NCBI GenBank assembly: GCA_937930535.1
Contig: CALGKJ010000010.1
Span: forward strand, 1-40,019
DNA from: an uncultured Clostridia bacterium
GTDB taxonomy: Bacteria > Bacillota > Clostridia > Lutisporales > Lutisporaceae
Length of the DNA stretch: 40,019 bases
Direction of reading: 5' to 3'
The position numbers and the translations under genes are program-made. Below, piece after piece: positions 1 to 40,019 of the stretch (its first letter is position 1; every line of letters begins with the position of its first letter). The notes beneath the pieces were generated by a model. That model worked only from the letters and a program-made list of their open reading frames with translations. It did not search any database and was not told where the DNA came from.

Positions 1-21
1 GTTAGTTGTGCAACAGTCCCC

Positions 22-648
22 CTAATCATTATACAAAAAATTTCTTACAGTATCATATACATTTTCACAGCCTATTACTACTATTACATCCCCTTTAGTA
101 AATACATAGTCAGGTCCTGGAGAAATAATAATATCCCAACCTCTTTTATAAGCTATTATTGTAGCTTTGGTGCTTTGCCAGAACTTGATTTCATTTACCC
201 TTTTTCCCATCATTTTGCAGCGTTCCTCAATCTCTACCTCAATAAGAGTAAATGGAGAAATATTATGAAACCTGTCTATGGAATCCACAATATCCTCAAA
301 GCTCTTTTTTATCTCATCATCCAGTTTTTTTCTTTCCTCCAGCAAATCCATTATGTTTTCCTTAATGGTAGTAATATAATCATTGTCCTTAGTCTTATTT
401 ATAAATTTTTCAGCAGCGGATATGGACAGAACCTCAATGCCGCTGCCCTGAGATACAGCAACAACTCCCATTTCATGAAGCAGTGCAACCGCTCTCCTTA
501 TTGTTTCGGGGGATACATTGTACATACTGGCAAGTACTGACCTGCCGCTGATCTTTTCCTTTTCCTTGATTTCGCCTTTTACAATTTTATGTGCCACATC
601 AACTGCAATTTTTTTATACACAGGTTTATGCTCATCCGTGTGTGCCAT
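22..648 (-). CDS. BusR-like GntR/RCK_C transcriptional regulator
   Basis: A 208-residue protein. Residues about 8-75 form a GntR-type winged helix (SGRSVLASMYNVSPETIRRA, then VVAVSQGSGIEVL). A charged coiled coil follows (about 90-130), then a C-terminal RCK_C (TrkA_C) domain ending ISPGPDYVFTKGDVIVVIG. This order and length match BusR, a repressor of the glycine-betaine importer busAB in streptococci and lactococci, which binds cyclic di-AMP through its RCK_C domain. By analogy this is a c-di-AMP-responsive regulator of osmolyte or ion transport; that role is inferred. The start is set by AGGAGG a few bases before the ATG. No transporter lies beside it in the window, so its target may be beyond the left edge or elsewhere. 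A dehydrogenase gene lies upstream on the same strand. Confidence 0.85.
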   Translation of the reverse strand: MAHTDEHKPVYKKIAVDVAHKIVKGEIKEKEKISGRSVLASMYNVSPETIRRAVALLHEMGVVAVSQGSGIEVLSISAAEKFINKTKDNDYITTIKENIMDLLEERKKLDDEIKKSFEDIVDSIDRFHNISPFTLIEVEIEERCKMMGKRVNEIKFWQSTKATIIAYKRGWDIIISPGPDYVFTKGDVIVVIGCENVYDTVRNFLYND

Positions 649-712
649 TTTTATTCCTCCAAATACTTATCCCCATAGTGATTTTTTTTAAAAACTTTAA
701 AATATTCATTCA

Positions 713-760
713 TATAGAGAACCAACTGGATATATTTAATTTTTATGTTGTTTCTCTATA
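713..760. repeat. Palindromic intergenic element, module A (copy 1)
   Basis: A 48-bp element with 14-bp terminal inverted arms, TATAGAGAACCAAC and GTTGTTTCTCTATA, with one mismatch. Related copies lie at 22637-22684 and 27402-27447, and as parts of 104-bp fused units at 2048, 22374 and 32688. The length, TATA ends and hairpin potential resemble a MITE. It lies between the dehydrogenase gene and the BusR-like gene, both on the - strand. Confidence 0.85.
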
Positions 761-789
761 ATGATAATACAATACTTTTGTATTATTTT

Positions 790-1905
790 CTACAATGTAT
801 TTTCAAAATATTCTATTGTTGATCTATAAATAGCTCTCATAAAGAAATCATCATTTATCTCGTCCAGCTGCATCCTATTCTGTGTAATCAGCTTTTTTAT
901 AATAGGAGTCATCTGTACTCCGTATAACTTCATGCACCGTTCAGGATTTACTCCAGGCCATGCATTGCAGCCAACTACTGTCCGCCGATTATTTGTTCGT
1001 ACCTTTTGGGGAATAAGCTCAAAAGCTTTGTCATCAGGATAGAAAACATACTTATCCAGTGTGCCTGTAGGAAGACCTTCTATTGCTTTGACCTGCATAG
1101 GCTCTATCTCCTCAAGGTATGGATCTGCTGTAAGGTCTAGTATTACTGCATGTTTTTTCAAACTTCCTAAAAGATCATTATTTACTATATATTTCGATGA
1201 GTCATCTCTAGTTGTAGCGTCTATAAGAATATCTGTATCACTCAATATTTTCTCCATAAGTTCCCTATTAGAAGTAGTATTTCTCGGAAGCATATTTGTT
1301 ATTACGCTATTTACTCCAATAGAGTTAAATAGCTGAGTATTACGCTTGCCGCCAAACTTTCCGGCAAATTTTGCTGCCATAAGTCCTACCATGCCCGTTC
1401 CCATTATGCTTACAGACATATATTCTTTTTGGTCTTCATTATTATGTCTTAACAGCTTTTCCAATTCTTTAAATCCTATTTTTACCCCATTTCCTGATGT
1501 ACCTTTATAGTCTACAACTATACGCTCTAACAAATCGTTTCTTATTAAATCCATGGCAATACCAAAAATATTTCTTTTTTTCAAATATTCCACACGAGTA
1601 AGTCTTGTAGGATAATGAAGCATACTTACCAATATACTGCCTTCCTTCATATAGTCCATTTCCCATATCTCCGGGCATCTCAATACTACTACAATATCCT
1701 TCTCGTAGCATTCCTTATTTGAAACAAATACCAATTGAGGATTTTGCTCGATATAATCCTCTTCTGTCAAACCCATACCACTGCCATATCCCTCTTCCAT
1801 GTAGATTTTTGCATCATATTCAATAAAGTGCTTAAAAAATTCGGGCAAAAAATCCCTCTTCTCATTTGCCTCTTTGTGCATTCTCGGAAATCCTAAAGTC
1901 TTCAT
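790..1905 (-). CDS. AlaDH/PNT-family NAD-dependent dehydrogenase
   Basis: A 371-residue protein of the alanine dehydrogenase / transhydrogenase-alpha / saccharopine dehydrogenase fold. The N-terminal part has LGFPRMHKEANEKRDF and a GYGSGMGLTEEDY segment like the AlaDH_PNT_N domain. The Rossmann domain starts near residue 165 with VSIMGTGMVGLMAAKFAG, a GxGxxG-type NAD-binding loop. Sequence outside these motifs is divergent, so the amino-acid substrate is not assigned; alanine, lysine and ornithine-related substrates occur in the superfamily. The start at 1905 is chosen over an in-frame codon 15 bases upstream because GAGGAGG sits 6 bases before this ATG. The gene is followed on the same strand by the BusR-like regulator, with a module-A repeat between them. 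Confidence 0.75.
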   Translation of the reverse strand: MKTLGFPRMHKEANEKRDFLPEFFKHFIEYDAKIYMEEGYGSGMGLTEEDYIEQNPQLVFVSNKECYEKDIVVVLRCPEIWEMDYMKEGSILVSMLHYPTRLTRVEYLKKRNIFGIAMDLIRNDLLERIVVDYKGTSGNGVKIGFKELEKLLRHNNEDQKEYMSVSIMGTGMVGLMAAKFAGKFGGKRNTQLFNSIGVNSVITNMLPRNTTSNRELMEKILSDTDILIDATTRDDSSKYIVNNDLLGSLKKHAVILDLTADPYLEEIEPMQVKAIEGLPTGTLDKYVFYPDDKAFELIPQKVRTNNRRTVVGCNAWPGVNPERCMKLYGVQMTPIIKKLITQNRMQLDEINDDFFMRAIYRSTIEYFENTL

Positions 1906-1964
1906 AAATAACCTCCTCATATAATTAAAAGTAATAAAAATTTTCAGGTACGAATAGTATTATT

Positions 1965-2015
1965 TTGACAACTAACAACTCATATGATATAATTGGGTTG
2001 TTTTTAAATAACAAC
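1965..2015 (+). promoter_or_regulatory. Consensus sigma-A promoter with downstream palindrome
   Basis: TTGACA (1965-1970), a 17-bp spacer and TATAAT (1988-1993) form a perfect housekeeping promoter on the + strand. GTTGTT-N7-AACAAC (1997-2015) lies on the expected transcription start and could be a repressor site. The promoter points to the deacetylase-like gene at 2169 and leaves a leader of about 170 nt that contains a 104-bp repeat. Confidence 0.75.
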
Positions 2016-2047
2016 TTTATATTATCATATAAGTTGCTGCTATTCAA

Positions 2048-2151
2048 TATAGAGAAACAACTTCAAAATTAAAACTTTCTCGTTGTTTCTCACAAAGATA
2101 TTAGCAACTCTTAACGAAAAGTATTTTGAGTTTTAGAGTTTGTTATCAATA
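2048..2151. repeat. Fused palindromic element, modules A+B (copy 2)
   Basis: Module A (TATAGAGAAACAAC to GTTGTTTCTC) is joined by ACAAAG to module B (TTAGCAACTC to GAGTTTGTTATC). It is about 104 bp, the same size and module order (in reverse) as the copy at 22374-22477, and the same orientation as 32688-32791. It lies inside the predicted 5' leader of the next gene, so its hairpins would be transcribed. Confidence 0.85.
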
Positions 2152-2168
2152 ACAATAGGAGGTTTATT

Positions 2169-2939
2169 ATGAATATTGATTTAAACACTTTATTAAGTTC
2201 AAAGAACTTTAAGCTTGTAATGACAATGGATTGCGAGGGTTATATTTTTGATAAAAGCTTAAAAGAAAATGTACTTAATCTAGAAAAATTTCTAAATATA
2301 AACACTGAGGCTGATATTACTACAGTATTATTTACTACTCCTCATTTTGCAAATATGATGTATGAGCTTAAGCTTATAGAAAAAATTAAAAGCTTATATA
2401 ATGTTGTTTTCGGTCTTCACATTCACCCAAATGATTTCCCTGATGAAATACAACAATATTGCAGCTTTGCCACAAAGGAAGAGAATTTAATAGGAGCATA
2501 TAATTATGAACAGCAATTATTGATGGTACAGCATTCTATGAAATATTTGAATGAAAGAGGAATAACAGAAGTGCAAGCCTATAGAGGAGGCTATTTTTCA
2601 ATGAATGATAATACTGTAAAAGCATTAAAAGCATGTACCAGCATAGGCTTTGAATCCCATAATATATATAGAAGCCAATATCAGATTAGTAAGAATCTGC
2701 TCCAGCCGTTTCCTGTATATGCCTTTGACGAAAATGAGGAATTTAGACTGGAATACTTTGATATAAATAAGCTGCTTCATATGCTTAATGACGCTATAAA
2801 TAAAACCAGCAAACTGATAGGCATTACTCATAGCTATCTTTTAAAGGATGATGATATCCACAATAAAATGTCTGCTATAATCAAAGAGCTGAAAAAGCTG
2901 GGCTTGTCTGAAAATAATGACTGTGCCATTACTTTGTAA
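2169..2939 (+). CDS. Polysaccharide deacetylase-like protein
   Basis: A 256-residue cytosolic-looking protein with no signal peptide. The pattern fits the NodB / glycoside hydrolase-deacetylase barrel: MTMDCEG near residue 20 (acidic metal or base position), GLHIHP near 94 (H-x-H metal ligands), YRGGYF near 137 (the conserved arginine motif), and GITHSYLL near 218 (C-terminal histidine). The motifs are atypical compared with classical TFDDG/HTxxH enzymes, so the substrate is unknown; a related group acts in cell-surface glycan pathways. AGGAGG 8 bases before the ATG supports the start. It stands alone between a consensus promoter and a bidirectional terminator. Confidence 0.65.
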   Translation: MNIDLNTLLSSKNFKLVMTMDCEGYIFDKSLKENVLNLEKFLNINTEADITTVLFTTPHFANMMYELKLIEKIKSLYNVVFGLHIHPNDFPDEIQQYCSFATKEENLIGAYNYEQQLLMVQHSMKYLNERGITEVQAYRGGYFSMNDNTVKALKACTSIGFESHNIYRSQYQISKNLLQPFPVYAFDENEEFRLEYFDINKLLHMLNDAINKTSKLIGITHSYLLKDDDIHNKMSAIIKELKKLGLSENNDCAITL

Positions 2940-2957
2940 GCAAATATCTTAAAATAC

Positions 2958-3016
2958 TAAAGGGCATTGTATGTATGTAAACCGGTACAGCTCACATATA
3001 CATACAATGCCCTTTA
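2958..3016. terminator. Bidirectional intrinsic terminator
   Basis: A 19-bp perfect stem (2958-2976 with 2998-3016) lies between convergent genes. It is A-rich on one side and T-rich on the other, so it can serve both strands. Confidence 0.85.
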
Positions 3017-3018
3017 TA

Positions 3019-4254
3019 TTATTCTATTTCTGGCACAGAATACATACCTTCAAAGAAGTAATAGAAGGGGAAGGAAAATTGCAGCTTGCTGAATTTCCAA
3101 TGGTCTTTATCTTTTACTAATAGTGCCTCCAGCTTAAAGCAGTAGTCAAGCTGCCGGTGCTGTGCAGTTTCCCTAAACATCAGGGCTATGCTCCTTTGAA
3201 TCTGAAAAAGCTTGTCACTTGCTTTAGTTTCCTTATTAAGTAACATTTTCATTTCAGCTAAAAGCATTTTCATAGCATTATCCTTATTAGCATTATTTCC
3301 AAGAATTCCCCACGCTGCCAGAGATGCAGTAGCCTCATATACCCTTAATATAGTATTCTCAGCTTCTATTTTCATTGACAGCCATTTTTTTCTTTGCTCC
3401 TCTATCAGTGCCGCTATAGCGTCTCTATCCTGATAAGCTTTAAGGTCATAGCCTATTACACAATGGTTTTCATCATTTGTAAAATATTGCCGAATAATAT
3501 CATTAGCACCTATACTTGTATTTAGATAATCCTCTTTAAATTCATTAAACATTGATTCTATATCGCCACAGCATTTATGTCCTGTTTTGTTAATGTATTC
3601 AGTTATCTTTTCCTTACCTTCCCTTACATCATTTGTCATTGACTCATCAAAATTCAGCCTTACATCAGGATATATCTCATTAGCTGGTGGTAAACAGAAT
3701 TGCATTTCGGTAAATAAAAGCCTTCCCTTAAATCTTCTAAGCACAGCACTAATTCTTAGCGGCCATAAATAGGTTCTCTCTCCATCCTTTCTATTCCAGA
3801 AAACCTGCGTCAGCACCCAGTTGATATGTGCTATTTTATATTGGTCGGAAAACCTTGAATTAGCATTATTATCATCAAAATAACTTTTCACAAAGTCTAT
3901 GAATCTATCATATTTAGCCTCATCCGTCCCGAATTGATACTTGATATCAGCCTCAACAGTCACCCACACACAGTCGCCGCAGTCTGATACTATAGCACTG
4001 TCTGCATTTATACTGACATCTCCCCAGTACTCCCAATCTGATTGCACTAATTCTTTTGAGTCATCATAGTCTAAACACCATTCACCAATACTAGTTCCAA
4101 TAATTATCACATCATCCTTGTTAAAAAGCTCCCCCATATAGCTGTCAACTACCGATATATCTCTTTTTGTATATCCCTCCTGAAATCTTTCAAGTATTTC
4201 TAGTACCTCATTTCTCAAATTTTCACAGGCATTACCATTATTTTGTTTTTTCAT
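3019..4254 (-). CDS. SnoaL-like (NTF2-fold) domain protein
   Basis: A 411-residue protein without a signal peptide or membrane segment. Residues about 15-110 (ERFQEGYTKRDISVVDSYM, a GTSIGEW segment, and AIVSDCGDCVWVTVEADIKY) look like a SnoaL_3/DUF4440 domain of the NTF2-like superfamily. A second similar block lies in the C-terminal part (about 290-405), ending FSKLQFSFPFYYFFEGMY and echoing LLFTEMQFCLPP near residue 190. Such domains are small-molecule binding or enzymatic, but no catalytic role can be assigned here. Start: AGGAGG 9 bases before the ATG. It is monocistronic, convergent with the deacetylase-like gene. Confidence 0.65.
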   Translation of the reverse strand: MKKQNNGNACENLRNEVLEILERFQEGYTKRDISVVDSYMGELFNKDDVIIIGTSIGEWCLDYDDSKELVQSDWEYWGDVSINADSAIVSDCGDCVWVTVEADIKYQFGTDEAKYDRFIDFVKSYFDDNNANSRFSDQYKIAHINWVLTQVFWNRKDGERTYLWPLRISAVLRRFKGRLLFTEMQFCLPPANEIYPDVRLNFDESMTNDVREGKEKITEYINKTGHKCCGDIESMFNEFKEDYLNTSIGANDIIRQYFTNDENHCVIGYDLKAYQDRDAIAALIEEQRKKWLSMKIEAENTILRVYEATASLAAWGILGNNANKDNAMKMLLAEMKMLLNKETKASDKLFQIQRSIALMFRETAQHRQLDYCFKLEALLVKDKDHWKFSKLQFSFPFYYFFEGMYSVPEIE

Positions 4255-4496
4255 ATAGACTTCCTCCTTTTATATATAAGCTGTTAGTAAATTTTCATTG
4301 ATTTTTTTAAAATATGCACATTTTCCCACCCCTGACTAATGTTATACCTTCTTACCGCATGCTTTGCAGCTCTGAATGACACGCAAAAAGGGCGTAAGCA
4401 ATATTCATCACCTACACCCTGCAAATTATTATATGTTTAAAATCTTTATATATAAACAAGCTCAAAATATAATATCCTGTTTAATAAATAAAGACC

Positions 4497-4711
4497 AAAA
4501 AAATACCGTACTTATATCAGTACGGTAAAACAAATAAATTAAAGTCCGCATATGATACTATTCCTAACTATAAACACTCCAGATGCAAGCATTACAACAT
4601 AGCAGTCATTACACGATACAACTGCTGTATATAAGTTTATCTGGAGAATATTAAATTGCTAGTCAAGAATAGTAATCATCATTTTATAAATCCCCCTCAC
4701 TTTACCCTCTA
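4497..4711 (-). ncRNA. Putative small structured transcription unit
   Basis: This unit lies in the 545-bp gap between two - strand genes; nothing else is seen at 4255-4496. It has its own promoter at 4718-4746 and ends at a terminator hairpin (TACCGTACT / AGTACGGTA, 4504-4527, followed by a U-run on the - strand). The RNA can fold with CTCCAGAT pairing to ATCTGGAG around an inner CAGCAGT/ACTGCT stem. It also has AGGGGGAT and an ATG at 4682 reading MMITILD, then TAG at 4661. The same frame stays open for 39 more sense codons to TAA at 4539. It could be a small RNA, a leader peptide or a decayed small gene; I cannot choose among these. Confidence 0.4.
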
Positions 4712-4717
4712 AATTTA

Positions 4718-4746
4718 ATTATACTTAATATTTGGGCATATGTCTA
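4718..4746 (-). promoter_or_regulatory. Sigma-A promoter for the small transcript
   Basis: On the - strand: TAGACA (4746-4741), a 17-bp spacer, then TATAAT (4723-4718). It lies downstream of the lipoprotein gene stop, so it drives only the small unit. Confidence 0.65.
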
Positions 4747-4800
4747 TATATGTATTTACAAAAACTTTACATAGTACAATGTCAAATGTTATTTTAAGAA

Positions 4801-5718
4801 CTATTCTATTACCCTTGCTACAGTTTCATTAATATTCATTATATAATCCTGTACAGCCTCAGTGTATATAAATGCCTCCTGCTCCAGCAGGCTAAGGTAT
4901 TCCTTTAGAATGGCAGCAATGTAGGTATTAGAGTGCTTTTCAATGGTACTGCTGTATATTTCCAGCATTCCATCAAAAAGCATTTCAGTATCATAGTCAA
5001 AAGCCGGCATATTATCCATACCGCCTAGGTATTCCATTAGATACCCTGTATATACCTCTTGTATCATTTCCTCTCTTGCTTTACTATCATACTTTTTTAT
5101 ATACTCTTCCGCTTTAATAATTCTCTCAATAGCTCTATCCCATGTAAGCTGTACATTATCAACGGAAACGTACTGCTCATACCGCAGACTCATTATTTCT
5201 ACATAATCCTTAAGCTCATCGGAAATATAATCATAAAAATTCTTGACTGCGCCATAATCCACTATAGCACTAAAGCAGTTTTCCTCTGCTAATATCTTAT
5301 AGCCTCCTGCTGTAAGTTCCTCCAACAGCAGCTTTATATCCTGCTCCTGCACAAGCTTTATTTTTTCCTTGTCAAAGCCCGAGCTGAAATATTTAAACAT
5401 CAGCTCCTGCATACTATCGGAATACAGTTTTTCATTATACTCATATTCTTCTGCTTCAAGTCTGCTTAATAAAGCTCCTATAATATCAGTTGCCTGCTCT
5501 TTATTTAGATTTTTAATATTAGCCGCTGCAAATTCCATTAGTTCATTTGGTTTTTTAGCTTCTTCCAGCATCTTGTTGTATGTACTAACCAGATCCTCTG
5601 GGGATACAGCCGGCTCACCATTTGCCTCCTTGGCACTGCCTAAGTCTCCGCCCTTACCGCATGCCGCCATTGATAGTATCAGTACTGCTATAATCAGTGC
5701 TGCAATGATTCTTTTCAT
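4801..5718 (-). CDS. Uncharacterised lipoprotein
   Basis: A 305-residue predicted lipoprotein. The N-terminus has a basic MKR, a hydrophobic stretch and a lipobox-like LSMAAC near residue 20, so it should be anchored on the outer face of the membrane. The rest is hydrophilic and mostly helical, with many Glu/Lys/Tyr, and shows no motif I recognise. The start at 5718 is preferred over an ATG nine bases upstream because AAAGGA lies 8 bases before it and the signal peptide then begins properly. A module-B repeat sits just upstream, in the region between this gene and the divergent TPR regulator. Confidence 0.75.
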   Translation of the reverse strand: MKRIIAALIIAVLILSMAACGKGGDLGSAKEANGEPAVSPEDLVSTYNKMLEEAKKPNELMEFAAANIKNLNKEQATDIIGALLSRLEAEEYEYNEKLYSDSMQELMFKYFSSGFDKEKIKLVQEQDIKLLLEELTAGGYKILAEENCFSAIVDYGAVKNFYDYISDELKDYVEIMSLRYEQYVSVDNVQLTWDRAIERIIKAEEYIKKYDSKAREEMIQEVYTGYLMEYLGGMDNMPAFDYDTEMLFDGMLEIYSSTIEKHSNTYIAAILKEYLSLLEQEAFIYTEAVQDYIMNINETVARVIE

Positions 5719-5806
5719 TTGTCCCATCCTTTCTGTATTCAGCTATGCAAGCTGTCATGTATAAGAATTCAAGCTTCTTTTATATCTATATAATTATATC
5801 ATATTA

Positions 5807-5863
5807 TATAGATAACCAACTCTAAAACTCAAAATTCTTTTCGCTAAGAGTTGCTAATCTATA
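5807..5863. repeat. Palindromic intergenic element, module B (copy 3)
   Basis: A 57-bp element, TATAGATAACCAACTC to GAGTTGCTAATCTATA, with imperfect inverted arms around a TCTAAAACTC...CTTTTCG core. It matches module B in the fused elements at 2048, 22374 and 32688 and the decayed copy at 14687. It lies between the divergent lipoprotein and RRNPP-type regulator genes. Confidence 0.8.
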
Positions 5864-5940
5864 GTTTATATGCATTAAAATATTAAATTTTATGTCTGCT
5901 TTTATTTGGGTTTTTTATGGTATAAAGAAGGAACATATGG

Positions 5941-5972
5941 TATAATATACATGATTTGTATTAATTGGGGTG
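5941..5972 (+). promoter_or_regulatory. Probable -10 box and ribosome site for the TPR regulator
   Basis: TATAAT (5941-5946) is a perfect -10 box; no convincing -35 box is seen 17 bp upstream. GGGGTG (5967-5972) lies 5 bases before the ATG at 5978 and fixes that start. The in-frame extension to 5906 has no ribosome site and would overlap the -10 box. Confidence 0.5.
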
Positions 5973-5977
5973 TTAAG

Positions 5978-7228
5978 ATGAAGAAGCTAACGAAGGAAGA
6001 TATTAAACTATTGGGCGAAGGACCGCAGATCAGAAAATATATACTAACACGCTATCAAACTGTAGCAGATTTTTTTGAAAAAAACAAACTAAACATAACC
6101 CTTGATTCCTTGCGAACATATCTGGCAAAAAACAAAGTATACTCCGAAACTCTAAAATGTACAATAGTCAACTGCTTTAATGTCCATTATTCGGATATCG
6201 TATTATCCCACCAAGAGCAGGCAAGAAGACTGGCTTGGGACATCAATACAAATATCAAGCTGTACAACGAAAAGGAAGACTTGGAGATTATCAGAGCAAC
6301 GGAGGTGCTTTTGGAAAAGTTTGATTTGCCAGTGGAAAAGGCAATGATGCCGAGAGCCAAGGCTATGAACTGCTATTATAGAAATGCCATAAGCCAGAGC
6401 ATAGAATGGTTTGAGCTGGCTGTACAAAGGATGGATAACCACGACTTAAATAGATTGGTACAGCTATATTACGAGCTTGCCGACGTTTATGGTCGTGAAC
6501 AAATGGATGATAATGCAACAATGTATTTTAACAAGGCAGAGCAAATAATAAAGCGAAATACAATAAAAGAAGATGTGCTTTTCCGATATTACTATTGGAG
6601 AGGCAAGTATGAAATAGACAGAAATAGAGTACTCTTTGCAAGAAGACTGTTCCAAGATGCCCTAGCTTCAACAATTAGTCTTGAGGAAACAGCCGTTGCT
6701 ATGCAGAATATCGGGCTTACCTATAAAAAGGAAGCTAAATACGAGAAAGCTATAGAAATATACGACAAGGTATTGGATATGTATGTGAGCAATGACTGTG
6801 CAAGAAAAAGTACAGTACTCAATAATAAAGCTATGGTAATGATAGAAATGCAACAATATGATGAAGCAGTAAAGCTTAGTACTAAGGCAATATCATATAT
6901 TGATAATGCTAAGGATTACAGACGATACATAATGTATAGGCAAACATATGTAAAAGCAAGATATTTGCAGGGGCACACTATGGACTGCTATAACTACTTT
7001 GATGAGCTGAAGCTTGCAAATACAAAGCTGGTAGACAAAAGCGGTCTTATTGAGGATATCAATGATTTGGCAGCAATAATAAAGGAAAAGCATTTACTTG
7101 AAAGCTTCGCTGATACGGTAATAGAAATGGCAGACAGCAAGGATATAGTATATAATAAAGAGTATATACTATATCTGAAAGCATGTGTTGTACAAATCTA
7201 CAAGAAAATCAGAAGTTTGAAGGAGTGA
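5978..7228 (+). CDS. RRNPP-type TPR transcriptional regulator (quorum-sensing receptor candidate)
   Basis: A 416-residue protein. The N-terminal 75 residues (LLGEGPQIRKYI, then VADFFEKN...ITLDSLRTYLAKNKV) look like a divergent helix-turn-helix. From about residue 110 on there are at least five TPR-like helical hairpins, for example AVAMQNIGLTYKKEAKYEKA and ARKSTVLNNKAMVMIEMQQY. This architecture, HTH plus TPR, is that of RRNPP regulators (Rap, NprR, PlcR, PrgX, Rgg, AimR), which bind a small imported peptide. Two secreted propeptide genes begin 5 bp after its stop, and the first one's ribosome site overlaps its last codons, as in receptor-peptide cassettes. A frameshifted relative of the N-terminus lies at 38516-38679. 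The DNA targets are unknown, and assignment to the superfamily rests on architecture and context. Confidence 0.75.
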   Translation: MKKLTKEDIKLLGEGPQIRKYILTRYQTVADFFEKNKLNITLDSLRTYLAKNKVYSETLKCTIVNCFNVHYSDIVLSHQEQARRLAWDINTNIKLYNEKEDLEIIRATEVLLEKFDLPVEKAMMPRAKAMNCYYRNAISQSIEWFELAVQRMDNHDLNRLVQLYYELADVYGREQMDDNATMYFNKAEQIIKRNTIKEDVLFRYYYWRGKYEIDRNRVLFARRLFQDALASTISLEETAVAMQNIGLTYKKEAKYEKAIEIYDKVLDMYVSNDCARKSTVLNNKAMVMIEMQQYDEAVKLSTKAISYIDNAKDYRRYIMYRQTYVKARYLQGHTMDCYNYFDELKLANTKLVDKSGLIEDINDLAAIIKEKHLLESFADTVIEMADSKDIVYNKEYILYLKACVVQIYKKIRSLKE

Positions 7229-7233
7229 GCTAA

Positions 7234-7371
7234 ATGAAAGCATTAAAATCCTTAATATGTGTAGTCCTAGTATCAGCATTGACACTATCCTTAGCAGTAA
7301 CAGCATTTGCAGGTGATGAAAGTGATCCTTGGGGTAAGCAGTGTATAGGAATAGTAAAAGGGGTAAAGTAA
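7234..7371 (+). CDS. Secreted signalling propeptide, copy 1
   Basis: A 45-residue precursor. The N-terminus is a classical signal peptide: MKALKS, a hydrophobic core LICVVLVSALTLSLAV, and an AFA cleavage site before Gly27. The predicted exported part is 19 residues, GDESDPWGKQCIGIVKGVK, with one Cys and one Trp. A small exported peptide encoded directly behind an RRNPP-type regulator is the Phr/PapR/NprX arrangement, so this is proposed as the precursor of the regulator's ligand. The active fragment is probably shorter; in known systems it is often the C-terminal 5-10 residues. AAGGAG overlaps the regulator's stop, with 8 bases to the ATG. An antimicrobial or structural role is possible but less likely given the context. 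Confidence 0.75.
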   Translation: MKALKSLICVVLVSALTLSLAVTAFAGDESDPWGKQCIGIVKGVK

Positions 7372-7385
7372 GAGGAGTGAGCGGA

Positions 7386-7523
7386 ATGAAAGCATTAAAA
7401 TCCTTAGTATGTGTAGTCCTAATATCAGCATTAACCTTGTCTTTAGCAGTAACAGCATTTGCTGGTAATGAAAGCGACCCTTGGGGTAAGCAGTGTATAG
7501 GGATAGTAAAAGAAGTAAAGTAG
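7386..7523 (+). CDS. Secreted signalling propeptide, copy 2
   Basis: A 45-residue precursor nearly identical to the preceding copy. The predicted mature part is GNESDPWGKQCIGIVKEVK after AFA. The two mature forms differ at D/N (second residue) and G/E (third from the end). The differences change charge but keep the DPWGKQCIGIVK core, which suggests the core is the recognised part or is otherwise constrained. AGGAG 8 bases before the ATG is the ribosome site. The stop codon lies inside the stem of the terminator that ends the three-gene operon. Confidence 0.75.
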   Translation: MKALKSLVCVVLISALTLSLAVTAFAGNESDPWGKQCIGIVKEVK

Positions 7524-7547
7524 GAGACAGTGAGTCTCCTACTTTTG
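7517..7547. terminator. Intrinsic terminator of the regulator-peptide operon
   Basis: A 12-bp perfect stem (7517-7528 with 7534-7545), a 5-nt loop and a T-run. Its AAAG/CTTT base lets it work for the convergent lipoprotein gene as well. Confidence 0.9.
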
Positions 7548-7556
7548 TGTATTATA

Positions 7557-8417
7557 TCATTGCACATTGCATTTAAAATGTCTGACGGCATCGCTTATAT
7601 CCCTCTCAAACTGATGTTTGTTAAGCCCTTTAGGTTGATTTATATAATTTATGCTATACCCTTTGATACCATAAATTATTAGTTCATTTTTCTTCTCCTC
7701 AAAAGCTACAGGATAATTAAATGCATACCCATCCTGTCGGCAAAGCCAAGCATGAGTTCCATATTGATATTCATAAAATTCTGCTATATACACATCTACA
7801 TTAAGCCATTCATCATTAATCTCTTCTCCACCCTTATAAAAGTCTTCACAAGATTCTTTTAATTTGGCTTCAAAAAGAGCTATCATTTTTTCCTTAAGTG
7901 GAGATGTGCCATAATTGGGTTTATGGGGCGGAGGAATAGTTACTGAATATCTTTCAATTATCTCATAGTTATGTGGATCACTAGGCCAGCCATATCCACC
8001 CTCACTTATTTGTCCATCACAGTATACTATTTCATTACGACATTCAAAGGTTGCAAGCCAATCCCCTACACTTGTATGTATGTATACTTTCTTTTCATAT
8101 CTATCAGCAAATATATGATTTTCATATACACGAATTTCTACATCAATAGTTTTATCTATGTAACTATCAAATTGCCTATCTGAAACATCATCCATTATTT
8201 CCACTGGATAAAACCACAAACGATAATTTATATACTCCAGTAATGCACTTTTGATTTTATCTACAGTAAAATTTTCCGGCAGCCTTTCAGCCTGCTCTAT
8301 CTGCAAGCTGCTTTCATTTTGATTTATTGTTTCGCTAGGGACATTGTCGACTTTTTTTATACATGAGCAGCATAGTATGGTAATGGCTATAATAATGAGC
8401 AATATTTTTTTATTCAA
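7557..8417 (-). CDS. Uncharacterised lipoprotein
   Basis: A 286-residue predicted lipoprotein with signal MNKKILLIIIAITILCCSC; the last Cys is the likely lipidation site. The mature part is acidic, with many aromatic residues (YGWPSDPHNYEIIERY, YQYGTHAWLCRQDGYAFNYP), and has two weakly similar halves that read like small beta-rich domains. No family is recognised. It starts at TTG, with AGAGGTG 5 bases before it. An open fragment of another gene ends 36 bases upstream, so the promoter region has probably been rearranged. It converges on the propeptide operon and shares its terminator. Confidence 0.7.
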   Translation of the reverse strand: MNKKILLIIIAITILCCSCIKKVDNVPSETINQNESSLQIEQAERLPENFTVDKIKSALLEYINYRLWFYPVEIMDDVSDRQFDSYIDKTIDVEIRVYENHIFADRYEKKVYIHTSVGDWLATFECRNEIVYCDGQISEGGYGWPSDPHNYEIIERYSVTIPPPHKPNYGTSPLKEKMIALFEAKLKESCEDFYKGGEEINDEWLNVDVYIAEFYEYQYGTHAWLCRQDGYAFNYPVAFEEKKNELIIYGIKGYSINYINQPKGLNKHQFERDISDAVRHFKCNVQ

Positions 8418-8452
8418 TTTTTCACCTCTTTTATTGCTGACAATATTAATTT

Positions 8453-8632
8453 TTAGTAATTAAAAAATATATTGTGCCTTTCTCTTTTCTCAGGAGTATC
8501 CAAGCATTTATCACCAGTTATATTGGCTTTGCTAGTTGGATTTTGAAGTGTTTCACCTAGAGTATCAAAAACTATAACTGCATCCTTTATTTTTACATAT
8601 GAGCTGCCGCTGTTTTTCGAATAATTGATAAT
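8453..8632 (-). pseudogene. 3' fragment of an unknown gene
   Basis: An open - strand frame of 59 codons to TAA, with no ATG/GTG/TTG start and a stop immediately upstream. The reading (for example VKIKDAVIVFDTLGETLQNP) has protein-like composition, with a C-terminal TPEKRERHNIFFNY. It looks like the tail of a truncated gene, perhaps once co-transcribed with the lipoprotein gene. It occupies part of the 605-bp gap 8418-9022; chance openness is possible in a stretch this short. Confidence 0.4.
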
Positions 8633-8660
8633 TTATGTTAGCATATTAATAAATTCATGT

Positions 8661-8902
8661 AAATCCTATTTGTGGTATATATTATTGTTTCGGATAGTTA
8701 AATACGCTGATATATTCAAAATGATATTATTTTTGTCAAAAAGCATATACTAGATATGCTGTATTGTAACATCTATGCAGTGCCTATGATATATTATCTA
8801 AACTTTTTATTTATTTTGTATAATTGACGATAAATATGTTGGAAGATTTAATTTTTATTGCTATAATATTTATGTGTAACTTTAAAGTCCCAAATAGGAT
8901 TT
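8661..8902. repeat. Separated 12-bp inverted repeat
   Basis: AAATCCTATTTG (8661-8672) and CAAATAGGATTT (8891-8902) are perfect inverted copies about 218 bp apart, enclosing non-coding AT-rich DNA. They may be the ends of a decayed small mobile element. No transposase is enclosed, and nothing else is seen between them. Confidence 0.35.
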
Positions 8903-9022
8903 TAAAAGATACTTAGTTATACAAAGATTAAGCTTTACAGCTTTTTAATATCAGATTCATATTTTATTATAATAGCATTGCTATAATTACTTTGCCTTAT
9001 CTTACTAGGGGGAGGAAAACGG

Positions 9023-9712
9023 ATGTCAAAGAAAGTAAAACCAAATCAGCCGGAAGATGCACAGGAAAAAAACTACTCAAGTGGTGAAATGGAAGCTGTA
9101 TCAGAAAGTGCAGACAGCAGAAAAAAGAAGCCTTTACTAGAGAGACTCGGTCTAGTTGAACCTATATTAAAGCAAGATGACAATGATGAGTTGAGTCCTT
9201 TTGAAACAGAGCTCTCAATAACCTTTGATCCCAAGCCAGCTATAGGTGTGGAAAATCATAAGACTTTGGATAGGGAAGATAGAGTTGTATGTGAAAAGCT
9301 TTCTATAAAAGAGGTGTTTTCAAAGTTTGGACTGGAATCAAGCCAAACCAATACAATTTATTTGATCGAAAGCTTTATTAAAGCTCTTCCAGCAAATCTG
9401 CCTGCTGATGTAAAAAGGCAGTCAATAATTAATATTATATCTGCATCCCAATTGGATGTAGCTTCGCTTATTAAAGACGGCAGCAAAAGAGTAGAGGTTT
9501 TGAAAAAATATTCACAGGATTTTTCTAACAGCATAGATGAGATAATAGATTCAAACCAAAAACAAATACATAAGCTAAACGAAAGAATAGCTCATCACAA
9601 TAAAATAATTAACGAAAATCAAAGTGTTAAAGAAGACCAAAAAGCAGCTATTGAGTTTGAAATTCAAAAACTGTCTAATATAATTGAGTTCATCGAAAAT
9701 AGAGCTAAGTAG
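9023..9712 (+). CDS. Unknown coiled-coil protein paired with an OmpA-like gene
   Basis: A 229-residue soluble protein, not recognised. The first 90 residues are charged and look disordered (KKVKPNQPEDAQEKN). Residues about 95-160 are a compact helical region (SIKEVFSKFGLESSQTNTIY onward). The last 70 residues are a coiled coil (IDEIIDSNQKQIHKLNERIA onward). GGGGGAGG stands 8 bases before the ATG. The next gene begins 17 bp downstream and codes a membrane-anchored OmpA-type protein, so the two probably form a complex or envelope-linked unit. TATAAT boxes at 8968 and 8982 are possible promoter parts. Confidence 0.65.
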   Translation: MSKKVKPNQPEDAQEKNYSSGEMEAVSESADSRKKKPLLERLGLVEPILKQDDNDELSPFETELSITFDPKPAIGVENHKTLDREDRVVCEKLSIKEVFSKFGLESSQTNTIYLIESFIKALPANLPADVKRQSIINIISASQLDVASLIKDGSKRVEVLKKYSQDFSNSIDEIIDSNQKQIHKLNERIAHHNKIINENQSVKEDQKAAIEFEIQKLSNIIEFIENRAK

Positions 9713-9729
9713 CAGATGGATGTGTTAGA

Positions 9730-10407
9730 ATGAAGTACAAATTAACACCTTTAGGTCAGTTAGTTATTATATCCTTTTGTTTAACACTTGTTTTTCTAAT
9801 ATTTATAACAGTTAATAGCTTAATCAAAAACAATGACAATACAGATATTAAAGATACAGCGGGCACTCAGCAGTCCAAGGATAACAGCGACCCTATAAAA
9901 GACAATACTACGAATAACGATGCATCATCAAGCAGTAAAGACGCAAATAACAGCAGCGGCGAAACCGAAAAAGCTTCTGATGCAGATGCTGCAACCTCTG
10001 TAGATCCTTCTATAATAGAAGTAACTAACAGCAAGGGGCTAATCAGTAATATAAAGCTTAGTGTTTATTTTGGAGCAAATATATCAGTATTAGAGGAACA
10101 CTACTGCCAAGCATTAGACTTATTTGCACAGACTGCATTAACCTTAGATGGCTCGCCGATCCAGATAGAGGGCAACTGTTCAACAACACTAGACCCAAAT
10201 GACGCTGATAATAACGCTTTAAATTATGAATTGTCTTTATCTAGAGCAAAGGCTGTTTCTGATTATCTCCAGCAAAAAGGCATAGATCCCAACAGAATAC
10301 TGGTTATTGGCAATGGTTCGTCAAATCCAGTCAGGGATAATAGCACTGCCGCCAACAGAAAATATAACAGAAGAGTAGATATATTTTTTAGATCCATTGA
10401 GGACTAA
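9730..10407 (+). CDS. Membrane-anchored OmpA-family peptidoglycan-binding protein
   Basis: A 225-residue protein. Residues about 10-33 are one transmembrane helix (LVIISFCLTLVFLIFITVNS). A Ser/Asn/Asp-rich linker runs to about 95. The rest is an OmpA/MotB-type domain: IQIEGNCST, then LSLSRAKAVSDYLQQKGIDP, RILVIGNGSSNPV and AANRKYNRRVDIFF, the usual alpha-beta pattern with the conserved Asn-Arg-Arg-Val end. Such domains bind diaminopimelate-type peptidoglycan, so this protein should tether the membrane to the wall. It is not MotB by context, since no motA is near. It is the second gene of a two-gene operon and ends at a strong terminator. Confidence 0.85.
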   Translation: MKYKLTPLGQLVIISFCLTLVFLIFITVNSLIKNNDNTDIKDTAGTQQSKDNSDPIKDNTTNNDASSSSKDANNSSGETEKASDADAATSVDPSIIEVTNSKGLISNIKLSVYFGANISVLEEHYCQALDLFAQTALTLDGSPIQIEGNCSTTLDPNDADNNALNYELSLSRAKAVSDYLQQKGIDPNRILVIGNGSSNPVRDNSTAANRKYNRRVDIFFRSIED

Positions 10408-10413
10408 AGACAT

Positions 10414-10463
10414 AAAGGGCTGTATATAGTAGTGATTTAATCGCTATTATATACAGCCCTTTT
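10414..10463. terminator. Bidirectional intrinsic terminator
   Basis: A long stem begins AAAGGGCTGTATATA (10414) and pairs with TATATACAGCCCTTT (ending 10463). Wobble pairs extend it toward the loop. It serves the OmpA operon and the convergent L,D-transpeptidase gene. Confidence 0.85.
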
Positions 10464-10472
10464 ACTTTTCGT

Positions 10473-11879
10473 TTATTCTATTACTATGATTGCAGTTTTT
10501 CCGATTTCAACCCATTTATATATAAACTCCGCATGGCTGGTATAATTTCTTACACACTTATGAGAACGAGGTGTAGTTCCTATGGTAAACAGATATTCAA
10601 TAATCCCTGGATCTACCAGTTTATCGCCTTGCTTTTGAAAGACAACAGGAACTCCATGTATATACGTACCTCCGCTAAATCTTACTGCATATGGCGCATA
10701 CCCAGCTACCTCGCCGGTCTCATCATCCAAATACAAAAATCGCTCCCGAGTTTCTATAGCCATATAATATCCCAAGTCTGTAGGCAGCTTATATTTGGCG
10801 TTTTCACCAGTAGTTGCATAAATATATGATACTATACTCCAATTATCGTCAACGTACTCAAAAACAGCTTCGTTTTGGTTTTTCCTATCCACAACCACTA
10901 CCTTCTCAAGAGCTTTTATAGAATTGCTCAGACTCACATACTTTTTGGGAACATAATATTCGCCTTCAAAGCTGCTGGTTGTTATTTTATAAAAAGCCTC
11001 GGTTTTTCCTATTATATTTACCAGAACACCGTCTTGAATGTATCTAAAGTTAGCTTTTGTACTGGCACTTAGATACGCAGGTGCTGATTGATGCCTGCCG
11101 ATTCCATAGTCATCACTGGTTCTTCCCTTATGCAGCGGGGCAGTGCCCTTGCTGTTCTTATAGTTAGTTATATAAGCAGTAGTGTTTTTGTCTATAACTG
11201 ACTTTAGGCTGACTATCTCCTGATACATTTTGTCAAATTGAAATTCCCTAGGTTCAGCAAGCTTGGATGATATATAACCATACCTTACCTCTCCGTTTTC
11301 TATCCATCTTACCTTATACCAGCTATCACTCTGATACTTGTCAATATACTGACCCTTGACCTCAGCTGCAAGCTCGATTTTTTCCATGTAACCGATTTTT
11401 CCTGATACACCAGCCTCAGTGGAAGGCTTTTCTCTGATATTGGCACTGCCAGTTAAAATCAGCAGATAATTGTTATAAACCTTATATTTATCATATTTTA
11501 TGTTTTGCACTATTTCAGCAGGGATTGCAGCTTCAAAGGCTATTATAATTTCTTCTTCATTTTCATTATCTTTCTTATTGTTAGTATCTATTTGCTCACC
11601 AGTATTTTCTTCAGTTATATTATGCTCCTTAGCCAGCTCTGTAAGCTCCATATCCTCTGCCAAATCCTCTGCATTTATATTTTGTTCAATAGTTATATTC
11701 TCTGGTATCTTTACAATTTCCGCAGGATCAGGCATTGTAATATCAATATTTTCTGCTGTATCCTCCCCATTTTTCAGTTTTCCCAACTGATTGATGCCGC
11801 CGCATCCACTAAGCAATCCACTAAAAAATCCACTAAACAATACCAGTATAATCAAAAGAATACAGATTGTTTTGTTCAT
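10473..11879 (-). CDS. L,D-transpeptidase (YkuD) lipoprotein with SH3 domain
   Basis: A 468-residue predicted lipoprotein with hydrophobic signal and lipobox LLSGC near residue 26. An acidic, low-complexity spacer follows (about 40-120). Residues about 140-210 form a bacterial SH3 domain (GSANIREKPSTEAGVSGKIG, with SWYKVRW). The C-terminal 130 residues are a YkuD catalytic domain with GGTYIHGVPVVF and the nucleophile motif SHKCVRN, Cys at about 442. The usual motif is SHGC[VI]R, so Lys replaces Gly; the catalytic His and Cys are kept. It should cross-link or modify peptidoglycan outside the membrane. Start: GGTGAG 5 bases before the ATG. Confidence 0.85.
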   Translation of the reverse strand: MNKTICILLIILVLFSGFFSGLLSGCGGINQLGKLKNGEDTAENIDITMPDPAEIVKIPENITIEQNINAEDLAEDMELTELAKEHNITEENTGEQIDTNNKKDNENEEEIIIAFEAAIPAEIVQNIKYDKYKVYNNYLLILTGSANIREKPSTEAGVSGKIGYMEKIELAAEVKGQYIDKYQSDSWYKVRWIENGEVRYGYISSKLAEPREFQFDKMYQEIVSLKSVIDKNTTAYITNYKNSKGTAPLHKGRTSDDYGIGRHQSAPAYLSASTKANFRYIQDGVLVNIIGKTEAFYKITTSSFEGEYYVPKKYVSLSNSIKALEKVVVVDRKNQNEAVFEYVDDNWSIVSYIYATTGENAKYKLPTDLGYYMAIETRERFLYLDDETGEVAGYAPYAVRFSGGTYIHGVPVVFQKQGDKLVDPGIIEYLFTIGTTPRSHKCVRNYTSHAEFIYKWVEIGKTAIIVIE

Positions 11880-11988
11880 TTATCTCACCATCCATTTTTT
11901 TGATATACAAGTTATACGCATTATAAATGCAACCTTAGTATTTTATATTCGATGTTTTAGTTTTATACCCTTTTTTAGATAGTGTTTT

Positions 11989-12042
11989 TTATAAGAAAAA
12001 GAATGGCACTATCTACATAAAAAGCCATTCTTTTTCTTATAA
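11989..12042 (-). terminator. Intrinsic terminator with a competing stem
   Basis: A 19-bp perfect stem (11989-12007 with 12024-12042) lies just after the sensor-kinase stop. An alternative pairing, TAGATAGTG (11976-11984) with CACTATCTA (12007-12015), overlaps it and would be mutually exclusive. Confidence 0.8.
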
Positions 12043-12045
12043 ATT

Positions 12046-13677
12046 CTATGAGTAGATGTCTGAAAACTCAATATTAATTCTATCAATATTATCAGCACTA
12101 TTAAACTTTGAAGCCGCAAGCTCTTTACTCCCCTCATTCAGCGATATGTCTGGAAGCTCAATTATAAATTCGCTGCCTTTATTACATTCACTTATTAATC
12201 GTATGCTTCCCTGATGCAATTCAACTAAAGCCCTTACCAAGGACAATCCTATGCCGCTTCCATGGGCAGCGGCATTTAAAGCTCCATTTGCCTGCATAAA
12301 CCTTTCAAATATAGTACTTTGCTTTGCCTCGGGTATGCCTATTCCAGTATCCTTGACTGAAATTACAACCTTCTCTGGTTTATTAAATATATTCACATAT
12401 ATAGACCCTTTCTCAGGGGTGAACTTTACCGCATTAGAAAGCAGATTAAGAATTATTCTCTCAATCATGTCTGGATCACAAGCAATAATTTTTTCCTCAA
12501 CCTCTGTATCAAATACAAGCGTAATTTTTCTGCTTTCAATATAATCAATTACTGATAGTGTCACATTTTCAACAGTTTTAATAATATCACAGTTTCTAAG
12601 ATTTAGCTGAAAGTGTCTGGCATCAATTTTTGTTATATCAATAAGATTACCAACCAGCCTTATTAGCCGAAAACAATTCTGCTTTATTATTCTCATATAC
12701 TTTTTTGTTTTAGCACTGCTGACTTCATCCTTCTCACTTCGAATTATGAATTCCATCATTTGTAATGCCGAGTATATTATATTGATCGGAGTTCTAAGCT
12801 CATGAGATATGTCAGCAAAAAAATCGCTCCTGACCTTTTCATTTTCTCTTGTTTCGTCAAGCTGCCTAGCTTTCTCCTCATATAATAACCTGGCTTTAAA
12901 ACTTTCCAGCTCTATTTCCTGCCTGGCATTTATTTCCCCCATCAACAGCTCATTTGCCTTAAAAAGCTCATTAGTACGTACTTTAACAATTTGTTCAAGG
13001 TTGTTTTTGGACTTTTCCAATTCCTCAGTTTGTTTTAATATTATTTTCTGATCCTTAAATATTTTTATATATTGATCATAATTAACCTTTGAAACAAAGC
13101 ATGATAATATAAATACAAATGTAAAGTTTATTAAATTATACATCAATAGATTTGTATTCTGACCTATAAGTATGATTCTTACAACTGTGTATATGTAAGT
13201 AGACAAAAATATAATAAACCGCTCATATTCCGACACTAAATAACCGCAGGCAAGGCAAAAGCTTGCAATTATATAAGCTGATGCTTGTCCTCCTATGTAT
13301 TGTGAATTTATCGTAAGAGAAGCACTCCACAAAAGCATGGTATATATAAATACCTGATATTGCAGCTTTTTAATCTTTAAGGTCCGATTTTTAAATTTTG
13401 CAAAAAATAGATAGAATATAAGGAAAGCAAATGCTGCTGCATGAGCTCTGAACAGCTTCCCATATCCTCCTGCTGTATCCCAGCTCAGCTTGTAGTATTT
13501 TAAATCTATAAAGATTAAAAAGGCGTTTAAAATCAATAATATTACGCATACAATTTTTGTTCTTCTAAGATTTATTTCTGTTATAGCTTCTACAAATTCT
13601 TTACTATGTTTGTTAGGCATGTACTTTATATTGTTTATTACTCTTCTTAGCAAGTCATAAATAACATTATATACCAC
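12046..13677 (-). CDS. Orphan membrane sensor histidine kinase
   Basis: A 543-residue kinase. About six transmembrane helices span residues 40-197. A coiled coil follows (about 205-280), then a HisKA domain with DISHELRTPINIIYSALQ, phospho-acceptor His at about 292. The HATPase_c domain has NLLSNAVKFTPEKGSIYVNI (N box), DTGIGIP (G1) and GSGIGLSLVRALVELHQGSI (G2). It is therefore an intact kinase that senses through or within the membrane; the signal is unknown. No response regulator is adjacent. It starts at GTG with GGGAGG 9 bases before it. A terminator follows the stop, so it is transcribed alone. Confidence 0.92.
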   Translation of the reverse strand: MVYNVIYDLLRRVINNIKYMPNKHSKEFVEAITEINLRRTKIVCVILLILNAFLIFIDLKYYKLSWDTAGGYGKLFRAHAAAFAFLIFYLFFAKFKNRTLKIKKLQYQVFIYTMLLWSASLTINSQYIGGQASAYIIASFCLACGYLVSEYERFIIFLSTYIYTVVRIILIGQNTNLLMYNLINFTFVFILSCFVSKVNYDQYIKIFKDQKIILKQTEELEKSKNNLEQIVKVRTNELFKANELLMGEINARQEIELESFKARLLYEEKARQLDETRENEKVRSDFFADISHELRTPINIIYSALQMMEFIIRSEKDEVSSAKTKKYMRIIKQNCFRLIRLVGNLIDITKIDARHFQLNLRNCDIIKTVENVTLSVIDYIESRKITLVFDTEVEEKIIACDPDMIERIILNLLSNAVKFTPEKGSIYVNIFNKPEKVVISVKDTGIGIPEAKQSTIFERFMQANGALNAAAHGSGIGLSLVRALVELHQGSIRLISECNKGSEFIIELPDISLNEGSKELAASKFNSADNIDRINIEFSDIYS

Positions 13678-13871
13678 TTTTACAGCCTCCCTACTTTATA
13701 GTTAGATTATATTTTGTGTTACAGCTACTGATTTTAATAACTTAACGCCTTACAAGTTACTTATTCTATAAATTACTTAATTTTCCTGCAAAATGTTAAT
13801 AAAAATCTCAAAATATGTAATATAATACATTTTTTGAAGCCATCATTTATTAATGCTGCATCGAAAGTTAA

Positions 13872-14510
13872 CTACATAGAAGGCTCAATAGCCTTACTGC
13901 ACTTTTCTAGGAATATTCTTATATTTTCCATTTCCTCATTATATTTTTCATATGTCATTCCTCCTCTGCCCAGCCTGTCGCAGGTTGACAGTAATGCAAT
14001 TTCCTTGATAGAAACCTCTTCTGCCATTTTCTTTATCTCTGCAAAGGGCAGATCTTTTACTACGAATAATATCTGCATATGCCACCTTACCAGCTTGGAA
14101 ACCTTGAGAACAAACTCATCCTCTTTTGTAAGCTGACTTAAAAACTCTGCTGCCAGCTTTTCTCCTGCCTTATCATGATCATAAGCTGTTATCTTACCCT
14201 TGCGGACTCTAGTGGTGGGAACCTTTCCAAGATCATGGAGCAGGGCAGCCCACATCAATGCCCTTGGGTTTTTGCTGTCTTTTCTTCTCATTGCCGCATT
14301 ATCAACCACCATCATAGTATGATTCCAGACATTACCCTCAGGGTGATGCTCAGGTGACTGTTCTACTTTTATAAGATCACCCAGCATTGTAAAGGGATAT
14401 ACATCAAAGAAAATACCTGAAGGCAAAAGCTGTTTAAGATATTTTGACGGCTCAGCATCATTAACAAGATGAAAGTCAAATTCATTAAATGTTTCTGATA
14501 ATTTTTTCAA
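13872..14510 (-). CDS. HD-domain metal-dependent phosphohydrolase
   Basis: A 212-residue protein with an HD domain: NVWNHTMMVVD, MWAALLHDLGKVPTT, a YDHDKAG turn and VRWHM give the expected His, His-Asp and Asp metal ligands. The layout resembles the HD module attached to tRNA nucleotidyltransferases (CCA-adding enzymes), but no nucleotidyltransferase domain is present, so it is a stand-alone hydrolase of unknown nucleotide or phosphate ester. It starts at TTG with AGGAG 9 bases upstream. It is separated from the sensor kinase by about 190 bp in which nothing else is recognised. Confidence 0.85.
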   Translation of the reverse strand: MKKLSETFNEFDFHLVNDAEPSKYLKQLLPSGIFFDVYPFTMLGDLIKVEQSPEHHPEGNVWNHTMMVVDNAAMRRKDSKNPRALMWAALLHDLGKVPTTRVRKGKITAYDHDKAGEKLAAEFLSQLTKEDEFVLKVSKLVRWHMQILFVVKDLPFAEIKKMAEEVSIKEIALLSTCDRLGRGGMTYEKYNEEMENIRIFLEKCSKAIEPSM

Positions 14511-14686
14511 CCTTAATCACTCCTACATACATTTTAACATATTCATACAAATCCCATTTGGAAATTTTATTATCCGCTATTCATAGGATTAGTACATTTT
14601 GAAATATACTAATAGTATTTCTCTGCTAAGCACATATATAACTGTCATATATGCTCTATAGTTGTTATAATATGGTTTAGTATTAC

Positions 14687-14740
14687 TATAGATTAGCAAC
14701 TCTAAAACTCAAAATACTTTTTATTAAGTAAAGCTCAACA
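14687..14740. repeat. Palindromic intergenic element, module B (decayed copy 4)
   Basis: TATAGATTAGCAACTC and the core TCTAAAACTC are kept, while the distal arm is eroded. It lies in the 422-bp gap before the TetR gene. Apart from this and the promoter/operator, nothing is seen in 14511-14932. Confidence 0.65.
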
Positions 14741-14831
14741 AAAAACTTGAATTCTGGTTATTTTATCATATTTTTTATCATGATTGTAAATATATATAAC
14801 TTTGTGAATAATATTCATAAATTACTTTATA

Positions 14832-14888
14832 TTGAAAAATATTTAATATATTGGTATAATAAACTTATATAATTACGAGTATTCGTAA
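14832..14888 (+). promoter_or_regulatory. TetR-gene promoter and palindromic operator
   Basis: TTGAAA (14832-14837), a 17-bp spacer and TATAAT (14855-14860) form a strong promoter. TTACGA-GTAT-TCGTAA (14873-14888) is a perfect 16-bp dyad a few bases after the start point, the normal place for a TetR autoregulatory site. Confidence 0.8.
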
Positions 14889-14932
14889 GTAAATTTCTGA
14901 AAATTCACATATTTCCAGAAAGGAGTATAGTG

Positions 14933-15514
14933 ATGGAAAAGAAATCTGAAATACTACATGCTGCCTTTAAAGTCTTTGCTCAAAAAGGATATGATGCATC
15001 TCTACTGGAAATAGCTAATGCGGTCGGTCTTAAAAAACAGTCCTTATACAGCCATTTTAAAAGCAAGGAGGAAATATTTTATTTGATTGCAGAGGCAGAA
15101 GTATCAAGCTATTTCGGTAGTCTTGGTGAACAACTAAAAAATATAGCCAATTTAAACACTGAAGAGAGTTTAAGGTGTATTTTTTTTTCAATTGCAGAGT
15201 ATTTCAAGGATGTAGAAAAGCTAAAGTTTTGGCGTTGGATTATGCTAATTGATAATGATGAAGTACTTTTCAAATGCAGAAATCTTATTAGAGAAAATGA
15301 ACTTAAAAATATAAAGCTGCTGTCAGAAATATTTGCTAAAGGCTATGAAAATGGAGAAATAGATTGCTCAGTAAAAGAAGGGGCAATGTCACTTTATATG
15401 ACCATTATCCAAGGGGTACTGGACGGCATTTTGTTTTACAGCGAACTAATGGATATAGAGGTCTATTTAAAAAAAGTATGGGATACCTATTGGTGGGGCA
15501 TAAAGAAAAAATGA
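14933..15514 (+). CDS. TetR/AcrR-family regulator
   Basis: A 193-residue protein with the N-terminal TetR helix-turn-helix: ILHAAFKVFAQKGYDASLLE, then IANAVGLKKQSLYSHFKSKEE. The C-terminal ligand-binding region is helical and Trp-rich (FWRWIMLI, DTYWWGIKKK). ATG at 14933 is preferred to GTG three bases upstream because AGGAG is 7 bases before it. It probably represses itself through the dyad at 14873. The chemoreceptor gene 113 bp downstream on the same strand may be in the same regulon; that is inferred from position only. Confidence 0.9.
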   Translation: MEKKSEILHAAFKVFAQKGYDASLLEIANAVGLKKQSLYSHFKSKEEIFYLIAEAEVSSYFGSLGEQLKNIANLNTEESLRCIFFSIAEYFKDVEKLKFWRWIMLIDNDEVLFKCRNLIRENELKNIKLLSEIFAKGYENGEIDCSVKEGAMSLYMTIIQGVLDGILFYSELMDIEVYLKKVWDTYWWGIKKK

Positions 15515-15627
15515 TTAGCTCATTTAGGACAATCCATTAAATTTTCCAAAGAACTTCACAGCTTAAAATATTTGAATTTGCTACTTAATAACATTTTTAT
15601 TATATATTTAGAGAGGAAGGGATAAAA

Positions 15628-17739
15628 ATGATGTTTAAAAAGCTCAGTACAAAGCTAAATGCTATAATCGCTCTGATTATGGTAGTCATCTTCACCTCCG
15701 TATTTGTATTCATATCCTACGAAATTTATAAGACCAGCATTGACGAGGCAGAAAATTTGGTTATAGCCGAAAGCAAGGTATATGCCAAAACTATACACGA
15801 ACGTTATTTGCAAAATCTCCAATCAGCAAAGGATTTGGAAACTAGAATAAGTATTGCATTAATGGCTAATAAATTTAAAGATCGTGATGAAGTTATATCC
15901 ATACTCAAAGAGACAATGCTGTCAAACAGCAATTTGTTTGGAGTGTGCGTATGCTTTGAGCCTAATGCCTTTGATAGAAAGGATGCGGAGTATGCAGATA
16001 CTCTATATCATGATAGTACTGGAAGGTTTATCCCATATGTTTCACGCTATGGAACCAGCTTTGATGTTTCTCCCTTGGAAGACTATGACAAGGAGGAATC
16101 TTTGTGGTATTCCCTTCCTAAGAAGAAAAACAGCATGGTCTTGACTGAGCCCTTTGAATATGAAGTAAATGACAAAACTATATTAATGAACACTTTATCA
16201 GTGCCTATAAGAGACTTATCAGGTAAGTTTATCGGGATAATCGGACTGGATACAGATATTACTGATTTTCAAAAGCTTGCAGAATCAATGCATATTAAAG
16301 GCGGCTTTGCAAGTATCATATCAGCAGAAGGTGCTTACATAGCTCATGGTAAAAATACAGATATTATAATGAAGAATCTGGCAGAGCTTGATGATAAAAA
16401 CATCGAAAAGATTGATAGAATATCCAAAGGCGAAGAATTCGTAATGAATACAAAGTCAGCCGAAACCGGTGAAAACGTTATGAAGGTGCATGTGCCAATA
16501 AGCTTCAGCGGTACGGATATTAGTTGGTCATTTGTTTCTGAAGTACCTATCAGAAATATATTGGGAAGCTTCTATTCAGTGCTGGGAACTCTTATAATTA
16601 TTGCAATAACGGCAATAATTCTTACCCTGATTATTGTTGCAGTATTTTTAAAGAGAGTGGCAATAAATCCACTGACACTAGCTGTTGCCCATGCTAATGA
16701 AATAGCACAATATAATATAACAAAGAATGTACCTGATGTATTTTTAAAGCGTAAGGATGAAATAGGTCTGCTGTCAAAATCAATACAAGCAATCGAAGAT
16801 AATTTGAGAGTTTTGGTAAAGCAGATAAATAACTCAGCAGAGCAGGTTGCAGCAGCCTCAGAGGAGCTGACAGCCGTATCACAGCAAACAGCCACAGCTT
16901 CCGAGGAAGTAGCCAGAACAATCAGTGAAATAGCCCAAGGGGCAACTGAACAGGCTCAAAGTACAACAGCAGGTTCGGAAAAGCTCATAAGTCTTGGGAA
17001 TCTCATTGATGAGAATAAAGCTCACCTAGAAGATCTGAGTCAAGCGTCAAGCTCTGTAGGTCAACTGGTAGACGATGGGCTCAAGATTATCAGCACCCTT
17101 TCAAATAAGACTGCTGAAAGTGAAAAGGCTACTATTCAGGTTTATAATAGTATTAAAAAGACAAATGAAAGCTCAGGAAAAATCAGCGAAGCAAGCAGCT
17201 TGATTACATCCATCGCCCAACAAACAAACCTGCTTGCTCTAAATGCCGCAATAGAAGCCGCAAGGGCAGGCGAAAACGGCAGAGGCTTTGCAGTAGTTGC
17301 AGACGAAATAAGAAAGCTTGCCGAGCAGTCTACAAGCTCTACAAAGATAATAGACAGTATGGTAAAAACACTACAGGATGACGCAGCCTTCGCAGTAAGA
17401 ACTATGGATGAGGTTAAAAATATTTTAGAAGAACAAATCAGCAATGTAAATGTTACAAAAACAAAATACACAGACATTGCAGAAGCAATTAAAGCCTCTG
17501 AAAAAGCAGTTAAAATAATAGGCGCTGCAGGAGTAAAAATGAGCAAGCATAAAAATGAGGTTCACGATACTATGCAGGAGCTGTCTGCAGTAGCGGAGGA
17601 AAACGCTGCAAGTACAGAAGAAGCAGCAGCATCCATGCAGGAGCAGTCTGCATCTTTTGAGGAAATTGCCAATGCAAGCGAGGGCTTGTCCCACCTTGCA
17701 CAAGAGCTTCAGGCAGTTATAAGGAAATTCCAGATTTAG
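15628..17739 (+). CDS. Methyl-accepting chemotaxis protein with dCache sensor
   Basis: A 703-residue transmembrane chemoreceptor. The first helix is about residues 13-32. An extracellular dCache_1 domain spans about 35-310 ([46 protein letters not shown]). The second helix is about 317-345, HAMP to about 398. The cytoplasmic signalling domain has the conserved tip [20 protein letters not shown] and Gln/Glu methylation-type heptads. Ligands of dCache domains are often amino acids or amines, but the specificity here is unknown. Start: GAGGAAGGG 6 bases before the ATG; a second in-frame ATG directly follows. It ends at an intrinsic terminator. Confidence 0.95.
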
Positions 17740-17772
17740 AATAGTCATGAAATATTAATATTAGATGTACTA

Positions 17773-17810
17773 CAGGGCTAATGGATATGATCCTTTAGCC
17801 CTGCATTTTT
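17773..17810. terminator. Intrinsic terminator
   Basis: CAGGGCTAA (17773-17781) pairs with TTAGCCCTG (17795-17803), with an inner GGA/TCC pairing and a T-run. It follows the chemoreceptor gene and abuts the stop of spoVR on the other strand. Confidence 0.85.
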
Positions 17811-17811
17811 A

Positions 17812-19179
17812 TTATATTTGACTTATGTTTTTATTTTCATCACAAATAATAGTAACTTCATTTCCACCTATGTTAGTTTTCAGCGTGACCTTGTAGTCCC
17901 AAAGCTCCCTTACGTATTTAAGCGTAGCTTCAGCATAGTTCATATGAAGCTCTCTTCCATCAAAAACATGCTCCAGTCTTAAGGTCTTATCCTTTTTTGA
18001 CATATCAATAACCCGTATAGCAGGAACCATACCCATGCCGCAGCTATCACATAACACATTTCTGATTTTCTGCCAGCCGGCTTTATCAGATACCTCTGTT
18101 ATTACATAATCGCTTCTGATTTTTGCATACTGAAACAGATTAAGCTCCCTGCATAAGTCCTCTGTCAAGTATCGTCTTAAAAAGGATTCATCCCTTTCCA
18201 GCAGACGTACCTGGAATATTTTATCTATACCATATCTCTTTTCTATATCCTCAAATATCTTAAAGCCTAGATAATATGGATTTAAGCCTGTGCCTAAGGG
18301 TGCAATTACATCATTATGTCTTTTTAAAAATTCTAAATGCAGTGATTCAGGCAACTCCAATTCCTTTAATATGTTATAGTGCCAAAAGCTAGCCCAGCCC
18401 TCATTCATTATTTTTGTTTCAATCTGGGGCACAAAATATACGGTTTCTTCCCTTACTATTCCAATTATATCCTTCTCCCATTCAGATAGATCCCCATATC
18501 TCATAATGAAGAAAAGCAAATCGTCCTCCGGCTCTAAAGGCACCTTATCTATATTTGGAGGCTGAGGCTTTACGTAGGAATTCAGCATATCATAATTTTC
18601 ATTTTTCTTGATATAGTCTTGAATCAACCGATTTTTTACTACCTCCTCATCAAGTCTTTTTTCTCCTACTACCTTGGTTATTTGCAGTTTTATAGAATGT
18701 GCTGCATTAAGAATCCTTTCTACGCTATCATAGCCAATGCTTGGATCTTTAATATAGCTCCTTATGGCATCAGCATGTCTTTTGAACATTTCAATTGTGT
18801 ATTTTGCATCAGTGCCTTCCTTGAAAATCCTGTTGTTTTTGAAAAAATCATTATGACCATATACATGTGCAATGGTCAATATTTGAAGTAATAGTGTATT
18901 TTCCTTCATCAAGTACGCCATACAGGGATCTGAATTTATAACCATTTCGTAGGGCAGCCCTGTAAGGTTATATCTATATAAGGTTTTCTGCTTTTCATAG
19001 GCCTTTCCGAAGCTCCAGTGAGGATATCTTGAGGGCATACCAACATAAGCTTCATAAGCAAGCATGTCATTGTAGCTTATTATCTCAAATTCCTGCTCAT
19101 AGCAGTCCAAGCCAAGCCTGCATACCAGCTCTTCTATTTTTACAGCCCATTTCTCCAGCTCCTTGATGGTATATTCCAT
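17812..19179 (-). CDS. spoVR: SpoVR family protein
   Basis: A 455-residue SpoVR homologue. Recognisable segments are MPSRYPHWSFGKAYEKQKTL, INSDPCMAYLMKENTL, HVYGHNDFFKNN, and NEGWASFWHY with the conserved Trp-His. B. subtilis SpoVR affects spore cortex formation, and the family nearly always travels with YhbH and PrkA; its biochemical activity is not established. The ATG at 19179 overlaps the TGA of yhbH (TGATG), so translation is probably coupled; GGAGG is 7 bases upstream. It is the last gene of the operon. Confidence 0.95.
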   Translation of the reverse strand: MEYTIKELEKWAVKIEELVCRLGLDCYEQEFEIISYNDMLAYEAYVGMPSRYPHWSFGKAYEKQKTLYRYNLTGLPYEMVINSDPCMAYLMKENTLLLQILTIAHVYGHNDFFKNNRIFKEGTDAKYTIEMFKRHADAIRSYIKDPSIGYDSVERILNAAHSIKLQITKVVGEKRLDEEVVKNRLIQDYIKKNENYDMLNSYVKPQPPNIDKVPLEPEDDLLFFIMRYGDLSEWEKDIIGIVREETVYFVPQIETKIMNEGWASFWHYNILKELELPESLHLEFLKRHNDVIAPLGTGLNPYYLGFKIFEDIEKRYGIDKIFQVRLLERDESFLRRYLTEDLCRELNLFQYAKIRSDYVITEVSDKAGWQKIRNVLCDSCGMGMVPAIRVIDMSKKDKTLRLEHVFDGRELHMNYAEATLKYVRELWDYKVTLKTNIGGNEVTIICDENKNISQI

Positions 19180-20351
19180 CACTCACCCTCCTTTACTTCC
19201 TTCTTAAGCATTCCTTTAAGCGCATCCCATAAATCCTGCTTTTTATTGATTGTTGCTGATACAAAATTTTTGCTTTTTACTTCCTTTGTCAGCTTTCCTT
19301 TTATGCTTAGAGAATAATAAACAGGCATTATTTCGGCATAGCCAAACAGATTACATACATCGCATAACTCATCTGCTGCTTTTACAGCCCTTTCGTTATC
19401 CTCAACCCAGTTATCTCCATCGCTTACGTGAAAGGCATAAATATTCCAATAAGCAGGGTTATATCTTTCCCATATTATTTCCAGAGTCTTTTTATATCCG
19501 CTTGATATATATGTTCCGCCGGACTCAGCCTTATAGAAAAACTCTCTTTCATTTACTTCTCTTGCAGTAGTTGTATGGGATACAAAAACCACCTCAACAT
19601 TTGTATACTTCATCCTTATAAATCTGGATAATACAAAGAAAAAGGATCTTGCAAGAAACTTCTTTGTACTATCCATAGACCCTGAGGTGTCCATTATGCA
19701 GAATATTACTGCATTATATTCATGCTTTTGAGTCTGCTTGATTTTAAAGTATCTTAAATCATCTTCCTTAAAAGGAAATCTCTCTATCTCGTCTTCTATA
19801 TTCTGCTCTCTCAGTGCTCTCTTTGTGCCCTGCTCTCTTTTAAGCTTTTCAATAGCTGTTTTTTTCTTGGATAATCTTGGTTTTATGCCATGTCTTTGAT
19901 AGCCTGATCGTTTGATTGAATTATCAGAAAGCACATCCGAAAGCTTTTTCTTGTCAAGGTCAGGCAGCTCTATGTCCTCCATAAAATAGCTTAGTGCATC
20001 CTCTATGGTTATTTCTGTTTCATAAACATCCTCGCCTTCATCATTTCCTGCGCCAGCACCGCCCTGACCCTGTCCTTTCTCGCCTGACTTGCCTATTTTA
20101 TCTCCTCTTTTTTCTGAGCCGCTGCCGCTTCCAACACCCGGCACATTTTTACCATATATAAACTGGTATTCCTTCATGCCTCTTATGGGAATCTTGATTT
20201 TTCTGTTTTTTGTCTCACCTATTATGCTTTCCTCTGACAATATGTCACTGAGATTATCCTTTATTGACCTCTCCACCAACTGCCTGTGTCGTCTTCTATC
20301 CTCAGCAGACCTGTCATGGTCTACCTGCTCAAACTGCTTAAAGATAGCCAT
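19179..20351 (-). CDS. yhbH: YhbH/YeaH family VWA protein (DUF444)
   Basis: A 390-residue DUF444 protein. The N-terminus has [18 protein letters not shown] Gly-rich acidic stretch ([20 protein letters not shown] onward) covers about 80-115. The C-terminal half is a von Willebrand A-like domain with the MIDAS-type motif [10 protein letters not shown], plus [11 protein letters not shown] and [10 protein letters not shown]. YhbH/YeaH is a substrate or partner of the PrkA kinase in sporulation and stress. The start at 20351 is chosen because GGAGGGA precedes it by 8 bases; it lies 4 bp after the prkA stop, and the ribosome site is inside the end of prkA. Confidence 0.93.
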
Positions 20352-20355
20352 AAAA

Positions 20356-22293
20356 TCAATCCCTCCATAGGTTGTTGGCAGCATACTTTAGAATAATATC
20401 ACAGCAGTGGTCACAGTATCCATTTGCCTTCATTTCCTCTACCATGGAGCTGTACTTTTCGTCCTGCTCCCTGTCTCTTACTCTGGATTTGGTTATTATC
20501 CTTGATAAATCCTTTACGGAAGCAATCAGCTTTTTTTCTATAGCTTCCTTTAACGGCTCATAGGCAGCATAGTCCAGCCTGCCTCCATTTCTGATTACAT
20601 AAAACATATAGGAAGCTACATCGGTTCTAAATCCCTTTGCAGAGCTTTCCGAAACTCCTATCTGCTCTTCTATGGAGCGCATAAACTTTTCATCAGGCTG
20701 CAATTCTTCTCCTGTAGATTTGTCCTTCAATCTGTTTTTATTTACATATGCCTCCGCATTGTCAATATAGTTGTTAAAAAGACTTTCAGCCTGTTCACGG
20801 AAGCTGTGTATAAATGCCTTGGTTATTTCCTTTTCCAGCATTTTATTATACTCTTTTCTTATGTTATCCTGTACAAATGCAAGATACTTTTTCTTATCCT
20901 CCTCAGCAATATCAAGTTCCTTGACAGACTTTATTATACTCTCCATAATACTAAGAGGATTTATACAATTATGCTCTGAGTTTGTCAGCGCATTGTCTAT
21001 TGCCTTTATAATAAATCGAGTTGATATGCCGGACATACCTTCCCTAATTCCAGCTTCTTCTCGCAGCTCTGCTATATCGATCCTTCTTACGCTTCCCTTT
21101 TCAACTATATCCTCGCCATTATAAATCTTAAGCTTTGTTATGGGGTCTGCCTTATTGGACGGCATTAACCTTGACAGCACTGCAAACATAGCCGCTATTT
21201 CTATTGAGTGGGGTGCTATGTGAGCAGAGAAGCTGCTCTTTTTTAGTATCTTTTCGTATATTTTCATTTCCTCGTTAAGCTCAAGGCAGTAGGGAACCTC
21301 TATTTTTACTATTCTGTCAAGTATGGCTTCATTGGTGTGGTCTGACTTAAACTTGTTCCATTCAGCCTCATTGGAGTGTGCTACAATAATTCCGTCAAAA
21401 TATATCATTGCTCCCTTTCCCGGGGAAGGTATCATTTTTTCCTGAGTTGCAGTAATGATTGTATGGAGGTATTCCACATCATTTTTAAATACCTCTATAA
21501 ATTCAACCATGCCTCTGTTTCCAACATTAAATGCGCCGTTCATTGAGAAAATGCGAGGATCATCCTCTGGGTACAAGTCCATTTTGGATATATCAATGGA
21601 ACCTGTTAGTACCGAGGTATCCTGATTATTAGGATCAACTGGCGGTACTACTCCTATACCCTTTCTGGATCTTATTGAAAAGGTTGTGCTTTCTACTGGA
21701 AACCTTTCATATTCTCCGTTGTATTCGTGCTTCAGCCTGTACTTACATGCAGGACACAAATCACCTTCTATTTTTATTCCAAGAGCTTTCTCAAACTCAG
21801 GTCTAAGATGATTTGGAATAAGGTGCAGGGGTTCTTCCCTCATGGGACAGCCCTTTAAGGCATAGATAGGCTCTGCATTTTCCATTGCCTTTTTAAATGC
21901 CTCTACCAGTGAGGACTTACCCGCTCCTACAGGACCTACAAGATACAATACCTGCCTTGCCTCCTCACCCCTCATGGCTGCGGCATGAAAGTAGTTTACT
22001 ATTTTCATTAGTATCTTATCTATCCCAAAGAAATCTCCCTTAAAAAACTCATATCTTTTTATTGTTTCGTTCCCAAATATTTTTCTTACTCTTGGATTTT
22101 CCTCAGGTCTAAGCAGCTCCATGCCCATTTGCGCTATCATGTCATACATTCTTTTATGGGACAGCTTTACTACATCAGGGTTGCTTTTTACCAGCTCCAG
22201 ATATTCCAGAAGGCTTCCTTCAAATTTAGCTTTATTTTGATGTTCTCTATCGCTTTCTATCAGTCCCTTAAAGTTTATTGCGTCTAAACCCAT
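20356..22293 (-). CDS. prkA: PrkA serine protein kinase / AAA ATPase
   Basis: A 645-residue PrkA homologue. An AAA domain has Walker [12 protein letters not shown] (about 118-128), a Walker B-like [20 protein letters not shown] segment and [14 protein letters not shown]. The C-terminal PrkA domain runs from about 390. CPAC (about 180) and CDHC near the C-terminus are two CxxC pairs. PrkA controls sporulation and stationary-phase programmes, reported both as a kinase and as an AAA+ protease; which applies here is not visible. Start: GGAGGTGA 5 bases before the ATG. It is first in the prkA-yhbH-spoVR operon. A 104-bp repeat lies upstream, and no clear sporulation-sigma promoter was recognised. 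Confidence 0.95.
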
Positions 22294-22373
22294 TTCGTCA
22301 CCTCCAGAAATAATATCATATTAAGCCTAGTACAGCTAAAGTTGATATTATACCTTATACTACTAAACCTTAT

Positions 22374-22477
22374 TATAGATAACCAACTCTAAAACTCAAA
22401 TTACTTTTCGTTAAGAGTTGCTAATCTATTTGTGAGAAACAACTGGATATATTTAATTTTGTAGTTGTTTCTCTATA
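22374..22477. repeat. Fused palindromic element, modules B+A (copy 5)
   Basis: Module B (TATAGATAACCAACTC to GAGTTGCTAATCTAT) is joined through TTGTGA to module A (GAGAAACAAC to GTTGTTTCTCTATA). Total 104 bp, equal to the copy at 32688-32791 in opposite orientation. It lies upstream of prkA. Confidence 0.9.
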
Positions 22478-22561
22478 ATATACTACGTTGAACATACAAA
22501 ATATTGAACCATTTATAAAAAAATAACAGCAAAAAATTCTGGGTACGATTGGCACACATAT

Positions 22562-22597
22562 AAAAAAAGAAGCCGAAACCCTGATGGGTTCAGCCTC
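22562..22597 (-). terminator. Intrinsic terminator, - strand
   Basis: On the - strand GAGGCTGAACCC, a short loop and GGGTTTCGGCTTC are followed by a U-run. It ends the GNAT-membrane protein transcription unit. Confidence 0.8.
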
Positions 22598-22636
22598 TAT
22601 ACACATTTATATCACATGCCTATAGCTAAGACACTT

Positions 22637-22684
22637 TTGGAGAAACAACTGGAAATATTATATTATGAAGTTGTTTCTCTATAG
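22637..22684. repeat. Palindromic element, module A (copy 6), inserted in a gene end
   Basis: GAGAAACAAC to GTTGTTTCTCTATA, about 48 bp. It overlaps the last seven codons of the gene at 22663-23130, which read YRETTS-stop from the arm sequence. Confidence 0.85.
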
Positions 22685-23130
22685 TCAAAATGGGCAAGAA
22701 ATATAAGTTTTTTAATATAATCCTTTGGTCCAAAAATATGAAGCTCTGTATCCATAAAGTCAACTTGTATTTTTTCGTCCAGCAGTCCCCAAAGGAATTT
22801 GGACTTAAAAACAATTTTCTTTTCGTCTTCTGATACAACTCTCCATTTCATCCGTTCCATTACTTCTATCAGCTTATGTTTGTCCTTTAGTCTATCATCT
22901 GTTCTTACAGCTTTAGTAATACACTTGTACTGTGCAAGTGTCATCAAGGACAATAGCAGTGATATTAATATCAGTGATGTAAAGCTGTATAATTCATAGT
23001 TTTTGAATAGCTGTATGGTGAAAAGATTTTTTAAAGCTAAAATAACAATATTTATAGCGGAAAAAGCAATAAAGTTTAATATAAACAGCCTTAAGAAAGT
23101 ATATAATTTGTTATCTCTCCTTATTGTCAT
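22663..23130 (-). CDS. Small membrane protein, C-terminus supplied by a repeat
   Basis: A 155-residue protein with two transmembrane segments (about 11-32, LRLFILNFIAFSAINIVILA, and 45-66, YSFTSLILISLLLSLMTLA). A cytoplasmic tail follows with RMKWRVVSEDEKKIVFKSK and a predicted small alpha-beta fold. I do not recognise a named family. AGGAG precedes the ATG, 18 bp after the acetyltransferase gene, so the two form an operon. The last codons and stop lie inside a module-A repeat, so the native C-terminus has probably been replaced. Confidence 0.7.
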   Translation of the reverse strand: MTIRRDNKLYTFLRLFILNFIAFSAINIVILALKNLFTIQLFKNYELYSFTSLILISLLLSLMTLAQYKCITKAVRTDDRLKDKHKLIEVMERMKWRVVSEDEKKIVFKSKFLWGLLDEKIQVDFMDTELHIFGPKDYIKKLIFLAHFDYRETTS

Positions 23131-23148
23131 ATAAACTCTCCTCTCTGC

Positions 23149-23613
23149 TTATAACAAATATTTTTCCATTATGATTTCCTTGCCCAGCTCTTGTGATTCT
23201 TCCTCTCCTACTGTACTATAGCCCAGCTTTTGAAATATTTTCTGAGCAGTAATGCTTGAGCGTACCTTGGCAATCCTCAGCCCATTATTAGCTATGATTT
23301 CCTCCAGAAGACTCAAAAGCTTTTTCTCTACACCCTTACCATGATATTGAGCATCAATGAAAACTGTATGTATTGTATCATAGTCAATAGTTGCAGTGCC
23401 CACAATTGTATCTCCGTCAGCAGCTACATAAAGCTTCCTTCTATTTGAAATGGAAAAAACATAGCTGGGTGTAAACAGCTCACAAGCATGGTTGATGACC
23501 TCCTCTGGATAGTCCTTGCTGTTTACCTTAGCCAGATTGCTTATGATGATTCTGGACACAGCCCTTTCATCATTTTTTTTGAATTTTCTTACCGATACAT
23601 TTCGTAAATCCAT
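23149..23613 (-). CDS. GNAT-family N-acetyltransferase
   Basis: A 154-residue GNAT protein. VSVRKFKKNDERAVSRII starts the fold, LYVAADGDTIVGTATID is the central strand pair, HTVFIDAQYHGKGVEKKLL carries the acetyl-CoA loop (Q-x-x-G-x-G/A type), and FQKLGYSTVGEE is the end motif. The substrate is unknown. GGAGTGA lies before the ATG. It is first in a two-gene operon with the small membrane protein. Confidence 0.9.
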   Translation of the reverse strand: MDLRNVSVRKFKKNDERAVSRIIISNLAKVNSKDYPEEVINHACELFTPSYVFSISNRRKLYVAADGDTIVGTATIDYDTIHTVFIDAQYHGKGVEKKLLSLLEEIIANNGLRIAKVRSSITAQKIFQKLGYSTVGEEESQELGKEIIMEKYLL

Positions 23614-23652
23614 TTTATCACTCCAATACGTTTTATCTTGTGTATATATATA

Positions 23653-24153
23653 TTATTTAGCCTTTGCTGATTTATACAGATATATTATCAGTGTCCCAAA
23701 AATCATAATAAGTGTTACGGGTAAAAACCAAGCCCCAAGATTTGAGCCTTTTCTGACCAATGCTCCAACTACCATATTAACCTGAATATATCCAAATATA
23801 AGCATAACCTCAAGCTTTATTACACGAACAAGCCTTAACAGTAGGTGCTGCTGAATTTCCTTGTTGTTATCGGTTATTGTAACTATATAGTTATGAGTCT
23901 CAGGATGTCTGCTTTGTACAGCCAGTATAAAATAAAGCATAATCATAATAGGCAGCATTATAAACATAGTATATTTGCTTCCATAGCCGTCAACCTCACC
24001 AACAGCGTTAAAGTGTATGGGTATGGAGCTGGGCAGTTTAAACCACATAACAACAACAAAAACAGACACAGACACAAGTACAAACAGCGAAATAAGATCA
24101 ATAGCCTTATCTAATTTCCCTGACGGCGCTTTAATTTTCAAACTTTCATCCAC
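23653..24153 (-). CDS. DUF1648 membrane protein
   Basis: A 166-residue protein with about four transmembrane helices and the DUF1648 signature LPSSIPIHFNAVGEVDGYGS between the first two. DUF1648 occurs in SdpI-type immunity proteins and many small membrane proteins; no specific role can be given. I set the start at GTG 24153, because AGGGGGAT lies a few bases before it. The longer frame to 24186 would begin inside a repeated intergenic element. That element lies directly upstream. Confidence 0.75.
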   Translation of the reverse strand: MDESLKIKAPSGKLDKAIDLISLFVLVSVSVFVVVMWFKLPSSIPIHFNAVGEVDGYGSKYTMFIMLPIMIMLYFILAVQSRHPETHNYIVTITDNNKEIQQHLLLRLVRVIKLEVMLIFGYIQVNMVVGALVRKGSNLGAWFLPVTLIMIFGTLIIYLYKSAKAK

Positions 24154-24169
24154 TATAAATCCCCCTATT

Positions 24170-24400
24170 AAACTTAGTTTATTCATATGCTGGTTATTGC
24201 TCCCCTTATAGGTTTTTAGCTTGGTATAATCTAAGTTTTAAGCTAAAAACCTATAGCTATTTTATTATACCATAAATACATTTATTCACCAAATCATAGG
24301 GAAGCAACCATAAAGCTTAACTTATTCATATGCTGGTTATTGCTTTCCTTATAGGTTTTTAGCATGGAATACTTTAAGTTTTAAGCTAATAACCCTATAG
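24170..24400. repeat. Direct repeat of a palindromic element (module C) before modA
   Basis: Two units of about 87 bp (24170-24256 and 24313-24400, period 143 bp) share TTATTCATATGCTGGTTATT and a hairpin. In unit 1 the hairpin is a perfect 16-bp inverted repeat, TATAGGTTTTTAGCTT with AAGCTAAAAACCTATA (24207-24222 / 24240-24255). Unit 2 has an imperfect form (24350-24399). The TATA ends and about 49-bp hairpin size match the architecture of module A but not its sequence. It lies between the divergent DUF1648 gene and modA. TATAAT at 24426 is a possible modA -10 box. Confidence 0.8.
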
Positions 24401-24495
24401 TACATGCCTTTAATCTATTTTATGCTATAATGTATGTGTAGATGGTTAAAATACATTATAATATCAATAATACCAGACAAAGGAAGTAAAGTATA

Positions 24496-25266
24496 ATGAA
24501 GAAGTTTACAGCAGCCTTACTGCTAATAATACTTATATTGACTGCATTATCCGCCTGTACCAATAATCAGCAGAAGCAAGACCCCTTAATCATAAGTGCC
24601 GCCGCCAGCCTTAGAGATCCTCTGGAGGAAATAATAAAAGCATATACCGTTCAGGAGAGTGTAGAGATCAATGTCAACTATGGAAGCTCTGGAACCTTGC
24701 AGAAGCAGATTGAAGAAGGCGCACCGGTGGATGTTTTTATATCTGCGGGAAATAAACAGGTAGAAGCACTTTTAGAAAAGAGAATAGCAGATAAAAGCTC
24801 CTATAAAGAGCTTTTGACTAACTCCCTTGTGCTAATTGTTTCAAATAGCTATGATAAAGGTATAAAATCTATAGAGGATCTAACGGATAAGGATATCAGG
24901 CTGGCAATAGGAGAAACAAGCACTGTACCTGCTGGGCAGTATTCCAAGGAATTTCTTGATAATGCACAGCTTTGGAATAGCTTTGAAGACAAGCTTGTAT
25001 TTGCAAAGGATGTAAAAGCCGTTTTAAGCTATGTTGAGGCTGGAGATGCTCAGGCAGGCATAGTTTATTACAGCGATGCAGTTAATCTGAAAAACAGCTA
25101 TATTGCCTATAGTATTCCTATAGAGCTGCATAAGCCTATTGTCTATCCCGCTGCCGCAATAGCTCAGTCACGCAAACTAGATACTGCAAAGCATTTTATT
25201 GATTTTTTGGGTAATCAGGAGTGCAAAGCAATCTTTGAAAAATATAATTTTAAAGCAAAGGATTAG
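24496..25266 (+). CDS. modA: Molybdate ABC transporter substrate-binding lipoprotein
   Basis: A 256-residue lipoprotein with lipobox LTALSAC (Cys about 21). The mature part has the ModA pattern: IISAAASLRDPLEEI, NVNYGSSGTLQKQIEEGAPV, DVFISAGNKQVEAL, IGETSTVPAGQYSKEFL, and VLSYVEAGDAQAGIVYYSDA. It should bind molybdate or tungstate outside the membrane and pass it to ModB. AAAGGAAG stands about 9 bases before the ATG. The modB start lies just after its stop. Confidence 0.95.
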   Translation: MKKFTAALLLIILILTALSACTNNQQKQDPLIISAAASLRDPLEEIIKAYTVQESVEINVNYGSSGTLQKQIEEGAPVDVFISAGNKQVEALLEKRIADKSSYKELLTNSLVLIVSNSYDKGIKSIEDLTDKDIRLAIGETSTVPAGQYSKEFLDNAQLWNSFEDKLVFAKDVKAVLSYVEAGDAQAGIVYYSDAVNLKNSYIAYSIPIELHKPIVYPAAAIAQSRKLDTAKHFIDFLGNQECKAIFEKYNFKAKD

Positions 25267-25271
25267 TGTAT

Positions 25272-25931
25272 ATGGTTATTGATGCTCTTATAATATCCTT
25301 GAGGATTAGCTCTATATCAATACTGTTAAGCAGTGCTATAGGTATACTGCTGGCAAGGATAATGCATAAAAAAAATTCCATAGCAGTGAGAATCATAGAA
25401 AATTTGTTGCTGCTGCCTGTGTTTCTTCCGCCGTCTATTGTGGGCTATATGCTGCTAATAGTATTTGGCAGGAACGGTATGCTTGGAAGGCTTATTTATC
25501 AAGCTTTTGATACTGGACTTATATTTACATGGTGGGCTGGTGTGCTGGCTACCTTCATAATGTCACTGCCCTTGGTATACCAAAACAGCAAGGCGGCTTT
25601 TTTGAGCATAGACAACAACTGCGAGGAGGCTGCGAGGGTAGACGGAGCTGGCAGGCTTCAAGTATTTTTCAAAATCACTATACCAATGGCTTTAAATGGC
25701 TTGCTGTGCGGTATTATACTAGGCTTTGCACGAGCCTTTGGAGAGTTTGGGGCTACCTTGATGGTGGCAGGCAATCTACCGGGCAGAACGCAAACCCTGC
25801 CAGTGGCTATGTATTATGCTGTGGAGGGCGGCAATAGAGTCTTGGCAAATCAGGTTTTTGCAGTAGTGCTGGCTATAAGTACCCTGCTGATACTTTGCTT
25901 CAGCTACCTATCAAGAAAAGCCGAATACTGA
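25272..25931 (+). CDS. modB: Molybdate ABC transporter permease
   Basis: A 219-residue ModB permease with five to six transmembrane helices. The ATPase-coupling EAA loop reads EEAARVDGAGRLQVFFKITI (about 120-140), and ARAFGEFGATLMVAGNLPG is a family signature. ATG at 25272 is preferred to GTG at 25266, because AAAGGA lies 9 bases before the ATG and only 3 before the GTG. No modC ATPase gene follows: a terminator ends the unit, so the ATPase must come from elsewhere. Confidence 0.95.
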   Translation: MVIDALIISLRISSISILLSSAIGILLARIMHKKNSIAVRIIENLLLLPVFLPPSIVGYMLLIVFGRNGMLGRLIYQAFDTGLIFTWWAGVLATFIMSLPLVYQNSKAAFLSIDNNCEEAARVDGAGRLQVFFKITIPMALNGLLCGIILGFARAFGEFGATLMVAGNLPGRTQTLPVAMYYAVEGGNRVLANQVFAVVLAISTLLILCFSYLSRKAEY

Positions 25932-25940
25932 TATACATAC

Positions 25941-25974
25941 AAAAAGTGATGCCAGCTTATATGCATCACTTTTT
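25941..25974. terminator. Bidirectional intrinsic terminator
   Basis: AAAAAGTGATGC (25941-25952) pairs with GCATCACTTTTT (25963-25974) around a 10-nt loop, with T-runs both ways. It closes modAB and the convergent chemoreceptor gene. Confidence 0.9.
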
Positions 25975-26004
25975 TTATTACAATTTATCTGCTGTTTGCC
26001 GTCC

Positions 26005-27354
26005 TTAAAGTCTTATTAAATCCTCAATAGACAGTCCCACTGAGATTACGCCTGCTGCATCTAGTCTCTTTACAGCCATAAACTTGCATACTTCTCCTGT
26101 GTCAAATCTTCTGGATAATGGATATGGTCTTACAGCTTCGCCGCTTTTTGTAAATTCAACAAACCGTTTGTCCAGTTGAAAAATATTCAGTTTCGCAGCC
26201 GCCATCTCTGAGCAGTGCTCAAATACTCCGTTTTTATCTGCGTAAAAAATATTTTGTACTCCAAGCTTTTTGCTTAATTCCTGTAAAGCCTCAGTTGACT
26301 TGTCACCCTTATAGTTCATAATCTCCATACCTATTTCCATTAACCTTTTTTCCACCTTTTCGTCCAGGCTTTTTGAAAGAAAGGTGTCTGAAAGCTTAGT
26401 CAAACGCTCGGTTATTACCTTGAAATGCTCTACTATGCTCCACTGTCTGTTGATTTCGCTGATATCCTCTCTCATAAGCTCCAGAGTGTTTTCATGGGTA
26501 GTCATAAGCTCCAGTGACCTTTCGCTGGCATCTGAGGCAGATTTTTTTATATGCTCTGAGCTTTCCATGATTTTGCCGATGTTGGAATGAAGGTTGGCGG
26601 ATTTGTCAACTATTGTATCCAAGGTATCCTTTACTTCATTTATAGCACTATGAGTAGAGTTGATTTTTTCGTTATTAATTGATACCATGTCACGTATTGA
26701 TTCTACGTACTGCTCTATTTCTGTAAGAAACTTTTTAATATTAGAAGAAAAGTCTCCTGATTGGGCTGCCAGCTTGCTTATCTCGCTGGTTATTACCATA
26801 AAGCCCTTTCCTGCCTCCCCTGCTCTGGCGGCTTCTATGCTGGCGTTTAATGACAGCATGTTGGTCTTTTTTGCTACATCATCTATGTATTCTATAACCT
26901 TATATATTGATTGAGAAGATTTTTGAAGCTTCTCCACCACCTCTGAAAAGCTTTTGTTTGTACCAGCCAGACTATCCATATTGCTTACTACATCAGAAAT
27001 TTTCTGCTTTCCAATATCCACCGAGCTTATATTTGCTTGGGAAAGCTCCTCTGTCTTAACTGACTCGCTGTTTATACTGTCAATATTATTGGATATGCTG
27101 CTTATACTTTTATTTACTATAGCTATACTGTGATTATCCTTTTCCACCAGCTTCATTACCATATCAGAGGTTTCGTAAACCTTTTTGGAAGCATCATATA
27201 GATTATTAGTTTCCAGGAACATATCTCTGCTTGTGTTTGCCAAATCCAAGGAGATCCCTGTGTCTCTTGAGGAAGCCTGTTGTTTTTCCATAGCTGCTGT
27301 GTCATTAGTATTATGTACTTTACTTTTTTTAAATGCTGAAAATAACTTACTCAT
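26005..27354 (-). CDS. Soluble methyl-accepting chemotaxis-like protein with C-terminal sensor
   Basis: A 449-residue protein with no transmembrane helix. Residues about 30-330 are a helical MCP signalling domain with the tip [20 protein letters not shown] and [15 protein letters not shown]. The last 90 residues ([20 protein letters not shown], then [20 protein letters not shown]) resemble a small PAS/Cache-type sensor. The order, signalling domain first and sensor last, is the reverse of membrane receptors and points to a cytosolic signal. AGGGGGC lies before the ATG. It is transcribed alone. Confidence 0.85.
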
Positions 27355-27401
27355 TGGTTTGCCCCCTATTTAACAATACATATGTTTTATTGTCTAAATT
27401 C

Positions 27402-27447
27402 TATAAAAACAACTGGATATATTTAATTTTGATGTTGTTTCTCTTTA
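27402..27447. repeat. Palindromic element, module A (copy 7)
   Basis: TATAAAAACAAC to GTTGTTTCTCTTTA with the module-A core TGGATATATTTAATTTT. The arms are slightly eroded. It lies in the promoter region of the soluble chemoreceptor, downstream of the methyltransferase gene. Confidence 0.75.
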
Positions 27448-27552
27448 TTTTATCATATTATTGTTAATTTCAATAACCAATTGTAAGAAAATATTTAATA
27501 TTTAGTAAATTTCATTTTCTTGTTAGCAGTACATACATTTTACATATATGGG

Positions 27553-28335
27553 CTATTTTTCTGACACCAAAGAAAATGTTTTTGGAATACCCTTGTCATA
27601 TATATCGGAGGAAAGATTAGGCTCTTCTCTTAGGCATTTAAGCCTAAAGCCTGCATCTGCTGCTGCTGTTACTATTTCGCCAAGATTCCACTTACGGATA
27701 AGTGCCTTGCTCTCATCAGTGCTTTTGTCATCCTCAAGATATTTTGAATAAGCTGCATCCACCTCTTGCAGAGAGGTATCAAAATAATCGCCGGTAACCT
27801 TGTGCTTGCGTACATTGGCGGTTGAGCCTCTTGATGAAATCAGCTTGGTAGAAACAGGATGAAAGTCTCTGAGGATAAAAATACCTCCCTTTTCTATAAG
27901 GGTATAAGCTGTTTTGAAAAAGGGAAGCAAATCAGTAAAATAGTGCAGTATTCCAAGCTCTGCAAAAACAATCTGACATTGAGGCACAAGCTCTGCCTTA
28001 GGCAGCTTCAAAACATCACTTACTATATATTCAATGTCAACAGAAGCAGCAGCAGCCAGCTCCTTGGCATACTGCATATTCGCCGCAGAAAAATCTATTA
28101 CCTTTACTTTTGCTCCAAGCAGTGCCAGTGCTACAGCCTTTGTTCCGTTGGAGCCCATAAGATTAATGATGCTTTTGTTTTTCACCTCTCCCATCAGCTC
28201 ATATATGGGACGAAGCCTTACTATGGGGTCTTTTTTCAGCTTTTCTGCCATCTCCTGAGGAGTACCGAATCTATGCACCCATGCATCATAGGTGTTCTGA
28301 TTCCATGCCTTTTCGTTGCTGTTATTCATTTCCAT
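27553..28335 (-). CDS. Class I SAM-dependent methyltransferase
   Basis: A 260-residue methyltransferase. Motif I is SIINLMGSNGTKAVALALLG (about 55-74). KVKVIDFSAANMQYAKELA contains the acidic ribose-binding Asp. YIVSDVLKLPK and AELGILHYFTDLLPFFKTAY are the following strands, and FILRDFHPVSTKL is the post-motif. MGSNG varies from the usual D/E-x-G-x-G. The N-terminus has NQNTYDAWVHRFGTP, as in many uncharacterised Firmicute enzymes. The substrate is unknown. AAGGGTGG lies about 10 bases before the ATG. Confidence 0.85.
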   Translation of the reverse strand: MEMNNSNEKAWNQNTYDAWVHRFGTPQEMAEKLKKDPIVRLRPIYELMGEVKNKSIINLMGSNGTKAVALALLGAKVKVIDFSAANMQYAKELAAAASVDIEYIVSDVLKLPKAELVPQCQIVFAELGILHYFTDLLPFFKTAYTLIEKGGIFILRDFHPVSTKLISSRGSTANVRKHKVTGDYFDTSLQEVDAAYSKYLEDDKSTDESKALIRKWNLGEIVTAAADAGFRLKCLREEPNLSSDIYDKGIPKTFSLVSEK

Positions 28336-28556
28336 ATTTATAAACCACCCTTAATATTTTTAGTTTAATATTACCATAATAACACATAGTATTTAACAAA
28401 GTGAGAATAGAATTCCATGCTTTTATAAAATGTTTCCCAGATATTCAGCCTATGGACTGCCCTTTGCAGTTAAACCAATTGACAAGTCTGTAATTAACAA
28501 AGATAATGAATATAAATGGCGATAAATATAGCAATATGCTGATTAGGAGGTTCTCA

Positions 28557-29435
28557 ATGCAATTAGAAATTATTAAATTTTTGCAAAGCTTTAGTTCACC
28601 CTTTTTAGATAAGCTTTTTGAGCTTATAACCATAACCGCAGAGGAAAGCACAGTAATAATACTGGCAGCTATTTTTTTATGGTGCTTAAACAAGGATTTA
28701 GGCTATAGACTGGGTTTTGTATGTCTTTCTGGAAACGCACTTAATGTTGGTATAAAGGAAACGTTCCAAGCTCCAAGACCTATAGGGCAGGAGGGAATAA
28801 AGTCCATCAGGGTGGAAACCGCAGACGGTTTTTCCTTTCCAAGCGGTCACACGCAAGGCTCTACCTCTATGTGGCTGACTATAATGATAAATATAAAAAG
28901 CAAGCTTGTATATATAATTGGTTCGGCAATCTTTGTTCTGGTAGGTACATCCAGAATGTATCTTGGGCTTCACTGGCCTGTAGACGTAATAGGCGGTATG
29001 CTTATTGCACTAGCATGGGTGCTTATTGTAAATAAGCTGTACAGCTACTCAAGAAAAATCAATAACAACATGCTGATGGGTATACTTCTGCTTCCAATGC
29101 TTTTAGGGCTGTTTATATTCCACGAAGAAAACTACATTAAGTCCTGTGCCGCCATGCTTGGCTTTTTCATAGGATTTCTGCTGGAGCAGGAATATATCAG
29201 ATTTGACACTAAAGCCACCCTGCCTGTACACATTGCAAAGCTGATAATAGGCATTGGTATACTGATGGGGATCAAATCGGGTCTGAAGCTGCTGCTTCCA
29301 GAAGCATTAGGCAGTAACTTTATAAGGTATACTGTAATCGGTTTATGGGCATCCGGCGGTGCTCCCTTTGTATTCAGCAAGCTCTTTGGCAAAAAAACTA
29401 TGGCTGTAAAAAATCAAAAGAATTATAAGGCTTAA
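28557..29435 (+). CDS. PAP2-family membrane phosphatase
   Basis: A 292-residue membrane protein. The acid-phosphatase motifs are complete: KETFQAPRP (K-x6-RP), FPSGHTQGS (PSGH) and SRMYLGLHWPVDV (SR-x5-H-x3-D). The phosphatase half is followed by about four more transmembrane helices (about 165-285), longer than a minimal PAP2 protein. Likely substrates are lipid phosphates or undecaprenyl pyrophosphate. The start at 28557 is chosen because TTAGGAGG stands 6 bases before the ATG; the in-frame extension upstream lacks a ribosome site. Confidence 0.9.
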   Translation: MQLEIIKFLQSFSSPFLDKLFELITITAEESTVIILAAIFLWCLNKDLGYRLGFVCLSGNALNVGIKETFQAPRPIGQEGIKSIRVETADGFSFPSGHTQGSTSMWLTIMINIKSKLVYIIGSAIFVLVGTSRMYLGLHWPVDVIGGMLIALAWVLIVNKLYSYSRKINNNMLMGILLLPMLLGLFIFHEENYIKSCAAMLGFFIGFLLEQEYIRFDTKATLPVHIAKLIIGIGILMGIKSGLKLLLPEALGSNFIRYTVIGLWASGGAPFVFSKLFGKKTMAVKNQKNYKA

Positions 29436-29472
29436 AATTTAAGCAGGTACAATGTGTGCCTGCTTAAATTTT
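29434..29472. terminator. Bidirectional intrinsic terminator
   Basis: AAAATTTAAGCAGG (29434-29447) pairs with CCTGCTTAAATTTT (29459-29472). It overlaps the PAP2 stop codon and serves the convergent DUF3298 gene as well. Confidence 0.9.
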
Positions 29473-29476
29473 TGAG

Positions 29477-30226
29477 CTATTTTATTAATGCCGGATTTAA
29501 TATTGGGGAAAGCTCGGAAAATGGTATCTTAATAACTGGTATTTTGCTTTCCAAGGGTGCTATCTGGTGAAAACCAAAAAAAACTGATATGACATCATCT
29601 TCTATATAAAAGGGTTGATCCTCAGCAATCCCCTTGAAGGTTTTAGCTGCATCTGGAAAGTATTTGTCCTTATTCTGAGTCAGCTCTTCTATTATTTCTC
29701 TATTAATAACGCTTTTGTAATCAGTACCGCTTATAAACAAATCCTTCAAGGAAATAGGACGTCCTGTATTAAGATTATAGTTATATGCAGTTTTTATATA
29801 GCTGTTTCTTCCGCCTATATACTCATAATACAGTATAGTTATACTTATTATATCGTTTTTGTTATATGTTACTTGATATATAGTAGATACTACATAAGGT
29901 ATGAATTTTTCACCATTCTTTTTTGCCAAGTCTGCATAATAATCTGCGGCTTTTATCATTTGTTGGTTAAATTCTGTTATATCAAGCTCAATAGATTCAT
30001 TTAATCTTTTCAGTGCAGCTTCATAGCTGTCACTTCCGCTCTGCGTACTCTCCAAAACTGGTATTCTAAGCTCTGCACTTATATTCTCTCTTTCATACTT
30101 AATTACTTTCGTCTTTACTGTTACAGGATTAGACGCTTGAGACACCCTTTGAAAGGGATTCTTTTTAAAGTCTCTGTAATATGAGTAAAGGGGGCATTGC
30201 AGGCATTTTGCAGCACAATTAAACAT
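29477..30226 (-). CDS. DUF4163/DUF3298 (RsiV-like) domain protein
   Basis: A 249-residue protein. DUF4163 spans about 40-130 and DUF3298 about 135-245: YYEYIGGRNSYIKTAYNYNL, TGRPISLKDLFISGTDYKS, and FYIEDDVISVFFGFHQIAPL. This pair forms the lysozyme-binding part of the anti-sigma factor RsiV and occurs in PdaC. Here there is no transmembrane helix or signal peptide. Instead the N-terminus has NCAAKCLQCPLY, four residues between the first two Cys and two before the third, which might bind metal. GGAGG lies about 9 bases before the ATG. A 6-bp dyad at 30249 lies upstream. Confidence 0.75.
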   Translation of the reverse strand: MFNCAAKCLQCPLYSYYRDFKKNPFQRVSQASNPVTVKTKVIKYERENISAELRIPVLESTQSGSDSYEAALKRLNESIELDITEFNQQMIKAADYYADLAKKNGEKFIPYVVSTIYQVTYNKNDIISITILYYEYIGGRNSYIKTAYNYNLNTGRPISLKDLFISGTDYKSVINREIIEELTQNKDKYFPDAAKTFKGIAEDQPFYIEDDVISVFFGFHQIAPLESKIPVIKIPFSELSPILNPALIK

Positions 30227-30248
30227 ATTAGATATACCTCCATAGATC

Positions 30249-30264
30249 GACCTGTATCCAGGTC
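30249..30264. promoter_or_regulatory. Short dyad upstream of the DUF3298 gene
   Basis: GACCTG-TATC-CAGGTC is a perfect dyad 22 bases before the start codon. It could be an operator or a leader hairpin. Confidence 0.35.
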
Positions 30265-30281
30265 ATAGGGCTTGTAAGACA

Positions 30282-30306
30282 GGGCTGGCGTATATCGCAC
30301 AGCCCC
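30282..30306 (-). terminator. Terminator-like hairpin after the Pro/Gly-rich gene
   Basis: On the - strand GGGGCTG, then GCG, ATATA, CGC and CAGCCC form a GC-rich hairpin 7 bases after the stop. The following U-run is weak. Confidence 0.5.
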
Positions 30307-30312
30307 TATAAT

Positions 30313-30804
30313 TTAAAAGCATTCAAAATTTTGTATTTGTCTTAAATCTATACCAAAATACCTCCAGTTGCGTCCGGTCCATCTCCAGCCTGCTACAGAT
30401 CTTGGTCCTACAAATACCAGCCATGCCCAAAATGCCCTTCCGTCTCTTAGCCATAGATATACATATCTATATGTGCAGGGTCTTATAGCCCCGGGATCTA
30501 CCGCCATTATTCCAACCGTTGGTTTAGGTCTTGGTACTACGCTAGGCGGCGGTCCTGACGGCGGTCCTGAAAACTGACCTCCCTGCCCCGGTGGTGTGAA
30601 AGGCGGTCCGAAACCTGGTCCGGTCTGCCCCGGCGGTGTAAAAGGCGGTCCGAAGCCTGGTCCAAAGCCCGGTCCCTGCCCCGGTGGTGTTGATGGCGGT
30701 CCATAGGGGAAAATAAATTGCAATGGGTTCTGTCTAAAATATGGGCAGTAGGAATGGTCAAATTCCATTAAATCTCTATCCTCATTTTCTTCGTATTGGC
30801 TCAT
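30313..30804 (-). CDS. Pro/Gly-rich protein with conserved aromatic C-terminus
   Basis: A 163-residue protein. The N-terminus is acidic (SQYEENEDRDLMEFD) and then FDHSYCPYFRQNP. Residues about 37-95 are Pro/Gly/Phe-rich repeats built on GFGPPFTPPGQ. The C-terminal 60 residues are aromatic and basic: CTYRYVYLWLRDGRAFWAWL, VFVGPRSVAGWRW, YFGIDLRQIQNFECF. Proteins of this build occur in spore-forming Firmicutes and may be surface or spore-coat components; that role is inferred. The ATG at 30804 is supported by TTAGGAGTG; the frame extends 9 bases further with no ribosome site. Confidence 0.7.
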   Translation of the reverse strand: MSQYEENEDRDLMEFDHSYCPYFRQNPLQFIFPYGPPSTPPGQGPGFGPGFGPPFTPPGQTGPGFGPPFTPPGQGGQFSGPPSGPPPSVVPRPKPTVGIMAVDPGAIRPCTYRYVYLWLRDGRAFWAWLVFVGPRSVAGWRWTGRNWRYFGIDLRQIQNFECF

Positions 30805-30880
30805 ATAAATCACTCCTAAATACAGTCTCAGGTATAGTATATGTAGTTGTGAGCCTATGTGTTACTATTTTTAATCTCTC

Positions 30881-30914
30881 AAAAAGAAAAACTCCACGAA
30901 AGTGGAGCTTTTTT
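30881..30914. terminator. Intrinsic terminator after glnS
   Basis: CTCCAC-GAAA-GTGGAG (30892-30907) with A-runs before and T-runs after it, so it can act on both strands. It lies directly after the glnS stop on the - strand. Confidence 0.8.
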
Positions 30915-30915
30915 G

Positions 30916-32574
30916 TTATTCTACCTTAAAGGAGCTTTTTAGTGATACTATTCTATTAAATACAGGTTTTTCCTCTGTAGTATATTTTGAATCTACATTA
31001 AAGTATCCATGTCTGAAAAACTGGAGCTTTTCCTGGGGCTTAACACCTGTTAGATTTGATTCAACATAGCCTTGAAGCACCTCCATAGAGTTTGGATTTA
31101 CCTGCTCAAGGAAGGTTTTGCCTTCTTGTTCTGACTGTTCATCCAGTATTAAAGGCTCAAACAATCTAAACTCAGCAGCGACCGCACTGCTTGCATCTAC
31201 CCAATGGATAGTGCCCTTTACCTTTCTTTCTGTAAAGCCTGTTCCGCTCTTTGTCTGAGGATCGTAGGTACAGTGTATTTCCACTATGTTACCTGCCTCA
31301 TCCTTTATTACTTCATTGCATTTTATAAAGTATGCACCCTTTAGACGTACTTCATTTCCTGGGAAAAGTCTAAAGTATTTCTTTGGAGGATTTTCCATAA
31401 AGTCTTCCTGCTCTATATATATTTCTCTTGAAAAGGTCAGCTTTCTGCTGCCCATCTCTGGATTGTCCGAGTTGTTCTCTACTTCCAAAAGCTCTGTTTG
31501 TGCTTCTGGATAGTTGGTTATTACTACCTTGAGAGGTCTTAAAACTGCCATAGTCCTTGGTGCTTTCATAAGCAGGTCTTCTCTTATAAAATGCTCCAGC
31601 ATTTGAGCATCTACGGTGCTGTTGCTCTTGGATACGCCTATTTCTCTGCAAAAGCTTCTTATAGCTTCCGACGTAAAGCCTCTTCTTCTGAGTCCTGCTA
31701 TAGTAGGCATTCTGGGATCATCCCAGCCATCCACAAACCCTTCGTCAACAAGTGCCTTAAGCTTTCTTTTGCTCATTACTGTATTTGTAAGGTTAAGCCT
31801 TGCAAATTCGATTTGCTGAGGCTGACTTTTCATTTCACATTCCTGTATAACCCAGTCATACAAAGGACGGTGATCCTCAAACTCCAGCGTACATATGGAG
31901 TGGGTAACATCCTCTACAGCGTCCTCAATAGGATGAGCAAAATCATACATAGGGTATATGCACCACTCATCACCTGTATTATGATGTGATGCGTGTGCTA
32001 TTCTGTATATAACCGGATCTCTCATGTTTATATTGGGTGAAGCCATATCTATCTTTGCTCTTAGTACCTTTTCGCCATCCTTAAACTCACCCTTACGCAT
32101 ACGCTCAAACAGGTCAAGATTTTCCTCTGCTGTTCTGTTTCTGTATGGGCTTTCCTTTCCCGGCTCCTTGAGGTTTCCTCTGTATGCTCTCATTTCCTCT
32201 GCGGTCAGGTCATCTACGTACGCCTTGCCTTTTTTGATCAATAGTACTGCTCTGTTGTACATTTCTGTAAAGTAGTCTGATGCAAAATATAGATTATCCC
32301 ATTCAAACCCAAGCCATTTTACGTCTTCTTTAATAGATTCTACATATTCAGTGTCTTCCTTTACGGGGTTTGTATCATCAAACCTTAGGTTTGTTTTTCC
32401 ATTATATTCATCAGCCAGCTCAAAGTTAAGCACTATGGATTTTGCATGACCTATATGAAGATAACCGTTAGGCTCTGGCGGAAATCTCGTTATAACCTCA
32501 CTGCGTTTTCCAGTTTTCAAATCCTCAGTAACTATGTTCTTAATAAAATTTGATGAAGTTTGTTTATTATCCAT
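30916..32574 (-). CDS. glnS: Glutaminyl-tRNA synthetase
   Basis: A 552-residue class I synthetase. [17 protein letters not shown] (about 30-46) carries the HIGH motif, LRFDDTNP follows, and [18 protein letters not shown] holds the KMSKS-type loop (about 265). The C-terminal half is the anticodon-binding beta-barrel region ([34 protein letters not shown]). It charges tRNA-Gln in the cytosol. Length is normal for bacterial GlnRS. Many Firmicutes use GatCAB instead, so direct GlnRS is a notable but known feature of clostridia. AAGGAAGTGA lies 5 bases before the ATG. No T-box leader is visible. Confidence 0.96.
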
Positions 32575-32687
32575 TTAAGTCACTTCCTTCACTTTGCTTA
32601 TCATCATTTTACCCTGCAATAGAATTAATATATCATAAATATTATTATTTTTCCATGCATACAAATTTATTATTTACAATTACTTTT

Positions 32688-32791
32688 TATAGAGAAATAA
32701 CTTCAAAATTAAATTTTACCAGTTGTTTCTCACAAAGAGATTAGCAGCTCTTAACGAAAATTATTTTGAGTTTTAGAGTTGCTAATCTATA
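32688..32791. repeat. Fused palindromic element, modules A+B (copy 8)
   Basis: TATAGAGAAATAAC to GTTGTTTCTC, joined by ACAAAG to AGATTAGCAGCTC...GAGTTGCTAATCTATA. It is 104 bp, the mirror of copy 5. Its right edge contains the stop codon of the HNH gene (32787-32789). Confidence 0.9.
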
Positions 32792-33212
32792 GGTATCTGC
32801 GTGGGTCAGCTATAGATATTTTATTGTCTTCCACGTAGAAGCTGTATTCATCGCCATGAAATATTATTCTGTCCTCAGCAATTTCGAGTCTGTGTACTGC
32901 ATACACTATTTTTATCAGCTCCTCATGCTTTATGCCTAGCCTTTTACTTGTTATTTTTCTATCTTCAACGGCTTTTTTCAAGTTTTGTATCATAATCTGT
33001 TCATAATCCTCTGGTATGCTGCTTTTTTTAAGTTTATTGCAGCTCTTGCAGCATAAAACCAGATTAAAGGTATCATCTGGTCCCCCTTTACTCTTAGGGA
33101 GGTAATGATCCAAGGTCACCTTTTTTAGAGGTAGCTCCTTGCCGCAAAAATAGCATACTCCTTTGTCTCTTTCGTGAATATACTTTTTCTCTATTTTCTT
33201 ATGTTCCTTCAT
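32787..33212 (-). CDS. HNH endonuclease-family protein
   Basis: A 141-residue protein with an HNH nuclease domain: CYFCGKELP (first CxxC), VTLDHYLPKSKGGPDDTFN (catalytic His and Asn), LVLCCKSCNKLK (second CxxC). A helical tail follows, with RRYL at the end. These small stand-alone HNH proteins are common in Firmicutes and their role is unclear. AGGAGTG precedes the ATG. The final Leu codon and the stop codon overlap a fused repeat, so the C-terminus has been shaped by that insertion. The promoter is at 33294-33321. Confidence 0.85.
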   Translation of the reverse strand: MKEHKKIEKKYIHERDKGVCYFCGKELPLKKVTLDHYLPKSKGGPDDTFNLVLCCKSCNKLKKSSIPEDYEQIMIQNLKKAVEDRKITSKRLGIKHEELIKIVYAVHRLEIAEDRIIFHGDEYSFYVEDNKISIADPRRYL

Positions 33213-33293
33213 TTATGCACTCCTATCGTGACTTGCCAAACCGTAAGTATTTGTTTGCTTATACATCCCTATTTATATAATGATATTATATAA

Positions 33294-33321
33294 ATTATAG
33301 TATATCACTGGATAAAGTCAA
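33294..33321 (-). promoter_or_regulatory. Sigma-A promoter for the HNH gene
   Basis: On the - strand: TTGACT (33321-33316), a 16-bp spacer, TATAAT (33299-33294). Confidence 0.65.
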
Positions 33322-33416
33322 TATTTGCCTGCATATTCTTATTATTGGGCAAAAGGGTTTTGGCAGATACCGTAGAAATATTAAATGATTACTATTTGTT
33401 TTGAGAGGGGTTAATA

Positions 33417-34664
33417 ATGGTTATCTTTACTTTGTTGGCCGCTATGGTGGTCACTCTTATATTGGTAAGCAAAAAGGTAAACATTGGATCTTCACTTATA
33501 GTCGGAGCAGTTATACTGGCTCTTTTAAACAATAAGGGGATTGTTTATGTTTTTGCACTTTTGTACAAAAGTGCTATAGAGAGGGATACAGTATCCTTGG
33601 GTATTACTGTTGCTCTTATCAGTATACTTGGGCATTTAATGGAAAAATACTTTATACTGGATAGAATGATCACTGCTTTGGAGAAAATGCTTAGAAGTAC
33701 AAAAACTACAATATTGATGGCTCCAGCCATAATAGGTACGCTGCTGGTTACGGGAGGTGCCTTGATGTCCTGCCCTGTGGTAAATTCATTAGGCAAAAGG
33801 CTTGATATACCAGAGGATAAAAGAGCAGCTATCAATATGATATTCAGACATGCCTTGTACTTTGTTTTCCCATTGTCGCCTACAATATTGCTGGCGGCAA
33901 AGCTGGGTGATTATAAAATCTGGGATTTTATAAAGCTTCAAGCACCTGTTGCAATTACTATGTATATTACGGGATATCTGATCTACGTGAAAAAGTATAG
34001 AGATATTGCTCCCCAAGCTGCCAGCATCAAGGAATATACAAAAAGTGTATTGCAGTTTTTGCTGTATTCCTCTCCTATATTAGTCAGTATGTTGGGAGCA
34101 GCCATATTCAGTATTGATTTTAATTATTCTCTGCTTGGGGGAATCGCAGTCAGCATTGCTATAAATATATTTGATAAAAGAAAAGATGCAAAATATGATG
34201 TGAAAGAGCCTTTATATAGAACCCTTTATAAGGGTATAAAGCCTTCTATGGTAACTGCAATAGTGGGAATAATGGTGTTTAAGAATTCGGTAAATGATAT
34301 CAGTGAAATTCTTGAGCAGCTTAGAGCGTTTTTGGATATGGGTATGCCCTTGGAGCTTATGATAATAGTTGCTTGTGCTCTTATTGCCTTTCCTTTGGCT
34401 TCTACTCAATCTGGGGTTGCTATACTTTATCCTATGATACTGCCTTTGGCACCCAGCTATGATGTTAAGCTGCTTTATGCGATATTTATATATACTAATT
34501 CGTTTTTGTTTTACTTTATATCGCCGCTGCATTTGTGTCAGGTTTTGACCTTGGAGCATTTTAGGGTTAGCATTAAGAGGCTGCTTAAGAATTATGTGGT
34601 TATTTTGCCTGTTTCTTATGGGGTTATGGTTTTGGTTTATGTGGTTAATATGTGGGTTCGGTAG
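33417..34664 (+). CDS. DUF401 family membrane permease
   Basis: A 415-residue integral membrane protein with about ten helices, of the DUF401 family (typical segments IIGTLLVTGGALMSCPVVNS, FPLASTQSGVAILYPMILPL, FYFISPLHLCQVLTLEHF). The family is related to ion/carboxylate transporters and its substrate is unknown. GAGAGGGG lies 6 bases before the ATG. The last 100 codons use G or T at nearly every third position, unlike the first part of the gene. It converges on a TPR gene. Confidence 0.8.
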   Translation: MVIFTLLAAMVVTLILVSKKVNIGSSLIVGAVILALLNNKGIVYVFALLYKSAIERDTVSLGITVALISILGHLMEKYFILDRMITALEKMLRSTKTTILMAPAIIGTLLVTGGALMSCPVVNSLGKRLDIPEDKRAAINMIFRHALYFVFPLSPTILLAAKLGDYKIWDFIKLQAPVAITMYITGYLIYVKKYRDIAPQAASIKEYTKSVLQFLLYSSPILVSMLGAAIFSIDFNYSLLGGIAVSIAINIFDKRKDAKYDVKEPLYRTLYKGIKPSMVTAIVGIMVFKNSVNDISEILEQLRAFLDMGMPLELMIIVACALIAFPLASTQSGVAILYPMILPLAPSYDVKLLYAIFIYTNSFLFYFISPLHLCQVLTLEHFRVSIKRLLKNYVVILPVSYGVMVLVYVVNMWVR

Positions 34665-35340
34665 GGTTGCTCTCGGTGGATAAGTGAGGAAGAGTAGTAT
34701 ATTTGCATCCGCTTGTTTCAAACTGCTCAAGCTGTCCTATGGGTCTATGCCTTTGGGGTGTGTTGCGGACAGCTTGGCAGGAGGGTATTGCTTTGGGGTC
34801 TTATTCGAATAGTTCTTTGTATGCTTTTAGGGGTCTTATGGGGTCTAGTTCTTTGTCTTGTTTCATGAAGTCTGTTAGTTCGGGGTATAGTTCTACTGCT
34901 TTTATTATGTCTTTTAGGGCTTTTTCGGTTTGTGTTAGCTGGGCGTAGCAGCAGCCTCTGTTGTAGTAGAGGGATGTTGCATCGTTGTTGTATTTTATTC
35001 CTTGTGTGAATATGTCTGCGGCTTTGGTGTAGTTTTTTTCTTCGATATAGATTACACCCAGATTCAGGTATGAATATGGGTAGTATGGGTTACTGTTGAT
35101 GGAGCTATAGTAGTGTTCCTTGGCTTCTTCTATTTGTCCCAGCTTTTTTAGTATTACTCCCATGTTGAATAGGGCTTTGTAGTTATTTGGCTCTATTTGC
35201 AGGGCTTGCTTCATCAGCTCGTGGGCGTAGTGGTTTTTGTTTCTTTCTTCGTATATTACTCCGAGGTTTACATAAGCCCAAAAGTCGCTGGGGTTGGTGT
35301 CTATTGCCTTTTTGTAGTTTAGTATTGCATTGTCCTTGTC
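34560..35340. other. G/T-rich strand-biased segment across two convergent genes
   Basis: From about 34560 to 35340 the + strand is strikingly rich in G and T. It covers the end of the DUF401 gene (read +), the intergenic 136 bp, and the 3' half of the TPR gene (read -). The bias sits at synonymous positions in both genes, so it follows the strand and not the reading direction. Confidence 0.55.
34728..34776. repeat. Inverted repeat between convergent genes
   Basis: CAAGCTGTCC (34728-34737) pairs with GGACAGCTTG (34767-34776), loop 29 nt. There is no T-run, so terminator function is uncertain. Confidence 0.45.
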
Positions 35341-35718
35341 TCCTGTTTCATCATAGACGTTTGCAAGAAAGAAATATGCTTTGTTGTATTTTGGATTCAG
35401 CTCAATAGCCTTTTTGTAGTAGCTTATGGCTGTATCATAATCCTCTTTGTTGTCGTAAATAATAGCCAAGCCATAGTAAGCTCTTGCCTCATTGGGGTCA
35501 ATATCTAGTATTTCCTTATACTTTTTCTGTGCCTTCTTGTCGTCCTCCAGCTCATCATATAAAACAGCCATATCCAGTAAAAGCTCTACATCAGTACTGC
35601 CGCCCTTGCTTTTATATGCCTTTTGGTAAAAGCTCATTGCCTTTGCAGGCTTGTTTTCATCTATGAATTTCTCAGCTATTATTTTATAGTTGTTTAGCAT
35701 ATAATCCTTATTAGCCAT
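34801..35718 (-). CDS. TPR-repeat protein
   Basis: A 305-residue soluble protein made almost wholly of seven to eight canonical TPRs, for example ARAYYGLAIIYDNKEDYDTA, NKAYFFLANVYDETGDKDNA and FWAYVNLGVIYEERNKNHYA. It has no HTH and no signal peptide, so it is most likely a scaffold or adaptor. AAGGAAGGG lies before the ATG. It starts 26 bp after the TtcA-like gene on the same strand and is probably co-transcribed with it. The 3' half shows the + strand G/T bias described at 34560-35340. Confidence 0.9.
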   Translation of the reverse strand: MANKDYMLNNYKIIAEKFIDENKPAKAMSFYQKAYKSKGGSTDVELLLDMAVLYDELEDDKKAQKKYKEILDIDPNEARAYYGLAIIYDNKEDYDTAISYYKKAIELNPKYNKAYFFLANVYDETGDKDNAILNYKKAIDTNPSDFWAYVNLGVIYEERNKNHYAHELMKQALQIEPNNYKALFNMGVILKKLGQIEEAKEHYYSSINSNPYYPYSYLNLGVIYIEEKNYTKAADIFTQGIKYNNDATSLYYNRGCCYAQLTQTEKALKDIIKAVELYPELTDFMKQDKELDPIRPLKAYKELFE

Positions 35719-35744
35719 TTGTCTTCCCTTCCTTAAAAGAGTGT

Positions 35745-36611
35745 TTAATCCTCATCGTAAAAATCCAAGTATGAATGCTTGGTGTCACCCTTTACCCAGC
35801 CTAGTATTGACTCGATATTTACATTATCAGCCGCCTTGAATATTTTTTTGTCTACATCAGGAAATTTGGTTTTCAAGTCCTCTATTAATGCTTTTATTTC
35901 ATAACGCTTGTTGCCTGTTTTTTCTGCGGCAACCATACAGGCACAGTTGAGGGGCCATATTCCTGCATTTTGGGTCAGCTTTTCTATGTACTTTTCTTCT
36001 ATATAGTATAGTGGTCGTATAAGCTCCAAACCTTTAAAGTTGGTGGATTTCAGCTTGGGCAGCATGGTTTTGAAGCTTCCTGTATACAGCATGTTAAGCA
36101 TGGTAGTTTCTATTACATCATTAAAATGGTGTCCCAATGCAAGCTTGTTGCAGCCCAACTCCTGAGCCTTGTTGTATAAAGCTCCCCTCCTCATTTTGGC
36201 ACACATATAGCAGGGATAGTCCTTTGCTATATCGTTTACGATCCTGAATATGTGGGATTCAAATATCTTTATTGGTATTTTCAGATGCTCACAGTTTGAT
36301 ATCATCAGCTCTTTTATATTTTCATGGTAGCCGGGATCCATAACGAGATATTCAAGCTCAAACTTTATATTGCCGTGAAGCTTAAGCTCCTGAAACAGCT
36401 TCGCCATTATCATGCTGTCCTTGCCGCCGGATACGGCTACACAAACCTTATCTCCATTTTCTATCATCTTATAATCATTAATTGCCTTAATGAATTTTGA
36501 CCATACACCTTTTCTGTATTTGGTTATTATGCTTCTTTCGATTTCCTCAACAGGTCTGCGCTCGCTTAAGGGAATTAGAACCTCACAGCCTTTTCCTGCT
36601 ATATCACTCAT
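35745..36611 (-). CDS. TtcA-like tRNA thiolation / PP-loop ATPase
   Basis: A 288-residue N-type ATP pyrophosphatase. SGGKDS (about 61-66) is the PP-loop. CYMC (C134, C137) and C223 in LNCACM are positioned like the Fe-S ligands of TtcA, which makes 2-thiocytidine-32 in tRNA; GHHFNDVIETTMLNMLY is the TtcA/TilS helix. The N-terminal 40 residues are extra, so a different thiolation substrate is possible. The start at 36611 is preferred over an upstream in-frame ATG because AGAGGTG is well placed. A tandem palindrome lies just upstream. Confidence 0.8.
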   Translation of the reverse strand: MSDIAGKGCEVLIPLSERRPVEEIERSIITKYRKGVWSKFIKAINDYKMIENGDKVCVAVSGGKDSMIMAKLFQELKLHGNIKFELEYLVMDPGYHENIKELMISNCEHLKIPIKIFESHIFRIVNDIAKDYPCYMCAKMRRGALYNKAQELGCNKLALGHHFNDVIETTMLNMLYTGSFKTMLPKLKSTNFKGLELIRPLYYIEEKYIEKLTQNAGIWPLNCACMVAAEKTGNKRYEIKALIEDLKTKFPDVDKKIFKAADNVNIESILGWVKGDTKHSYLDFYDED

Positions 36612-36641
36612 TTTAACACCTCTATCTTTAGTATATATGTA

Positions 36642-36677
36642 ATAATCCATAGGATTATCATAATCCATAGGATTATC
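36642..36677. promoter_or_regulatory. Tandem palindromic operator
   Basis: Two copies of the perfect dyad ATAATCC-ATA-GGATTAT (36642-36658 and 36660-36676), in an 18-bp direct repeat. They sit 31-66 bases upstream of the TtcA-like start, over its likely -35 region. They recall Fur-family boxes in part, but the spacing differs. Confidence 0.6.
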
Positions 36678-36827
36678 ATAATATTTAATATCCTGCTTGA
36701 TATTGATATCTATAATATATCAGTATTTTATCAATATATGCAACTGCTGGATATGTAAAAATAATGCCTTAACTGCATACAAGGATGTGGTATGTGAAAT
36801 TTTATACATGTCCCCAAATACATAGTG

Positions 36828-36857
36828 CTTTCTATATAATAATAGAAAGTGTATAAT
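36828..36857 (+). promoter_or_regulatory. Dyad overlapping the MATE promoter
   Basis: CTTTCTAT (36828-36835) and ATAGAAAG (36842-36849) form an 8-bp dyad just before TATAAT (36852-36857). The position, over the -35 region, suits repressor or MerR-type control of the exporter. Confidence 0.55.
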
Positions 36858-36919
36858 ATTGATATTCGGTTATTTTTTAAATCATTTTTTTTATTTTATT
36901 TCAGTTAGGGGAGATTGTG

Positions 36920-38281
36920 TTGAATAATCTACATTTAAAGGACAGAGCTTTTTATAAAAGCCTGCTGGCTATAGCACTGCCCATTGCGGCGCAGAACCTT
37001 ATATCCTCTGCTCTCAATATGGTGGATACCATGATGATAGGGCAGCTTGGAGCTGACAGTATTGCGGCTGTGGGGCAGGCAAATCAGGTGTTTTTTCAGT
37101 TTGTACTGATAATGTTCGGTATTAACAGCAGTTGTGCAATATTTACCGCCCAGTTTTGGGGCAAAAATGATGTTGACAATATACGCAAGGTGTTGGGTTT
37201 ATCTTTGCTTAGCGGTGTTACCGTAAGCCTTGTATTTACCTTAGCTGCTTTTTTCGCACCAAATTATATAATCAGTCTTTTCATAAAGGATGCTGCGGTT
37301 ATTGAGCTTGGAGGTCAATATCTGAGGATTGTATCTGTCAGCTATATTTTTACCACCATAAGCTTTGCTTACAGCTTCGGCTGTAGAAGCATAGGTCAGG
37401 CAAAGCTGCCTATGGTAATAAGTGCTGTTGCACTGCTTACCAATACAATGCTTAACTATGCTCTTATATTCGGCAGGCTGGGTCTGCCCCAAATGGGAGT
37501 AAGGGGAGCGGCTTTAGCTACTGTCATTGCTCGTATGGTTGAGCTGATACTATTGCTTATCATCATATATAGAAATAACGGTGTACTTGCTGCTAGAGTA
37601 AAGGAAATGTTTAATATCAGCATGAGCTTTGTCAAAACAGTGTTTAAAACAGGCTTGCCGGTAGTGCTGAATGAAGGTTTTTGGGCATTAGGTATGATAA
37701 TGTATACGGTAGCATTTGGAAGAATAAATACTGAGGCTGTTGCATCTGTGCATATTGCCAATACAATACAAAATCTTTTTATGGTTATTGGATTTAGTAT
37801 AGCAAATGCCTGTGCCGTAATGCTTGGGCATGAAATAGGCGCAGGTGACAAAAAGAAAACCTACTCTTATGCAATGACCTTTTCGGTGCTTGGAGTGGGT
37901 ATCGGTGTAGTGCTGGGGATGGCACTGATAGCAACCTCTCCTCTTATACTATCGCTGTTTAAGATTACTCCAGAGGTATACAGCAACTCAAGAATAATAC
38001 TTATTATAACTGGCTTATTGATCCCAATCAGAATATATAATACTCTGCTTATTGTAGGAATATTAAGAAGCGGAGGAGATACCACCTTTTCACTGCTTCT
38101 GGAGCTGGGCGGCGTATGGGGCGTAGGTGTACCGCTGGCTTTTATAGGGGCATTGGTATGGAAGCTTCCTGTGTATGGGGTGTACGGACTGCTGGCTCTT
38201 GAAGAAATAACAAAGGCGGCTGTAGGCTTCCCGAGGGTTTTATCTAAGAAATGGATAAAGAGTGTGGTTGAGACGCTGTAG
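36920..38281 (+). CDS. MATE-family multidrug/toxin exporter
   Basis: A 453-residue protein with twelve predicted transmembrane helices in two MatE halves. Hallmarks are IALPIAAQNLISSALNMVDT, MMIGQLGADSIAAVGQANQV, FGINSSCAIFTAQFWGKNDV and, in the second half, GLPVVLNEGFWALGMIMYTV. It is a cation-coupled exporter of drugs, metabolites or toxins in the cell membrane. TTG at 36920 is preferred to GTG three bases upstream because GGGGAG is 6 bases before the TTG. A hairpin at 38341 probably ends its transcript. Confidence 0.93.
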   Translation: MNNLHLKDRAFYKSLLAIALPIAAQNLISSALNMVDTMMIGQLGADSIAAVGQANQVFFQFVLIMFGINSSCAIFTAQFWGKNDVDNIRKVLGLSLLSGVTVSLVFTLAAFFAPNYIISLFIKDAAVIELGGQYLRIVSVSYIFTTISFAYSFGCRSIGQAKLPMVISAVALLTNTMLNYALIFGRLGLPQMGVRGAALATVIARMVELILLLIIIYRNNGVLAARVKEMFNISMSFVKTVFKTGLPVVLNEGFWALGMIMYTVAFGRINTEAVASVHIANTIQNLFMVIGFSIANACAVMLGHEIGAGDKKKTYSYAMTFSVLGVGIGVVLGMALIATSPLILSLFKITPEVYSNSRIILIITGLLIPIRIYNTLLIVGILRSGGDTTFSLLLELGGVWGVGVPLAFIGALVWKLPVYGVYGLLALEEITKAAVGFPRVLSKKWIKSVVETL

Positions 38282-38340
38282 GAAAAGAGGTAAAGACTAT
38301 ATCAAATAAATAACTACTATTTGAAATATTAAGTTTTTTA

Positions 38341-38379
38341 AAATCCAGTATAGAGCAATAACATCTCCATACTGGATTT
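38341..38379 (+). terminator. Hairpin after the MATE gene
   Basis: AAATCCAGTAT (38341-38351) pairs with ATACTGGATTT (38369-38379). The following U-run is short. Confidence 0.6.
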
Positions 38380-38515
38380 ATTATATAATTTCACAATAAT
38401 CAGTTCTATGGGTTGATTCTTTGACGCTTAGGGATTTTCTATCTAACTTGCTACTATTTATAGTTACAGCTATAATGTGTTTTCAATAAGAAGTATACAT
38501 TTACGTCCTGTTGGA

Positions 38516-38679
38516 TCACACTTTCTCCTGACTCAGATATGTTCTTACTGATTTTAGTGCTACTGGAAAGATCACACTATTATAAAATCCTCAAGATTTC
38601 CGTATGTTGTTTCTATGTACCTTCTAATCTGAGGCCCTTCGCCTAAAAGCTCAATGTCATTTAATTCTAGTTTTTGCAC
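38516..38679 (-). pseudogene. Decayed paralogue of the RRNPP-type TPR regulator (N-terminal fragment)
   Basis: From GTG at 38679, with GGGGGG 5 bases upstream, a 35-codon frame reads IELLGEGPQIRRYIETTYGN, closely matching IKLLGEGPQIRKYILTRYQT of the regulator at 5978. It stops at 38572. In another frame (about 38563-38516) ALKSVRTYLSQEKV matches ITLDSLRTYLAKNKV, so a frameshift or short deletion lies between them. The TPR part is not recognisable. It lies in the 751-bp stretch 38282-39032 between the MATE gene and the CRISPR array, which otherwise holds no gene. Confidence 0.75.
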
Positions 38680-38869
38680 AGTATCCCCCCAAATTTTGAA
38701 TTTTGCTTTGGTATTGTTTGACTATAATAAGCTTCTACTTATGTATAAGTCTGTATACTACAGGTTCTCAACACTCAGCACACTAATTTGCAAGGCATAG
38801 CATATACCCTTTTTGGGGTAATGTGAAAGATTTACCACCTAATATAGTTATTATATCATTGCATACTAC

Positions 38870-39032
38870 AAATTGTAAGCATTTTTGGAGTTTTGTGGAG
38901 GTGTTTTTGGTATTGCGGTGATGGATGTTATTGTGGGTAAAGCGAGATTGATGTGAACTTACAGTTTTTGGGGTGTGGTTTGTGGGGGGTGGGTAGAACA
39001 GTTGTGCCGTGGGAGTGGAGCGAGCTTGGGTA
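38870..39032. other. G/T-rich flank of the CRISPR array
   Basis: About 160 bp directly before the array are G/T-rich on the + strand, including GGGGTGTGG and TGTGGGGGGTGGG. There is no gene. This is the trailer side of the array if the orientation below is right; G-quadruplex formation is possible. Confidence 0.45.
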
Positions 39033-40019
39033 ATTTAAATAGATCTTATGTTTTGGTAGAACTGACGGAAAAGCTGGCGAATATCGTTATCATGGTTTAT
39101 TTAAATACATCCTATGTTTCGGTAGAACGTAATAACAAATCAATCAAGTACAAGAACTTATTAATTTAAATACATCCTATGTTTCGGTAGAACTTTACCG
39201 CTATTACTTCTACCATAGCTTAACCTCTATTTAAATACATCCTATGTTTCGGTAGAACGTTGCATCTTGTATATATTGATCATTTCTTACATCATTTAAA
39301 TACATCCTATGTTTCGGTAGAACTTAGTGCTGTCTCTCTGGAAGAACCTTGTCAATGCCATTTAAATACATCCTATGTTTCGGTAGAACGAGATGCGGTT
39401 TTAATTTCGCAGTCCATGATCTAAAATTTAAATACATCCTATGTTTCGGTAGAACCTAAAAAAAATGGTGAACGTTTTAATCCAATAACACATTTAAATA
39501 CATCCTATGTTTCGGTAGAACCAAAAGAAATGTTAATAGCAAAAGGTGCTTGTAAATTTAAATACATCCTATGTTTCGGTAGAACTAGGACAAACAGCCT
39601 ATACCTTAAAGCATATAGAAGATTTAAATACATCCTATGTTTCGGTAGAACTGTCTCAAGGTAAGTGTATAATAGACTTTTACAAATTTAAATACATCCT
39701 ATGTTTCGGTAGAACACGAAACTATCACTAAACTCAAATCTCCCACTTATTTAAATACATCCTATGTTTCGGTAGAACAGCGGAGCTGTATGAGGTGCAA
39801 AGAGTGCTAGGACAATTTAAATACATCCTATGTTTCGGTAGAACGTATCAAGCTCTTCACCATATCCCAATTCGATAAATTTAAATACATCCTATGTTTC
39901 GGTAGAACTTTGAAGAAGGTTCAATTAATGACGAGGATATTAAATTTAAATACATCCTATGTTTCGGTAGAACAAACAACTAGTTACGCATAGGGACAAA
40001 TTGTATAGCAATTTAAATA
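39033..40019 (-). CRISPR. CRISPR array, 15 full repeats plus a partial one at the window edge
   Basis: The 30-bp repeat reads ATTTAAATACATCCTATG then TTTCGGTAGAAC on the + strand. Fifteen full copies start at 39033, 39099, 39164, 39229, 39294, 39360, 39426, 39492, 39556, 39622, 39686, 39749, 39815, 39879 and 39944; a sixteenth begins at 40011. Fifteen spacers are 33-37 bp. The first repeat differs at three positions (AGATCT, TTTTGG), while the others are identical, so the left end is the old trailer end. The leader and transcription start should be beyond the right edge, giving crRNA from the - strand with a repeat ending ATTTAAAT, as in clostridial type I-B repeats. No cas gene is in the window, so the type is inferred. 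Confidence 0.97.

Follow-up and report, generated by a model that had tools for sequence, protein, structure and literature searches.

A tandem-propeptide cassette in an uncultured Lutisporaceae bacterium is probably one channel of a large RRNPP-like peptide signalling family

Among the described systems that couple a receptor to a short exported propeptide, AloR-AloP of the Paenibacillaceae holds what has been termed the record, with 16 pairs in P. polymyxa and more than 25 in some species (PMC7425212). Rap-Phr and NprX systems include propeptides that are duplicated or stand in tandem (PMC5199041), multiple propeptide genes being attributed only to Rap in another account (PMC9765709). In phages, the aimX gene, placed after a terminator, codes for a small peptide (PMC10769878), and solventogenic Clostridium has eight and five Qsr/QssR pairs per genome (PMC7376267, PMC7206700; tabulated in PMC10075063). 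A search of the literature found no paper describing the receptor and DPxG peptide family to which the present locus belongs.

The locus, which lies in a 40,019-nucleotide stretch of contig CALGKJ010000010.1 (hereafter the window, meaning the whole stretch analysed), shares traits with each of these systems. As in AloR-AloP (PMC7425212), a receptor gene is followed by a short exported propeptide gene and many paralogous pairs share one chromosome; compared with AloR by description, the present family differs in its lineage, its DPxG core, its ~32 receptor loci and the third part that many of its cassettes carry. The combination of a TPR receptor with an exported propeptide, the occurrence of tandem copies or internal duplications in propeptides whose ligands have diverged, and the expansion within a genome are also features of Rap-Phr and NprR-NprX, and HTH-less proteins like those of Rap-Phr also exist in the present receptor family. 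Rap, however, is itself devoid of an HTH, the present peptides match no Phr-type family, and their ligand-like core sits in the middle of the exported part and not at its C-terminus. Ten paralogs and one sister-species cassette have receptor, propeptide, terminator and small ORF in this order along a single strand, which recalls the aimR-aimP-aimX order of arbitrium. The likeness to AimX is one of order only: here there is no phage context or match, the micro-ORF nearly always follows a structured-RNA-like element, and the window cassette has no third part. Qsr/QssR systems are likewise of RRNPP type, occur in Clostridia and reach several pairs per genome, but, compared by description, copies are far more numerous here, and the sources consulted on Qsr/QssR describe no third part. 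What is new here is this third part downstream in related cassettes, an acidic ORF that carries D[IVL]E[LMT]P and that, in the source genome, comes after a structured-RNA-like element.

In the window, the receptor ORF (MKKLTKEDIKLL..., 5978-7228, forward strand) encodes 416 residues, of which the N-terminal ~95 form a putative HTH and the C-terminal part a TPR superhelix. Its stop codon is separated by 5 bp from propeptide gene 1 (7234-7371, forward strand, RBS AAGGAG), whose 45 residues comprise MKALKSLICVVLVSALTLSLAVTAFA and then GDESDPWGKQCIGIVKGVK and which has homologs at ~25 loci. Propeptide gene 2, a tandem copy (7386-7523, forward strand, 45 residues), comprises MKALKSLVCVVLISALTLSLAVTAFA and then GNESDPWGKQCIGIVKEVK. 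Signal peptides were judged by composition and cleavage after AFA by eye; between the two exported parts, D/N and G/E are the sole differences. An intrinsic terminator on the same strand (7517-7545, 12-bp stem, T-rich tail, folding z-score -5.2) overlaps the stop codon of propeptide 2. The sequence-only reading had proposed this arrangement, and the ORFs, their translations and the hairpin bear it out in its coordinates, 5-bp gap, peptide lengths, two substitutions and terminator. Upstream of the receptor gene lies a promoter-like extended -10, TGGTATAAT, with a weak -35 (approximately 5931-5944, forward strand). Because the neighbours are a divergent lipoprotein-like gene (4801-5727, reverse strand) and a convergent one (7557-8417, reverse strand), the cassette looks like its own transcription unit. 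Both peptide genes are contained in a direct repeat (7221-7381 and 7373-7534) whose units are 88% identical. The peptide copies differ by six synonymous and two non-synonymous changes in the signal part and by four and two in the mature part, and since the differences are mostly synonymous, both look like genes kept by selection.

This cassette has many relatives in its own genome (4.69 Mb in 252 contigs). At a cut-off of E 1e-15 or better the receptor family yields 34 matches, two of which are pieces of another match, hence ~32 dispersed loci; C165 and the end of C151 share an overlap of 47 identical codons, and the C40 receptor is broken by a stop. Identity to the window receptor is 86% for C146, 67% for C230 and 24-36% for the remaining paralogs. 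About 25 loci, one of them (C9/C23) counted by joining two contig ends, are directly followed by one or two small exported peptides, which start -14 to +23 bp from the receptor end at nearly all of them; seven loci are without a peptide, two of these ending at contig ends. Contig breaks frequently fall within cassettes. A search of the genome with one propeptide returned 28 places. Across loci the peptides have homologous signal sequences and a common core, D-x-[S/G/D/T]-D-P-x-G. Among 30 peptides the P is invariant (30/30), as is a D, N or E before it (30/30), while S, G, D or T precedes that residue in 24 and G stands two after the P in 22; the most conserved segment of the ligand is thus this middle DxxDPxG motif and not the C-terminus. 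Co-occurrence of homologous peptides at ~25 paralogous loci rules out chance, and with adjacent peptides recurring beside the paralogs, an RRNPP-like receptor and propeptide system is the best reading. We consider it probable that the window cassette is one channel of a large, lineage-specific RRNPP-like peptide signalling family.

The tandem pair itself, which had been singled out as the remarkable feature, loses that standing: two peptide genes occur at six other loci (C146, C230, C134, C57, C72 and C68, in addition to the window), and duplicated phr and nprX genes have been described (PMC5199041, PMC9765709). The second C72 peptide is degenerate, the C68 pair continues on C65 through an inferred contig join, and C134 has a third, remnant peptide. 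Multiplication also occurs inside single peptides, with internally repeated cores at loci L051, L117 and L118. The C210 propeptide carries a DPYN core twice, and two relatives in another genus double a short motif (VDDVGL or VHDTxPD). Such repeats suggest as ligand the core that directly follows the signal sequence.

Outside the source genome the family thins out quickly. A sister species of the genus has two receptors, both with peptides, and other genera of the same taxonomic family have 0-3 receptor relatives per genome. In 391 sampled genomes of the class, with at most four candidates scored per genome, matches at E 1e-60 came only from members of that taxonomic family. The search for relatives with similar peptides in other Clostridia, suggested from the sequence alone, was thus rewarded within the taxonomic family but not in the rest of the class sample. 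No relatives of the receptor family were found in a genome-contig collection, viral contigs, plasmids or phages; the neighbours of the cassettes look chromosomal, with no sign of a phage or prophage location. From this distribution in sister species, taxonomic family and class, the expansion is confined to the source species as far as sampled.

Downstream of ten cassettes of the genome and one of the sister species, on the same strand, we found the third part. The downstream DNA of the window cassette contains neither of its components, a structured element and a micro-ORF. Comparison of downstream DNA defined an element of ~107 nt with three helices: an outer stem (AAAAAGTGATA/TATCACTTTTT), a hairpin (GGCTGGA/TCCAGCC) and a further stem (CATATACCATAAGG/CCTTATGTATATG). 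Compensatory changes occur at four pairs, a level reached by one of 500 shuffles. Copies lie at L035 4226-4333, L040 6678-6783, L044 2217-2322, L045 7171-7277, L047 4567-4675, L049 355-462, L122 526-629, L136 5477-5583, L138 3985-4089, L139 2585-2693 and L051 4099-4200, and a weaker one, with no clear micro-ORF, at L137 3129-3236. A conserved AGGAGGTG precedes the element, with no obvious start codon. The reading of the element as itself a coding ORF was rejected, as several copies break frame yet keep their base pairing. Rfam holds no family for it.

With a covariance model of the element, 12 copies were detected in the genome and, in relatives, no more than a single weak match (E 0.03). For eight of the 12, a cassette on the same strand lies upstream at a distance of at most 3 kb (C39, C40, C65, C72, two on C123, C169 and C210); given 32 cassettes, the chance of this is ~6e-14, and some copies may have been duplicated together with cassettes. 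A ninth copy, on C134, is ~10 kb downstream of its cassette on the same strand, and restriction-modification-like genes lie in between (L136 3-4297, that is G000:C134 ~10002-14296, and L034 7588-10000). On C65, an M-box (magnesium) riboswitch (L122 2538-2701, reverse strand; Rfam RF00380, 147 bits) precedes an MgtE-like gene between the propeptide and the structured element.

After the element come an RBS and an acidic micro-ORF of 25-46 residues that has no signal sequence and carries the motif D[IVL]E[LMT]P. The whole family of these ORFs, 21-46 residues long and in most cases situated downstream of cassettes, lies at L031 4324-4452, L035 4046-4165, L040 6833-6958, L044 2060-2170, L045 7336-7476, L047 4381-4515, L048 7001-7084, L049 194-298, L051 3940-4044, L122 394-477, L136 5638-5742, L138 3833-3928, L139 2742-2825, L164 ~2247 and L062 6307-6372. 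A pattern of RBS, ATG and motif has 14 matches in the genome versus four for a reversed control, and eight of the 14 are directly downstream of cassettes; the pattern misses the micro-ORFs of C123b (GTG start) and C210 (another RBS), which bring the total to ten cassettes. The C146 and C136 micro-ORFs are preceded by a related, more diverged element whose weaker hairpins fall outside the covariance model, so element and ORF go together almost always but not without exception. A micro-ORF at C61:100236 has no recognised element, and the sister species has the ORF MLHIDIELPWIIDRDSKPTGK ~336 bp beyond its C175 peptide gene, where the model makes no match ahead of the ORF. No operator common to receptor promoters and element promoters was found, an extended -10 (TGnTATAAT) alone being shared, and no larger neighbour gene was seen to recur beside cassettes as a target. 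Structured element and micro-ORF together are the best candidate for a regulated output in the related cassettes.

Divergence between receptors can be followed in the window and C146 pair. Codons 1-100 hold no amino-acid and 11 synonymous-codon differences, versus 59 and 49 in codons 101-416 (Fisher p 0.0006), and Nei-Gojobori omega values are 0 over residues 1-95 and 0.22 over the TPR part that follows. Since the first 95 codons have diverged less at synonymous sites too (0.16 versus 0.47 beyond), gene conversion may contribute to the frozen 5' half. Other close receptor pairs do not display this pattern of an identical N-terminus with a diverged TPR part. On a plain reading of the alignment, the two receptors appear to have retained a common output domain and to have diverged in the ligand domain, which may mean the same DNA targets and different ligands. 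Over 20 pairs, the correlation between TPR distance and exported-peptide distance is weak (rho 0.28, p 0.02), the partial correlation falling to 0.11 (p 0.17) when N-terminal distance is controlled for; signal sequence distance tracks the receptor closely (rho 0.78). Judged from these distances, cassettes are inherited as units, and receptor-ligand covariation does not rise above co-inheritance. The earlier proposal of an intracellular TPR receptor beside genes for exported peptide signals draws strong support from the recurrence of this arrangement at ~25 of ~32 loci, in the sister species and in other genera; the covariation being weak and gone after N-terminal control, the pairing of receptor and ligand stays presumptive.

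The TPR part of the window receptor can, on profile evidence, be taken as certain: it matches Pfam TPR_12 at E 5e-12, and Pfam TPR models match all 24 family members scanned. A profile of the receptor family matches many solved TPR proteins, including Bacillus RapF (E 3e-12), a match that reflects general TPR similarity at least in part. Of the HTH-TPR regulator originally proposed, the TPR half therefore stands; the HTH half does not find the same backing, with no Pfam HTH in the window receptor or in the 24 members, no HTH match from NCBIfam, and with an hhalign comparison of the N-terminal profile to same-genome XRE domains that picks the XRE register at a score no better than column shuffles. 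The suggested HMM check likewise returned generic TPR-type models and no match in Pfam or NCBIfam to a named RRNPP subfamily (Rap, NprR, PlcR, AimR, Rgg, ComR), curated models of which may not exist there for every subfamily. A PDB search using the N-terminal profile gave no match. AlphaFold models of the window sequence without alignment are poor (pLDDT 44 and 50), and in these low-confidence models residues 1 to ~95 are predicted helical. From this evidence a putative N-terminal HTH is likely but unproven. A receptor that is no transcription factor, in which the N-terminal ~95 residues would be a helical domain of protein-interaction or phosphatase type and the imported peptide would free a partner protein as in Rap systems, has the missing Pfam HTH in its favour, together with a low-confidence fold search of a poor model that lists Rap proteins over the full length. 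It also draws on relatives in other genera that have no N-terminal domain and of which some keep a peptide. We nevertheless think this unlikely, as an XRE-type HTH would account for the helix pattern predicted and for the register that the profile picks, and the identical first 100 residues of the window and C146 receptors beside a diverging TPR part fit a common DNA target. Among the relatives in other genera, those at L115, L117, L118, L119 and L120 are without the N-terminal ~75-80 residues and some retain a propeptide with an internally repeated core. In favour of the main reading, relatives that have a peptide but no HTH show the N-terminal domain to be a module of its own, as in NprR versus Rap. 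In several genomes a receptor relative is accompanied by one and the same pair of conserved genes (blast clusters c3 and c4), c3 resembling an rRNA methyltransferase.

Readings without peptide re-import, or without function at all, fare worse. Small exported peptides with variable tails, some containing a cysteine, that have multiplied and diverged in one genome might be bacteriocins or other extracellular effectors, with the TPR protein as cytoplasmic regulator, chaperone or immunity factor. This strikes us as very improbable, for no bacteriocin family matches above cut-off, no dedicated transporter or maturation gene recurs beside cassettes, RRNPP systems likewise place their TPR gene immediately before that of the peptide, and the DPxG core stays constant within a short mature part. 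Still less credible is the notion that tandem peptides and many cassettes are mostly decaying duplicates without current function. Decay does occur: besides the remnant C134 and degenerate C72 peptides there are broken receptor genes (C40, C61) and, in the window, a relic, interrupted by stop codons, of the N-terminal end of a further receptor gene (38560-38679, reverse strand). The window peptides, however, retain RBS, signal sequence and core beside their mostly synonymous differences, and the window receptor is intact and, by its omega values, under constraint in both parts.

Under the preferred RRNPP-like reading, the propeptides would exit via Sec and be cut by signal peptidase after A-F-A, and a further cut would release a short peptide containing the SDPWGK core. 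Opp would re-import this peptide; the genome contains four OppA-type proteins (SBP_bac_5, above cut-off). Inside the cell the peptide would bind the TPR groove of its own receptor and alter what the N-terminal domain does, this domain being most likely a divergent HTH acting on a promoter. The two tandem peptides, two residues apart, probably address one receptor, either to set the dose or as a passing stage while specificity shifts. In many cassettes the receptor would control the downstream element and micro-ORF; for the window cassette, which has no third part, the targets would lie elsewhere. More tentatively, as a possibility that we rate somewhat below even, we envision an arbitrium-like three-part chromosomal module of TPR receptor, DPxG propeptide and an output made of structured RNA and acidic micro-protein, running in ~30 channels that keep the output domain while the ligand domain changes.

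With some 30 relatives in one genome, most with a peptide gene of their own, the family would rank among the largest collections of such channels known from a single bacterium. If the reading is true, the ~25 to 32 channels match or exceed the Paenibacillus record (more than 25, PMC7425212) and far outnumber the eight of Clostridium acetobutylicum. The paralogs would then offer a natural experiment in the divergence of receptor and ligand specificity, with ~25 core-sharing pairs open to crosswise testing and, in the window and C146 receptors, a pair with an identical N-terminal domain and a diverged ligand domain. Element and acidic micro-ORF provide a concrete candidate for the controlled output, often the missing piece in such systems.

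The window also contains repeats. Just upstream of the cassette, local blastn among loci detects a half copy of a dispersed ~107-bp intergenic repeat (5801-5872, no strand assigned), which is probably not part of the signalling system; full copies lie at 2048-2155, 22370-22477 and 32687-32791. A second intergenic repeat family of ~100 bp is present at 24167-24256 and 24310-24400, and a copy of this family gives a weak match (E 0.11) to the structured-element model. Both families also surround many other loci of the genome. Near the contig end, 39027-39973 is an array of imperfect ~66-bp tandem repeats.
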